From: Saccharothrix sp. HUAS TT1
Lineage (GTDB): Bacteria; Actinomycetota; Actinomycetes; Mycobacteriales; Pseudonocardiaceae
DNA: 64,000 bases
Direction: 5' to 3'
Assembly: GCF_040744945.1 (NCBI RefSeq)
Contig: NZ_CP160453.1
Location: forward strand, 2,790,001-2,854,000
Part shown: positions 1 through 64,000 of the stretch, one piece after another
How the letters are laid out: each line of letters starts with the position of its first letter
How positions within the stretch are numbered: position 1 is the stretch's first letter
The notes under the pieces: generated by a model
What the model was told of the DNA's origin: nothing
The model's input: the letters and a program-made list of their open reading frames with translations, nothing else
Database searches by the model: none
Program-made: the position numbers and the translations under genes

Positions 1-1
1 C

Positions 2-853
2 CGCACCGCGGGCCTCCTGGTCGACCTGCCGGTGGAGGTGGTCCCGTCCGGCTACCGGACCGCCGCGCACCCCGGCCGGGACCACCGGCGCGCGGTGGAC
101 CTGATGCGCCGCGACCTCGACGCGTTCGAGGAGGCCGCCGACCCGCTCGCCCCGCCGGTGGTGAAGGTGCAGGCCGCCGGCCCGTGGACGCTCACCGCGA
201 GCGTCGAGCTGGCCCGCGGCCACCGCGTGCTCACCGACAAGGGCGCCCTGCGCGAGTTCACCGAGTCGCTGGTCGAAGGGCTCAACCGGCACGTCGCCGA
301 GGTCGCCCGGCGCACCGGCGCGCGGGTCGTCGTGCAGCTGGACGAGCCGGCGCTGCCCGCCGTGCTGCGCGGCCTGCTGCCGACGCCGTCCAAGCTCGGC
401 ACGGTCCCCGCCGTCCCCGAACCGGACGCGCGCGCCGTGCTCCAGGCCGTGATCGAGGCCCTGGACGCCGACGTGGTCGTGCACTGCTGCGCGCCGAAGC
501 CGCCGATCTCGCTGATCCGGCAGGCGGGCGCACGGGCGATCTCGTTCGACGTCACGGCCCTGGACGGGACGACGTGGGACGAGATCGGCGAGGCGTGGGA
601 GGAGAAGACCCAGCTGCTGCTCGGCCTGACCCCGAGCACCGACCCGACCACGCCGCCGACGCTGCGGTCGCTGGCCAAGCCCGCGCTGGACCTGGTGGAC
701 CGCCTGGGGTTCCCGCGCGAAACCCTGGGCACGAACGCGGTGCCGACGCCGACGTGCGGGCTGGCCGGCGCGAGCGCGGCGTGGGTGCGGCGCGCGTTGG
801 CGTTGACCGAGGACCTGGGCAAGGCGTTCGTGGAGCCGCCCGAGGGCTGGTGA
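2..853 (+). CDS. MetE-like (cobalamin-independent methionine synthase fold) protein, 5' end outside window
   Basis: The open frame runs in from the left edge (frame starting at base 2) to TGA at 851-853, so the N-terminus is missing. The visible 283 residues have the TIM-barrel C-terminal features of MetE/UROD-like proteins: VVVQLDEPALPA, then VVVHCCAPKPPISL (the Cys pair at the usual zinc/thiol site) and the C-terminal TPTCGLAGASAAWVRRAL. It sits upstream of ligA, as Rv3015c does in M. tuberculosis. That homologue is shorter than true MetE, so methionine synthase activity is not assured. It converges on the GNAT gene, with 3 bp between the stop codons. Confidence 0.8.
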   Translation, partial: RTAGLLVDLPVEVVPSGYRTAAHPGRDHRRAVDLMRRDLDAFEEAADPLAPPVVKVQAAGPWTLTASVELARGHRVLTDKGALREFTESLVEGLNRHVAEVARRTGARVVVQLDEPALPAVLRGLLPTPSKLGTVPAVPEPDARAVLQAVIEALDADVVVHCCAPKPPISLIRQAGARAISFDVTALDGTTWDEIGEAWEEKTQLLLGLTPSTDPTTPPTLRSLAKPALDLVDRLGFPRETLGTNAVPTPTCGLAGASAAWVRRALALTEDLGKAFVEPPEGW

Positions 854-856
854 CGG

Positions 857-1360
857 TCAGAGGTCGGCGAACGGCGCGGCGTAGCTGAACGGGCCGGTCG
901 CCGCGGGCGTGTAGGCGGAGAGGGTGCGCGCCTGGAAGTACGGGTCCCAGTCGGGCTCCGGCGGGGTGATGCCGAGCGTGGACGCCCGGACGAACCCGAA
1001 GCGCGAGTAGTAGTCCGGGTCGCCCAGCAGCACCACCAGGGGCTCCGACAGCGCGTCCGCGGCACCCAGGACGGTGTGCACCAACGCCTTGCCGACGCCC
1101 GAACGCTGGTGCGACGGCAGCACGCTCAGCGGACCCAGGCCCAGCGCCGGCGCGGACCCCACCGTCCCGCGCGTGCACACCACGTGCCCGACGACCGCGC
1201 CGTCCACCTCGGCGACCAGCGACAACGCCGGGATCCAGCCGACGTCCGCGCGCAGCGCGCCGACCAGCCGCACCTCCCCGCCGGGTCGGGCCGCGAACGC
1301 GGCCTCCGTCACGTCGTGGATGGCCTGGACGTCGGCCGCGGTCTCGCGTCGGATCAGCAC
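857..1360 (-). CDS. GNAT family N-acetyltransferase
   Basis: 167 aa. The N-terminus (LIRRETAADVQAIHDVTEAAF) and the acetyl-CoA loop LGPLSVLPSHQRSGVGKALV (Q/R-x-x-G-x-G/A type) are typical of GNAT enzymes; the C-terminal part with PDYYSRFGF resembles the subgroup that contains YhbS. The substrate cannot be read from the sequence. The GTG start at 1360 is preceded on the minus strand by TAGGGT six bases upstream and no Shine-Dalgarno, suggesting a leaderless mRNA. It lies 9 bp downstream of the LysR gene on the same strand's far side, so each may have its own promoter. Confidence 0.85.
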   Translation of the reverse strand: MLIRRETAADVQAIHDVTEAAFAARPGGEVRLVGALRADVGWIPALSLVAEVDGAVVGHVVCTRGTVGSAPALGLGPLSVLPSHQRSGVGKALVHTVLGAADALSEPLVVLLGDPDYYSRFGFVRASTLGITPPEPDWDPYFQARTLSAYTPAATGPFSYAAPFADL

Positions 1361-1369
1361 GGGAGCACC

Positions 1370-2275
1370 CTACGGCTCCACCAGGTGAACGCCCGACGGC
1401 ATTTCCGCCCCGCGCAGGAACTCCAGCAGCACGGCCTGGAACGCCCGCCCGGCGGACGTCGGCGCCACGTCGGTCCGGTGCGCCAGCGCCACGGTCCGCG
1501 ACGTGCCCGGCGCCAGCGGCGTGCCGTGCAGCGACCGGGTCGCCAGCACCGTGCTCGGCACGATCGCCACCCCGAGCCCCACCTCGACGAACCGCAGCAC
1601 GGCGTCCATCTCACCGCCCTCCACCGCGAACGTCGGCTCGAACCCCGCCTGCCGGCACGCCGCCAGCGTCGTCTCCCGCAGGTCGTAGCCGGGCCGGAAC
1701 ATCACCAGCGGCTGGTCGCGCAGGTCGGTCAACCGCATCCGCGCGACACCGAGCGGCGCGGCCGACGCCACCACCAGCTCCTCCCGCAGCACGGGCACCA
1801 CGGTCAGCGCCCGGTCGGCGTCGGCGGGCGACACGATCACCAGCGCCAGGTCCAGCTCACCGGCCTCCAGCGCCCGCACCAGGTCACGCGACCCGCCCTC
1901 GGTCACGGACACCTGGATGCCGGGGTAGGCGTCGTGGTACCGCTTGATGACGTCGGCGAAGATGCTGGCGCACAGGCTCGGCGTCGCGCCCACCCGCACC
2001 CGGCCGCGCCGCAGCCCCAGCAGCTCGGCCACCTCCAGCCGGGCCGTGTCCACATCGGACAGGATCCGGCTGGCCACCGGCAGCAGCGCCTCGCCCGCGG
2101 GCGTCAGCGAGACGTTCCCGCGCGCCCGGCTGAACAGCTCCGCGCCCAGCTCCTTCTCCAGCGCGTGGATCTGCTTGGACAGTGAGGGCTGCGCCACACG
2201 TGCCTCCGCCGCGGCCCTGGTGAAGTGCCTCGTCCGGGCCACTGCCAGGAAGTACACGAGCTGCTGGAGCGTCAT
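1370..2275 (-). CDS. LysR-family transcriptional regulator, divergent from sdhCAB
   Basis: 301 aa, full LysR length. Residues 1-60 are the winged helix-turn-helix (LQQLVYFLAVARTRHFTRAAAEARVAQPSLSKQIHALEKEL broken here only for description), followed by the periplasmic-binding-like effector domain from about residue 90 (RVRVGATPSL). It is transcribed away from sdhC, with 72 bp between starts, so regulation of the succinate dehydrogenase operon is the natural inference. The ATG has TAGCCT six bases upstream and no Shine-Dalgarno, consistent with a leaderless transcript. The inducer is unknown. Confidence 0.9.
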   Translation of the reverse strand: MTLQQLVYFLAVARTRHFTRAAAEARVAQPSLSKQIHALEKELGAELFSRARGNVSLTPAGEALLPVASRILSDVDTARLEVAELLGLRRGRVRVGATPSLCASIFADVIKRYHDAYPGIQVSVTEGGSRDLVRALEAGELDLALVIVSPADADRALTVVPVLREELVVASAAPLGVARMRLTDLRDQPLVMFRPGYDLRETTLAACRQAGFEPTFAVEGGEMDAVLRFVEVGLGVAIVPSTVLATRSLHGTPLAPGTSRTVALAHRTDVAPTSAGRAFQAVLLEFLRGAEMPSGVHLVEP

Positions 2276-2347
2276 AGCCCCAGGCTATCCTCAGGCAGCG
2301 AACGATGTATTGGACGACTCGTCGCCCCCGTTCCTAGCGTCAGCGGC
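2276..2347. promoter_or_regulatory. divergent LysR / sdhC promoter region
   Basis: 72 bp separate the LysR ATG (2275, minus) from the sdhC GTG (2348, plus). TAGCCT at 2287-2282 (minus) and TAGCGT at 2335-2340 (plus) sit 6 and 7 bp before the two start codons and fit actinobacterial -10 boxes. The LysR operator is expected here; no clear T-N11-A palindrome was picked out by eye. Confidence 0.5.
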
Positions 2348-2977
2348 GTGGACACGATGGGGCTCTACCGCACGACCGTCGGCAAGAAGGTGGTCATGGC
2401 GGTCACCGGCGCGGGGTTGCTGCTGTACGTGGTCGCGCACATGGTCGGCAACCTCACGATCTTCTCCGGCGCGGCCGCGATCGACGGCTACGGCCGGTGG
2501 CTGCGCGAGATCGGCGCGGTCTGGCCGACCAGGGTCGTGCTGCTGGCGTGCGTGGCGCTGCACTTCGTCGCCGCCTACCAGTTGACGGCGCGGGCCAGGA
2601 AGGCCAGGGGCCGGTACGAGCACCGCCGCCGCGTCCAGGGCAGCTACGCGGCCCGCACCATGCGCTGGGGCGGCGTGATCATCGCCCTGTTCGTCGTCTA
2701 CCACCTGCTCGACCTCACCGTCGGGTGGCTCAACCCCCGCGGCGCACCCGGCGAGATTCACTCGAACGTGGTCGCGGACTTCCAGCGCTGGTACGTGGTG
2801 CTGGCGTACTCGGTCGCCGTGCTGGCCCTGGGCTTCCACATCCGCCACGGCGTGTGGAGCGCGACCCAGACGCTGGGCGTCACCACCTCGCGCGTGATCG
2901 GCCTCGGCGTCGCCGTGGTGATCTGCGCCGGGTTCCTCTCCGTCCCCTTCGCCGTCTTCACCGGATTGGTGAGCTGA
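2348..2977 (+). CDS. sdhC: succinate dehydrogenase cytochrome b subunit
   Basis: 209 aa from GTG 2348 ([16 protein letters not shown]). This start is chosen because TAGCGT lies 7 bp upstream; the internal ATG at 2357 is the alternative, and longer upstream starts would overlap the LysR gene. The protein is a type-B SQR membrane anchor: five hydrophobic spans, and His residues in [26 protein letters not shown] and HIRHGVW suited to binding two haems. It anchors SdhA/SdhB and passes electrons to or from the menaquinone pool. It is followed after 1 bp by sdhA. Confidence 0.92.
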
Positions 2978-2978
2978 C

Positions 2979-4888
<1,910 letters not shown>

Positions 4889-4892
<4 letters not shown>

Positions 4893-5635
4893 GACTGACC
4901 CTGCGGATCTGGCGGCAGAGCGGCGACACCGGGCGGCTGGTGGACTACGCCGTGGACGACCTGTCGCCGGACATGTCGTTCCTGGAAGCGCTGGACGTCC
5001 TCAACGAGCGGCTGATCACGTCCGGGCAGGAGCCGGTGGCGTTCGACCACGACTGCCGCGAGGGCATCTGCGGCATGTGCGGGCTGATGATCAACGGGAT
5101 GGCGCACGGGCCGGAGAGGGCCACCACCGCCTGCCAGCTGCACCTGCGGCACTTCCGCGACGGCGACGTGGTGACCGTCGAACCGTGGCGCGCCGAGCCG
5201 TTCCCGGTGGTGCGGGACCTGGTGGTGGACCGGTCGGCGCTCGACCGGATCGTCGCGGCGGGCGGGTACGTCAGCGTGCCGACGGGGTCCGCGCCGGACG
5301 CGCACGCCACCCCCGTGCCCAAGCCGGACGCGGACACCGCGTTCGAGGCGGCGGCGTGCATCGGCTGCGGCGCGTGCGTGGCGGCTTGCCCGAACGGGTC
5401 GGGCATGCTGTTCACCGCCGCCAAGGCCACCCACCTCGGCGTGCTGCCGCAGGGGCAGCCCGAGCGGTACTCGCGGGCGCGGGACATGGTGGCCGAGCAC
5501 GACGCGTCGGGCTTCGGCGGCTGCACCAACGCCGGCGAGTGCACGCCCGCGTGCCCCAAGGGCATCCCGCTGACGACCATCGCCCGGCTGAACGCCGACC
5601 TGCGGCGCGCTCACACCACCCGCAGCGACAGGTAA
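4889..5635 (+). CDS. sdhB: succinate dehydrogenase iron-sulfur subunit
   Basis: 248 aa, starting at GTG 4889, which overlaps the sdhA stop by 4 bp and implies translational coupling. The [2Fe-2S] ligands are in [12 protein letters not shown] with a later Cys in TTACQ; the C-terminal ferredoxin half has [14 protein letters not shown] and [14 protein letters not shown] for the [4Fe-4S] and [3Fe-4S] clusters. It carries electrons from FAD to the SdhC haems. Its last 25 bp overlap the 3' end of the convergent yeiH gene. Confidence 0.95.
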
Positions 5636-6399
5636 CCGGTCCCGCACACCAGGAGCGTCGCGAGCAGCCCCAACAACAACGCCCTGGGGCTGGTCCGCAG
5701 CAAGCTCTTGAGACGCACCGACGTGCCCAGACCGAACAGCGCGGCGGCCAGCACGACCGTCGTCACGGTCTTCGCCGGACCGAGGACGACCGCCGGCAGC
5801 AACGGGCTGACCAGCATCGACGCCACGAAGCCGAGCAGGAACAGCGGCACCGGCGGCGTGCCGCGCCCGCCGACACCGGCCACGATCGGCGCCAGCAGCG
5901 CCACCCGGCCCAGCTTCACCGCCATGGCCGTCGCCACACCCGGGACCGGTGCGGCGGCGGCCACCTGCGCCACCTCGTGCACGCTCAACCCGATCCACTG
6001 CGGCGAGGCGCCCAACAACGGGAGCGCGACCATGGCGAGCGTGCCGTAGAGCGTGACGAGGGCGACGCTGGTCGCCACGTGCTCGTCCTCCCGCTCCACC
6101 CGGCCCTCGACGGCCGCGATGGCCGACGCGCCGCAGATCGAGAAACCACTCGCCACCAGCACGCACAACCCGCGCGGCAACCGCAGCCAACGCCCCAACC
6201 ACAGCGTGCCGAAGAACGTCACCGCGACCGTGACGACGATCGCCACCAGGACGTGTGACCCCAGGTCGAGCAGCTGCGCCACGGACAGTTGCAGACCGAG
6301 CAGCACCACGCCCACCCGCAGCAACCGGCGCGTGACACCGGCCAGGTCCGGCAGGCGCCCACCCACCAGCACACCCAGGACCAACGCGGCGATCAGCAC
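5611..6399 (-). CDS. YeiH/UPF0324-family membrane protein, N-terminally short
   Basis: 262 aa from GTG 6399, preceded by GGAGG with 8 bp spacing. The family is recognisable from [16 protein letters not shown] and STVHEVAQV-like [17 protein letters not shown]; about eight hydrophobic spans follow. YeiH proteins are putative anion (sulfate/sulfite-type) exporters. Family members are usually 330-350 aa; here the first transmembrane segment is missing and no in-frame start exists further upstream before the divergent LysR gene. The adjacent divergent LysR repeats the well known LysR-yeiH pairing. Function is inferred from family only. Confidence 0.75.
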
Positions 6400-6469
6400 C
6401 CACCCAGCCTCCGACCGCGCCGACGTCGCCGGTAGCCCGTCATCCGCTCTGGGGTCATACCCTGTGGCT

Positions 6470-7356
6470 ATGACCCCGGACCTCGAATCGCTGCGCCTGC
6501 TGGTGCTGGTCGGGGAACTGGGCAGCCTCGGCCGGGCCGCCGACGAGCTGGGCATCGCCCAGCCGTCGGCCGGCAAGCGCCTGTCCACGCTGGAACGCCG
6601 CCTCGGCGTCGTCCTGGTCGACCGGGGCCGCCGCGGCTCGGTCCTCACCCCTGCGGGCGTCGTCGTGACCGAACGCGCCCGCCGCGTCCTGGCCGAGGTC
6701 GCGGGCCTGGTCGAAGCCGCACGCGCCCTGCGGTCCGCGCGGGAAGCCGAACTGCGCGTCGCCGCCAGCATGACCGTCGCCGAACACCTCGCCCCGAGCT
6801 GGATCGGCGAACTCCGCCGCACCCGACCCGACCTGCGCGTCGGCCTGCGCGTGACCAACTCCGAAACCGTCGGCCGACTCGTCCGCGACGGCCACGTCGA
6901 CCTCGGGTTCGTCGAAGCACCAGGGTCCCTGCCAGGGCTTTCGTCCCGCAAGGTCGCCGTGGACCGACTCGCCGTCGTCGTCGCGCCAGGACACCCCTGG
7001 ACCCGCCGCCGCCGACCCCTCACCCCGCCCGAGCTCGCCGCCACACCCCTCGTCATGCGGGAACGCGGCTCCGGCACCCGCGACACCCTCGACCGCGCAC
7101 TGCCCGACGCGTGCCCGCCCGCGCTCGAACTCGGCTCCACCACCGCCGTCCGCGGCGCCGTCGTCGCCGGCGTGGCCCCCGCCGCGCTCAGCGTCCTCGC
7201 CATCGCCGTCGACCTCGCCGAAGGACGCCTGGTCGAAGTGCCCGCCGACCTCGACCTGCGCCGCGTCCTGCGCGCCGTCTGGCCGGGCGGCCGCAAGCTC
7301 GTCGGACCCGCCGCGGAACTCCTCGCCACCGCCTGCCGCCGTAGTTCAATGGAGCC

Positions 7357-7360
<4 letters not shown>
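6470..7360 (+). CDS. LysR-family regulator paired with yeiH
   Basis: 296 aa. HTH at residues 1-60 (LGSLGRAADELGIAQPSAGKRL), then the effector-binding domain (ELRVAASMTVAEHLAP; VVVAPGHPW; PLVMRERGSGTRDTLD). These effector-domain motifs resemble CysB/YeiE/CbbR-like LysR members, which often govern divergent yeiH transporters. TACCCT lies 6 bp before the ATG and there is no Shine-Dalgarno, so the transcript may be leaderless. The stop codon overlaps the next start (ATGA). Confidence 0.88.
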
Positions 7361-10261
<2,901 letters not shown>

Positions 10262-10574
10262 ACCTGCACCACGGACCTCAACATAACGCCGTTTCCAAAC
10301 CCGCCAAACGTCGGTTAAAACAACGAGGCCCGCACCAACCACCCACCCATCCCACTCACCTCCGACCTCCCCAACCCACGCAACCAACCCAGCACCCCCG
10401 CCTCGCACCCGCAGGTGTCGAGAACACAGCCAGCCGCAGGCATGAGCGGGGGCTTGGACCTGGACGTGGAGCATGGGCTGGACAGCATGGGCTGAACAGA
10501 GAGCGCGGGCCTGGATGCAGATACGGGTGCAGGCATAGGTGCGGGTGCGGGCGTGACGCTGAGGGAGCGCTCGA
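10262..10574. other. gene-free stretch with a sharp strand-composition switch
   Basis: No coding region is supported. From about 10130 (inside the ligA tail) to about 10410 the plus strand is C/A-rich and G-poor; from about 10440 to 10570 it becomes G-rich with degenerate ggtgcggg/ggtgcagg repeats near 10525-10555. No clear hairpin terminator for ligA was seen. The region lies between two convergent genes. Confidence 0.5.
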
Positions 10575-11027
10575 TCAACGCCGGGACGTGACGTCCGGGA
10601 AGCGGCCCACCCACCGCTTCTGCCAGGGCGTCTCCACCGCGCGGCGGTTGTAGTTGGCCCGCGTCCACGTCACGGCTTCACCCGAAGGGACGCCCGCGAG
10701 CACTGCCAGGCAGGCGATGACCGTGCCGGTCCGCCCGACACCGCCGCCGCACGCCACCTCGACCCGTTCCCCGGCCACAGCCCGCGCGTGCAGGTCGCGG
10801 ATCAGCGCCACGGCCTGCTCCGGCGACCTGGGCAGCCGGAAGTCCGGCCACTCGACCCACTCGTGCGCCCACGAGGGCGCGTCCGGGCGCGCCATCACCG
10901 CGCGCCGCATCTTGGGCGAACCGAGGTAGAGGGCGTACTCGGGTGTGCCCTCGGGCGTGGGGTTGCGCAGTCCGCGACCGCGCACCCGGGAGCCGTCAGG
11001 GAGTTCGATCGCACCGGGAAGGCTCAT
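10575..11027 (-). CDS. dual-specificity/tyrosine phosphatase-like protein
   Basis: 150 aa. The phosphate-binding loop is Cys93-GGGVG-Arg99-Thr (CX5R), with a preceding Asp-bearing segment (EWPDFRLP) that could supply the general acid. Length fits a single-domain cysteine phosphatase of the DSP/PTP superfamily acting in the cytoplasm. Substrate (phosphoprotein, phospholipid or nucleotide) cannot be told. The canonical His before the catalytic Cys is replaced by Ala (VACGGG rather than VHC), which occurs in some family members but could lower activity. It converges on ligA across the 313-bp gap. Confidence 0.75.
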   Translation of the reverse strand: MSLPGAIELPDGSRVRGRGLRNPTPEGTPEYALYLGSPKMRRAVMARPDAPSWAHEWVEWPDFRLPRSPEQAVALIRDLHARAVAGERVEVACGGGVGRTGTVIACLAVLAGVPSGEAVTWTRANYNRRAVETPWQKRWVGRFPDVTSRR

Positions 11028-11158
11028 CCGCCCATCATCGCGCTCCGCGGTCCCGCGGGTGGGCGAGGGGCGACTTCCGGTCCGGGCCTTGATCGCACCC
11101 CTTCCGGCGCAGTTGTCTGGACGGGGAACGGCGGTCCGGTGAGGTGGAGGAGTCGCAG

Positions 11159-11665
11159 ATGGCCGACATCGTGGTGAGACCCGCTCGGGAGGACGAGTGG
11201 GCGGCGGCGGGTGCGCTCACCGTCGCGGCCTACCAGGCAGACCGCCACATCGACAGCCACACCGGCAAGTACGCCGACACTCTGGTCGACGCGCCCTCCC
11301 GAGCCCGCGAGGGCGAGCTGCTGGTGGCGGTGGACGCGGGCGGGGCCGTGCTCGGCACCGTCACGGTGGTCCGGCCCGGCACCCCGTACGCCGAGGTCAG
11401 CCGGGACGGCGAGGTCGAGTTCCGGATGCTCGCGGTGAGCCCGGCGGCCCGCGGTCGCGGTGTGGGTGAGGCGTTGGTGCGGGCGGTGATCGCACGGGCG
11501 CGCGAGCTGGGCGTGCGGCGGCTGGTGATGAGCAGTTCCGAGCACATGGCCACGGCGCACCGGCTCTACCGGCGGCTGGGGTTCCGGCGGTCGCCCGAGC
11601 GCGACTGGCAGCCGGTGCCCGGTGTGGACGTGACCGCGCTCGGGTTCAGCCTCGAACTCGCATGA
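11159..11665 (+). CDS. GNAT family N-acetyltransferase
   Basis: 168 aa from ATG 11159; GGAGGAG ends about 7 bp upstream, which supports this start over the in-frame GTG at 11144. The acetyl-CoA loop is RMLAVSPAARGRGVGEALV, followed by the C-terminal AHRLYRRLGFRR motif typical of GNATs. The substrate is unknown. The 3' end overlaps the convergent SWIM-domain gene by 20 bp. Confidence 0.87.
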   Translation: MADIVVRPAREDEWAAAGALTVAAYQADRHIDSHTGKYADTLVDAPSRAREGELLVAVDAGGAVLGTVTVVRPGTPYAEVSRDGEVEFRMLAVSPAARGRGVGEALVRAVIARARELGVRRLVMSSSEHMATAHRLYRRLGFRRSPERDWQPVPGVDVTALGFSLELA

Positions 11666-12056
11666 TCTCGTCGCGCAGCGCCCGGTCCCGCGCGGCCCGG
11701 TCGTAGAGCAGGCCGACCAGCGTCGCGTGGTCGAGCTCGGCGAGCCGGACGCGCAGCTCCTCGTCCTCCGCGTCCGGCGGCGGCACGGTCAGGCCGCGCT
11801 CCAGCAGCACCAGGCCGACCGCGACGCAGTGCTTGCAGAAGAACCCCTGCGACCCGTACGGGCAGGTGCAGCTCCCGACCAGCCGGGTGTCCTCCCACCG
11901 CAGCGCCACCAGGTACTCGGCCGCGCCGACCACGACGCCGTCGACGTGCCGCGAGCGCACGGCCAGCTCCACCACGGAGGCCCGGTAGGTCAGCCCGCGC
12001 CAGTACGACTTGGCGCCCGCGTGGTGGCGCAGCAGGGCTGGGGTCAGCGTCGGCAT
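11646..12056 (-). CDS. small SWIM zinc-finger protein
   Basis: 136 aa from ATG 12056. The SWIM motif CTCPYGSQGFFCKHC (CxCx8CxH) lies near residue 70-85; SWIM fingers bind zinc and mediate DNA or protein contacts. The remainder is short and helical (ELDHATLVGLLYDRAARDRALRDEI). Larger actinobacterial SWIM proteins are often neighbours of AAA/VWA genes, but none is present. Divergent from the DUF849 gene with 26 bp between starts. Confidence 0.8.
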   Translation of the reverse strand: MPTLTPALLRHHAGAKSYWRGLTYRASVVELAVRSRHVDGVVVGAAEYLVALRWEDTRLVGSCTCPYGSQGFFCKHCVAVGLVLLERGLTVPPPDAEDEELRVRLAELDHATLVGLLYDRAARDRALRDEIMRVRG

Positions 12057-12082
12057 GGCGGTATCCAACACCTTGTGGTTCG

Positions 12083-12793
12083 GTGGGTTTCGTGCTCCAG
12101 GCTTGTCTGAACGGCGCCCGTGAGCCGGGCAGCCACCCTAGTGTGCCGATCACCCCGCAGCAGCTGGCGGCCGACGCCGCGGCGTGCGCGGAGCTGGGCG
12201 TCACGTCGTTCCACCTGCACCCGCGGGACGTGGTCGGGCTGGAGGTGCTGGCCGGGCCCGAGGTGGCCACCGCGGTGGCCGTGGTGCGCGGCGTGGTGCC
12301 GCGGGCGGAGATCGGGGTGACGACGGCGGCGTGGGTCGTGCCGGACCGCGTGCGGCGGGCGGAGCTGGTGCGCGGGTGGGCCGGGTTGGCGTCCGGGCGG
12401 CCCGACTTCGCGTCGGTGAACGTGCACGAGGAGGGCTGGCTCGACGTCGCCGCCGCGCTGCGCGACGCGGGGGTCGGGATCGAGCTGGGCGTGTTCCACG
12501 AGCGGGCGGCGCGGCTGCTGGCGGACGTCGGCGTGCTGGCGGGGGTGGTGCGGGTGCTGGCCGAGGTGCAGCCGGGGGAGACCGTCGACCACGCCGAACG
12601 GCTGGTGGACCTGCTCGCGCCGCTCGGCGTGCCGATCCTGCTGCACGGCGAGGACGACAGCGCGTGGCCGGTGCTCGACCACGCGCTGGCGCTGGGGCTG
12701 GACACGCGCATCGGGCTGGAGGACACGCTCATCGCGCGTGACGGCACGCGGGCGGTGGGCAACGCGCAGCTCGTCAGCCTTGCTCGAGGGTAA
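12083..12793 (+). CDS. DUF849 / beta-keto acid cleavage enzyme family protein
   Basis: 236 aa. The BKACE fold is indicated by the N-terminal VLQACLNGAR, the zinc-ligand segment SFHLHPRD, and late motifs PILLHGEDDSAWPVLDHAL and DTRIGLEDTL. The family condenses beta-keto acids with acetyl-CoA in a zinc-dependent reaction. The protein is somewhat short for the family (270-310 aa). GTG 12083 is taken as start; the in-frame GTG at 12092 is possible. Substrate not inferable. Confidence 0.8.
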   Translation: MGFVLQACLNGAREPGSHPSVPITPQQLAADAAACAELGVTSFHLHPRDVVGLEVLAGPEVATAVAVVRGVVPRAEIGVTTAAWVVPDRVRRAELVRGWAGLASGRPDFASVNVHEEGWLDVAAALRDAGVGIELGVFHERAARLLADVGVLAGVVRVLAEVQPGETVDHAERLVDLLAPLGVPILLHGEDDSAWPVLDHALALGLDTRIGLEDTLIARDGTRAVGNAQLVSLARG

Positions 12794-12835
12794 AAGCACT
12801 GGTAGCGCGGGTGGCTGGCGTGGTTTTGTGACGTC

Positions 12836-13474
12836 ATGGTGTCCACCGACCGGCTTCTCGCCTTCGCGGCGACGTCGCTGCTGCTGATCCTGATCCCCGG
12901 GCCGAGCGTGCTGTTCGTGGTCGGTCGGGCGCTGGCGCAGGGCCGGCGGGCCGCGCTGATCACCGTGCTGGGCAACACGCTCGGCGCGTACGCGCTCGTG
13001 GTGGCCGTCGCGTTCGGCGTCGGGGCGGTGGTGGAGCGCTCGGCGGTGGTGTTCACGACGTTGAAGCTGATTGGCGCCGCGTACCTGGTGCACCTGGGGG
13101 TGAAGGCGGTGCGGCAGCGCGGGTCGCTGCACGCGTCGTTCGGCGGGGGCGGTGCGGCGCGGGGCGGGTTGCGCACGTTGTGGGAGGGGTTCGCGGTCGG
13201 CGTGGCGAACCCGAAGACGATCGTGTTCTTCGCCGCCGTGCTGCCGCAGTTCGTGGACCGGGCGCAGGGGCACGTGGCCGGTCAGATGCTGCTGCTGGGG
13301 CTGCTGTTCAACGTCATCGCGCTGGCGTGCGACAGCGCGTGGGGGCTGGTCGCGTCCACCGCGCGCGACTGGTTCGCCCGCTCACCGCGCCGCTTGGCCG
13401 TGGTCGGCGGCGCGGGCGGCGTGGCGATGATCGGCCTGGGCGTCACCATCGCCGCCACCGGCCGCAAGGACTGA
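12836..13474 (+). CDS. LysE/RhtB family amino-acid exporter
   Basis: 212 aa with six hydrophobic spans. The family signature ILIPGPSVLFVVGRAL at the first span, then VLGNTLGAY, and GFAVGVANPKTIVFFAAVLPQFVD in the middle are characteristic of LysE/RhtB exporters in the cytoplasmic membrane. Likely exports an amino acid or analogue; which one is unknown. It is followed directly by the first copy of the 22-bp modular repeat, which may terminate transcription from both sides. Confidence 0.9.
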   Translation: MVSTDRLLAFAATSLLLILIPGPSVLFVVGRALAQGRRAALITVLGNTLGAYALVVAVAFGVGAVVERSAVVFTTLKLIGAAYLVHLGVKAVRQRGSLHASFGGGGAARGGLRTLWEGFAVGVANPKTIVFFAAVLPQFVDRAQGHVAGQMLLLGLLFNVIALACDSAWGLVASTARDWFARSPRRLAVVGGAGGVAMIGLGVTIAATGRKD

Positions 13475-13486
13475 CCCCACCACACC

Positions 13487-13653
13487 CGCGAGAGTCCAAC
13501 GTTCGGCCCGCGAGAGTCCAACGTCCACGACCGCTGAGTTCAACGCTCGACATACCCGCCGGTCTGCCTGAGCGTTGAACTCGGGGTGCGCGAGCGTTGG
13601 ACTCTCGCGCCCTGAGCGTTGGACTCTCGCGCCCTGAGCGGTGGACTCTCGCG
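13487..13653. repeat. modular palindromic repeat, copy 1 (full: A-A-B / B'-A'-A'-A')
   Basis: Intergenic array between convergent genes. Module A is CGCGAGAGTCCAAC (13487-13500, 13509-13522), module B is TGAGTTCAACGCTC (13535-13548). After a 20-bp centre come inverted B (13570-13582) and three inverted A modules (from 13594, 13616 and 13638). Modules are phased at 22 bp, so the whole unit is a long imperfect inverted repeat. Three further copies lie at 34750, 41507 and 55954. It may act as a bidirectional terminator or a binding array. Confidence 0.85.
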
Positions 13654-13655
13654 GG

Positions 13656-14309
13656 TCAGTCGGGGAGGACGACGGAGACGATGCCGGCCAGGTGGGCCAG
13701 GCGGGCCACCTCGGCGGCGCGGAACATCGGGCCCCCGGGGCGGCCGACCAGCAGGACGCGGTCCGGCTTGCCCAGGGGGGTGGCGGCCAGCTCGGTGCCC
13801 AGCTCCTGCCAGGTCTCGGGCACCCACTCGTCCTCGCCGTCCAGCACGGTGGCGCGGGCCAGCGGCAGCCACGGCGGGGTGGCCAGCCTGGTCTCCGGCG
13901 CGGCCGACGACGAGGTCAGGCGGGTGGCGGTGCGGCCGTCCCAGGACACCACCACCGCCCACCCGGCCCGGATGATCTTCGGCACGCCCTCGGTGAACAC
14001 CGCCAGCCCGTGCGCGGGCTCCTCGGCGACCTCCTCCACCAGCTCCAGCTCGCGGTGGGTGTCCAGCACCCCCGCGTACGGCCGGACCGCGTCCACCTCG
14101 ACGCCGTCGATGGACTCCGCGGCGGTGATCAGCACGTCCGGCAGCCGGCCGGACGGCAGCTCCACCACCAGGTCGTCGATGGCCAGGCCGGCCCCGCGCT
14201 CCACCACGTCCACGCTGAGGATGTCGGCCCCGATCTCGCCGAGCGCGGAGGCGACCGCGCCCAGGGTGCCGGGACGGTCCGGGAGCTGGACCCGGATCAG
14301 GAAGGACAC
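13656..14309 (-). CDS. ACT-domain amino-acid-binding protein
   Basis: 217 aa from GTG 14309, preceded by GGAGG. The ACT domain occupies residues 1-75 (VSFLIRVQLPDRPGTLGAVASALGEIG, a textbook beta-alpha-beta start); the remainder (GVPKIIRAGWAVVVSWDG; RVLLVGRPGGPMFRAAEVARLAHLAGI) is conserved in actinobacteria but of unknown function. The length and position beside gatC equal Rv3013 of M. tuberculosis. Divergent from gatC with a 225-bp gap. Probably senses an amino acid. Confidence 0.85.
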   Translation of the reverse strand: MSFLIRVQLPDRPGTLGAVASALGEIGADILSVDVVERGAGLAIDDLVVELPSGRLPDVLITAAESIDGVEVDAVRPYAGVLDTHRELELVEEVAEEPAHGLAVFTEGVPKIIRAGWAVVVSWDGRTATRLTSSSAAPETRLATPPWLPLARATVLDGEDEWVPETWQELGTELAATPLGKPDRVLLVGRPGGPMFRAAEVARLAHLAGIVSVVLPD

Positions 14310-14534
14310 GGTGCACGCCTCCAAGGCTGTGGTGGAGCGTCGGGGTGGGAACTCGCCGGTCGCTGATTCTCGCAGACGCAGCTTCGCTTTCCGACCCACC
14401 AGCCGCGTTGCGCACGGGTAAAATCGCGCACCCCCGCGCGCGAGCGCGGGCAACCCGGTCGGAGGTCGCTCTGACCAGCCAATAGACTCGGAAGGTCCAA
14501 AAACCACAAAACCAGACCCCCGGGGGTTGACGAG

Positions 14535-14830
14535 GTGCCCAGCATCTCCCGCGACGAGGTCGCGCACCTGGCCCGCTTGGCGAGGCTCGCCGTCACCGAC
14601 GACGAGCTGGACCTGTTCGCCGGCCAGTTGGACGTGATCCTGCAGTCGGTGGCCACGGTGGGCGACATCGCCACCGCGGACATCCCGCCCACTTCGCACG
14701 CCGTTCCGCTGACCAACGTGTTCCGCGAGGACGTGGTGCGTCCCAGCCTCGGTCAGCAGCAGGCGCTCGCGGGCGCCCCCGCCGCCGAGGACGGCCGCTT
14801 CCGCGTGCCCCGCATCCTGGGGGAGGAAGC

Positions 14831-14834
<4 letters not shown>
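14535..14834 (+). CDS. gatC: aspartyl/glutamyl-tRNA amidotransferase subunit C
   Basis: 99 aa. Small helical GatC ([30 protein letters not shown] at the N-terminus; [17 protein letters not shown] near the C-terminus). It wraps around GatA and GatB to form the amidotransferase that converts Glu-tRNA(Gln) and Asp-tRNA(Asn) to the amidated forms. GTG start at 14535. The stop overlaps the gatA start (ATGA). Confidence 0.95.
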
Positions 14835-16341
<1,507 letters not shown>

Positions 16342-16345
<4 letters not shown>

Positions 16346-16533
16346 AGCGGGCGCGCACGGTCTTCGCGCTGGTGGGCGCCGCGAGCGCGGCGGCGGGCGC
16401 GTTCTCCACGCTGAAGTCGGCTCGTGGCAAGAACGACAAGCTCGCGCTGGTCAACGCCGCGGCGAGCATCCTGGTGGCGATCACCGGCGCGGCGCTGGCC
16501 GTGCGGGGTCTGCGGAAGGACGGGAAGGCATGA
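16342..16533 (+). CDS. small two-span membrane protein between gatA and gatB
   Basis: 63 aa from GTG 16342. It overlaps the gatA stop by 4 bp (GTGA) and the gatB start by 4 bp (ATGA), so it is embedded in the operon by translational coupling. The protein is basic, with two hydrophobic segments ([17 protein letters not shown] and [19 protein letters not shown]) separated by KSARGKNDK. No known family is recognised. In M. tuberculosis pfkA lies between gatA and gatB instead. Function unknown. Confidence 0.75.
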
Positions 16534-18032
16534 CGTCGGTGCACGAGCTGATGGACTACGCCGAGGTCGTCGAGCGGTTCGACCCGGTGCTCGGGCTGGA
16601 GGTGCACGTCGAGCTGCACACCCGCACGAAGATGTTCTGCGGGTGCGCGAACGTCTTCGGCGGCGAGCCGAACACCCAGGTCTGCCCGATCTGCCTCGGC
16701 CTGCCGGGCGCGCTGCCCGCGGTGAACGGCAAGGCGGTGGAGTCGGCGATCCGGATCGGGTTGGCGCTCAACTGCGAGATCGCCGAGTGGTGCCGGTTCG
16801 CCCGGAAGAACTACTTCTACCCGGACATGCCGAAGAACTTCCAGACCTCGCAGTACGACGAGCCGATCGCCTTCAACGGCCACCTGGACGTGACGCTGGA
16901 CGACGGCTCGCTGTTCCGGGTCGAGATCGAGCGCGCGCACATGGAGGAGGACACCGGCAAGTCGCTGCACGTCGGCGGCGCGACGGGCCGCATCCACGGC
17001 GCGGAGCACTCGCTGCTCGACTACAACCGCGCGGGCGTGCCGCTGATCGAGATCGTCACCAAGCCGATCACCGGCACCGGCGAGCGGGCGCCCGAGGTGG
17101 CGCGCGCGTACGTCACGGCGCTGCGGGACCTGCTCAAGGCGCTCGACGTGTCCGACGTCCGGATGGACCAGGGCTCGCTGCGGTGCGACGCGAACGTGTC
17201 GCTGATGGCCAAGGACGCGACCGAGTTCGGCACCCGCACCGAGACGAAGAACGTCAACTCGCTGCGCAGCGTCGAGCGGGCGGTCCGGTTCGAGATGACC
17301 CGCCAGGCGGCGCTGCTGGCGGCGGGCGGCTCGATCACGCAGGAGACCAGGCACTTCGACGAGTCGACGGGCTCCACCTCGTCGGGCCGCACGAAGGAGA
17401 CCGCGGAGGACTACCGGTACTTCCCGGAGCCCGACCTGGTGCCCATCGCGCCGTCCCGCGAGTGGGTGGAGGAGCTGCGCGGCACGCTGCCGGAGCTGCC
17501 GTGGGAGCGCCGCAAGCGGGTGCGGCAGGAGTGGTCGCTGACCGACGCCGAGCTGCGCGACCTGGTCAACGCGGGCGCGGTGGACCTGGTGTCGGCCACC
17601 GTGGACGCGGGCGCGACGCCCGCCGAGGCCCGCTCGTGGTGGGTGTCCTACCTGACCAAGGAGGCCAACGACCGCGGCGTCGAGCTGTCCGGGCTGGGCA
17701 TCACGCCGGCGCAGGTCGCGCGGGTCGTCGCGCTGGTGAACGCCGGTGAGCTGACCAACAAGCTGGCCCGCGAGGTCGTCACCGGCGTGCTGGAGGGCGA
17801 GGGCGAGCCGGAGGCCGTCGTCGAGGCGCGCGGGCTGAAGGTCGTCTCGGACGACTCCGCGCTGGAGCAGGCGGTGGACGAGGCGCTGGCGGCGCAGCCG
17901 GACGTGGCGGCGAAGATCCGCGACGGCAAGGTGGCCGCGGCCGGTGCGATCGTCGGCGCGGTGATGAAGGCGACGAAGGGCCAAGCGGACGCGAAGCGCG
18001 TGCGCGAGCTCGTCATCGCCCGCTGTTCGTAG
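16530..18032 (+). CDS. gatB: aspartyl/glutamyl-tRNA amidotransferase subunit B
   Basis: 500 aa from ATG 16530. GatB activates the misacylated tRNA by phosphorylation and accepts ammonia from GatA. Recognised from [21 protein letters not shown], the zinc-ligand Cys pair in CGCANVF and [27 protein letters not shown], and the [10 protein letters not shown] / [14 protein letters not shown] signatures; the C-terminal YqeY-like tail binds tRNA. The early start overlaps the small membrane gene. Confidence 0.97.
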
Positions 18033-18040
18033 TGCCCGAT

Positions 18041-18083
18041 GGGCTGTGGGGCGGTGGGTCCGCGACCTCCCGCCCCACAGCCC
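18041..18083 (+). terminator. gat operon terminator hairpin
   Basis: A perfect 14-bp stem (GGGCTGTGGGGCGG pairing with CCGCCCCACAGCCC) with a 15-nt loop starts 8 bp after the gatB stop and is followed by TTT. Confidence 0.8.
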
Positions 18084-18496
18084 TTTGCGCCACCGGGCGG
18101 AACGTCCACTCGCGATCGGTCCACTCGCGATCCGCCCGCTCCGGGCACCGCCGGTCACCATTCCGGGACGGGCCGTGTCCGCACCGCGCCGGCCGGTGGC
18201 GGATTCCACGTGGGACGGACGACGCGGGGTCGCCTTATTGCGGCTCCAGGCCCGGTTCCGGGCTGTTAACGCGTTCGCCCATTCGAGTGGTAACGCCACC
18301 TGAAACGCCCCTTCGGCGCTGGTCAGCGAAGCTCAAGATCACCTTTGTTGTAGCTCTTAGTAAATTCCCCCCTCATAGGTGCGTCCATCTGTGTAAGGCT
18401 TGAGCCGTTCGGAAGGCCGGGGGGTCTCCGAAATGCCGGTGCAGACACGGAGAAGACGGCCCCGAAAGGGGTCTTGTTGTAGGGGAGGGCAACGTC
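18084..18496. promoter_or_regulatory. gene-free region upstream of the GGPYKP peptide
   Basis: 413 bp with no supported gene. The 3' half contains a relatively AT-rich patch (about 18335-18370) that may hold the peptide promoter; no confident -35/-10 pair is assigned. A CCCC-GAAA-GGGG tetraloop hairpin (18460-18471) sits in the predicted 5' [12 protein letters not shown] about 8 bp before ATG 18497 is a strong ribosome binding site, unlike the leaderless genes around it. Confidence 0.5.
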
Positions 18497-18712
18497 ATGA
18501 CCCAGACTGACCCGAAGCTGGTCGCCGAGATCGACGCCATCGAGGACGAGGTCATCGGGAACGAGGCCGAGGTCGTGGTCGCGGTGGGCGGCGGTGACGA
18601 CCCCAACGGGGGTCCGTACAAGCCGGTCGAGGACGACCCGGAGGTCCAGCCGCTGATCAAGCCGATGGGCGGCCCGTACAAGCCGGTGAGCGACCCCGTC
18701 GAGGCGAAGTAG
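18497..18712 (+). CDS. small acidic peptide with two GGPYKPV motifs (putative precursor or protease substrate)
   Basis: 71 aa. Residues 1-30 are an acidic amphipathic stretch (IDAIEDEVIGNEAEVVVAV) ending in Gly-Gly-Gly (31-33), like a leader with a double-Gly boundary. The C-terminal part repeats GGPYKPV at residues 38-44 and 58-64, separated by acidic and Pro-rich linkers; no Cys, few Ser/Thr. No signal peptide or membrane span. The strong ribosome binding site and a hairpin right after the gene suggest high expression as a monocistronic message. The next gene is a CHAT protease. I do not recognise this peptide. It could be a RiPP-like precursor, a substrate or an inhibitor of the protease. 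Confidence 0.75.
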   Translation: MTQTDPKLVAEIDAIEDEVIGNEAEVVVAVGGGDDPNGGPYKPVEDDPEVQPLIKPMGGPYKPVSDPVEAK

Positions 18713-18746
18713 GTCACCGGAGGGTGACCGTGCGGTGACAACGCGG

Positions 18747-18780
18747 CGAATGCTGCCAGCCCACTGGCTGGCAGCATTCG
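18747..18780 (+). terminator. strong hairpin between peptide gene and CHAT gene
   Basis: A perfect 15-bp stem (CGAATGCTGCCAGCC / GGCTGGCAGCATTCG) with a 4-nt loop, ending 20 bp before the CHAT start. There is no long T-tract, so it may terminate partially, giving much more peptide mRNA than protease mRNA. Confidence 0.75.
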
Positions 18781-18800
18781 CCCGTCGCTTGTGATCTCAT

Positions 18801-21419
18801 ATGACCGTGCCTGCGAAAACTCCTGGTCGGGGACCGGATCACGCGGTCGAGTCGGCCCGGCGGTTGCACCGCAGCGCGTTGGAGGCGGCCACCGCCGACC
18901 GCCACCCGGAGGCCATCCGGCAGCTGCGCAGGGGCCTGGCGCTGCTGGAGGAACCGGGCACCGACCCGCAGGACCGGCTCGCCGTCCGCAGCCGCATCCT
19001 CATCACGCTGGCGTTCTGCCTGGCCGAGACGGCGACCGTGGCCGCGGGCCTCACCCAGCTCGACGGCGTCGACCGCGAGCTGAACGGCGTCCGCGACGAG
19101 GCGCTGAAGGCGCACCTGTCCACGCTGGTCAACCTGAACCGGGCCGCGCTGCTGTGCCGGGTCGGCCGGATCGACGAGGGCATCGCCCAGCTGGACCGCG
19201 AGATCGAGCGCAGCGAGCGGCGGCTGGCCGTGCGCGCCGACCCGGAGGCCGCCGACCTGCTGGTGACCGCGCTGTCCAACCGGGGCAACGCGCACGGCGA
19301 GGTGCACCGGCACGACAAGGCCGCCCGCGACCTCGACCGGGCCGCCGCCCTCGCCGCCGCGCACGACCTGCCGCTGCGCGCCGCCATCGCCAAGCACGCG
19401 CTGGGCAACGCGGTGCAGCGGGCGGGCGACATCCCGGACGCGCTGCGGCACTACCACGAGGCGAACCGGGCGTTCCAGGAACTCGAACCGGGCCTGCTGC
19501 TGCGCCTGCGCATCGACCAGGCCGAGGCGATGATCAGCGTCGGGCTGGCCGACGAGGCGGGCCGGCTGCTGGACGAGGTGCTGCCGGAGCTGCGCCGCCA
19601 GCGCATCGGGCAGGACGTCGCCGAGGCCGAGCTGTTCCGCGCCGCGGCGGCGCTGCAGGACGGCGACCTCCCGCTGGCCCGGCGGATGGCGGCCTCGGCG
19701 CAGCGCAAGCTGCTCGGCCGCGGCAGCCCGGCGTGGGCGGCGGTGGCCGGGCTGATCACGCTGCGGGCGGACGCGGTGCGCGCGTTGGACTCCCGGCGCC
19801 CCGGCGCGAAGGTGACCACGCGGGCGATCGACCTGTCCGAGCTGCTGTCCCGGCTGAAGCTGGTCGACCAGGCCGCGTTCGCGCTGGTGCTGGCGGCCCG
19901 GCTGGAGATCCGCCGGGGCGACCCGGACCGGGGCGCGGAGCTGCTGCGCAGCGTGCCGAAGTCGCGCCGGATCGCGCCGATCGACCACCGGATGCTGCTG
20001 CGGCTGTGCCGGGCCGAGCTGGCGCTGGCCCGCGGCAACGAGCGGGTGGCGCTGGCGCAGGCCAAGGCCGGGCTGGCCGAGCTGGGCCGGATGCGGGACC
20101 GGCTGGGCGGGCTGGAACTGGTGTCCGGCACCGCCGTGCACGGCCGTGAGCTGGGTGAGCTGGCCGTGCGGCTGGTGCTGCGGGGCCGCGACTCGGCGGC
20201 CAACGCCAAGCGGCTGTTCACCTGGCTGGAGCGCACCCGCGCGCAGCTGTACCGGTACGACCCGGCGGAGTCCACTGTGGACTCCGAGCTGGGCGAGCGG
20301 ATCGCCGAGGTGCGCAGGCTCAGCCGGGCCCTGCTGCGCGCCCGGCTGGACGGGCTGCCGACCGACGAGCTGGAGGTGCGGCTCAAGGCGAGCCAGCGCG
20401 CCGCCACCCGGATGGGCTGGAGCGCCAGCCCGTGGGGCACGCCGCGCCCGGTCGTCGCCCCGGACGAGGTGCTGGCCAGGCTGGACGGCCGGGCCATGGT
20501 GAGCTTCGCGGTGTCCGACGACGAGCTGATCGCCGTCGTGCTGGCGGGCGACCGGGTGCGGATGGTGCGGCTCGGGTCGGCCGCCGCGGTCACCGAGGGC
20601 GCGCGCCGGCTGCACGCCGACCTCAACGCGCTCGCGCCGGACCACCTGCCGCCGCCGCTGGCGGAGGTCATCTCGGGGTCGGCGCGCCGCGAGGCGGAGA
20701 AGCTGGACCGGCTGCTGCTCGGCCCGCTGGCGCCGATGATCGGCGACCGGGCGCTGGTCGTGGTGCCGACCGGCGCGCTGTACGTGGTGCCGTGGGGCGT
20801 GCTGCCGACGTGCGCGAACCGGCCGACGACGGCCGTGCCGTCCGCCACCGCGTGGGTGTCGGCGATCCGCGAGGAGCGGGAGGCCGCCAACGGGGTGCTG
20901 CTGGTGCGCGGACCCGGGTTGCAGGCCGCGCAGGGCGAGATCGACCGGCTCGCGGGCTACCACGGCGACGCGAAGCTGCTCGGCGTGACCGAGGCGAAGG
21001 TCGGCGCGGTGCTGGAGGCGCTGGACGGCGTGGAGCTGGCGCACATCGCCGCGCACGGCGAGCACGAGCCGGAGAACGCGCTGTTCTCCCGGCTGGAGCT
21101 GGTGGACGGCGCGCTGTTCGCGCACGAGGTCGGCCGGGTGCGCCGGCCGCCGCACCAGGTCGTGCTGGCCGCGTGCGAGCTGGCGCTGAACCGGGTGCGG
21201 CCCGGCGACGAGCCGCTGGGGTTCGCCGGGGCCCTGCTGGCGGGCGGCGCCCGGACGGTGATCGCCGCTTCCAGCCGGGTCGGCGACGAGCCGGCGGCGG
21301 CGGCGATGGCCGACTTCCACCGCATCCTCGCGGGCGGCGCGTCGCCGGCGGTGGCGCTGGCCGAGGCGATCGCGGTGGACCCGATGCGCCGTCCGTTCGT
21401 GTGCCTCGGGTCGGGATAG
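18801..21419 (+). CDS. TPR-CHAT domain protein (putative caspase-like cysteine protease)
   Basis: 872 aa. Residues ~15-440 are helical TPR-like repeats (for example IRQLRRGLALLEEP, LVNLNRAALLCRVGRIDEGIAQLD, LRHYHEANRAFQEL). The C-terminal ~250 residues are a CHAT domain: AHIAAHGEHEPENALFSRLEL carries the catalytic His752, and VVLAACELAL the catalytic Cys792, so both residues of the caspase-like dyad are present. No signal peptide, so cytoplasmic. No Shine-Dalgarno is visible before ATG 18801. CHAT proteases generally cut a specific partner; the 71-aa peptide just upstream is the obvious candidate. The dyad assignment is from motif, the pairing is inference. Confidence 0.9.
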   Translation: MTVPAKTPGRGPDHAVESARRLHRSALEAATADRHPEAIRQLRRGLALLEEPGTDPQDRLAVRSRILITLAFCLAETATVAAGLTQLDGVDRELNGVRDEALKAHLSTLVNLNRAALLCRVGRIDEGIAQLDREIERSERRLAVRADPEAADLLVTALSNRGNAHGEVHRHDKAARDLDRAAALAAAHDLPLRAAIAKHALGNAVQRAGDIPDALRHYHEANRAFQELEPGLLLRLRIDQAEAMISVGLADEAGRLLDEVLPELRRQRIGQDVAEAELFRAAAALQDGDLPLARRMAASAQRKLLGRGSPAWAAVAGLITLRADAVRALDSRRPGAKVTTRAIDLSELLSRLKLVDQAAFALVLAARLEIRRGDPDRGAELLRSVPKSRRIAPIDHRMLLRLCRAELALARGNERVALAQAKAGLAELGRMRDRLGGLELVSGTAVHGRELGELAVRLVLRGRDSAANAKRLFTWLERTRAQLYRYDPAESTVDSELGERIAEVRRLSRALLRARLDGLPTDELEVRLKASQRAATRMGWSASPWGTPRPVVAPDEVLARLDGRAMVSFAVSDDELIAVVLAGDRVRMVRLGSAAAVTEGARRLHADLNALAPDHLPPPLAEVISGSARREAEKLDRLLLGPLAPMIGDRALVVVPTGALYVVPWGVLPTCANRPTTAVPSATAWVSAIREEREAANGVLLVRGPGLQAAQGEIDRLAGYHGDAKLLGVTEAKVGAVLEALDGVELAHIAAHGEHEPENALFSRLELVDGALFAHEVGRVRRPPHQVVLAACELALNRVRPGDEPLGFAGALLAGGARTVIAASSRVGDEPAAAAMADFHRILAGGASPAVALAEAIAVDPMRRPFVCLGSG

Positions 21420-21510
21420 CGCACCACCGGCCGTCCTACCGGTTGCACGGGTCGCGCGCGCCCGCTACTCAGGGTGGAGGAGTTCTTCGGCGACCACCCC
21501 GGGGGGCACG

Positions 21511-23976
21511 ATGCGCTCGTTGCTGCTCACGGTCCTGCTGCTGGCCACGATGACCACACCCGCGTCCCCCTCGCCCGCCGCGGGCCGGGCGCACGAGCCG
21601 GGCAACGGCCCGGAGCGCAACCAGGTCGCCGCCGTCGACCCGGCGCCGAGCACCGCCGCCCCGGGCTACAACTGGCCCGAGGGCAACCCCGGCTACCCGC
21701 GCCGCACCCGGCTGCGGGTCCACCCCGAGGACCGGGCCGACCGGTCGACCAAGCTCGGGCTCGCGCCGTACCACTCGCTCGCGCCGCGCCTGAACGACCT
21801 CCAGCGCCGCGGCGACCGGGTGTCGGTCGAGGTGATCGGCCAGTCGACGGCGGGCCGCGACCTGTACCTGATCACGCTCACCGCGCCGGAGAGCCCCGCG
21901 GAGACCCGCAGGCAGGACGCCTGGCGCCGGAAGATCGAGGACGACCCGGCCGCCGCGGCTCGGGACTTCTTCCTGCGCGGCAACTACAAGGCGCCCGTGT
22001 GGGTCAACGCCAACATCCACGGCGACGAGTGGGAGGGCACCGACGGCGCGCTGCGGGTCGTCGAAGACCTCGCCTCCGCGACCGACCCGGCCACCCTGGA
22101 GTTCCTGCGCCGGCACCGGGTGCACGTGAACGTCACCGCCAACCCGGACGGGCGGGTGGCCGGCACCAGGGCGAACGCGGCCGGGTTCGACCTGAACCGG
22201 GACTTCGTCACGTCCTCGCAGCCGGAGTCGCGGGCCATGCGGGACGTGGTGCGGCGGATCCAGCCGCTGCTGGTGCTGGACGAGCACGGGTACGTGGACG
22301 GCACGCTGATCGAGCCGACCACGCCGCCGCACGGCCAGAACTACGACTTCGACCTCTACCTCGGGCACGGCTACGCGGCCGGGTTGCGCATGGAGGCCGC
22401 GGTCAAGGCGCTCGGCCACCCCGAGGCGGCCTCGCCGAGCATCCCCTTCCGCGACCACCCGCCGGGCGTGTGGGACGGGTGGGCGCCGATCTACACCGCG
22501 CAGTACTCGATGTACCACGGCGCGGTGGCCTTCACGGTCGAGGTCCCCCTGCGGGTGAACCGGGGCGAGTACACGACCCAGCCGGAGTCGGAGCTGCGCC
22601 GCCGTTCGGCGATCAACACCGACGTCGTGGCGGCGACGATCCGCAGCGCCCTGGAGTACGCGCGGGAGAACCGGCGCTCGATGGTGGACAACCAGATCGA
22701 GGTGTTCCGCCGCGGCCTGGCGGGCGAGCCGCAGCGGGTGCTGCCGGACGGCTTCGTGCCGGGCTTCGGCCCCGAGGACCGCTACACCACGGAGTTCCCG
22801 CGCGCCTACGTCGTGCCGGTGGGCGCCGGGCAGCGCTCCGGGCGGGCGGCGGCGCGGCTGGTCGACCACCTGGTCGCGCACGACGTCCGGGTGAAGCGGG
22901 CCGACCGGGCGTTCACGGCGGGCGGGCGGGCGTACCCGGCGGGGTCGTACGTGGTGGACATGCGCCAGCCGAAGCGGGCGCTGGCGAACGTGATGCTGGA
23001 GGCCGGGCGGGACCTCTCGGACCGCGTCGACGTCATGTACGACATCAGCGGGTGGAGCCACCGGCTGCTGTGGGGCGCCTCGGTGGACGTCGTGCGGGAC
23101 GGGCCGCTGGACGTGCGCGGGCGCGAGGTCCTGGCCGCGTCGCCGACGGGTTCGCTGCCGGAGAGCGGCGACCTGGCGCTGGCGCTGACCGACGGCGAGG
23201 ACGTGGCGGCGGTGAACGACCTGCTCGGCCGGGGCGTCGAGCTGCGCAGGCAGGACGACGGCACGATCGTGGCGCCCGCGTCGGCGCGCTCGGCGGCGCG
23301 GGAGGTGTCGGACCGGCACGGGGTGGCGTTCACGCCCGCCGGTCCGGGCGGCGCGCCGCTGCGGCGCCCGGTGGTGGCGGGCGCGGTGGCGGCGGACGAG
23401 CTGAAGGCGTTGCGGGACATGGGCTTCGACGTGCGGCCGGTGTCGACGGCGGTGCTGGACGGCGGGTTCGACCTGACCGGGGTGGACGTGCTGCTGGTGT
23501 CGTCGGGGCTGCGGTACGACCAGTTGGGCGCCCCGGCCAGGGCGGCGGTGGACGAGTTCCTGACCCGCGGCGGCGTGGTGACCCGCGGCGCCACCGGCGT
23601 GCGGTTCAACGCCGACGCCGGGGTGCTGCCGGTGCGGGCGGTCGCGGGTCGGGAGGACGCGAACGGCGTCGTGTCGGTGGTGGACGGGGCGGGCGGCGTC
23701 GACCACTCGTTCGTGTACGCGCCGCACTGGTTCACCGACCTCGGGCCGGGGGTGGGCGCGCGGCAGCGGTACCAGGACCTGGTCGCGGGCCACTGGGCGT
23801 CGCGCGCCGACGGGTCGGGGGGACAGGAGGAGGCGGCGGGCCAGGCGGCGGTGGTGGCGGGCACGTCGCCGCGCGGCGCCAGGGCGGTGCTGTTCGGCAC
23901 CGAACCGCTGTTCCGCGACCACCCGAAGGGCCTGTACCGGCAGGTGGCCGACGCCATCTACCGCACCGCGGGGTGA
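21511..23976 (+). CDS. secreted M14-family zinc carboxypeptidase
   Basis: 821 aa with a Sec signal peptide (RSLLLTVLLLATMTTPASPSPA, cleavage near residue 22-26). The zinc site is His170-x-x-Glu173 (NANIHGDEWEG) and His259 (LDEHGY); the catalytic Glu is probably in AFTVEVPL. After the ~350-residue peptidase domain the protein continues with a long C-terminal region including a GATase-like segment (VDVLLVSSGLRYDQLGAPARAAVDEFLTRGG). It likely trims extracellular peptides. GGGGGGC lies upstream of the ATG as ribosome binding site. Same strand as the CHAT gene, 91 bp downstream, but a joint role is not shown. Confidence 0.9.
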   Translation: MRSLLLTVLLLATMTTPASPSPAAGRAHEPGNGPERNQVAAVDPAPSTAAPGYNWPEGNPGYPRRTRLRVHPEDRADRSTKLGLAPYHSLAPRLNDLQRRGDRVSVEVIGQSTAGRDLYLITLTAPESPAETRRQDAWRRKIEDDPAAAARDFFLRGNYKAPVWVNANIHGDEWEGTDGALRVVEDLASATDPATLEFLRRHRVHVNVTANPDGRVAGTRANAAGFDLNRDFVTSSQPESRAMRDVVRRIQPLLVLDEHGYVDGTLIEPTTPPHGQNYDFDLYLGHGYAAGLRMEAAVKALGHPEAASPSIPFRDHPPGVWDGWAPIYTAQYSMYHGAVAFTVEVPLRVNRGEYTTQPESELRRRSAINTDVVAATIRSALEYARENRRSMVDNQIEVFRRGLAGEPQRVLPDGFVPGFGPEDRYTTEFPRAYVVPVGAGQRSGRAAARLVDHLVAHDVRVKRADRAFTAGGRAYPAGSYVVDMRQPKRALANVMLEAGRDLSDRVDVMYDISGWSHRLLWGASVDVVRDGPLDVRGREVLAASPTGSLPESGDLALALTDGEDVAAVNDLLGRGVELRRQDDGTIVAPASARSAAREVSDRHGVAFTPAGPGGAPLRRPVVAGAVAADELKALRDMGFDVRPVSTAVLDGGFDLTGVDVLLVSSGLRYDQLGAPARAAVDEFLTRGGVVTRGATGVRFNADAGVLPVRAVAGREDANGVVSVVDGAGGVDHSFVYAPHWFTDLGPGVGARQRYQDLVAGHWASRADGSGGQEEAAGQAAVVAGTSPRGARAVLFGTEPLFRDHPKGLYRQVADAIYRTAG

Positions 23977-24006
23977 GGCGGGCCCTGGAGGTCCGGCCGC
24001 GGCGGC

Positions 24007-25188
24007 TCAGTCCTTGCTGCCGCCGGGACCCTGGCGCACGACGATCGCCACCCGGTCGTCGCTGGACACCGGCGCGCCGCCCGCGGTCTTGTTGACCGTG
24101 CCGACCAGCGCCGTCGTGTCGTCCAGCAGCACCATCGGGCCGAGCCGGCCGAAGCCGTCCTCGCCGTCCAGCGTCGCCTCGGGCTTGCCGGTGAAGCTGC
24201 CGTCCGGGTTCATCGGCAGGTTCACCATGCCGGGCGTGGCGCCGGTCGACACCGACACCATGTTCGAGAACGACGCGCACCCGCCGACGCCCAGCCGCTC
24301 GGGCCACGACCACGCCGGGTCGCCGAGCGGCTTGCCCGGGTCCACCCGGTACAGCAGGTCGGCCGCCGCGCCCGCGTCGGTCACCCACGTCTTCGTCCCG
24401 TCACCCGACACGCACAGCCCGCCCGGCGACTTCAGCCCGCTCGCCACCACCGCGGAGCCCGCCGTCGGGTTGCCGCGCGCCGGCCGGCCGTTGGCGTCGA
24501 TCCGCAGCACCTTCCCGGCCAGCGAGCCCGGGTCGAGCGCGGCCGCGGGCGAGCCCGCGTCGCCGGTGGCCACCAGCAGCGCGCCGTCGCGGTCGTGGGC
24601 CAGCGAACCCCGGTTGCCGGTCGGCCCCTTCGGGATGCCGGTCAGCACCGGCTTCGGCACGTCGCCGGGCGCGATCCGGAGCACCCGGTTGTCGGTCGCC
24701 GTGGTCGCGTACACGAAGATCAGCTGGTCCTCGGCGTACGTCGGCGACAGCGCGAGCCCGGTGAGGCCGCCGTCGCCCGACGCGTCCACCTCGAACTTCG
24801 CCACCTCGACCGGGTCGACGTCCTTGGTCACCCTGAGCAGCCGGCCGGTGGTGCGCTCGGTCGCCAGCGCGGTCAGCGCGCCGGTCGTCTGGTTCACGTC
24901 GGTCAGCGCCACCGCGGACACCGGCTCCAGGCACGTGCCGACGACGGCCGGGTTGAAGTCCTTGCAGCCCTGCGGCGGCGGCACCGGCGCCTGCTGCTGC
25001 CCGGGCTGCTGACCCTGGTCCGGTCCCTTCGGCAGCTCGCCGGGCAGCTCGGGCACCGGCCCGGCCTGCGGCGTCAGCTGCTGCGCCGCGCTCCACCCGG
25101 CGGGCGCCGGCTGCTCGGGGAAGCTCGCACAGCCCGCGGCCAGCAGGCCGAGGGCCGAACCGATCACCACTCCACGCAGACGCGACAC
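24007..25188 (-). CDS. LppZ-like lipoprotein with sorbosone/glucose dehydrogenase-type beta-propeller
   Basis: 393 aa. The lipobox LAAGC puts the lipidated Cys at residue 20, so the protein is anchored outside the cytoplasmic membrane. A Gln/Pro linker (residues ~45-72) precedes a beta-propeller with motifs TGLALSPTYAEDQLIFVYATT, GNRGSLAHDRDGALLVATGDAG and LAGKVLRIDANG, as in PQQ-dependent sugar dehydrogenases. Position and features match LppZ (Rv3006). Cofactor binding is not demonstrable here. GTG 25188 has TAACCT 7 bp upstream; it lies 10 bp after the hydrolase stop. Confidence 0.87.
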   Translation of the reverse strand: MSRLRGVVIGSALGLLAAGCASFPEQPAPAGWSAAQQLTPQAGPVPELPGELPKGPDQGQQPGQQQAPVPPPQGCKDFNPAVVGTCLEPVSAVALTDVNQTTGALTALATERTTGRLLRVTKDVDPVEVAKFEVDASGDGGLTGLALSPTYAEDQLIFVYATTATDNRVLRIAPGDVPKPVLTGIPKGPTGNRGSLAHDRDGALLVATGDAGSPAAALDPGSLAGKVLRIDANGRPARGNPTAGSAVVASGLKSPGGLCVSGDGTKTWVTDAGAAADLLYRVDPGKPLGDPAWSWPERLGVGGCASFSNMVSVSTGATPGMVNLPMNPDGSFTGKPEATLDGEDGFGRLGPMVLLDDTTALVGTVNKTAGGAPVSSDDRVAIVVRQGPGGSKD

Positions 25189-25198
25189 GGGTCCCAGG

Positions 25199-26068
25199 TT
25201 AGGCGCGCGGTCGTGAACGCGGGGTGAGCGGTCCGCCCGCGTCGCCGCGCACGGCCCGGCGCACGGCGTCGACCCGGTCCAGCAGCAGCTCCAGCTCCTC
25301 CACCACGACCCGCGGGTCCTCCAGCGGCAGGAAGTGCGTGTTGGGCAGCACCCGCACCCTGGCCTGCGGCAGCGCGGCGACCGCGCCGACCACCCCGCTC
25401 ACGCACGCCAGCGGGTCGTACCGGGCGGCCAGCACCGTTGTGGGGCACGTCACGCCGGTTGGGTCCAGCCGGGGCGCGCGGCCGAGCGCGAGCGCCAGCG
25501 TGAAGTACCAGCGCCAGTCGTGCTGGAGGTAGTGCCGCACGGTCCGGACCACGCGCCCGCCGACGTCCGGCACCGGCAGCCGGTGCAGCACGGCGTTCAG
25601 CAGCGGCCCGGCGGCCTTCAACGCCTTCACCCCGGCCACGCCGACCGCCCGCCGCAGCCGCACCGGCACGCCCGGCAGCCCGAGCACGCTCGCGAACGTG
25701 TCACCCGGCGTGCCCGCGACCAGCAGCAGCCCGCTCACCCGGTCCGGGTGGCGCAGCGCCAGCTCGACGGCCACCGTCACGCCCATCGACCAGCCCATCA
25801 CCACGCACCGCTCGATCCCGGCGGCGTCCAGCACGGCCAGCGCGTCGGCGACGTGGTCGGCCGGCTCGATGCGACCGGGGTCGGCCGGCCGCGCCGACCC
25901 CAGGGCGCCGCGGTGGTACCAGCTGTGCACGCGCGCCGCGGGCGTCTCGGGCCACACCGAGGGCACCGCGCCGAGACCGGGGCTCAGCAGCACGTCCGGC
26001 CCGTCGGCGTCGGTGCGCCACACCCTGATCCGCGTGCCGTCCGCGGCGAAGACGTCGTGCTCCCGCAT
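25199..26068 (-). CDS. alpha/beta hydrolase
   Basis: 289 aa from ATG 26068. The nucleophile elbow is GWSMG (VVMGWSMGVTVAVELALRHPDRV), the Asp is likely in ARYDPLA and the His in PNTHFLPLEDP, so the Ser-Asp-His triad is complete. An oxyanion-side motif LLSPGLGAVPSVW is present. No signal peptide; probably a cytoplasmic esterase or lipase-like enzyme. It precedes the LppZ-like gene on the same strand and is divergent from the hydroxyacid dehydrogenase with 30 bp between starts. Confidence 0.88.
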   Translation of the reverse strand: MREHDVFAADGTRIRVWRTDADGPDVLLSPGLGAVPSVWPETPAARVHSWYHRGALGSARPADPGRIEPADHVADALAVLDAAGIERCVVMGWSMGVTVAVELALRHPDRVSGLLLVAGTPGDTFASVLGLPGVPVRLRRAVGVAGVKALKAAGPLLNAVLHRLPVPDVGGRVVRTVRHYLQHDWRWYFTLALALGRAPRLDPTGVTCPTTVLAARYDPLACVSGVVGAVAALPQARVRVLPNTHFLPLEDPRVVVEELELLLDRVDAVRRAVRGDAGGPLTPRSRPRA

Positions 26069-26098
26069 GGCGGCAAGTGTGCCGTAACGTGCGGTCCC

Positions 26099-27013
26099 GT
26101 GAGCCTCATCGTGCTGGTGCCCGACGACCTCGGTGTCCGCGTGCTGTCCGACGTGGAGGGTGTGCGGCCCGTCCGCTACGAGCCGGGGCAGCCGCTGCCC
26201 GCCGAGGCCGCGCGGGCCGACGTCCTGGTGCCGAAGTTCCTGCACGGCACGGACCCGCGCGACGTGTTCGAGCAGCTGCCGTCGCTGAAGCTGGTGCAGC
26301 TGCTGTCGGCGGGCGCGGAGCGGTTCACCGGCGTCGTGCCCGACGGCGTGCTGCTGTCCACCTGCCGGGGCGCGCACGGCGGCAGCACGGCCGAGTGGGC
26401 GATCGGCGCGCTGCTGGCGGTCTACCGCGACTTCCCGGTGTTCGAGCGGGCCCGGCAGGAGCGGCGCTGGGACTACCACCTCACCGAGACGTTGCAGGAC
26501 AAGGAGGTGCTCGTGGTCGGCGCGGGCGACCTCGGCGAGCAGTTCCGGCGCAGGCTGGAGCCGTTCGGCGCGACCGCCACCATGGTCGGCCGCACCGCGC
26601 GGCCCGGGGTGCGCGGCGTGGCCGAGCTGCCCGACCTGCTCGGCGGGTTCGACGCGGTGCTGGTCGTGGTGCCGCTGACCGGGGAGACCACCGGGATGGT
26701 GGACGCCCGGTTCCTCTCCCGGATGAGGGACGGCGCGATCCTGGTCAACGCCGCCCGCGGCCAGGTCGTCGACACCGACGCGCTGCTGGCCGAGCTGACG
26801 TCGGGGCGGCTGCGCGCGGCGCTGGACGTGACCGAGCCCGAGCCGCTGCCGGCGGACCACCCGCTGTGGACGGCGCCGGGCCTGTTCCTCACCCCGCACG
26901 TGGCGGGCAGCTGCACGGGCCACGCCGAGCGCGCGTACGCCGTGGTGGCCGCCGAGGTCGCCCGGTTCGCCCGCGGCGAGCAGCCGGCCAACCTGGTCAA
27001 GGGCGATTACTAG
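26099..27013 (+). CDS. D-isomer-specific 2-hydroxyacid dehydrogenase
   Basis: 304 aa from GTG 26099, chosen because TAACGT lies 8 bp upstream and the longer frame would run through the divergent gene. The nucleotide-binding motif is VLVVGAGDLGEQFRRRL (GxGxxG); catalytic Arg in VNAARGQVVD, Glu in DVTEPEPLPADHPLW, His in LTPHVAGSC. It reduces or oxidises a 2-keto/2-hydroxy acid with NAD(P)H; the specific substrate is unknown. Distinct from serA, lacking any ACT domain. Confidence 0.9.
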   Translation: MSLIVLVPDDLGVRVLSDVEGVRPVRYEPGQPLPAEAARADVLVPKFLHGTDPRDVFEQLPSLKLVQLLSAGAERFTGVVPDGVLLSTCRGAHGGSTAEWAIGALLAVYRDFPVFERARQERRWDYHLTETLQDKEVLVVGAGDLGEQFRRRLEPFGATATMVGRTARPGVRGVAELPDLLGGFDAVLVVVPLTGETTGMVDARFLSRMRDGAILVNAARGQVVDTDALLAELTSGRLRAALDVTEPEPLPADHPLWTAPGLFLTPHVAGSCTGHAERAYAVVAAEVARFARGEQPANLVKGDY

Positions 27014-27085
27014 CCCGTTCGGGTGAACCGACGCTGCGGAACGGACGCTCGCGGACGTCCGCCGAACCTCCTAACGTGCGGGTGC

Positions 27086-27811
27086 GTGGCTACTCACGAC
27101 GACCGCTCGAAGGCTTCGGGCGGCTACTCCGACGACGGGTTCTACTCGACGAGTGGCGTGGGCGGAGGAGTGCACCACTTCGACGACGGCACGCGGTCGT
27201 TCGACGGCGGCGGGTTCGACAAGGACACGCAGAGCTTCGACACCACCGGGTACACACCGATCGCCGACCTGACCGACGAGCCCGCGCACCACGACCCGCT
27301 GGACGACGAGCGCAGGCCGTTCGGCTGGACCGCCGGCCCCGACCTCGGCCTGCTGGTGCTGCGGCTGGCGCTGGGCGGCGCGTTCGCCGTGCACGGCCTG
27401 CAGAAGGTGTTCGGCCTGTTCGGCGGGCCGGGCATCGACGGGTTCACCCGGTACCTGCAGTCCGCGGGCTTCCGCGAGCCGCGCATCCTGGCGTGGGTGA
27501 CGGGCGTGACCGAGCTGGGCGGCGGCGCGCTGCTGGTGCTGGGCCTGTTCACGCCCCTGGCGGCGGCCGGCGTGCTCGGCGTGATGGCCAACGTGATCGC
27601 GCTGAAGTACCGGGGCGGGTTCTTCGCGCCCGACGGCGTCGAGCTGGAGGTCGCCTACGCCGCGATGGCGTTCGCCGCGCTGTTCGCGGGTCCGGGCCGG
27701 GCGGCCCTGGACAACAACCGCAGCTGGTTCCGCCACCCGCTGCCGGCGGGCTTCCTCTGCCTGGTGCTGGCCGCCGGCGCGACCGCCGCGACGCTCTACG
27801 TCTTCAGGTAG
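27086..27811 (+). CDS. DoxX-family membrane protein with long hydrophilic N-terminus
   Basis: 241 aa from GTG 27086 (TAACGT 8 bp upstream). The first ~85 residues are hydrophilic, rich in Gly/Asp/Phe (FDDGTRSFDGGGFDKDTQSFD); then four hydrophobic spans with the DoxX signature LVLRLALGGAFAVHGLQKVFG and ALLVLGLFTPLAA. The homologue Rv3005c (also near ilvBNC) is the DoxX partner of SseA and SodA in the membrane oxidoreductase complex of M. tuberculosis. A role in thiol/oxidative stress is an inference by homology. Confidence 0.87.
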   Translation: MATHDDRSKASGGYSDDGFYSTSGVGGGVHHFDDGTRSFDGGGFDKDTQSFDTTGYTPIADLTDEPAHHDPLDDERRPFGWTAGPDLGLLVLRLALGGAFAVHGLQKVFGLFGGPGIDGFTRYLQSAGFREPRILAWVTGVTELGGGALLVLGLFTPLAAAGVLGVMANVIALKYRGGFFAPDGVELEVAYAAMAFAALFAGPGRAALDNNRSWFRHPLPAGFLCLVLAAGATAATLYVFR

Positions 27812-27853
27812 GGGAGGAACCGGCCGGCGGGGACCCCGCCGGCCGACCCCCGG

Positions 27854-29698
27854 CTACTTGTTCACGTCGCGAACGGCGCCCGTGGACGCGTCGGTCGCCA
27901 TCCGGGCGTACGCGCGCAGCGCCGCCGTCACCGGGCGGACCCGCTCGACCGGCTGCCACGGCCGCTCGGACGCCTCCATCTTCGCCCGCCGCTCGGCCAG
28001 CACCGACTCGTCCACCAGCAGCTCCAGCCGGCGCGCGCCGATGTCGATCAGGATCCGGTCGCCGTCCTGGACCAGGCCGATCGCGCCGCCGCCCGCCGCC
28101 TCCGGCGAGACGTGGCCGATGGACAGGCCCGACGTGCCGCCGGAGAACCGGCCGTCGGTGATCAGCGCGCACTTGCGGCCCAGGCCCGCGCCCTTGAGGA
28201 ACGCGGTCGGGTGCAGCATCTCCTGCATGCCCGGACCGCCCGCCGGGCCCTCGTAGCGGACCACCAGCACGTCACCCGGCTGGATCTCCTTCTTCAGGAT
28301 CGCCGAGACGGCCTCCTCCTGGGACTCGACCACCCGCGCCGGGCCCTCGAAGCGCCACAGCTCCTCGTCGATGCCCGCCGACTTGATCACCGCGCCGCGC
28401 TCGGCCAGGTTGCCGTGCAGCACGGCCAGCCCGCCGTCCTTGGTGTACGCGTGCGCGACGTCCCGGATGCAGCCGCCCGCCGCGTCGGTGTCCAGCTTCG
28501 ACCACCGGTTGGACGTGGAGAACGCCTCCGTCGTGCGCACGCCGCCCGGCGCGGCGTGGAACAGCTCGACCGCCCGCTCCGACGGCGACTCGGCCCGCAC
28601 GTCCCACTCGCCCAGCCACGACGCCATGTCCGGGCTGTGCACGGTGCGCACGTCCTCGTTGAGCATCCCGCCCCGCCACAGCTCGCCCAGCAGGGCCGGG
28701 ATGCCGCCCGCCCGGTGCACGTCCTCCATGTGGTAGTCGGAGTTCGGCGACACCTTCGACAGGCACGGCACGCGACGGCTCAGCGCGTCGATGTCGGCCA
28801 GCGTGAAGTCGACCTCGCCCTCCTGGGCGGCGGCGAGGATGTGCAGCACCGTGTTGGTGGAGCCGCCCATCGCCATGTCCAGCGCCATGGCGTTCTCGAA
28901 CGCCTTGCGGTTCGCGATCGACCGCGGCAGCACGGACTCGTCGTCCTGCTCGTAGTACCGCTTGCACAGGTCCACGACCGTGCGGCCGGCCTCGGCGAAC
29001 AGCTCGCGGCGCGCGGCGTGGGTGGCCAGCGTGGAGCCGTTGCCCGGCAGCGCCAGGCCCAGCGCCTCGGTGAGGCAGTTCATCGAGTTCGCGGTGAACA
29101 TGCCCGAGCACGAACCGCAGGTCGGGCACGCCGACCGCTCCACCTCGGCCAGCCCGGCCTCGTCCACGTCCGGCGACGCGGACGCCGAGATCGCGGTGAT
29201 CAGGTCGGTCGGCGCGACGGCCACGCCGTCCACCACGACCGCCTTGCCCGCCTCCATCGGCCCGCCGGAGACGAACACGACCGGGACGTTGAGCCGCATC
29301 GCGGCGTTGAGCATGCCCGGCGTGATCTTGTCGCAGTTGGAGATGCACACGATCGCGTCGGCCTGGTGCGCGTTGACCATGTACTCGACCGAGTCGGCGA
29401 TGACCTCGCGCGAGGGCAGCGAGTACAGCATCCCGCTGTGCCCCATGGCGATGCCGTCGTCCACCGCGATCGTGTGGAACTCGCGCGGCACCCCGCCCGC
29501 CTCGCGGATCGCCTCGGCCACGATGTCACCGAGGTCGCGCAGGTGCACGTGGCCCGGCACGAACTGGGTGTACGAGTTGGCGATGGCCACGATCGGCTTG
29601 CCGAAGTCGCTGTCGGTCATGCCGGTCGCGCGCCACAGCGCGCGGGCGCCCGCGGCGTTGCGGCCGTGGGTGGTGGTGCGGGAACGGAGCGGTGGCAC
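27854..29698 (-). CDS. ilvD: dihydroxy-acid dehydratase
   Basis: 614 aa. It dehydrates 2,3-dihydroxy-isovalerate and -methylvalerate to the keto acids in valine and isoleucine synthesis. The iron-sulfur and Mg ligands are recognisable in [12 protein letters not shown] and [19 protein letters not shown]; other signatures are [21 protein letters not shown] and [23 protein letters not shown] 29698 is preceded by GGAGGA. It sits close to, but opposite in strand from, the ilvBNC operon that supplies its substrates. Confidence 0.96.
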
Positions 29699-29779
29699 GG
29701 CTCCTCCAGAATTCTCAAGGGAGGTGTGGAACGCGAACGCCGCGCGTGGGGTGGGCGCGAAAGGGGCGGGGGCGGTGCC

Positions 29780-30223
29780 TCAGAGGTTACTCCGCCGCAG
29801 CGCGCCGGTGACCAGGACGGCGGCGAGCGCGAGCGTGATCACGTGCACGGCCGTGCACCACAGGCAGACCTTCCCGATGAGCACGAACTCGGCCGCCACC
29901 AGGTACACCACGAACAGCACCCCGACGCCGACGGCCACCAGCCGCGTCCAGTGCAGCGCCTCGCTGCGCCAGGCGAACGGCAGGCACACCACGGTCAGGA
30001 ACGCGAAGAACGCCAGGCCGAGCACCGCCACCGGGATGCCGAGCAGTTCGGACTGCTCGCTGCTGGTGACCGTGCCGCAGTCGATGACCTCGCCCTCGGC
30101 GCACAGCAGCGCGCCCGCGGTGTAGTGCGCGACGGTGAGGTAGGTCGAGACGGCCAGCCCCGCCAGGGACAGCAGCAGGCTGACGACCGGCACCCGGCCG
30201 GGGGTCCGCGTGTCTGAACTCAC
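29780..30223 (-). CDS. vitamin K epoxide reductase family protein
   Basis: 147 aa, four to five hydrophobic spans. The active-site CxxC is Cys120-LW-Cys123 (KVCLWCTAVH), with the loop cysteines Cys41 and Cys49 (LLCAEGEVIDCGTV) and the conserved Ser in SSEQSELLGIPVAVLGL. Bacterial VKOR reoxidises DsbA-like proteins with menaquinone, driving disulfide formation outside the cell, which the secreted disulfide-containing proteins here would need. The start overlaps the PH-like gene stop by 4 bp. Confidence 0.92.
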   Translation of the reverse strand: MSSDTRTPGRVPVVSLLLSLAGLAVSTYLTVAHYTAGALLCAEGEVIDCGTVTSSEQSELLGIPVAVLGLAFFAFLTVVCLPFAWRSEALHWTRLVAVGVGVLFVVYLVAAEFVLIGKVCLWCTAVHVITLALAAVLVTGALRRSNL

Positions 30224-30678
30224 TCCGGCGACTTTAGGGGCGGCGGCGTTGCGTCCTCGTCAGGACCGGCGTCGCCCGGCTGGTCCGGCTCGGCGGGCCC
30301 GGCTTCCGGCGTGGCGTTCGGGTCCGCCACCCGGCCGCCGCTGACCAGCGACAACGTCGGCAGGTGGCCGGCCCGGACGGCGGGCAGCCGGACCAGCGAG
30401 CCGTCCCGCAGCACGGCCGACAACCACCCCTTCGGGGTGAGCTTGATCGCCTTCACCTCGTCCCACGCGAGCACGCGCGAGCCGAACGTCGACCGCACCA
30501 CCAGCCGCTCCCCGTCCACCGTGGTCCGGTTGCGCAGCACCCACACCGCGAACCCCGCCGGCAGCAGGTAGACGGCCTGCAGACCGGGCGCGCCCCAGGC
30601 GAACGGGGTCGCGGCGATCGTGGCGAGACCGGCGGCGAGCAGGGCGGGGGTGGGGATTCGGAACACGGCTTTCGACAC
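30220..30678 (-). CDS. PH-like domain membrane protein (CFP6/Rv3004-like)
   Basis: 152 aa from GTG 30678. Two hydrophobic N-terminal spans (TPALLAAGLATIAATPFAW and LQAVYLLPAGFAVWVL) precede a bacterial PH-like segment (NRTTVDGERLVVRSTFGSRVLAWDEVKAIKLTPKGWL), then an acidic Pro-rich tail. The same gene type (cfp6) lies next to ilvB in mycobacteria. Function unknown. Divergent from the ilvB attenuator region. Confidence 0.8.
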   Translation of the reverse strand: MSKAVFRIPTPALLAAGLATIAATPFAWGAPGLQAVYLLPAGFAVWVLRNRTTVDGERLVVRSTFGSRVLAWDEVKAIKLTPKGWLSAVLRDGSLVRLPAVRAGHLPTLSLVSGGRVADPNATPEAGPAEPDQPGDAGPDEDATPPPLKSPE

Positions 30679-30773
30679 GCCCGTGATGCTGCCACCCTCG
30701 TCCGGGCGGGTGACTCCGGCCCACGTCCACGCACCTCGCGCCGTCCACGATCCGGGAGTGCCGTCCCGCACAG

Positions 30774-30803
30774 TTGACGCTCCGCACCTTTGACGGTTAA
30801 CGT
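30774..30803 (+). promoter_or_regulatory. ilvB leader promoter
   Basis: TTGACG (30774-30779), an 18-bp spacer and TAACGT (30798-30803). Seven bases separate the -10 box from the leader-peptide ATG at 30811, so transcription would begin at or next to the A of the start codon. Confidence 0.65.
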
Positions 30804-30810
30804 CAGCGGC

Positions 30811-30858
30811 ATGCAGCGCAACCTCGTTCTCGTACTTCCCAGGCGCGTCGACGCCTAG
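30811..30858 (+). CDS. ilvBNC attenuator leader peptide (MQRNLVLVLPRRVDA)
   Basis: 15-residue ORF with the run Leu-Val-Leu-Val-Leu, ending in TAG at 30856-30858. It has no Shine-Dalgarno and its ATG coincides with the predicted transcription start. Ribosome stalling at Leu/Val codons when those aminoacyl-tRNAs are short would prevent formation of the downstream terminator and let ilvB be transcribed. Similar ilvB leaders are known in actinobacteria. Confidence 0.8.
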   Translation: MQRNLVLVLPRRVDA

Positions 30859-30921
30859 GCATTCGAGCTTGCGTCGACGCGCGACCCTCGTGCGACCCGT
30901 TCGGGTTGGCGAGGGTTTTTT
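30842..30921 (+). terminator. ilvB attenuator: alternative hairpins and U-tailed terminator
   Basis: Two copies of the self-complementary GCGTCGACGC (around 30844-30853 and 30871-30880) can pair with each other or fold alone. The terminator stem ACCCTCG/CGAGGGT (30884-30890 and 30910-30916) encloses a smaller ACCC-GTTC-GGGT hairpin and is followed by six T (30916-30921). The first palindrome overlaps the last codons of the leader peptide, as attenuation requires. Confidence 0.8.
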
Positions 30922-30963
30922 CGTGCCCGGACCGTGCATTCTCCTTACCCACGAGGCAGACAG

Positions 30964-32805
30964 ATGACCAGCGCAACCTCGCGACCGGCTCCCGGCGAGC
31001 CTCCGTCGCCCCGCCCTGGACCGCGGCCGAAACCGGCCCCGCCGAGCGGCGCCCCCGTCCGCGTGACCGGTGCCCAGTCCCTCGTCCGCTCACTCGAAGC
31101 GGTGGGCTGCGAAGTGGTCTTCGGCATTCCCGGCGGCACGATCCTGCCTGCCTACGACCCCCTCCTCGACTCCACCAAGGTCCGGCACGTCCTGGTCCGC
31201 CACGAGCAGGGCGCGGGTCACGCCGCGACCGGGTACGCCCAGGCCACCGGCAAGGTCGGCGTCTGCATGGCCACCTCCGGCCCCGGCGCGACGAACCTGG
31301 TCACGCCGCTCGCGGACGCCAACATGGACTCGGTCCCGGTGGTCGCCATCACCGGCCAGCAGTCCCGGCCGCTGATCGGCACCGACGCGTTCCAGGAAGC
31401 CGACATCTGCGGCATCACGATGCCGATCACCAAGCACAACTTCCTCATCACCGACGCCGCGGACATCCCGCGGGCGATCGCCGAGGCGTTCCACCTGGCC
31501 TCCACCGGCCGACCCGGCCCCGTCCTGGTGGACATCCCCAAGGACGTGCTCCAGGAGATGACCTCGTTCTCCTGGCCGCCGGAGCTGCGCCTGCCCGGTT
31601 ACCGGCCGACGACCCGGCCGCACGGCAAGCAGGTGCGCGAGGCCGCGAAGCTGATCGCCGCGGCCCGCCGCCCGGTCCTCTACGTCGGTGGCGGCGTGAT
31701 CAAGGCCGAGGCGTCGGCCGAGCTGCTGGCGCTGGCCGAGTCCACCGGCATCCCGGTGGTCACCACGCTGATGGCGCGCGGCGCGTTCCCCGACTCGCAC
31801 CCGCTGCACCTGGGCATGCCCGGCATGCACGGCACGGTGTCGGCGGTCGCCGCGATGCAGAAGTCGGACCTGCTGGTCGCCCTCGGCGCGCGGTTCGACG
31901 ACCGGGTCACCGGCCAGCTGTCCACGTTCGCGCCGGACGCGCAGGTCGTGCACGCCGACATCGACCCGGCCGAGATCTCCAAGAACCGCCGCGCGGACGT
32001 GCCGATCGTCGGCGACTGCAAGGAGATCATCGGCGAGCTGGTCGAGGCCGTCCGGGCGGAGAAGGAGAACGCGACCCGCACGATCGACCTGGCGCCCTGG
32101 CGCCGGCAGCTGGACGTGCTGCGCGAGACGTTCCCGCTCGGCTACGACTGGCCCGAGGACGGCACGCTGTCGCCGCAGTACGTGATCGAGCGGATCGGCC
32201 TGCTGACCCCGGCGGACACCGTCTTCACCGCGGGCGTCGGCCAGCACCAGATGTGGGCGGCGCAGTTCGTGAAGTACGAGTCGCCGCGCACGTGGATCAA
32301 CTCCGGCGGCCTCGGCACGATGGGCTACGCGGTGCCCGCCGCGATGGGCGCGAAGGCGGGCGTGCCGGGTGTCCAGGTGTGGGCGATCGACGGCGACGGC
32401 TGCTTCCAGATGACCAACCAGGAGCTGGCCACCTGCGCGATCGAGGGCATCCCGATCAAGGTCGCGGTCATCAACAACGGCAACCTGGGCATGGTCCGCC
32501 AGTGGCAGACGCTGTTCTACGGCGAGCGCTACTCCAGCACCGACCTGGGCACGCACAAGCACCGCATCCCCGACTTCAAGCTGCTGGCCGAGGCGTACGG
32601 CTGCGCCGGCCTGCGCGCCGAGTCGCGCGACGAGGTGGACGCGGTCATCCAGCAGGCCATGGAGATCAACGACCGGCCGGTCGTCATCGACTTCGTGGTC
32701 GGCAAGGACGCCCAGGTGTGGCCGATGGTCGCGGCGGGCACCGGCAACAGCGAGATCATGGCCGCGCGCGGCATCCGCCCGCTGTTCGACGAAGACGATG
32801 TGTAG
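30964..32805 (+). CDS. ilvB: acetolactate synthase large subunit
   Basis: 613 aa from ATG 30964. It makes acetolactate and aceto-hydroxybutyrate, the first common step of Val/Leu/Ile synthesis. The TPP-glutamate region [17 protein letters not shown], the FAD-binding middle domain ([10 protein letters not shown]) and the TPP/Mg motif [13 protein letters not shown]...[12 protein letters not shown] are present. The first ~30 residues are a Pro-rich, variable extension. Attenuator-controlled; followed by ilvN after 47 bp. Confidence 0.97.
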
Positions 32806-32852
32806 CGCCGCGCCGGCCGCCGGCGGGGATCGCAAAGACGAGGACGAGTGAC

Positions 32853-34405
<1,553 letters not shown>

Positions 34406-34424
34406 GACCGGCGGCGCCACCCCG

Positions 34425-34460
34425 CGGAGCCCGCAGTGTCCCCGGACGCTGCGGGCTCCG
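34425..34460 (+). terminator. ilvBNC operon terminator hairpin
   Basis: A perfect 12-bp stem (CGGAGCCCGCAG / CTGCGGGCTCCG) with a 12-nt loop, 20 bp after the ilvC stop. No T-run follows. Confidence 0.7.
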
Positions 34461-34475
34461 GTATACCTAGGGCCC

Positions 34476-34745
34476 ATGACCGACAGCGCGCCCATCTACG
34501 ACGACAAGGCCCACGTCCGGGGCAAGCTCGACCTCACCGCCGCCGAGTGGATCCGCAGCGACGAGGGCGCGGAGGAGGAAGAGGAGCACGTCGAGATCGC
34601 GTTCGTCGAGCACACCGACGGCGTGACCTACACGGCGATGCGCAACTCCGCCCACCCGGAGGGCCCGGTGCTCGTCTTCACGCCCGCCGAGTGGGAGGCG
34701 TTCATCCTCGGCGTCAAGGACGGCGAATTCGACGAACCCTGGTGA
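34476..34745 (+). CDS. orphan DUF397-like protein
   Basis: 89 aa, very acidic (GAEEEEEHVEIAF). The C-terminal pattern TAMRNSAHPEGPVLVFTPAEWEAFILGVKDGEF matches DUF397 (RDSKdp-gpvLtFt-aeWraFl-gvk-GeF). DUF397 proteins are typically short partners of XRE-type regulators in actinobacteria, acting like an antitoxin or co-regulator; no XRE gene is adjacent here. TATACC sits 8 bp before the ATG, suggesting its own leaderless promoter overlapping the end of the ilvC terminator. Confidence 0.8.
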   Translation: MTDSAPIYDDKAHVRGKLDLTAAEWIRSDEGAEEEEEHVEIAFVEHTDGVTYTAMRNSAHPEGPVLVFTPAEWEAFILGVKDGEFDEPW

Positions 34746-34749
34746 CCCT

Positions 34750-34834
34750 CGCGCGAGTCGTACCCCCACGTCCCGCGTGTCCTACGTTCGCGACCACCGT
34801 GTCCTACGTTCAGGGCCCCTGAATTCAACGTTCA
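34750..34834. repeat. modular palindromic repeat, copy 2 (left half only)
   Basis: Degenerate A modules at 34750, 34774 and 34797, then a B module around 34819-34835 in which CCTGAA pairs with TTCAGG around a seven-base TTCAACG loop. There is no inverted right half. Bases 34779-34814 are identical to 55961-55996 in copy 4. Confidence 0.75.
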
Positions 34835-35036
34835 GGACGGTCCGCCGGGGTCCTAGTAGGACGCGCGTACCGCTTTCCACCAGGTGAAACGGGGTACCCG
34901 GGTGTCAACCGCCGGGCGGGCGCTGACTATGCTCGTTAACAACCCGGACACATCGCCGTGGCCGGCCGGCGCGGGTGACGACCTGCTCGACGGCCCCCGC
35001 GCTCCCCACCCGTTCACACCACCGGGAGCGACGTCC

Positions 35037-36626
35037 GTGACCAAGCCCGTTGTCCTGATCGCCGAGAAGCTCGCACCGTCCGTTCTCGACGTCTTCGGTG
35101 ACGGCTTCGAGGTGCGCCACGTCGACGGCACCGACCGTCCCGCGCTGCTCGAAGCCGTCGCCGACGCCGACGCCCTCCTGGTCCGCTCCGCCACCAAGGT
35201 CGACGCCGAGGTCTTCAAGGCCACCGCGAAGCTGAAGGTCGTCGCCCGCGCGGGCGTCGGGCTGGACAACGTCGAGGTGCCCGCCGCCACCGAGCGCGGC
35301 GTCATGGTCGTCAACGCGCCCACCTCCAACATCGTCAGCGCCGCCGAGCACGCCGTCGCGCTGCTGCTGTCCACCGCGCGCCAGATCCCGGCCGCGCACG
35401 CCACGCTGCAGGCGCACGAGTGGAAGCGCAGCAAGTTCAACGGCGTCGAGGTCCAGGGCAAGACCGTCGGCGTGGTCGGCCTGGGCAAGATCGGCCAGCT
35501 GTTCGCCGCCCGCATCGCCGCCTTCGGCACCGAGCTGATCGCCTACGACCCGTACGTCAGCGCCGCCCGCGCCGCGCAGCTCGGCATCGAGCTGGTGACC
35601 CTGGAGGAGCTGCTGGAGCGCGCCGACTTCATCTCCATCCACCTGCCGAAGACCCCGGAGACCAAGGGCCTGATCGGCGCCGAGCAGCTGGCCAAGGCCA
35701 AGCGCGGCGTGATCATCGTCAACGCCGCCCGCGGCGGCCTGGTGGACGAGGAGGCGCTGGCGGAAGCGGTGAAGGAGGGCCAGGTCGGCGGCGCGGGCAT
35801 CGACGTGTTCTCCACCGAGCCCACCACCGAGAGCCCGCTGTTCGGCCTGCCGAACGTCGTGGTCACCCCGCACCTGGGCGCGTCGACCACCGAGGCGCAG
35901 GACCGCGCGGGCACGGACGTGGCCAAGTCGGTGCTGCTCGCGCTGGCGGGCGACTTCGTGCCGGACGCGGTGAACGTGCAGGGCGGCGGCGTGGTCGGCG
36001 AGGAGGTCCGCCCCTACCTGCCGCTGGTGCAGAAGCTGGGCACGGTGGTCGCGGCGCTGAGCGCCAAGGCCCCGACCGCGGTCACCGTCGAGGTGCGCGG
36101 CGAGCTGTCCAACGAGGACGTGGCGGTGCTGCCGCTGGCCGCGCTGCGCGGCGTGTTCTCCAGCGTGGTCGAGGAGCAGGTCACCTTCGTCAACGCGCCG
36201 GCGCTGGCGAACTCGCTCGGCGTGGGCGTCGAGCTGACCAAGGAGCCGGAGAGCGCCAACCACCGCAGCCTGGTGACGGTGCGCGCGGTGCAGGCCGACG
36301 GCGCGGTCATCACGGTGTCCGGCACGCTCACCGGCCTGGACCAGGTCGAGAAGCTGGTCGGCATCAACGGTCGCGGCTTCGACCTGCGGGCCGAGGGCAA
36401 CGTGCTGCTGCTGGAGTACCCGGACCGGCCGGGCGTCATGGGCGCCGTCGGCACGCTGCTCGGCGAGGCGGGCGTGAACGTCGAGGCCGCGCAGATCAGC
36501 CAGACCAAGGACGGCGCGGACGCGTTCATGCTGCTGCGCGTCGACCGCCCGGTGGACACCGCCGTGCTCGACCCGATCGGCGCGGCCGTCGGCGCGCGCA
36601 CGGTGCGCTCGGTCAACTTCGACTGA
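35037..36626 (+). CDS. serA: D-3-phosphoglycerate dehydrogenase
   Basis: 529 aa from GTG 35037 (GGGAG 8 bp upstream). It commits 3-phosphoglycerate to serine synthesis with NAD+. Rossmann motif VGVVGLGKIGQLFAARIAAFG; catalytic Arg/Glu/His in VNAARGGLVDEEAL, DVFSTEPTTESPLFG and VTPHLGAST. The C-terminal ~210 residues add the ASB domain and an ACT domain (LLLEYPDRPGVMGAVGTLLGEAGVN), the long form seen in mycobacterial SerA1 (528 aa). The ACT domain mediates serine feedback. Confidence 0.97.
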   Translation: MTKPVVLIAEKLAPSVLDVFGDGFEVRHVDGTDRPALLEAVADADALLVRSATKVDAEVFKATAKLKVVARAGVGLDNVEVPAATERGVMVVNAPTSNIVSAAEHAVALLLSTARQIPAAHATLQAHEWKRSKFNGVEVQGKTVGVVGLGKIGQLFAARIAAFGTELIAYDPYVSAARAAQLGIELVTLEELLERADFISIHLPKTPETKGLIGAEQLAKAKRGVIIVNAARGGLVDEEALAEAVKEGQVGGAGIDVFSTEPTTESPLFGLPNVVVTPHLGASTTEAQDRAGTDVAKSVLLALAGDFVPDAVNVQGGGVVGEEVRPYLPLVQKLGTVVAALSAKAPTAVTVEVRGELSNEDVAVLPLAALRGVFSSVVEEQVTFVNAPALANSLGVGVELTKEPESANHRSLVTVRAVQADGAVITVSGTLTGLDQVEKLVGINGRGFDLRAEGNVLLLEYPDRPGVMGAVGTLLGEAGVNVEAAQISQTKDGADAFMLLRVDRPVDTAVLDPIGAAVGARTVRSVNFD

Positions 36627-36667
36627 CTCGTTCGACGGGGCTGGGATTTCCCCGAAAAGGACTAATG

Positions 36668-36709
36668 CCGCCGAGACCTGTCGATGTATATCGTCGCAGG
36701 TCTCGGCGG
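36668..36709 (+). terminator. serA terminator hairpin
   Basis: A perfect 13-bp stem (CCGCCGAGACCTG / CAGGTCTCGGCGG) with a 16-nt AT-rich loop, 41 bp after the serA stop. Confidence 0.75.
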
Positions 36710-36713
36710 TGTC

Positions 36714-36741
36714 ACAGTTAACCGTTAGTGGTTAAAACTGT
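36714..36741. promoter_or_regulatory. inverted repeat upstream of subtilase gene
   Basis: ACAGTT-n-AACC and GGTT-nn-AACTGT form a near-perfect inverted repeat in an unusually AT-rich patch, about 165 bp before the subtilase start. It could be an operator. Further downstream GGTGCCGT/ACGGCACC (about 36814-36836) forms a hairpin in the likely 5' UTR. Confidence 0.45.
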
Positions 36742-36906
36742 GGGTGTCGTCACTCGTTCGGGCTAATTGATCCGCTCGACTGAGCGATTAGGTTCCCTCC
36801 ACGAGGTTGACCTGGTGCCGTAGAGGGCACGGCACCACGCGGGCAGTGCCCTCCTACACGACGACGCTGCCTGCCCGGTCGAATCCGACCTCGCTTGGGG
36901 CACGTT

Positions 36907-39900
36907 GTGAGCCGATCTCGCGTCGTCGCCAGATCCGCAGTACCGGTGCTGGCCGCGATACTCGTCGCCGGAGCCACCGCCGGTACCGCGCTGGCCGCGG
37001 AAGATCCACTGGCACCGTCCGTCGCCAACGCGCGCGGGCTGGATGCGGGCAAGTTGCAGTTGAAGGTGTCCGACCGGCTGTCGGCCGCCACCGGCCGGGT
37101 CACGGCGTTCGTCGAGCTGGAGGCCAAGCCCGCCGTCGACGCGTTCGCCGAGAAGACCGACCAGGGCGCGACGAAGCAGCAGGCCAAGGACGCCGCCAAG
37201 GCGACCAGGAACGACACCGGCAGGGTCACCGACCAGGTCGTCAACGACCTGAAGGGCAAGGACTCCGCCACCAAGGAGCTCTACCGCACCGCGAACGGCG
37301 TCCCGGGCGTGGTCGTCCAGGCCGACGCGGACCAGGTGCGCGAGCTGGCCAAGCGGGCGGACGTGAAGTCCATCCGCACCGTGGTGCCGAAGAAGCGCCA
37401 GAACTCCACCGCCGTGCAGCTGACGAACACGCTGAAGGCGTGGCAGGAGTACGGCAAGCTCGGTGACGACACCCGCATCGGCATTATCGACACGGGCATC
37501 GACTACACCCACAGCGACTTCGCGGGCCCCGGCACCATCGAGGCGTTCGAGGCGATCGACGAGACCAAGGTCGACGCGTCCTACTACCCGACGCCCAAGG
37601 TGGTCGGCGGCTACGACTTCGTCGGCAACGCCTACGACGGCGAGAGCGACGACCCGGCCGTCAACACCCCGAAGCCGGACCCGAACCCGCTCGACTGCAA
37701 CGGCCACGGCTCGCACGTCGCCGGCACCGCGGCGGGCTTCGGCGTCAACGCCGACGGCAGCACCTTCGAGGGCGACTACACCAAGCTCACCCCCGCGGCG
37801 CTGGACGCGATGCGCATCGGCCCCGGCACCGCGCCGAAGGCCCTGCTGTACGCGCTGAAGGTGTTCGGCTGCGAGGGCTCGACCAACGTCACCGCGCAGG
37901 CCCTGGACTGGGCGCTCGACCCCGACGGCGACGGCGACTTCTCCGACCACCTCGACGTGGTCAACCTGTCGCTCGGCTCGGACTACGGCGCCCCGGACGA
38001 CCCGGACAGCCTGTTCGTGCGCAAGCTCAACGCCTCCGGCGTCGTGACCGTGTTCTCCGCGGGCAACGGCGGCGACCTGTACGACATCGGCGGCTCGCCG
38101 GGCAGCACCCCCGAGGCGCTGACCGTGGCCAGCACCCGTGACGCGTACGTGCTGCGCGACGCCGTCGAGGTGACCGCGCCCGGTTCCGCCGCGGGCCGCA
38201 AGCCCGGCCAGTACAGCGTGGCGTTCAACTACGAGGGCTTGAACGTCACCGCGCCGGTCGTGGCGATGGGCGACGCGACCAACAAGGACGGTTGCCAGGT
38301 GTTCTCGGCCGCCGACAAGGCCGCCGTCGCGGGCAAGATGGTGTGGCTGGAGTGGGACGACAACGACGCCACGCGTCGCTGCGGCTCGGTCGGCCGGACC
38401 AACAACGCCACCGCCGCGGGCGCCGTCGGCGCGCTGTTCACCTCGAACCTGGAGCACTTCAACGCGGGCATCTCCGGCAACGCGACGATCCCGGTGTTCC
38501 AGCTGACCGGCTCGGCCACCGCGGCGCTGCGCCCGGCGCTGGCCGCGGGCACGCTGGTGGTCCGCCAGGCGGGCGACCTGCGCACCTCGCTGTCCACGTT
38601 CGACCCCTCGATCAGCGACACCCCGAGCTCGTTCACCTCGCGCGGCGTGCGCGGCCCGGTCGTGAAGCCGGACGTGGCCGCGCCCGGTGACACCATCGCC
38701 TCGGTGCTGGTGGGCTCGGGCGACAAGACGATGGTCAACTCGGGCACGTCGATGGCCGCGCCGCACATCTCCGGCATCGCGGCGCTGGTGCGCCAGGTCC
38801 ACCCGGACTGGACGCCGGAAGAGGTCAAGGCGGCGGTCATGAACACCGCCGGCCACGACGTCAAGGCCGACGGCAAGACCTACGCGCCCAACCGCGTCGG
38901 CGCCGGCCGCGTCGACGGCAAGGCCGCGGTCGAGAACCAGGTCCTCGCCTACGTGCAGGACGACCCGGGCGCGGTGTCCGCGTCGTTCGGCACGGTCGAG
39001 GTGTCCGGGCCGATCAGCCGGACCAAGACCATCAAGGTGGTCAACAAGTCCACCAAGTGGGTGGACTACACCGTCGGCTACGAGGCGCTGACCCAGATCC
39101 CGGGCGTGCGCTACGAGCTGTCGACCGGCTCCGTGCGGCTCAGCCCGCGCGGCATCGCCCGCGTCACCGTCACCCTGAAGATCGACCGCCCGGCCGACCT
39201 GCGCAAGACGGTCGACCCGACGATCGAGGCGAACCACCTCGACGTGCCGCGCCAGTACCTGGCCGACGCGTCGGGCCGGGTCGTGCTGACGCCCAAGGGC
39301 GGTTCGTCGGTGGCGCTGCGCGTCCCGGTGTACTCCGCGCCGAAGCCGGTGTCGGACATCAACGTGGCCAACAGCGTGAAGGTCTCCGGCTCGGGCCAAG
39401 GCGTGCTGAACCTGACCGGTCGGGGCGTCAACCAGGGCGGCTACCAGTCCCTGGTGAGCGCGCTGGAGCTCCAGGCGTCCTCGCCGAGGCTGTCGGAGTG
39501 CCGTCGCAACGTCACCACCAACTGCGTGCTGAACAACACCGCCAAGGGCGGTGACCTGCGGTACGTCGGCGTCACGTCGACCGCTCCGCTGGCGAAGGCG
39601 CAGGGCGAGCCGGAGAACGCGGTGCTCGCGTTCGGCCTCGCCACCTGGGGCAACTGGTACAACCTCGGCAACAACACCGTCCCGTTCGTCGACATCGACA
39701 CCGACGGTGACGGCGCGTTCGACTACGAGGTCTACGCGACCAAGCTGACCGACACCGACCTGCTGGTCGCGTCCACGGTCGACCTGGCCACCGGCGCGAC
39801 GGTCGACATCCAGGGCGTCAACGGCCAGTTCGGCGACGTCGACACGAACGTGTTCGACACGAACGTGGTGGTCCTGCCGGTGCTGCTGTCGGCGCTGGGC

Positions 39901-40236
39901 ATCGACCCGTCGGCGGACACCTCGCGGATCAGCTACCAGGTCGGCGTGGCCGGTTACTACGTGGCGCCGGGCACGTCGAACGGCCTGATCGACTCGATCC
40001 CGGGCGCGCTGTCGTTCGACCCGCTCAAGCCGGGCCTGTGGGTGCAGGGCGGCGGCGACGCCGCGCTGTCCTACCAGTCCCGGCCGGGCACCGCGCTGGT
40101 GGTCAACCGCGACGCCGAGTCGCTGGCCGCCGACGGCGCGGACAGCCTGCTGGTGCTGCACCACCACAACGCCACCGGTGACAAGGCGGACGTGGTCAAG
40201 GTGAAGGGCAAGTCGAAGAACCGCTCGGCGGACTGA
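36907..40236 (+). CDS. secreted subtilisin-family (S8) serine protease
   Basis: 1109 aa from GTG 36907. Signal peptide ~1-30 (AVPVLAAILVAGATAGTALA). An I9-like propeptide (~45-160) precedes the protease: Asp195 (IGIIDTGIDYTHSDF), His267 (CNGHGSHVAGTAAG) and Ser615 (NSGTSMAAPHISGIAALV), so the triad is complete. The long gap between His and Ser holds a PA-domain insert (~420-560). C-terminal beta-rich domains (Fn3-like, from ~690) follow. It is an extracellular protease of the large S8A type common in actinobacteria. Lineage-specific insert between serA and leuB. Confidence 0.93.
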   Translation: MSRSRVVARSAVPVLAAILVAGATAGTALAAEDPLAPSVANARGLDAGKLQLKVSDRLSAATGRVTAFVELEAKPAVDAFAEKTDQGATKQQAKDAAKATRNDTGRVTDQVVNDLKGKDSATKELYRTANGVPGVVVQADADQVRELAKRADVKSIRTVVPKKRQNSTAVQLTNTLKAWQEYGKLGDDTRIGIIDTGIDYTHSDFAGPGTIEAFEAIDETKVDASYYPTPKVVGGYDFVGNAYDGESDDPAVNTPKPDPNPLDCNGHGSHVAGTAAGFGVNADGSTFEGDYTKLTPAALDAMRIGPGTAPKALLYALKVFGCEGSTNVTAQALDWALDPDGDGDFSDHLDVVNLSLGSDYGAPDDPDSLFVRKLNASGVVTVFSAGNGGDLYDIGGSPGSTPEALTVASTRDAYVLRDAVEVTAPGSAAGRKPGQYSVAFNYEGLNVTAPVVAMGDATNKDGCQVFSAADKAAVAGKMVWLEWDDNDATRRCGSVGRTNNATAAGAVGALFTSNLEHFNAGISGNATIPVFQLTGSATAALRPALAAGTLVVRQAGDLRTSLSTFDPSISDTPSSFTSRGVRGPVVKPDVAAPGDTIASVLVGSGDKTMVNSGTSMAAPHISGIAALVRQVHPDWTPEEVKAAVMNTAGHDVKADGKTYAPNRVGAGRVDGKAAVENQVLAYVQDDPGAVSASFGTVEVSGPISRTKTIKVVNKSTKWVDYTVGYEALTQIPGVRYELSTGSVRLSPRGIARVTVTLKIDRPADLRKTVDPTIEANHLDVPRQYLADASGRVVLTPKGGSSVALRVPVYSAPKPVSDINVANSVKVSGSGQGVLNLTGRGVNQGGYQSLVSALELQASSPRLSECRRNVTTNCVLNNTAKGGDLRYVGVTSTAPLAKAQGEPENAVLAFGLATWGNWYNLGNNTVPFVDIDTDGDGAFDYEVYATKLTDTDLLVASTVDLATGATVDIQGVNGQFGDVDTNVFDTNVVVLPVLLSALGIDPSADTSRISYQVGVAGYYVAPGTSNGLIDSIPGALSFDPLKPGLWVQGGGDAALSYQSRPGTALVVNRDAESLAADGADSLLVLHHHNATGDKADVVKVKGKSKNRSAD

Positions 40237-40249
40237 TCGCCGTGCGCCG

Positions 40250-40285
40250 CTCTGGCCGGTCGGGGGTTGCCCCGGCCGGCCAGAG
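40250..40285 (+). terminator. subtilase terminator hairpin
   Basis: A 10-bp stem (CTCTGGCCGG / CCGGCCAGAG) extended by an inner GGGG/CCCC pairing, 14 bp after the stop codon; GTTT follows shortly. Confidence 0.7.
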
Positions 40286-40425
40286 CCGTTTACGCGCATC
40301 GGGTGACGACCGAACGGGGGCACTGAACCGTTCGGGTGTCCCGCAGTCCGGGAGATATGGCCACGGAGGGGTGTTCCGTGTGCGGTTTCACCGCCTCGGA
40401 CCGGTAGCCTTTCGCAAAGGAAACT

Positions 40426-40444
40426 AGTCCCGAGAATTGGGACT
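40426..40444. promoter_or_regulatory. small inverted repeat upstream of leuB
   Basis: AGTCCC-gagaatt-GGGACT, 20 bp before the leuB ATG and just upstream of its GGGAGG ribosome binding site. Could be an operator or a 5' UTR hairpin. Confidence 0.4.
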
Positions 40445-40464
40445 GATACCTGGGAGGTGTGTGG

Positions 40465-41502
40465 ATGCGGCTCGCAGTGATCCCAGGAGACGGGATCGGG
40501 CCCGAGGTCGTCGCCGAGGCCCTGAAGGTGCTCGGTGAGGTCGTTCCAGCGGCTGAGATCACCCGCTACGACCTCGGCGCGGCGCGCTGGCACGCCACAG
40601 GTGAGTTGCTGCCGGAGTCCGTGCTCGGGGAACTCCGCCAGCACGACGCGATCCTGCTCGGCGCGGTGGGCGACCCGTCGGTGCCGAGCGGGATCCTGGA
40701 GCGCGGCCTCCTGCTGCGGCTCCGGTTCGAGCTCGACCACCACGTGAACCTGCGCCCGGCCCGGCTCTACCCCGGTGTGCGCAGCCCGATCTCCGACCCG
40801 CCGGAGATCGACATGGTGGTGGTGCGCGAGGGCACCGAGGGCCTGTACGCGGGCAACGGCGGCCTCCTGCGGAAGGACACGCCGCACGAGATCGCGACCG
40901 AGGTGTCGATCAACACGTCGTTCGGCGTCGAGCGGGTGGTGCGCGACGCGTTCGCCCGTGCCGCGAACCGGCCGCGCAAGCACCTCACGCTCGTGCACAA
41001 GACCAACGTGCTCACGCACGCCGGGTCGCTGTGGTCCCGCGTGGTCGAGGAGGTGTCGTTGCAGCACCCGGACGTGACGGTGGCCTACCAGCACGTGGAC
41101 GCGGCGACGATCCACCTGGTCACCGACCCGGGCCGGTACGACGTGATCGTGACGGACAACCTGTTCGGCGACATCCTGACCGACCTGGCGGCGGCCGTGA
41201 CCGGCGGCATCGGGCTGGCGGCGTCGGGCAACCTCGACGTGACGCGGCGCAACCCGAGCATGTTCGAGCCGGTGCACGGCAGCGCGCCGGACATCGCGGG
41301 CCAGGGCATCGCCGACCCGACGGCGGCGGTCCTCTCCGTCGCCCTGATGCTCGACCACCTGGGCGAGTCGGAGGCGGCTCGGCGGATCGAGGCGTCGGTG
41401 GCGTTCGACCTGGCCACCCGCGACCACTCGTCGCCGGGCGCGACCTACGCGGTGGGCGACCGCCTGGCCGCCCTGGTCTCCTCCAACGTCCGCACCGCCT
41501 GA
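40465..41502 (+). CDS. leuB: 3-isopropylmalate dehydrogenase
   Basis: 345 aa from ATG 40465; GGGAGG lies 7 bp upstream, favouring it over the in-frame GTG at 40459. It oxidatively decarboxylates 3-isopropylmalate in leucine synthesis. Motifs: [40 protein letters not shown] (substrate Arg cluster), [15 protein letters not shown], and [25 protein letters not shown] (metal/NAD). Its actinobacterial form is short, matching the family in Mycobacterium. Followed at once by repeat copy 3. Confidence 0.95.
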
Positions 41503-41506
41503 CCCC

Positions 41507-41674
41507 CGCGAGAGTCCAACCTCCAGCACGCGAGAGTCCAACACCCAGAACGCGAGAGTCCTACCTCCAGGACACCTGAGTTCAACGCTCAGCAGCGGTG
41601 CGAACCGACCTGAGCGTTGAACTCACCCTCGCTGGGCGTAGGACTCTCGGCACTTGGGCGTAGGACTCTCGCGG
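41507..41674. repeat. modular palindromic repeat, copy 3 (full: A-A-A-B / B'-A'-A')
   Basis: A modules at 41507-41520, 41529-41542 and 41551-41564 (exact 22-bp phase), B at 41577-41590 (CTGAG-TTCAACG-CTCAG hairpin), inverted B at 41612-41624, inverted A at 41634-41650 and 41656-41674. Begins 5 bp after the leuB stop. Confidence 0.85.
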
Positions 41675-41734
41675 TGGAGTAGTGATCAGGGCCACCACGG
41701 CGAAGTCGTGGTGGCCCTGAGCGCGTTCCGGGCC

Positions 41735-41905
41735 GTAGGGTCGCCGGTACCGCCCGTGGGGGAAGTCCGGTCGAATTCCGGCGCTGACCCGCAACGGTAG
41801 GCCGAGCCCCGCGCTCGGCGAGCCCGATCACCCGTGGGCGGTGGGAAGAAGCTCCACTCCTGCCGTGGTCTGCGGGACGGGCGCGCCGGCCTGCCACGAG
41901 CGGAC
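41735..41905 (+). ncRNA. cobalamin riboswitch
   Basis: The conserved B12-box region is clear: GAAGTCCGGTCGAATTCCGG, then GCTGACCCGCAACGGTAG and GAGCCCGATCACCC, in the right order and spacing for a cobalamin element. It lies in the leader of the btuC-like permease gene; adenosylcobalamin binding would be expected to repress the downstream ABC importer. Outer boundaries are approximate. Confidence 0.93.
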
Positions 41906-41946
41906 GCCGGCCTGCCGGTCGAGGCCACCCGTCCGAGAGGCGACCG

Positions 41947-43043
41947 GTGACCCGGACCAGCAGCCGAACGCCGACCGAGGGCGTCCCGACCGGCGGCGCC
42001 CCGCCCGCCGCGCCGCGCCGCCCACCCACCGCGGGCCTGTGCCTGGCCCTCACCGCCGCGCTGGCCGCCTCGGTCGTCTGCGGCGTCGCGCTCGGACCGG
42101 TGTCCGTCCCCTTCGGCGACGTCCTGCGCTTCCTCCACGCCGCCGTCACCGGCGGTCCGATCGACGCCGCCGAGGCGGGCCCCTACCGGATCGTCTGGGA
42201 CATCCGCCTGCCGCGCGTCCTGCTCGCCGCCGTCGTCGGCGCCGGCCTGTCGGTGGTCGGCGTCGCCATCCAGGCCATGGTCCGCAACGCCCTCGCCGAC
42301 CCGTACGTGCTGGGCATCTCCTCCGGCGCGAGCGTCGGCGCCACCGCCGTCGCCACCACGGGCCTGTTCGCCTCGCTCGGCATCTACGCCCTGTCCACGG
42401 CCGCGTTCCTGGCCGCCCTCGCCGCGATGGGCCTGGTCTACGTCGTCACCGGCCGCCACCTCACGCCGCTGCGCCTGGTCCTCACCGGCACCGCCATGGC
42501 CTACGGCTTCTCCGCCGTCGCGATGCTCCTGGTCTTCCAGTCGCCGCGCGGCGAGGCGGCGCGCGCCGCGATGTTCTGGCTGCTCGGCAGCCTCGGCGGC
42601 GTCACGTGGACGTCCCTGCCGATCGCCGCCGCGGTCGTGCTGGCGGGCGTCGCCTACCTGCGGACCCGCGCCAAGCACCTCAACGCCCTCTCCATGGGCG
42701 ACGAGACCGCGACCACCCTCGGCATCGACGTCGGCCGCACCCGCAAGGCGTTGTTCCTGGTCACCGCCGCCATGACCGGCGTGCTGGTCGCGGTCAGCGG
42801 CGCGGTCGGCTTCGTCGGCCTGATGCTGCCGCACCTGGTCCGCCTCACGGTCGGCGCCGACCACCGCAAGGTGCTCGCCGTCGCACCCCTGGCGGGCGCC
42901 TGCTTCCTCATCTGGGTGGACGTCGCCGCGCGCCTGCTCGCCGCGCCCGAGGAGCTGCCGCTGGGCGTCATCACGGCCGCGCTCGGCGTGCCGTGCTTCG
43001 TCCTGCTGATGCGCCGCCGCGGCTACGTGTTCGGCGGCCGCTG

Positions 43044-43044
<1 letters not shown>
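41947..43044 (+). CDS. btuC: FecCD/BtuC-type ABC transporter permease
   Basis: 365 aa, GTG start. After a ~30-residue Pro-rich cytoplasmic tail there are about nine to ten membrane spans with the FecCD signatures RLPRVLLAAVVGAGLSVVGVAIQAMVRNALADPYVLGISSGA and MGDETATTLGIDV (ATPase-contact loop). Family members import cobamides or ferric siderophores; the riboswitch in front indicates vitamin B12 or cobinamide. Its stop overlaps the ATPase start. Confidence 0.9.
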
Positions 43045-43792
<748 letters not shown>

Positions 43793-43796
<4 letters not shown>

Positions 43797-44761
43797 AGAA
43801 GTTCGTCGCCCTCGCCCTGGTCCTCACGACGGGCTGCGGCGCGCGGATCGCGCCGACGGCGGCCGGGGACACCACCACCGTCACGAACTGCGGGCAGCAG
43901 GTCTCGTACGCGGCGCCGTCCCGCGTGGTCACCAACGACACCGGCATCGCCGAGCTGATGTTCGCGCTGGGCCTGGCCGACCGGATGGCCGGTTACGTCA
44001 TCGGCTCCTCGCACTCCACCGACGTCGCCTCGTCACCGTGGAAGGCGGACTTCGAGCGCGTGCCGCACCTCGGCGAGCAGATCACCAAGGAGCTGGTCCA
44101 GGGCGCGGGCGCGGACTTCGTGTTCGCGGGCTGGAACTACGGCTTCTCCGAGTCGACCGGGTTCACCCCGGACGCGTTGAAGGACCTCGGCATCGCCACC
44201 TACCAGCTCACCGAGGCGTGCCGGAACGGCGTGGGCAAGCAGCGCGGCATCATGCCGCCGCTGGACGCCCTCTACACCGACCTGCGCAACCTCGGGCGCA
44301 TCTTCGAGGTCGAGGACAGGGCCGAGGCGCTGATCGCGGGCTACGAGAAGCAGGTCGCGGCCGCCGCCGAGCTGGTCAAGCCGAACCGCCCGAAGGTGTT
44401 CCTCTACGACAGCGGCCTCGACCAGCCGTTCACCTCGGGCCGCAACGCCGCGCCGCACGACATCATCGGCCGGGCGGGCGGCGACAACGTCTTCGGCGAC
44501 CTGGACGACAGCTGGACCACGGTCGGCTGGGAGGCCGTCGTCGACCGCGCGCCGGACGTCGTGCTGATCAACGACTACGCCGACGGCGAGGCCACCACGC
44601 CGGACGAGAAGCGGGCGTTCCTGGAGTCCTACCCGCCCCTGGCCGACGTGCCCGCGATCAAGCACAAGCGGTTCTTCGTGCTGCCCTACGCGGCGCTGGT
44701 GGAGAGCCCGCGCAACCCGGCGGCCATCGAGGCGTTCGCCAGGTTCCTGGCCGCTAGCTGA
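43793..44761 (+). CDS. btuF: substrate-binding lipoprotein of the B12-regulated ABC importer
   Basis: 322 aa. Lipobox LTTGC places the lipidated Cys at residue 15. Class-III binding-protein fold (TroA/BtuF-like): SRVVTNDTGIAELMFALGLADRMAGYV, VPHLGEQITKELVQGAGADFVFAG and DNVFGDLDDSWTTVGWEAVVDRAPDVVLIN. It captures the ligand outside the membrane and delivers it to the permease. The B12-type ligand is inferred from the riboswitch; a siderophore is the alternative. Confidence 0.88.
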
Positions 44762-44775
44762 ACCCACACCGTGGG

Positions 44776-44813
44776 ACAACCCGTCCGTGGCTTGGTATCG
44801 GCGGACGGGTTGT
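44776..44813 (+). terminator. terminator hairpin after the btu operon
   Basis: A perfect 12-bp stem (ACAACCCGTCCG / CGGACGGGTTGT) with a 14-nt loop, 14 bp after the stop. Its loop and right arm overlap the predicted promoter of the cimA leader. Confidence 0.7.
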
Positions 44814-44821
44814 GGCACCAT
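44792..44821 (+). promoter_or_regulatory. putative cimA leader promoter
   Basis: TTGGTA (44792-44797), 18-bp spacer, CACCAT (44816-44821), then 7 bp to the leader GTG at 44829. The geometry equals that of the ilvB leader promoter, although the -10 match is weaker. Confidence 0.5.
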
Positions 44822-44828
44822 CGCCAGC

Positions 44829-44873
44829 GTGGCTCTCCACACCGTGATCATTATCGACAAGCGCGCCGGGTAG
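44829..44873 (+). CDS. cimA attenuator leader peptide (VALHTVIIIDKRAG)
   Basis: 14-residue ORF (GTG to TAG) with three consecutive Ile codons preceded by Val and Leu. It has no Shine-Dalgarno and begins 7 bp after the predicted -10 box, so it would be translated as a leaderless start. Isoleucine is the end product of the citramalate pathway that the downstream gene starts, so stalling at the Ile codons would sense isoleucyl-tRNA. Confidence 0.78.
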   Translation: MALHTVIIIDKRAG

Positions 44874-44928
44874 TGCTCCCAGAAGCACCCGGCGCGCCGA
44901 CCTCTCGCATCCTGCGGGGGGTCTTTTT
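44861..44928 (+). terminator. cimA attenuator hairpins and U-tailed terminator
   Basis: GCGCGCCGGG (overlapping the leader stop) pairs with CCCGGCGCGC to form the first hairpin. Directly after, GACCTCTCGCA pairs with TGCGGGGGGTC (44899-44923, two G-U pairs, three-base loop) and is followed by TTTTTG, a textbook intrinsic terminator. A ribosome stalled on the Ile codons would alter the first hairpin and thereby the second. Confidence 0.8.
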
Positions 44929-44957
44929 GTTTTCTCACAACTCACAGGAGCCCCCAC

Positions 44958-46568
44958 GTGACCCCCCTCGGCGATTCATTCCACGTCTTCGACACGACCC
45001 TGCGGGACGGTGCCCAGCGCGAGGGCATCTCCTACTCGGTGAACGACAAGCTGGCGGTCGCCCGCTTGCTCGACTCGTTGGGCGTCGGCTTCATCGAGGG
45101 TGGCTGGCCGGGCGCGATGCCGAAGGACACCGAGTTCTTCGCCCGTGCCGCGGCGGGTGAGCTGACGCTCAAGCACGCGCAGCTCGTCGCGTTCGGCTCG
45201 ACCCGCAAGGCGGGCGTGAAGGTGCAGGAGGACGCGCAGGTCAGGGCCCTGCTGGAGGCGCGGACGCCGGTCGTGACGCTGGTCGCCAAGTCCGACCGCA
45301 GGCACATCGAGCGGGCCCTGCGCACCGACGTCGCGGAGAACTGCGCGATGGTCCGCGACACCGTCTCGTTCCTGGTCGGCGAGGGCCGCCGGGTGTTCGT
45401 GGACGCCGAGCACTTCTTCGACGGCTTCGCCTTCGACCCGGACACCGCGCTGCGCGTGCTGGAGTCCGCTGTGGAGGGTGGCGCGGACGTCGCCGTGCTG
45501 TGCGACACGAACGGCGGCCAGCTGCCCCTGGGCCTGGCCGAGACCGTCGCCGACGTGGTCGCCCGCACGGGCTTCCGGGTCGGCATCCACTGCCAGGACG
45601 ACACGTCCTGCGCGGTGGCCAACACCGTCGCGGCGGTGCAGGCGGGGGCGACCCACGTCCAGTGCACCGCGAACGGCTACGGCGAGCGAGCGGGCAACGC
45701 GGACCTGTTCGCCGTCGTCGGGAACCTCGTGACCAAGCTCGGCCTGCAGGTGCTACCCACCGAATCGCTGGCCGAGCTGACCCGGGTCTCCCATGCGTTG
45801 GCCGAGATCGCGAACATCGCACCCGAGACCCACCAGGCCTACGTCGGGTCGTCGGCCTTCGCCCACAAGGCGGGGCTGCACGCGAGCGCGATCAAGGTTG
45901 ATCCGGAGCTGTACAACCACATCGATCCGGACACCGTCGGCAACGACATGCGGGTGCTGGTCACCGAGATGGCGGGTCGGGCCAGTCTCGAACTCAAGGG
46001 ACGTGAGTTCGGGATCGACCTGACCCGCCGGCCCGAAGCGCTCACCAACGTGGTGCGCAAGGTCAAGGAGCTGGAGGCGGGCGGCTGGTCGTTCGAGGCC
46101 GCCGACGCCTCCCTGGAACTGCTCCTCAAGGCCGAGCTGGACGAGCTGGACGCGCCGCCGTTCGTGCTGGAGTCCTACCGCGTGCTGCTCGACCACCAGC
46201 AGGACGGCACGATCGTGTCCGAGGCCACGGTCAAGGTGCGGGTGGCCGGTGAGCGGGTCATCGCGACCGCCGAGGGCAACGGTCCGGTGCACGCGCTGGA
46301 CGCGGCGCTGCGCAAGGCCCTGCTGCCCCACCTGTCCTGGTTGGACGCGGTGGAGCTGAACGACTACAAGGTGCGCATCCTCCCGGGGTCCCACAACTCG
46401 GCCGAGCACGGCACCGACGCCGTCACCCGCGTGCTGGTGGAGTCCACCGACGGCGAGCGCGAGTGGACCACCGTGGGCGTGCACGGCAACATCGTCGAGG
46501 CCAGCTGGCTCGCCCTGTGCGACGCGCTGGCGCACAAGGCGATGCGGGTCACCCCGTCACCAGCGTGA
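44958..46568 (+). CDS. cimA: citramalate synthase
   Basis: 536 aa. It condenses pyruvate and acetyl-CoA to citramalate, a threonine-independent entry to isoleucine. The TIM-barrel motifs are HVFDTTLRDGAQREGISYSVNDK (metal/pyruvate site), FIEGGWPGAMPKDTEFF, and HCQDDTSCAVANTVAAVQAGATHVQCTANGYGERAGNADL; the C-terminal LeuA-type dimer domain (residues ~410-530) allows feedback. The GGWPG signature distinguishes CimA from LeuA. The upstream Ile-codon attenuator supports the assignment. The 3' end overlaps the convergent S1-like gene by 20 bp. Confidence 0.93.
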   Translation: MTPLGDSFHVFDTTLRDGAQREGISYSVNDKLAVARLLDSLGVGFIEGGWPGAMPKDTEFFARAAAGELTLKHAQLVAFGSTRKAGVKVQEDAQVRALLEARTPVVTLVAKSDRRHIERALRTDVAENCAMVRDTVSFLVGEGRRVFVDAEHFFDGFAFDPDTALRVLESAVEGGADVAVLCDTNGGQLPLGLAETVADVVARTGFRVGIHCQDDTSCAVANTVAAVQAGATHVQCTANGYGERAGNADLFAVVGNLVTKLGLQVLPTESLAELTRVSHALAEIANIAPETHQAYVGSSAFAHKAGLHASAIKVDPELYNHIDPDTVGNDMRVLVTEMAGRASLELKGREFGIDLTRRPEALTNVVRKVKELEAGGWSFEAADASLELLLKAELDELDAPPFVLESYRVLLDHQQDGTIVSEATVKVRVAGERVIATAEGNGPVHALDAALRKALLPHLSWLDAVELNDYKVRILPGSHNSAEHGTDAVTRVLVESTDGEREWTTVGVHGNIVEASWLALCDALAHKAMRVTPSPA

Positions 46569-47181
46569 ACCCCTCGGCGGCCAGGATGCGGTTGATCGGC
46601 TGGAAGAAGGACGTGCCGCCGGTCGTGCAGTTGCCGGAGCCGCCGAGCACGTGCCCCTGGGCCTGGGCGCCGGTGAAGACCGGCGCCCACTGGTCGCCCG
46701 GTTCGGTGCACAGGTTCGTCCGGGTCAGGCCGTAGACCACGCCTTCCGGGTAGTTCACCGTGACGTTCTTGGCCTGGACGACGCCGCAGCGCAGCCCGGT
46801 GGTGCGGCCCGCCGCGCACACCTGGCCGCCGACCGGCGTCTCGGCCGAGCCGCGGATGGTGGTGCCGGGGAACCCGGCGATGGTCGGGCGCTGGACCCAG
46901 GCGGCGGTGTTGGTGATCCGGACGACCGCGTAGGTCTGCCGGACCGCCACCACGGGGCCTATGTCCACCATGCCGGGCCCGCGGACCGCGGTGCCGACGT
47001 TCCCGCAGGACGGTGGCACGACCAGGTGGCCGCGGACGTTGAAGCCGTTGGCGCAGCGCGCGCCGTTCGCCGCGTAGAGGGGGGTGCCCGCCTCCAGCGG
47101 TGTCGGCAGCGCGGCGGGCGCCGCCACGGCGGGTGACGCCGCGGCGGCGAGCAGGGTCAGGACGATCAGCAGGGTTCGCAT
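46549..47181 (-). CDS. secreted S1 (streptogrisin-like) pseudoprotease
   Basis: 210 aa with a signal peptide (RTLLIVLTLLAAAASPAVA). The chymotrypsin-fold of the S1E type is clear from CANGFNVRG, SCGNVGTAVRG, GTTIRGSAETPVGGQVCAAGRTTGLRCG and EPGDQWAPVFTGAQAQGHVLGGSGNC, and all six disulfide cysteines are kept (43-59, 122-132, 158-185). Yet all three catalytic positions are changed: His to Ser58 (PPSC for AGHC), Asp to Thr83 and Ser to Gln164 (GDQWAP for GDSGGP). It should be an exported non-enzymatic protein, perhaps a binding protein or inhibitor. Confidence 0.85.
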   Translation of the reverse strand: MRTLLIVLTLLAAAASPAVAAPAALPTPLEAGTPLYAANGARCANGFNVRGHLVVPPSCGNVGTAVRGPGMVDIGPVVAVRQTYAVVRITNTAAWVQRPTIAGFPGTTIRGSAETPVGGQVCAAGRTTGLRCGVVQAKNVTVNYPEGVVYGLTRTNLCTEPGDQWAPVFTGAQAQGHVLGGSGNCTTGGTSFFQPINRILAAEGFTLVTG

Positions 47182-47237
47182 CCCTCGACGTTAGGCACGC
47201 CAGGTGCGGTTTCCAGCCACCGGTTAGGGTCACCTCC

Positions 47238-48008
47238 GTGCGCATTGCCCGTATCGCCCAACCCGACGGCCTCGCCTTCGCCGCCATCGAAGGCGACGGC
47301 GACGACCTGACCGCGGTCGAGATCGCCGACGACCCCTTCGCCAACCCGACGTTCACCGGCCGCCGCTGGCCGCTGGCCGACGTCCGGCTGCTGGCGCCGT
47401 TCCTGCCGCCCAAGATCGTGGCCATCGGCCGCAACTACGCCGAGCACGCCGCCGAGCTGGGCAACGAGCTGCCCGAGAACCCGCTGATGTTCCTCAAGCC
47501 GAACACGGCGGTGGTCGGGCCGAACGCGGACATCAAGCTGCCCGCGGTGTCCGAGCGGGTCGACTTCGAGGGCGAGCTGGCCGTCGTGATCGGCGTCGGC
47601 GGCCGGGACATCCCCGCCTCGCGGGCCCGCCAGTCGATCCTCGGCTACACGATCGCCAACGACGTCACCGCGCGCGACCTGCAGAAGGCCGACGGGCAGT
47701 GGACGCGGGCCAAGGGCTTCGACACGTTCTGCCCGCTCGGGCCGTGGGTGGAGACCGAGTTCGACCCGTCGGACGTGGCCATCCGCACCGAGGTGGACGG
47801 CGAGGTCAAGCAGGACTCGCGGACCTCGCTGCTGCTGTTCGGCATCCCCGAGCTGATCGAGCACATCTCCTCGGTGATGACCCTGCGACCGCTGGACGTG
47901 ATCCTCACCGGCACGCCCGCGGGCGTCGCCCCGCTCAGCGCCGGGCAGACCGTCTCGGTGACCGTCGAGGGCCTGGGCACGCTGACGAACACGGTCGCCA
48001 ACCGCTAG
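47238..48008 (+). CDS. fumarylacetoacetate hydrolase family protein
   Basis: 256 aa from GTG 47238 (TAGGGT 7 bp upstream). FAH-fold C-terminal domain: KIVAIGRNYAEHAAELG, VDFEGELAVVIGVGGRDI (acidic metal ligands), YTIANDVTARDLQ, GFDTFCPLGPW and ILTGTPAGVAPL. Members hydrolyse or decarboxylate acylpyruvates and related 2-keto compounds, needing Mg2+. The homologue Rv2993c has the same place between leuB and gltX. Stop overlaps the convergent monooxygenase stop by 4 bp. Confidence 0.9.
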   Translation: MRIARIAQPDGLAFAAIEGDGDDLTAVEIADDPFANPTFTGRRWPLADVRLLAPFLPPKIVAIGRNYAEHAAELGNELPENPLMFLKPNTAVVGPNADIKLPAVSERVDFEGELAVVIGVGGRDIPASRARQSILGYTIANDVTARDLQKADGQWTRAKGFDTFCPLGPWVETEFDPSDVAIRTEVDGEVKQDSRTSLLLFGIPELIEHISSVMTLRPLDVILTGTPAGVAPLSAGQTVSVTVEGLGTLTNTVANR

Positions 48009-49252
48009 GTCCGCTCGATCCTGCCGGGCGCGCGCCGGGCGAACTCCGGCGCGTGCTCGGGCCGCAACCCGATCGCCACCAGGTAGGCGGGCACCACCTG
48101 CAGCCGCGGGAACCGCTGCATCAGCCGGATCGGCTTCGGCACGCGGCCCCGCGCCGCGCCCGACGTGCCGGCCAGCGTCGGCTTCAGGAACGAGTCCTGG
48201 ATCCGCCGCTGGACGGCCTGGGTCACCGCGGTCGGCAGCCACCGCCTGCGCCGCACCTTCGCCAGCACCGCCGGGGTCAGCGCGCCCCGGCGCAGCGGCG
48301 CGGCCACGATCCGCGCGGCGGCCACCGCGTCCTGCACGGCCAGGTTGATGCCGACGCCGCCGATGGGCGACATCGCGTGCGCCGCGTCCCCGATGCACAG
48401 CACGCCGTCGGCGTGCCAGGTCCGCAACCGGTCGAGCTTGACGTCCAGCAGCTTCACGTCGTCCAGCGACCCGATCGCCTCCAGCCGGTCCGCCAGCCAC
48501 GGCACCAGGTTCGCCATCCGCCCGCGGAAGGCCGCCACGCCCTCCGAGCGCAGCAACCGGTCGGTGCCCTTGCGGATCAGGTAGGCGCACTGGAAGTAGT
48601 CGCCGCGGTTGATCAGCACCAGCCCGTCGCTGCTGCCGAACCGGCCGGTGGCGCCGGTCAGCTCGCCCTCCGCGCGCGGCAGCCGGAACCACCACACGTC
48701 CATCGGCGCGCCGAACGCCCGCACCGGCAGGCCGACCTCCTCGCGCACCAGCGAGCGCCGCCCGTCGGCCGCGATGACCAGGTCCGCCGCCAGTTCACCG
48801 GTGTCGCCGCCCGGAGTGCGGTAGCGGACACCGGTCACCTTGCCGCCCTGCTTGAGCAGACCGGTGAACTCGGTGCTCATCCGCAGCGTGAAAGCGGGCT
48901 CGCGCTTGCCGGCGTCGGCCAGCAGGTCGAGGAAGTCCCACTGCGGCACCATCGCGATGTGCTTGTGCCGGCCGGGCAGCCTGCTCAGGTCGGCCATCGT
49001 CTGCGGGCCCGCGTCCAGCAGCACCTGCAGCTTGTCCACGAGCTGGTGCGGCACGTCCGCGAACGCCGGCCCGAGGCCGAGCTCGTCCAGCAGGGTCAAC
49101 GTCGACGCGTGCACCGTGTCACCGCGGAAGTCGCGCAGGAAGTCGGCGTGCTTCTCCAGCACGGTCACCTCGACACCGGCCCTGGCCAGCAGCAACCCGG
49201 CCACCATGCCGGCCGGGCCGCCTCCGACGACCACCACCCCGGTCCTGTCCAT
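48005..49252 (-). CDS. FAD-dependent monooxygenase/hydroxylase
   Basis: 415 aa. PHBH-fold flavoprotein: GGGPAG at 10-15 (VVVVGGGPAGMVAGLLLARAG), VTVLEKH, the DG motif IAADGRRSLVREEVG and the GD motif LCIGDAAHAMSPIGGVGINLAVQDA. It would hydroxylate an aromatic or similar substrate with NAD(P)H and O2; the substrate is not known. Possibly regulated from the TTCAAC/GTTGAA palindrome 18 bp upstream. No dedicated regulator gene is adjacent. Confidence 0.9.
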   Translation of the reverse strand: MDRTGVVVVGGGPAGMVAGLLLARAGVEVTVLEKHADFLRDFRGDTVHASTLTLLDELGLGPAFADVPHQLVDKLQVLLDAGPQTMADLSRLPGRHKHIAMVPQWDFLDLLADAGKREPAFTLRMSTEFTGLLKQGGKVTGVRYRTPGGDTGELAADLVIAADGRRSLVREEVGLPVRAFGAPMDVWWFRLPRAEGELTGATGRFGSSDGLVLINRGDYFQCAYLIRKGTDRLLRSEGVAAFRGRMANLVPWLADRLEAIGSLDDVKLLDVKLDRLRTWHADGVLCIGDAAHAMSPIGGVGINLAVQDAVAAARIVAAPLRRGALTPAVLAKVRRRRWLPTAVTQAVQRRIQDSFLKPTLAGTSGAARGRVPKPIRLMQRFPRLQVVPAYLVAIGLRPEHAPEFARRAPGRIERT

Positions 49253-49269
49253 GATCCACCCCTCACGTT

Positions 49270-49285
49270 TTCAACACCAGTTGAA
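49270..49285. promoter_or_regulatory. palindromic operator upstream of the FAD monooxygenase
   Basis: TTCAAC-acca-GTTGAA, a perfect 6-bp inverted repeat with 4-bp spacer in an AT-rich patch 18 bp upstream of the minus-strand start at 49252. The form is typical of MarR/TetR-type sites. Confidence 0.55.
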
Positions 49286-49343
49286 TAAGCTCAGGATGCT
49301 CCCACCCGGCGCCGCCGGTCAAGCCGGATAGGCTGATCGGGTC

Positions 49344-50834
49344 ATGAGCGCATCAGCAGCACCCGCCCGGGTCCGCGTCCGGCTCTGCCCCTCTCCCACC
49401 GGCGCGCCGCACCTCGGCCTGGTCCGGACCGCGCTGTTCAACTGGGCCTACGCCCGCCACGCCGGTGGCGCGGTGGTGCTCCGGATCGAGGACGCCGACG
49501 CGGCCCGCGACTCCGAGGAGTCCTACCTCTCGCTGCTGGAAGCCCTGCGGTGGCTCGGCCTGGACTGGGACGAGGGCCCCGAGGTCGGCGGACCGCACGC
49601 GCCGTACCGGCAGAGCGGGCGGCGCGCCCTCTACGCCGACATCGCCGAACGCCTGCTCGCGGCGGGCGAGCTGTACGAGTCGTTCTCCACCGCTGACGAG
49701 GTCGAGGCGCGCCGCCGGGCCGCCGGGCAGGACCCGAAGCTCGGCTACGACGGCCACGACCGCGACCTCACCGCCGGGCGGCGGGCGGCGTTGCGCGCCG
49801 AGGGCCGCGAACCGGTGCTGCGCCTGAAGATGCCCGACGAGGACATCACGTGGGTCGACCTGGTGCGCGGCGAGGTGACGTTCAAGGCGGGCAGCACGCC
49901 CGACCCGGTCCTCGTGCGCGCCGACGGCGAACCGCTGTACCCGTTCGTCAACCCGGTGGACGACGCGCTCATGGGCATCACGCACGTGCTGCGCGACGAG
50001 GACCTGCTCCCGTCGACGCCCCGGCGGATCGCGCTGCACCGGGCGTTGGCCGGGATCGGCGTCACCTCGACCCTCCCGGAGTTCGGCCACCTCCCGCCCG
50101 TGCTGGGGGAGGGGAACCGGAAGCTCTCCAAGCGCGACCCGCGGTCGGACCTGTTCCACTACCGCGACCGCGGTTTCCTGCCCGAGGGCCTGCTGAACTA
50201 CCTGGCGCTGCTGGGCTGGTCCACCGCCGACGACCGCGACGTGGTCACGCTCGCCGAGCTGGTCGAGGCGTTCGAGCCGTCCCGGCTCGGCGCCAACCCG
50301 GCCCGCTTCGACCTGAAGAAGGCCGAGGCGGTCAACGCCGCGCACCTGCGCGCGCTGCCCGTCGCGGACTTCGTCGACCGCGTGCTGCCGCACCTGGTGC
50401 GCGACGGCGTGCTGCCGCCCGAACCGGCGCCGGAGCAGCTGGCCGTGCTGACGGCCGTCGCGCCGCTGGTGCGGGAGCGGTTGGTCGTGTTGTCCGAAGC
50501 GTCCGGGATGGTGCGTTTCCTGTTCGTCGCGGAGCAGGACTTCGCGCCGGAGGAGGAAGCCGCCGCCAAGGCGTTGGGCGAGGACGCCCGACCGGTGCTG
50601 CGAGCCGGCGTCGACGCGTTGGAATCGCTTCCGGAGTGGACGGCGGCGGCCATCGAAGAGGCGCTGAAGGTGTCCCTTGTGGACGGCTTGGGCCTGAAGG
50701 CGCGCAACGCCTACGCCCCGGTGCGGGTTGCCGTGACGGGCCGTACCGTCTCGCCTCCGCTGTACGAATCGCTCGAACTGGTCGGTCGAAGTCGCTCGAT
50801 CGGGCGATTGCGCCGCGCGCTCGGGGCAATCTGA
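49344..50834 (+). CDS. gltX: glutamyl-tRNA synthetase
   Basis: 496 aa. Charges tRNA-Glu, and as a non-discriminating enzyme also tRNA-Gln, whose product GatCAB then amidates; no glnS is seen here. Class-I motifs: HIGH variant His23-Leu-Gly-Leu ([24 protein letters not shown]) and KLSKRD. The C-terminal helical anticodon-binding region is present. TAGGCT 9 bp upstream may be the -10 box. tRNA-Gln and tRNA-Glu genes follow 1 kb downstream. Confidence 0.95.
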
Positions 50835-50938
50835 CTGGTGCCTTCGGGCGGTTCAGCGGTGCTTGACCGTGCAAGAATCGCCAGATATCACCTCTCTGGT
50901 CGAGTCGGACGAGGGGTGAGCGCACCTAGCCTCACGGG

Positions 50939-51676
50939 GTGACAACCGCAGCCCCGACCTTCACCCCTCGGAGAACCGGCGAGATCCGGGCGGTGTGCCT
51001 CGACGTGGACGACACCCTCGTCGACTACAGCACCTCGTCCCGGGCCGCCCTGGCCGCGATGGTCGGCAACGCCGACGCCTGGCCGCTGTGGCAGCGCATC
51101 ACCGACGAGCACTGCGAGCGCCTGCTCGCCGGCGAGCTCGAGTACGAGACGATGCGCAACCTCCGCACCCGCGCCTTCTTCGCGGCGCTCGGCGAGGAGT
51201 TGGACCAGGAGGAGGCGACCCGCCGGGAACTGCGCCGGCAGGAGGTCCTCGCGTCCGGCTGGCGGCTGTTCCCGGACGTCGTGCCGTGCCTGGAGTGGCT
51301 GCGGGCCACCGGTCTGCCCATGGCTGCCGTGAGCAACGCCTCAGGCCGTCACCAACGGGTGAAGATCGCGACCCTCGGGCTGACCCAGTACTTCGACACC
51401 GTGCTCATCGCCGGCGAGGTCGGCTCCGCGAAACCCGACCGGGTGATCTTCGACACCGCCTGCGCGGACCTGGGCGTGGACCTCGGTGACACGGTGCACG
51501 TCGGCGACCGCCTGCACGCCGACGCGATCGGCGCGCGCGACGCGGGCATGAAGGGCGTGTGGCTGAACCGCCAGGGCCCGCGCGACGGCTCCCTGCCCGC
51601 GGGCATCTCCGCCATCAGCAGCCTCGCTGAGCTGCCGGAACTCCTCGTCTGCGAGCTGTCGGCCGCCTCCGCGTGA
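50939..51676 (+). CDS. HAD-family phosphohydrolase
   Basis: 245 aa from GTG 50939 (TAGCCT 6 bp upstream). Motif I is CLDVDDTLVDYS (nucleophile Asp22, acid Asp24), motif II AAVSNASG, motif III Lys in SAKPDRVIF and motif IV HVGDRLHADAIGARDAGMKGVWL. A helical cap follows motif I (subclass I). Likely hydrolyses a small phosphomonoester in the cytoplasm; substrate unknown. An HAD gene downstream of gltX is common in actinobacteria. Confidence 0.9.
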   Translation: MTTAAPTFTPRRTGEIRAVCLDVDDTLVDYSTSSRAALAAMVGNADAWPLWQRITDEHCERLLAGELEYETMRNLRTRAFFAALGEELDQEEATRRELRRQEVLASGWRLFPDVVPCLEWLRATGLPMAAVSNASGRHQRVKIATLGLTQYFDTVLIAGEVGSAKPDRVIFDTACADLGVDLGDTVHVGDRLHADAIGARDAGMKGVWLNRQGPRDGSLPAGISAISSLAELPELLVCELSAASA

Positions 51677-51683
51677 CCCCGAT

Positions 51684-51713
51684 TTCCGTTCCGCCGGGGA
51701 CGTGGTCTAGTAT
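51684..51713 (+). promoter_or_regulatory. putative tRNA-Gln promoter
   Basis: TAGTAT at 51708-51713 is a good -10 box; TTCCGT (about 51685) is a poor -35 with about 18-bp spacing. It lies ~65 bp before the tRNA, in a gene-free stretch. Confidence 0.4.
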
Positions 51714-51777
51714 TCCTCCCGGCGGAACGGAGAGGCCCCCCGAGCGAAAGCGAAGGGGAGTCGGGCCGGGAAACCAA

Positions 51778-51849
51778 TGGGGTATGGTGTAATTGGCAGC
51801 ACGACTGATTCTGGTTCAGTTAGTCTAGGTTCGAGTCCTGGTACCCCAG
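51778..51849 (+). tRNA. tRNA-Gln (anticodon CTG)
   Basis: 72-nt cloverleaf: acceptor TGGGGTA/TACCCCA, anticodon stem ACTGA/TCAGT with loop TTCTGGT (anticodon CTG), T-arm GGTTCGAGTCC. The discriminator is G and CCA is not encoded. Confidence 0.96.
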
Positions 51850-51932
51850 CTGCACGGTAGAGAATCGAGTATGGTAAGCTACCGGCAACGCAGGACAGCA
51901 AGAACGTGATAAAGTGAATATCGAAAGTTCCC

Positions 51933-52005
51933 GGCCCCGTCGTCTAGCGGCCTAGGACGCCGCCCTCTCAAGGCGGTAGCGTGGGTTCGAATCCCATCGG
52001 GGCTA
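51933..52005 (+). tRNA. tRNA-Glu (anticodon CTC)
   Basis: 73-nt cloverleaf: acceptor GGCCCCG/CGGGGCT (one G-U), anticodon stem CCGCC/GGCGG with loop CTCTCAA (anticodon CTC), T-loop GGTTCGAATCC. CCA not encoded. The 83 bp between the two tRNAs are AT-richer than the surroundings. Confidence 0.96.
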
Positions 52006-52014
52006 CAGATCAGG

Positions 52015-52050
52015 AAGATCCCTGTTTCGCACTGCGAAACAGGGATCTTT
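52015..52050 (+). terminator. tRNA operon terminator
   Basis: A 17-base inverted repeat (AAGATCCCTGTTTCGCA and its complement) around one base, ending in TTT, 9 bp after tRNA-Glu. Effective stem about 15 bp. Confidence 0.85.
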
Positions 52051-52102
52051 CGCATTGTCACCGGGGTCCGATCCCCAGACCCCGGGCAGGCGGGCTCCGC
52101 CC

Positions 52103-52138
52103 CCTGCACCCCCGCCGCCTCGCGGCCGGGGGTGCAGG
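52103..52138 (-). terminator. terminator hairpin of the IclR gene
   Basis: An 11-bp stem (CCTGCACCCCC / GGGGGTGCAGG) with a GC-rich loop, 10 bp beyond the IclR stop on the minus strand. Confidence 0.6.
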
Positions 52139-52147
52139 TCGTAGCGC

Positions 52148-52849
52148 TCAGAGACGGCTCTGCAGGGCCTCAGCGGCTGCCAGGAGGTCTGCGGCCCAGC
52201 GGGCGCCCGGACGGCGGCCCATGCGGTCGATGGGACCGGAAACCGATACCGCCGCGACCACCGAACCGGAGCTGTCGCGCACCGGCGCGGAAACGGAGGC
52301 GACTCCCGGTTCCCGTTCCGCCACCGACTGCGCCCAACCCCGCCGGCGCACTTCCAACAATGTGCGCTCGCCGTAAACCGCGTCGGCGAGAACGGAGCGC
52401 TGAGTTCCCGGGTCGGCCCACGCCGCCAATACCTTCGCGCCGGAACCGGCCGTCATCGGCAATCGCGCGCCGATCGGCACGGTGTCGCGCAAACCACTCG
52501 GTGGTTCGGCCGAGGACACGCAGATCCGCTGCATCCCGTCCCGCCGGTACAACTGGACGCTCTCGCCCGTGATGTCGCGCAACCGCGGCAACACCGAGGA
52601 CGCCGCGTCGAGCAGCGGGTCGGTGGCCCCGCCCGCCAACTCCGCCAGGGCCGCGCCCGGGCGCCAGCGGCCGTCGGAACCCCGTCGCAGCAACCGGTGC
52701 ACCTCGAGCCCGACCGCCAACCGGTGCGCGGTAGCCCTCGGCAAGCCCGTCCGGTTGCACAACTCGGCGAGCCCACACGGATCCTTTGCGACGGCGTTCA
52801 AGACAGCCACTGCCTTGTCCAACACGCCGATCCCGCTATGCTGTCCCAC
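52148..52849 (-). CDS. IclR-family regulator of leuCD (AreB/NdgR-like)
   Basis: 233 aa. Winged HTH at residues ~8-65 ([46 protein letters not shown]), then the GAF-like effector domain ([50 protein letters not shown]). Divergent from leuC, as for NdgR/AreB in Streptomyces and Rv2989 in M. tuberculosis, which control leucine genes. GTG 52849 has TAGTAT 6 bp upstream and no Shine-Dalgarno, so probably a leaderless mRNA. A palindrome in the shared intergenic DNA is a likely target. Confidence 0.92.
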
Positions 52850-52920
52850 AAGCCGATACTAACTTCCCACTGTCTGGGAAGTCCAGATCTATCGACTGTC
52901 CAGATCTTGGGAGAGTTGCG
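52850..52920. promoter_or_regulatory. divergent IclR/leuC promoter with operator palindrome
   Basis: ACTTCCCA-ctgtc-TGGGAAGT (52862-52882) is a perfect 8-bp inverted repeat. TCCAGATCT occurs twice, near 52882 and 52899, as a direct repeat 17 bp apart. The IclR -10 box (52861-52856, minus) abuts the palindrome, so binding there would autoregulate the regulator. leuC has a GGGAGAG ribosome binding site. Confidence 0.65.
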
Positions 52921-54324
52921 ATGAGCCGCACGCTCGCGGAGAAGGTGTGGGAAGCACACGTCGTGCGCCACGGCAGTGGCGCGGAGCCGGACCTGCTCTA
53001 CATCGACCTCCACCTGCTGCACGAAGTGACCAGCCCGCAGGCGTTCGACGGCCTGCGCCTGGCGGGACGGCCGCTCCGCCGCCCCGACCTCACGATCGCC
53101 ACCGAGGACCACAACGTCCCGACGATCGACATCGAGCTGCCCATCGCCGACCCGGTGTCGCGCACGCAGGTCGAGACGCTGCGCAAGAACTGCGCGGAGT
53201 TCGGCGTGCGGCTGCACCCGATGGGCGACTTCGAGCAGGGCATCGTGCACGTCGTCGGCCCGCAGCTGGGCCTGACCCAGCCCGGCATGACGGTCGTCTG
53301 CGGTGACAGCCACACGTCGACGCACGGCGCGTTCGGCGCGCTGGCGTTCGGCATCGGCACGTCCGAGGTGGAGCACGTGATGGCCACCCAGACGCTGCCC
53401 CTGCGGCCGTTCAAGACGATGGCCATCACCGTCGACGGGCAGCTGGGGCCCGGTGTCACGGCAAAGGACATCATCCTCGCGGTGATCGCGAAGATCGGCA
53501 CCGGCGGCGGCCAGGGGTACGTGCTGGAGTACCGGGGGAGCGCGATCGAGGCGCTGTCCATGGAAGCCCGCATGACCGTGTGCAACATGTCGATCGAGGC
53601 GGGCGCGCGCGCGGGCATGATCGCGCCGGACCAGACCACGTTCGACTACCTCCAGGGCCGCCCGCACGCGCCTTCGGGCGCGGACTGGGACGCGGCCGTC
53701 GAGTACTGGAAGACGCTGCGCACCGACGACGACGCCGAGTTCGACGCCGAGGTCCGCCTCGACGCCGACGAGCTCACGCCGTTCGTCACCTGGGGCACCA
53801 ACCCCGGCCAGGGCCTGCCGCTCGGCGCCACCGTGCCCGACCCCGAGGCCATCGCCGACGAGAACGAGCGCGTGGCCGCCGAGAAGGCCCTGACCTACAT
53901 GGGGCTGGAGCCGGGCACCCCGCTGCGCGACATCCACGTCGACACCGTGTTCCTCGGCTCGTGCACGAACGGCCGCATCGAGGACCTGAGGGCCGCCGCG
54001 GACGTGCTGAAGGGCCACAAGGTCGCCGACGGCGTCCGGATGCTCGTCGTGCCCGGCTCCATGCGGGTGCGCGCGCAGGCCGAGTCCGAAGGGCTGCACG
54101 AAGTGTTCCTGGCGGCGGGCGCCGAGTGGCGCCAGGCCGGCTGCTCGATGTGCCTGGGCATGAACCCGGACCAGCTCAAGCCGGGCGAGCGCAGCGCGTC
54201 GACCTCCAACCGAAACTTCGAGGGCAGGCAGGGCAAGGGTGGCCGCACCCACCTGGTTTCGCCACTCGTGGCCGCCGCCACCGCCGTGCGGGGCACGCTG
54301 TCGTCGCCCGCCGACCTGGTCTGA
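52921..54324 (+). CDS. leuC: 3-isopropylmalate dehydratase large subunit
   Basis: 467 aa from ATG 52921. Aconitase-family enzyme that isomerises 2- to 3-isopropylmalate. The [4Fe-4S] ligands are in [10 protein letters not shown] and [12 protein letters not shown]; other motifs are [34 protein letters not shown] and [21 protein letters not shown]. Followed by leuD after 15 bp. Confidence 0.97.
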
Positions 54325-54339
54325 GGGAGTTCTACGAAC

Positions 54340-54942
54340 ATGGAAGCGTTCACCACGCACACCGGGGTCGGCGTTCCGCTGCGCAGGTCCAACGTGGACA
54401 CCGACCAGATCATCCCGGCCGTCTACCTCAAGCGCGTGACCCGCACGGGCTTCGAGGACGGCCTGTTCGCCGCCTGGCGCGGCGACGAGCAGTTCGTGCT
54501 CAACCAGGAACCGTTCCGGGCCGGCAGCGTGCTGGTCGCCGGGCCGGATTTCGGCACCGGGTCGTCCCGCGAGCACGCCGTGTGGGCGCTCATGGATTAC
54601 GGCTTCCGGGTGGTCATCTCGTCCCGGTTCGCCGACATCTTCCGGGGCAACTCGGGCAAGCAGGGCCTGCTGGCGGCCCAGTGCGAGCAGTCCGATGTCG
54701 AATTGCTGTGGAAGCTGCTGGAGAACGAGCCCGGCACCGAGGTCACCGTCGACCTGACGAAGAACACCGTTGTGGCGAAGGACTTCACCGCGCCCTTCAG
54801 CGTCGACGAGTACACCCGCTGGCGGCTGCTGGAGGGATTGGACGACATCGCGCTGACCCTCCGCCACGCCGACGACATCACCGAGTTCGAGCAGCGCAGG
54901 CAGGGTTGGCTGCCGACTACCGAACCCCTCCCCGCGAGCTGA
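54340..54942 (+). CDS. leuD: 3-isopropylmalate dehydratase small subunit
   Basis: 200 aa. Swivel domain that completes the LeuC active site: [37 protein letters not shown] and [16 protein letters not shown] are the family signatures. Normal length. Last gene of the leuCD operon. Confidence 0.97.
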
Positions 54943-54952
54943 CTCCGAAGGG

Positions 54953-54985
54953 GCCGGATTCCCCTCCGAACAGCGGGAATCCGGC
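54953..54985 (+). terminator. leuCD terminator hairpin
   Basis: A perfect 11-bp stem (GCCGGATTCCC / GGGAATCCGGC) with an 11-nt loop, 10 bp after the leuD stop. Confidence 0.75.
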
Positions 54986-55032
54986 TCACCGGAAGCTCCC
55001 GGAGCCCCTGAGGCGTCCCTCGACAGGTCGTA

Positions 55033-55105
55033 ATTGCCCACGCCACAACGGAAAATCTGGCGTGGCGATTGGTATTTCCTTGCATATGGGCTTACCGTGG
55101 GCAAT
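55033..55105. promoter_or_regulatory. hupB promoter within nested inverted repeats
   Basis: TTGGTA (55069-55074), 18-bp spacer, TACCGT (55093-55098). A 10-bp inverted repeat ATTGCCCACG (55033-55042) and CGTGGGCAAT (55096-55105) flanks the core, with CGCCAC/GTGGCG nested inside. The right arm overlaps the -10 box, so a bound protein (perhaps HU itself) could autoregulate. Confidence 0.55.
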
Positions 55106-55150
55106 CAGTCGGCCCGACTAGGGCCGTGAGCGTCCTGGGAGGGACTGAAG

Positions 55151-55864
55151 GTGAACAAGGCCCAGCTCATCGAGGCGCTCGCCGAGCGCCTTGGCGACAA
55201 GAAGAACGCCGCTGCCGCTGTCGACGGGCTCGTCGACGTCATCGTCCGCAGCGTCCACAAGGGCGAGAAGGTCAACATCACCGGCTTCGGTGTCTTCGAG
55301 AAGCGTGCCCGCGCGGCCCGCACCGCTCGCAACCCGCGCACCGGTGAGACCGTGAAGGTCAAGAAGACCAACGTTCCCGCGTTCCGCGCGGGTTCGACGT
55401 TCAAGGACGTCATCAGCGGCACGAAGAAGTTGCCGCGCGTCACGGCCGCCAAGCCCGCCGCCGCCGCCGCTGCGGCCAAGCCGGCCGCCGCGACCAAGGC
55501 TCCGGCGACCCGAAGCACCACCGCGCGCACCACCACTGCGCGCGCGACGCGCAGCACCGGCACCGCCACGCGTGCCGCTGCGGCGGCCACCAAGGCGCCG
55601 GCGACCCGCCGGACCGCCGCGGCCGCGAAGCCCGCCGCCACCGCCACCAAGGCCGCGCCTGCGAAGAGCACCGCGACCAAGGCCACCGCCGCGAAGACGA
55701 CCGCGGCCAAGGCGACCACGACCGCGGCGAAGGCGCCCGCGGCGGCCAAGAAGGCCGCTCCGGCGAAGGCCACCACGGCCACGGCGAAGGCGTCGACGGC
55801 GAAGGCCACCACGGCCGCCGCCGCGAAGCCGGCGGCGAAGAAGGCCCCGGCCAAGAAGAAGTGA
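55151..55864 (+). CDS. hupB: nucleoid protein HU with histone H1-like tail
   Basis: 237 aa from GTG 55151. Residues 1-92 are a complete HU domain ([57 protein letters not shown]). The remaining ~145 residues are Ala/Lys/Thr/Pro repeats ([18 protein letters not shown] types) like eukaryotic H1 and mycobacterial HupB. It compacts DNA; the Lys-rich tail is often acetylated or methylated in relatives. Followed by repeat copy 4. Confidence 0.96.
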
Positions 55865-55953
55865 AGTCGGGCCGGGTGATCACCGGCCAGGCACGCAACA
55901 CCCGCTCAGGGCCCGGCGCGGACGCGCTCCGGGCCCTGAGCGCACTCCACCCC

Positions 55954-56017
55954 CGCGAGAGTCCTACGTTCGCGACCACCGTGTCCTACGTTCAGGACCC
56001 CCGAGTTCAACGCTCGG
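55954..56017. repeat. modular palindromic repeat, copy 4 (left half only)
   Basis: A at 55954-55967, a variant A at about 55979-55989 and B at 56002-56017 (CCGAG-TTCAACG-CTCGG hairpin). It lacks the right half, and 36 bases are identical to copy 2. Located between the convergent hupB and mutT1 genes. Confidence 0.78.
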
Positions 56018-56153
56018 CACGCCGCCCGGACCGTCGGCGGCGTGCGATTCCGGCGTAATCACGCCCACCGCGGCGAACTCACCGTGCTCGAACGGGCCCC
56101 CGGCGTGACCCGACCGGCCGAGTCGGGCGCCCGTCCGGCGCAACCGCCGGGCG

Positions 56154-57077
56154 TCAGGTGGTCGGTTTCGGCAACGCGGTGGGGAAGTAGTGCGCCGACA
56201 CGAGCCGCGGCCACGAGGCGTGCGAGTCCGAAGTGGACCACCCCGGCCCCGGCCGGCGGAACGCCAGCAGCCACGTGCTGCCCTTCTTGCACGGCGTCCC
56301 GTCCAGCGGCACGCCGCCCAGGTCGGCGAGGGTGGACACGACGTCCGGGATCACCCCGCCCTGGCTGCACACGACCGGCGTGCCGGCGCCGTCGGCGATC
56401 TCCAGCAGCCGCACCAGCGCGGCCTCCCGGTCCGGCCAGTACCCCTCCTCGGACAGCCTGGGCTCCAGCAGCACGCCGACGCCCAGGTCCTCCGCCACCC
56501 CCTGCACGGTCTCCACGCACCGCACCCGGGGCGCCGCGTGCACCCGTGCGGGCCCCCACAGCGGCAGCGCGGACCGCAACCCCGCCGCCTGCCGCCACCC
56601 CGCCGCGCTCAACGGCCGCAGGTCGTCGTCACCCGGCCAGTTGTCCCGCTTGCCCGCCTTCGCGTGCCGCACCAGCAACACCGTCGCCAGGTCCGCGGGC
56701 GCGGCCGTGAACGCCGCCAGCACCGACCGGTCGACGTCCCGCGTCACCAGGGCGACGGCCTCGTCGACCGGCACCCACCGCAGCTCGTCCACCTCGTCGT
56801 TGGGCTCGAACGACCCCGACCCGGCCCGCGCGCTGAAGTAGTCCACCACCTTCGGCTCACCGAACGCGCGGTAGGACACCTGGACCAGGTGCCGCCCCAG
56901 CACGGCGTGGAACCCGGTCTCCTCCCGCACCTCCCGCACCGCCGCCGCCGGCACCGTCTCACCGGCGTCCAGCTTGCCCTTCGGCAGGGACCAGTCGTCG
57001 TAACGCGGTCGGTGCACGACCGCCACGAGCCCATCGCGCCACAGCACGGCGCCCGCCGCCCGGATCACCCGCTTCAC
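56154..57077 (-). CDS. mutT1: two-domain Nudix hydrolase / histidine phosphatase (MutT1-like)
   Basis: 307 aa from GTG 57077, overlapping the ppk stop by 4 bp. N-terminal Nudix box [23 protein letters not shown] (residues ~35-57); C-terminal histidine phosphatase domain begins at [14 protein letters not shown] (~140). The domain order and the location between hupB and ppk match Rv2985 MutT1, which cleans 8-oxo-dGTP and diadenosine polyphosphates. Those activities are inferred from the family. Confidence 0.92.
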
Positions 57078-59350
57078 CCCATCGCGCGGTGGCCGCGCAG
57101 CAACTCGGTCTGGTGGTCGCGCACCCTGGTGCCGTCGGCGGGCGACGCCTCCCACTCGCCGTCCGGTTGCAGCACCCAGCACCGCGTCGTCGGCTCCAGC
57201 GCCGAGTCCATCATCGCGTCGAGCTGCGCGGTGAGCTTCGGGTCGGTCACCCGCACCTGCACCTCGACCCGGCGGTCCAGGTTGCGGTGCATCATGTCGG
57301 CGCTGCCGATCCAGTGCTCGCCGCAGCCGGCGAAGTGGAACACCCGCGAGTGCTCCAGGAACCGGCCGAGGATGGACCGGACGTGGATGTTCTCCGACAG
57401 CCCCTTGATGCCCGGCTTCAACGCGCACACGCCGCGCACCACCACGTCCACCCGCACGCCCGCCTGCGACGCCCGGTACAGCGAGTCGATGACCTGCTCG
57501 TCCACCAGCGAGTTCACCTTGATGCGCACGCCCGCGGGCCCGCCGGCCGCGGCGTGCTCGATCTCCCGCTCGATGCGCTCCACGATCCCGCGCCGCACGC
57601 CGTAGGGCGCGACCAGCAGGCTGCGGTAGTGGTCCTGCCTGGCGTAACCGGTCAGCACGTTGAACAGGTCGGTGAGGTCCGCGCCGATGGTCGGCTCGGC
57701 GGTGAGGATGCCGATGTCCTCGTACAGCCGGGCCGTCTTCGGGTTGTAGTTGCCGGTGCCGATGTGGCAGTACCGCTGGATGCGCGAGCCCTCCTGCCGC
57801 ACCACCAGCGCGGTCTTGCAGTGCGTCTTGAGCCCCATCAGGCCGTAGACGACGTGCACGCCCGCCTTCTCCAGCGCCCGCGCCCACTTGATGTTCGCCT
57901 GCTCGTCGAACCGCGCCTTGATCTCCACCAGCGCCACGACCTGCTTGCCCGCCTCGGCCGCGTCGATCAGCGCGTCCACGATCGGGGAGTCACCCGATGT
58001 GCGGTACAGCGTCTGCTTGATGGCCAGCACCCGCGGGTCGGCCGCCGCCTGCTCGATGAACCGCTGCACGGACGTGGAGAACGAGTCGTACGGGTGGTGC
58101 ACCAGCACGTCGCCCTCGCGCAGGGTGGCGAAGATGCTCTTGGGCGTCTCCCGCTCGCCGAACGCCGAGTGCGTCGCGGGCACGAACGGCGCGTCCTTGA
58201 GCTGCTTGCGGTCCACGCTGTAGAGCTGCCACAGGCACGACAGGTCCAGCAGACCGGGCACCTGGACGACGTCGTGCGGGTCGACCTCCATCTCCCGCAG
58301 CAGCCGCTCCAGCATGTTCTCGGTCATGTCGTCGGCGACCTCCAGCCGCACCGGCGGCCCGAACCGGCGACGCGCCAGCTCCCGCTCCAGCGCCTGCAGC
58401 AGGTCCTCGTCCTGGTCCTCCTCGACCTCCAGGTCGGCGTTGCGGGTCACCCGGAACGCGTGGCACTCGATGACCTGCATGCCCGCGAACAGCTCGCCCA
58501 TGTGCGCCGTGATCAGCTCCTCCAACGGCAGGAACGTCGCCGTCGGGCTGGTCCGGTCGCTCTCCACGCGCACCAGGCGCGGCACGTTGTCCGGCACCTT
58601 GATGCGGGCGAACCGCTCCGCGCCGCCCTCCGGGTCGCGCACCGTCACGGCGAGGTTCAGCGACAGGCCGGAGATGTAGGGGAACGGGTGCGCGGCGTCC
58701 ACGGCCAGCGGCGTGAGCACCGGGAACACCTGGTCGGTGAAGTAGTTGGACAGCCGCAGCTTCTCGAAGTCGCTGAGCTGCGCCCAGTTGACGATGCTGA
58801 TCGAGTGCTTCTCCAGCTCCGGCTGGATGTGGTCGAGGAACGCCCTGGCGTGCTGCTCGACCAGCTCCTGGGCGCGCTTGGACATGTTCGCCAGCTGCTC
58901 GCGCGGGGTGAGCCCGTCCGCGCTGCGCACCGACAGGCCGGTCTCGTCGCGGCGCTTCAGGCCGGCCACCCGGACCATGTAGAACTCGTCCAGGTTCGAG
59001 GCGAAGATGGCCAGGAACTTCGCCCGCTCCAGCAGCGGCTGGGAGGCGTCCTCGGCCAGGGCGAGCACCCTGGCGTTGAAGTCCAACCAGGACAGCTCCC
59101 GGTTGAAGTACCGGTCGTCGGGCAGGTCGGCCTGGGCCTCGACGGCGGTGACGGCGGGCGGTGAGCTCGGGAACGACCGGGACGCCGCCTCGGCCGGTTG
59201 CTGCGCCGCCATCGTGCCCGCGCGCGTGCCGTTGCCGCCGCGGCGGGTGGCCGGACGCGGTCGACGGCGCGGGTTCGCGGCCGTCGTGGCCCGCGGCGTC
59301 CTCGTCCGGCGCTTGGGCGCGGGCTGCTCGGGAGTGTTGTCCGTGCTCAC
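57074..59350 (-). CDS. ppk: polyphosphate kinase 1
   Basis: 758 aa, GTG start at 59350. It makes polyphosphate from ATP. The first ~50 residues are a basic, Arg/Thr/Pro-rich extension; the PPK1 N domain starts at [18 protein letters not shown]. The active His is expected in the [22 protein letters not shown] segment and the second catalytic His in [24 protein letters not shown]. The next gene in the operon is mutT1. Confidence 0.96.
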
Positions 59351-59407
59351 GATCGCATTGTTCCCCAGAACGGGCGACCTCGCGCTGATCGGGAAGTGAA
59401 CTCCCGG

Positions 59408-59602
59408 TCACACCGGCCGGAGCAAGCCGCGCACGTCACCGGCGTCGTCGCGGACGACGGTGACCCGCTGGCCGGGGCGCAGCGAGCGCCAGCCGCCCGC
59501 GGCGACGGCTTCGGCCGGCACGTCCACGAGCACGCCGTCGTCGCGCAGCACGGTCGCCGCGCCGTCCGGGTGGTGGGCGCTCACCGTCGCCTGCTCTGTC
59601 AC
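59408..59602 (-). CDS. small OB-fold / cold-shock-like protein
   Basis: 64 aa. The pattern HHPDGAATVLRDDGVLVDVPAEAVAAGGWRSLRPGQRVTVVRDDAGDVRGLLRP is weakly like a cold-shock domain (GfrsLkeGQ-V-F), but the RNP1/RNP2 aromatic motifs are absent, so nucleic-acid binding is doubtful. Located between ppk and cofC on the same strand, with 57 bp to ppk. Conserved hypothetical. Confidence 0.65.
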   Translation of the reverse strand: MTEQATVSAHHPDGAATVLRDDGVLVDVPAEAVAAGGWRSLRPGQRVTVVRDDAGDVRGLLRPV

Positions 59603-59619
59603 GCCGCCAAGCTAGCCGA

Positions 59620-60228
59620 TCAGCCGCCCACCGGGCTGACCGCCGTCGCGGTGCGCGGGCCCAGGCCCAGGTCCGCCGCCAGCCGCAGGTCCTCGGCCGT
59701 GTCCACGTCGTGCCGCAGCGACGGCCACGGCCCCACGAGCGCCGTCGCGCCGGAAGCCGCGTGGGCCGCCGCCGAACCGCCCCCGAAGGCCGGCGCCAGC
59801 TCACCGCCCGCCGCGGAGAGGAGCAGCGTCGTCCCCGTGCCCTGGCGGTCGGGGCAGAACGCCCGCCCCCGGGCCGCGCCCAGCGCCGCCGCCAGCTCCG
59901 CGGTCCGCAACGCCGGCAGGTCGGCCTGCAGCGCGCCCACCACCGACCCGGCGTCCCGCGACCGCAGCACCTCGAACCCGAACCGCAGCGCCTCGTTCAA
60001 CCCCTCCGGCCCGTCGACCGACTCGACGCCCAGCGCGCGCAGTCCCGCCACCACCGCCGGGTCCGACGTGACGGTCAGCACACGGCGCACCGCGGGCAGT
60101 GCCGCCGAGATGGTGTCCAGCGCGAACGCCAGCGCCAGCGCCGGGCGGTCGAGCCGGTCGCCGACCAGTCGCGACTTGGCCCGGTCCAGCGTCTTGACCG
60201 GCACCACCAGGTCCACTTCGGCTCCCAC
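59620..60228 (-). CDS. cofC: 2-phospho-L-lactate / phosphoenolpyruvate guanylyltransferase (F420 biosynthesis)
   Basis: 202 aa from GTG 60228. Nucleotidyltransferase fold: VDLVVPVKTLDRAKSRL at the N-terminus, VVGALQADLPALRTAELAAAL and the late LRHDVDTAEDLRLAADLGLG. In mycobacteria the homologue FbiD (Rv2983), located between ppk and gpsA as here, activates PEP with GTP for the F420 side of coenzyme F420 assembly. Divergent from the acyltransferase with 82 bp between. Confidence 0.88.
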   Translation of the reverse strand: MGAEVDLVVPVKTLDRAKSRLVGDRLDRPALALAFALDTISAALPAVRRVLTVTSDPAVVAGLRALGVESVDGPEGLNEALRFGFEVLRSRDAGSVVGALQADLPALRTAELAAALGAARGRAFCPDRQGTGTTLLLSAAGGELAPAFGGGSAAAHAASGATALVGPWPSLRHDVDTAEDLRLAADLGLGPRTATAVSPVGG

Positions 60229-60310
60229 CCCGCCATACTCCCCGATGCCGGCTGGACCTGGCCGGGGGCTCCGGTGAAGACTCCAGGTCCACGACGAAGA
60301 GGGAGTGCAC

Positions 60311-61012
60311 GTGGCCAAGGAGAAGGGCGGCTTCTGGGTCGGGCTCGCCGCGGCGATCCTCTACCCCGCCACCGCGGCGATGGCGCGGCGGCGCAGCGAA
60401 GGCGGGGAACGGGTGCCCAGGACGGGTGGGGCGCTCATCGTGATGAACCACGTGTCCCACCTCGACCCCGTCTACGACGCCGTCTTCACGCACAGGCAAG
60501 GCCGGGTGCCGCACTTCCTCGCCAAGCACAGCCTGTGGAACGTCCCGTTCGTCGGCACGGTGGTGAAGGGCGCCCGGCAGATCCCGGTCTACCGCGGCAC
60601 GGCCGACGCCCAGCAGAGCCTGCGCGCCGCGCACGAGGCCCTGGAGCAGGGCCTGGTGGTGATCATCTACCCGGAGGGCACGATCACCCGCGACCCGGAC
60701 GGCTGGCCGATGACGTCGCGCACCGGCGTGGCCCGGCTGGCGCTGGAGCACGACGTGCCCGTGCTGCCCGCCGCCCGCTGGGGCACCCGCGAGGTCTACG
60801 ACCACTACCGCAAGAAGTTCCGCCCGTTCCCGCGCAAGACCGTGGTGACGAAGGTCGGCCCGCCGGTCGACCTGTCCGCCTACCGGGACCGGCCGCAGAA
60901 CCTGCCGCTGCTGCGCGAGGTGACCGACGTGCTGATGAACGAGGTCAAGGGCCTGCTCGCGGACATCCGCGAGGAGCAGGCGCCCGACGGCTTCCACACC
61001 AAGCAGGTCTGA
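60311..61012 (+). CDS. 1-acylglycerol-3-phosphate acyltransferase (PlsC family)
   Basis: 233 aa from GTG 60311 (GAGGGA ~8 bp upstream; the GTG at 60305 would be closer). The acyltransferase H-x4-D motif is His47-VSHL-Asp52 ([13 protein letters not shown]), and [12 protein letters not shown] is the second motif. An N-terminal hydrophobic stretch ([16 protein letters not shown]) associates it with the membrane. It likely makes phosphatidate. It abuts gpsA (1 bp gap), which supplies glycerol-3-phosphate, so the pair forms a glycerolipid unit. Confidence 0.9.
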
Positions 61013-61013
61013 C

Positions 61014-62018
61014 GTGGACCGGGTCGCGGTGCTGGGCGCCGGGTCGTGGGGCACCGCCTTCGCCAAGGTGCTCGCCGACTCCGGCACGGACGTGGTGCTG
61101 TGGGCGCGGCGGCCCGAGGTCGCCGACGCCATCTCGAACGACCGGGTGAACGCCGACTACCTGCCGGACGTCGTGCTGCCCGCCAACCTGAGCGCCACCG
61201 CCGACGCCGAGAAGGCGTTGGCCGGCGCGCGGGCCGTGGTGCTGGCCGTGCCGAGCCAGACGCTGCGGGAGAACCTGAGCGGCTGGCGCTCGTCGCTGCC
61301 GGCCGGCGCGACGCTGGTCAGCCTGGCCAAGGGCGTCGAGCTGGGCACGCTCAAGCGGATGAGCGAGGTGGTCCGCGAGGTCGCCGGCGTGCCGGAGGAC
61401 CAGGTCGCGGTGGTGACCGGGCCGAACCTGGCCAAGGAGATCGCGGCCGAGCAGCCGACCGCCACGGTCATCGCGTGCACCGACCACGACCGCGCGGTCG
61501 ACTTCCAGCAAGCGTGCTCCAACTCCTACTTCCGGCCGTACACCAACGTCGACGTGGTGGGCTGCGAGCTGGGCGGGGCGTGCAAGAACGTCATCGCGCT
61601 GGCCTGCGGCATGGCGGCGGGCCTCGGGTTCGGCGACAACACGATGGCCTCGATCATCACCCGCGGCCTGGCCGAGACCGCGCGGCTGGGCGCGGCGCTG
61701 GGCGCGGACCCGCTGACGTTCGCCGGGCTGGCCGGGCTGGGCGACCTGGTGGCCACGTGCGCGTCGCCGCTGTCGCGCAACCGGACGTTCGGCGAGCGGC
61801 TGGGCCGCGGCGACTCGCTGGCGCAGGCGCAGGAGGCGGCGCACGGGCAGGTCGCGGAGGGCGTGAAGTCGTGCTCGTCCATCCGCGAGCTGGCCGCCCG
61901 GGTCGGCGTGGACATGCCGATCACCGACGGCGTGCACCAGGTGTGCCACGAGGGGCTGGACCCGCGCGTGCTGACGGCGGCGCTGCTCGGGCGCGAGCGG
62001 AAGGCGGAGCGGCAGTGA
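61014..62018 (+). CDS. gpsA: glycerol-3-phosphate dehydrogenase [NAD(P)+]
   Basis: 334 aa, GTG start. It reduces dihydroxyacetone phosphate to sn-glycerol-3-phosphate for phospholipids. NAD(P) motif [21 protein letters not shown], the catalytic Lys region [17 protein letters not shown], and [21 protein letters not shown] near the C-terminus. Its stop overlaps the next start by 4 bp (GTGA). Confidence 0.96.
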
Positions 62019-63094
62019 CCGAGGGGACCCGGGACGGCACGTGGGGCGACGGCACGAGGGTCGTGCACTCGACGCCCGCGGTGCCGGGCGAGCCGTTCAC
62101 GGCGGGGCCGGTGTTCGCGTCGTCCTACCACCTCGGCGGCGCGGACACCTACGGCCGGGCGCACAACCCGACCTGGCGCGTGCTGGAGGCGGCGCTCGGC
62201 GACCTGGACGGCGGCACGACCGTGCTGTTCCCGTCCGGCATGGCGGCGATCTCGACGTTCCTGCGGGTGGTGCTCGCGCCCGGCGACGTGGTCGTGGTCC
62301 CGAGCGACGGCTACTACCTGACCCGGACGCTGGTCGCCGAGATGCCGGTGGAGGTGGTCGAGGCGCCGACCGCCGGGCCGTACCCGTCGTTCGACGGCGT
62401 GCGGCTGGTGCTGCTGGAGTCGCCGTCCAACCCCGGCCTGGACGTGTGCGACATCGCCGCGCTGACCGGGGCCGCGCACGCGGCGGGCGCGCTGGTGGCG
62501 GTGGACAACACGACCGCGACGCCGCTCGGCCAGCAGCCGCTGCTGCTGGGCGCGGACGCGGTGGTGAGCAGCGACACGAAGGCCGTCGCCGGGCACAGCG
62601 ACGTGCTGCTCGGCCACGTGTCCACTTCGGACCCGGCCCTGGCCGAGCGGGTGCGCGCGGCGCGGACCACCGGCGGCGCGATCCCCGGGCCGTTCGAGGC
62701 GTGGCTGGCGCACCGCGGGCTCGGCACGCTCGACCTGCGGCTGACCAGGCAGGCGGCGAACGCGGCGGCCCTGTACGACGTGCTCAAGGCGCACCCCGCG
62801 GTGACCGGCCTGCGCTGGCCGGGCGCGCCGGAGGACCCGGCGCACGAGGTGGCGTCCCGGCAGATGCGGCGGTTCGGCGGGGTGCTGACCTTCGAGCTGG
62901 CGGGCGCGGACGCGGTGGCGGCGTTCCTGGCGAAGTCCCGGCTGGTGTTCGCGAGCACCAGCTTCGGCGGCCTGCACACCAGCCTGGACCGGCGCGCGCA
63001 GTGGGGCGACCCGGTGCCGGAGGGCCTGGTCCGGCTGTCCGCGGGCTGCGAGGACACCGCCGACCTGGTCGAGGACGTGCTGCGGTCGCTGTGA
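62015..63094 (+). CDS. cystathionine gamma-lyase/synthase family PLP enzyme
   Basis: 359 aa from GTG 62015. The Cys/Met-metabolism PLP fold is shown by [27 protein letters not shown] (Asp164 contacts the pyridine N) and the Schiff-base Lys189 in [17 protein letters not shown]; the C-terminal [17 protein letters not shown] is the family end motif. It may be a cystathionine gamma-lyase, gamma-synthase or a related lyase; the sequence does not settle which. The cysteine dioxygenase gene follows, suggesting cysteine turnover. Confidence 0.9.
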
Positions 63095-63114
63095 CGCCGT
63101 TCGTCACCTGAACG

Positions 63115-63148
63115 GGTTCACCACTCTGGTTCACCGGTCGGGTTCACC
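63115..63148. repeat. triple 13-bp direct repeat upstream of the cysteine dioxygenase leader
   Basis: GGTTCACC occurs at 63115-63122, 63128-63135 and 63141-63148 with exact 13-bp phase, just upstream of the predicted -35 box (63161). Confidence 0.6.
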
Positions 63149-63160
63149 GGTTGGGACGGG

Positions 63161-63189
63161 TTGCGCGGTGGCGGCTGTGCTGCCACCCT
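63161..63189 (+). promoter_or_regulatory. putative promoter of the Cys leader peptide
   Basis: TTGCGC (63161-63166), 17-bp spacer, CACCCT (63184-63189), then 7 bp to ATG 63197. Same spacing as in the ilvB and cimA leader promoters; the -10 match is weak. Confidence 0.45.
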
Positions 63190-63196
63190 CGTCCCC

Positions 63197-63277
63197 ATGT
63201 CCTTCCGCGCCATGATCGACGGGCGGGGTCACATCGACCTCCGCCTGGTCGCCAGCGCGCTCTGTCTCCCCCGGTGA
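63197..63277 (+). CDS. Cys-containing leader peptide upstream of cysteine dioxygenase
   Basis: 26-residue ORF ending HIDLRLVASALCLPR then TGA. The HIDL-x-x-VASALC pattern resembles the short actinobacterial leader peptides (H-[IV]-D-L-x-R-x-x-S-A-x-C) that precede sulfur-metabolism genes. The single Cys near the C-terminus (residue 23) is followed by a hairpin before the downstream gene. It may couple expression to cysteinyl-tRNA or to ribosome stalling. Confidence 0.75.
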   Translation: MSFRAMIDGRGHIDLRLVASALCLPR

Positions 63278-63291
63278 TCGTCTCGCGTCCC

Positions 63292-63310
63292 GCGAGCCCG
63301 TGAGGCTCGC
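63292..63310 (+). terminator. hairpin between Cys leader and cysteine dioxygenase gene
   Basis: Stem GCGAGCC / GGCTCGC with 5-nt loop, 14 bp after the leader stop. No T-tract; it may instead gate translation initiation at 63337. Confidence 0.55.
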
Positions 63311-63336
63311 CACTCACCGAGCACCGAGAAGGAACC

Positions 63337-63804
63337 ATGTTCGCCGTTCCGGAGAACACCATCGCCCTGCCCCAGTCGCACGCCGCGCTGCACCCCGTGC
63401 GGATCGCGCTCGACACGGCGGCACGGCGCGAGCGCTGGGCCCACCTGCTCCGCTACGACCCCGAGACCCGCTTCGCCGCGCTGGTCGACAAGACGCCGGA
63501 GCAGGAGGTGTGGCTGATGAGCTGGTTGCCCGGCCAGCACGCCGACCTGCACGACCACGGCGCGACCAGCGGCGCGTTCACCGTGGTCAGCGGCTCGCTG
63601 ACCGAGGTCGTCACGCCGGGGCCGACCCAGGTGCTGCACCACCTGGTGGCCGGGCAGTCGCGGGTGTTCGGCCCGTCGTACGCGCACCAGGTGCGCAACG
63701 ACGGCGTCGACCCCGCCGTCACGATCCACGTCTACCGCGACGGCGGGCGCACCGTGCGGCCGGTCCGGTTCGACCCGCTGTCGGGCACTACGTCCGTGCG
63801 GTGA
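63337..63804 (+). CDS. cysteine dioxygenase family protein
   Basis: 155 aa. Cupin Fe(II) ligands His72 and His74 (DLHDHGATSGAF) and His117 (PSYAHQVRN). Oxidises cysteine to cysteine sulfinate. The Cys-Tyr crosslink cysteine of mammalian CDO is absent (Gly in that strand), as in bacterial forms. GAAGGA precedes the ATG. It follows the PLP lyase gene and its Cys leader; the last 17 bp overlap the next, convergent gene. Confidence 0.9.
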   Translation: MFAVPENTIALPQSHAALHPVRIALDTAARRERWAHLLRYDPETRFAALVDKTPEQEVWLMSWLPGQHADLHDHGATSGAFTVVSGSLTEVVTPGPTQVLHHLVAGQSRVFGPSYAHQVRNDGVDPAVTIHVYRDGGRTVRPVRFDPLSGTTSVR

Positions 63805-64000
63805 CGTGCGGCGGCACGTCCCAGTCGCCGACCAGCTCCGGGTCCGGCACGGGCGCGTCCCAGACCGTGCGCAGCGGCAGCACGCCCGCCCACCGCTCGT
63901 TGGCGGCGACGTCCTCGGGCTCGTCGTCGGGCGGGCCGCTGCGGATCTTCACCGACGCCTCGGCGAGGTCGAGCGCCAGCAGGGAGGTCGCGGCCACCTC
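63788..64000 (-). CDS. FMN-binding PPOX-type (pyridoxamine phosphate oxidase-like) protein, 5' end outside window
   Basis: Only the C-terminal ~70 residues are in the window; the frame continues off the right edge. The pattern LALDLAEASVKIRSGPPDDEPEDVAANERWAGVLPLRTVW...PDPEL is the conserved C-terminus of the PPOX-class FMN/F420-binding family. The cofactor cannot be told from this part. Confidence 0.7.
   Translation of the reverse strand, partial: EVAATSLLALDLAEASVKIRSGPPDDEPEDVAANERWAGVLPLRTVWDAPVPDPELVGDWDVPPHVTART

Follow-up and report, generated by a model that had tools for sequence, protein, structure and literature searches.

We analysed a stretch of 64,000 nucleotides from Saccharothrix sp. 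HUAS TT1 (contig NZ_CP160453.1, positions 2,790,001 to 2,854,000; the window), in which a small gene for an acidic repeat peptide lies directly 3' of gatB and is followed by a gene for a TPR-CHAT protease. The features of this pair, in window coordinates, are as follows.

18381..18402, + strand: conserved upstream element GCGTCCATCTGTGTAAGGCTTG (from alignments of relatives)
18482..18489, + strand: Shine-Dalgarno-like GGGGAGGG of the peptide gene (from the sequence; relatives are similar)
18497..18712, + strand: peptide gene, encoding a 71-aa acidic repeat peptide (ATG start; conserved N-terminal TDPKLVAEIDAIEDE)
18608..18628, + strand: repeat copy 1, GGPYKPV, residues 38-44 (from the sequence)
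18668..18688, + strand: repeat copy 2, GGPYKPV, residues 58-64 (from the sequence)
18745..18782, + strand: intercistronic hairpin with a perfect 17-bp stem and a 4-nt loop (by folding; z -7.7 for the intergenic stretch)
18801..21419, + strand: TPR-CHAT protease gene, 872 aa (ORF and Pfam; fold from the close relative L036)
21054..21056, + strand: codon of His752, predicted catalytic (from alignment)
21174..21176, + strand: codon of Cys792, predicted catalytic (from alignment)

The first-pass annotation had described the small protein as having an acidic half that ends in Gly-Gly-Gly and then two GGPYKPV motifs 20 residues apart, followed by a TPR-CHAT ORF with an intact His752/Cys792 dyad, and all of these are present; the acidic half is N-terminal, and the Gly-Gly-Gly lies at residues 31-33. 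Its strong ribosome binding site is likewise there, while the phrase "highly expressed" was deduced from that site alone. Nine of the ten ORFs taken as neighbours of the pair encode LysE, ACT, GatC, GatA, GatB, M14, GSDH, hydrolase and DoxX proteins. Among these nine there is indeed no RiPP-modifying enzyme, as had been claimed; the companion claim that no transporter is near fails, a LysE-type translocator gene lying 5 kb upstream of the pair. The M14 zinc carboxypeptidase gene (21511-23976) stands directly 3' of the CHAT gene; since it is close to CHAT in just 16 of the 24 other genus loci, it is probably no member of the module.

The earlier suggestion of a RiPP precursor survives as a minor rival, within a broader one: that the peptide gives rise to a modified or exported signal (a RiPP or a multi-copy pheromone) that the CHAT domain matures and/or the TPR part senses. 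We judge this very unlikely, given the lack of a RiPP enzyme among the nine neighbours, of a hydrophobic signal stretch (the highest 19-residue hydropathy in the window peptide is 0.79) and of any single modifiable residue common to the motifs across lineages.

The window protease matches Pfam CHAT (PF12770) at 96.1 bits against a cut-off of 24 (E=3.4e-27), which places it among the CHAT peptidases, and TPR models match it with scores under their cut-offs. The His/Cys dyad is kept in 101 of 102 aligned protease rows, that of the window included and six rows shorter than 750 aa left out; the sole exception is the CHAT homologue at L082, where R and Y replace the catalytic His and Cys. NCBIfam produced weak matches only (e.g. 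19.8 bits for the Csx29 model, with a cut-off of 300), and PADLOC returned 0 families for the peptide and the protease, matching no catalogued anti-phage defence system.

The pair is a constant feature of the genus. A CHAT orthologue with 68-90% identity occurs in 25 of 25 genomes, and the peptide adjoins it in every one, recognized by homology in 22 and by upstream DNA in 3; at L053-L055 a diverged peptide (GGPYSTHS, GGPYTSYS, DGPYKPHS) occupies the same place. Directly upstream are gatA and gatB in 24/24 other genus loci, and this fixed core position, together with the lack of a PADLOC match, led us to reject a phage-defence island as the main reading. Outside the genus, gatB adjoins in 6 of 17 loci examined (L102, L103, L104, L108, L109 and L116), L109 and L116 having an unrelated-looking Cys peptide. 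In the family as a whole, with the genus counted in, a CHAT match at E<=1e-60 occurs in 135 of 249 genomes. The 53 loci taken from outside the genus, 13 supplied by that search and 40 hand-picked among the matches listed, a set that leans to the best CHAT matches, divide into 23 with a peptide, 22 of a sigma type and 8 with a subtilase. A class-level search, scoring three candidates per genome, found 2 of 296 genomes at E<=1e-110, our own and one from the same family, so that occurrences beyond the family may have escaped it. Conservation of the peptide beside CHAT in relatives, which the first-pass annotation had offered as a check on its proposal, is thus borne out in the genus and at 23/53 loci beyond it.

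Pfam and NCBIfam gave no match for the 71-aa window peptide. Among 5.8 billion proteins it retrieved 20, itself included, the 19 others at 49-79% identity, and a profile of nine diverse peptides retrieved 46 at E<=1. Relatives that carry names are "hypothetical" and come from Saccharothrix, Actinosynnema, Umezawaea and one Streptomycetaceae MAG; many are nameless, and one exception (P0018) has a UniRef name that starts "Antitoxin protein of toxin-antitoxin sy". In eight of eight close, ungapped, hand-chosen pairs, peptide dN/dS is below 1 (0.23-0.71).

The repeat class of peptides comprises 39 rows, with units that follow xGP-4567-8-9-P. The 29 GGP[YF] peptides hold 80 copies (1-6 each; three of the 29 are single-copy), with an identity at positions 4-8 of 0.86 within peptides against 0.47 between them, a level reached in 0 of 500 shuffles. 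As the GGP[YF] search pattern fixes positions 1-4, we replaced such pattern-biased figures with a statistic anchored on any GP, covering 126 units from 38 peptides (L119, with a unit lacking GP, was left out). Identities within and between peptides are then 0.76 and 0.35 at position 4, 0.72 and 0.27 at position 5, 0.70 and 0.26 at position 6, 0.69 and 0.14 at position 7, 0.39 and 0.18 at position 8, and 0.43 and 0.19 at position 9. Code positions 4-7 are alike among the copies of one peptide and unlike across lineages. All copies agree at position 7 in 26 of 26 multi-copy GGP[YF] peptides, about ten of which are close relatives with T, and from one peptide to another the shared residue is V, T, A, G, M, L, H or Y; L117, outside the GGP[YF] set, breaks this uniformity, its five GPRNT copies having D, G, S, S and S there.

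Compared by eye, the spacers equate the window copies (V,V) with T copies one and two of L031; between L047 (M) and L048 (L) the first copies correspond to each other, as do the last. Orthologous copies have here switched code jointly. Synonymous codons differ among copies at 259 of 591 comparisons, against 291 expected if independent, and do so unevenly (2/15 in L038, 0/6 in L040, 0/4 in L053), so that homogenization may explain part of the copy identity. Because synonymous codons are near independence overall and copies have switched jointly, we take most copies to be old, and their amino-acid identity seems to be maintained. That identical copies stem wholly from recent tandem duplication is disfavored on the same overall level of synonymous difference, a verdict under which single peptides may still be such cases.

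Near-identical copies within each peptide, coupled with differences among lineages, suggest that protease and peptide are matched like a private lock and key. The pattern is consistent with a single, changing pocket that reads several sites, and the neighboring protease is the obvious candidate reader, although the code could instead be read by some third partner. We assign a probability of about 0.5 to our main reading, that the peptide is a disordered multi-site substrate recognized through its repeats by the TPR-CHAT protease encoded next to it. The substrate-or-inhibitor proposal of the first-pass annotation gains partial support: the repeat pattern speaks for a specific recognition partner, be it substrate or inhibitor. 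A bolder extension, which we find quite unlikely, holds that a caspase-like protease co-evolves with its multi-copy motif in each lineage and that the short, lineage-specific peptides it cleaves out are self-recognition or developmental signals; the peptide would then resemble a mating-factor precursor, here cytosolic and matched to a processing protease and TPR receptor of its own.

The AlphaFold2 (AF2) fold predicted for the protease, obtained with the close relative L036, is separase/Craspase-like, separases being the best structural relatives and separase-securin complexes figuring among the matches. In AF2 models of two read-through peptide/protease pairs the protease fold was good and the motifs were undocked (pLDDT ∼24-32), a result to be read knowing that monomer AF2 with shallow alignments can miss motif-protease contacts. 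We infer from the low confidence that the peptide is intrinsically disordered, and the unordered active-site loops of the models point to a latent state of the protease. These predictions bear on a second, somewhat unlikely alternative, in which a disordered, securin-like peptide serves as pseudosubstrate inhibitor and/or chaperone and its removal frees the protease for another target. Such a role would suit the structural relatives just named, the position of the peptide gene directly before the protease gene, and a peptide that is acidic, unordered in AF2 and faster evolving than the protease. Yet a stoichiometric inhibitor has no need of several copies that share a private code, the peptide was left unplaced by AF2, and we identified neither a target nor a degradation signal. 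Against our multi-site substrate reading, in turn, we count the unordered motifs in the AF2 pairs and the uneven synonymous saturation, as well as the single-copy peptides, L117 and a second class of peptides.

This second, Cys-type class comprises 18 rows (L056-L063, L065, L109, L116, L121, L122, L137, L138, L140, L144 and L147), with motifs such as LCSGNGCVQ, CAGGCxQ and CCGPP. It has no coded repeats, and pairing with CHAT is therefore independent of them. Examples of its sequences are ...HEHTHENGELSPLCSGNGCVQTPPKP, ...CAGGCPQSPPP and ...CCGPPIHY; many members are His-rich, and the class is possibly metal- or redox-linked. A profile search returned 52 proteins at E<=0.1. Those with a name come from Saccharothrix, Actinosynnema and Amycolatopsis and are almost always called "hypothetical", one JGI record being labelled 3-dehydroquinate synthase class II.

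The stretch from peptide stop to protease start folds far below mononucleotide shuffles at 50 of 54 testable loci, that of the window among them (median z -4.0); three more loci, at under 40 nt, were too short. Perfect stems of at least 9 bp occur in 17 of 54 such stretches versus 2 of 570 shuffled ones. Control loci, where CHAT is instead preceded by a ∼155-aa protein, show z<-2 in 1 of 23 testable stretches (median -0.28; 6 of 29 were too short) and a perfect stem of at least 9 bp in 0 of 29; their lengths are unmatched, 9 of the 23 being 46-50 nt and several long ones including the CHAT gene start. No Shine-Dalgarno is evident before the ATG of the window protease, and this, with the intercistronic hairpin, would suggest that the peptide is more abundant than the protease. 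About 95 nt before the peptide start lies the 22-nt element GCGTCCATCTGTGTAAGGCTTG, conserved in the genus, partly common to the Cys class and, at three or fewer mismatches, present at a single site in its own genome; we regard it as a putative promoter or leader element. A conserved RNA fold of the leader found no support (RNAalifold -5.0 on the aligned upstream region).

The shared upstream element could mean simple co-expression, which would suit a peptide that is a regulator or scaffold acting on a non-CHAT target and merely co-regulated with the protease. We hold this to be highly improbable, in view of a code that, in most peptides, has changed jointly in every copy, and of the protease phylogeny. 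To set the latter in context, we determined which gene precedes the protease at 101 loci in addition to the window, 100 of them distinct (L105 duplicates L055), leaving out L052 and L081, with no CHAT match, and the repeat genus loci L086-L101. CHAT is preceded by a peptide at 56 distinct loci, by the ∼155-aa protein, which matches CarboxypepD_reg under the cut-off, at 29, by a subtilase (assigned by similarity to one C-terminal piece) at 8, and by nothing recognized at 7. Two sigma-factor probes match upstream at 29/29 loci of the 155-aa type, 3/56 of the peptide type and 0/8 of the subtilase type, in sequence that for many loci outside the genus covers 1.4-2.9 kb upstream and with probes that unlike sigma genes would escape; at the 24 other genus loci, ∼6-10 kb upstream, neither probe matched. 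Sigma70_r2 scored above its cut-off in 10/10 whole sigma ORFs scanned (8 from sigma-type and 2 from peptide loci) and sigma70-ECF matched in 7/7 scanned; an 85-aa C-terminal fragment, scanned against Pfam, had given no sigma family.

In a quick-method tree of 101 proteases, rooted at the midpoint, all 57 peptide-linked rows, window included, form one clade (SH-aLRT 98), and neighboring clades have other partners. On the midpoint root this clade is nested among ECF-sigma/CarboxypepD_reg-like/CHAT operons, and the nearest row outside it is L082, whose branch is long and degenerate; sigma types come next. The peptide partner would therefore, most simply, have arisen once, replacing the sigma/155-aa arrangement, which suggests the re-wiring of a sigma-factor-linked protease to a new partner. 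The subtilase-like (S8) loci (L120, L135, L139, L143, L146, L151, L152 and L154) form a clade of their own (SH-aLRT 100). At L058, L060 and L062 a sigma gene lies ∼0.5-2.5 kb upstream of CHAT near a Cys-type peptide, with Sigma70_r2 in L060 and L062, and these are possible transitional loci.

Under the multi-site substrate reading, the small protein would be a disordered acidic partner made in excess, and the TPR-CHAT protease encoded at its own locus would bind its repeated xGP-code motif. A signal would activate the protease, and the peptide would then be cut at or beside each copy, yielding several equal fragments from one precursor or inactivating it at several sites. Peptide binding, cleavage and any downstream effect are put forward here as inferences. 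To our knowledge, few bacterial CHAT proteases have known natural substrates; with dozens of natural protease-partner pairs bearing an explicit, diverged code, a rule of CHAT specificity becomes directly testable. The coded pairs may also furnish orthogonal protease-tag pairs, and the system is a possible bacterial parallel to separase-securin.

That parallel is one of predicted fold alone: separase-securin serves eukaryotic chromosome separation, whereas tandem coded motifs are a feature of the window-type peptides. Rap/RRNPP receptors have a TPR domain that can bind short peptides, and the TPR part of the window protease is similar to it, though no more so than to generic TPR proteins; unlike the TPR-CHAT protein they are not proteases, and the peptides they bind carry a signal sequence for export. 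The pair falls outside the known RiPP classes, with no class-defining modification enzyme among the nine neighbors, and outside CHAT-gasdermin systems, its partner being a 71-aa protein without a Pfam match and no gasdermin gene being among the same nine. It is also distinct from type III-E CRISPR, as Craspase has Cas7-11 (gRAMP) and Csx30, neither of which is among the nine neighbors; the Craspase set of Csx29 (TPR-CHAT), Csx30 and CASP-sigma includes a sigma factor, whereas the window locus has no sigma gene, and Csx30, at 565 aa, stands against a 71-aa repeat peptide. A review (PMC8999054) describes an ECF54 sigma-factor context with carboxypeptidase, subtilase and CHAT genes, which the clades neighboring the window protease resemble in gene context by having CHAT in an operon with an ECF sigma factor and a CarboxypepD_reg-like protein (29 loci) or next to a subtilase (8 loci); those of their sigma genes that were scanned matched the generic Sigma70_r2 and sigma70-ECF models, and the window locus is no such ECF sigma/CHAT operon, its peptide gene following gatB directly. 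Neither GGPYKP nor a paper on a CHAT-linked repeat peptide was found in the open-access literature searched. CHAT proteases with dedicated partners are already known, and the protease described here is of a known kind; measured against that literature, the multi-copy, lineage-coded peptide is a new kind of partner.
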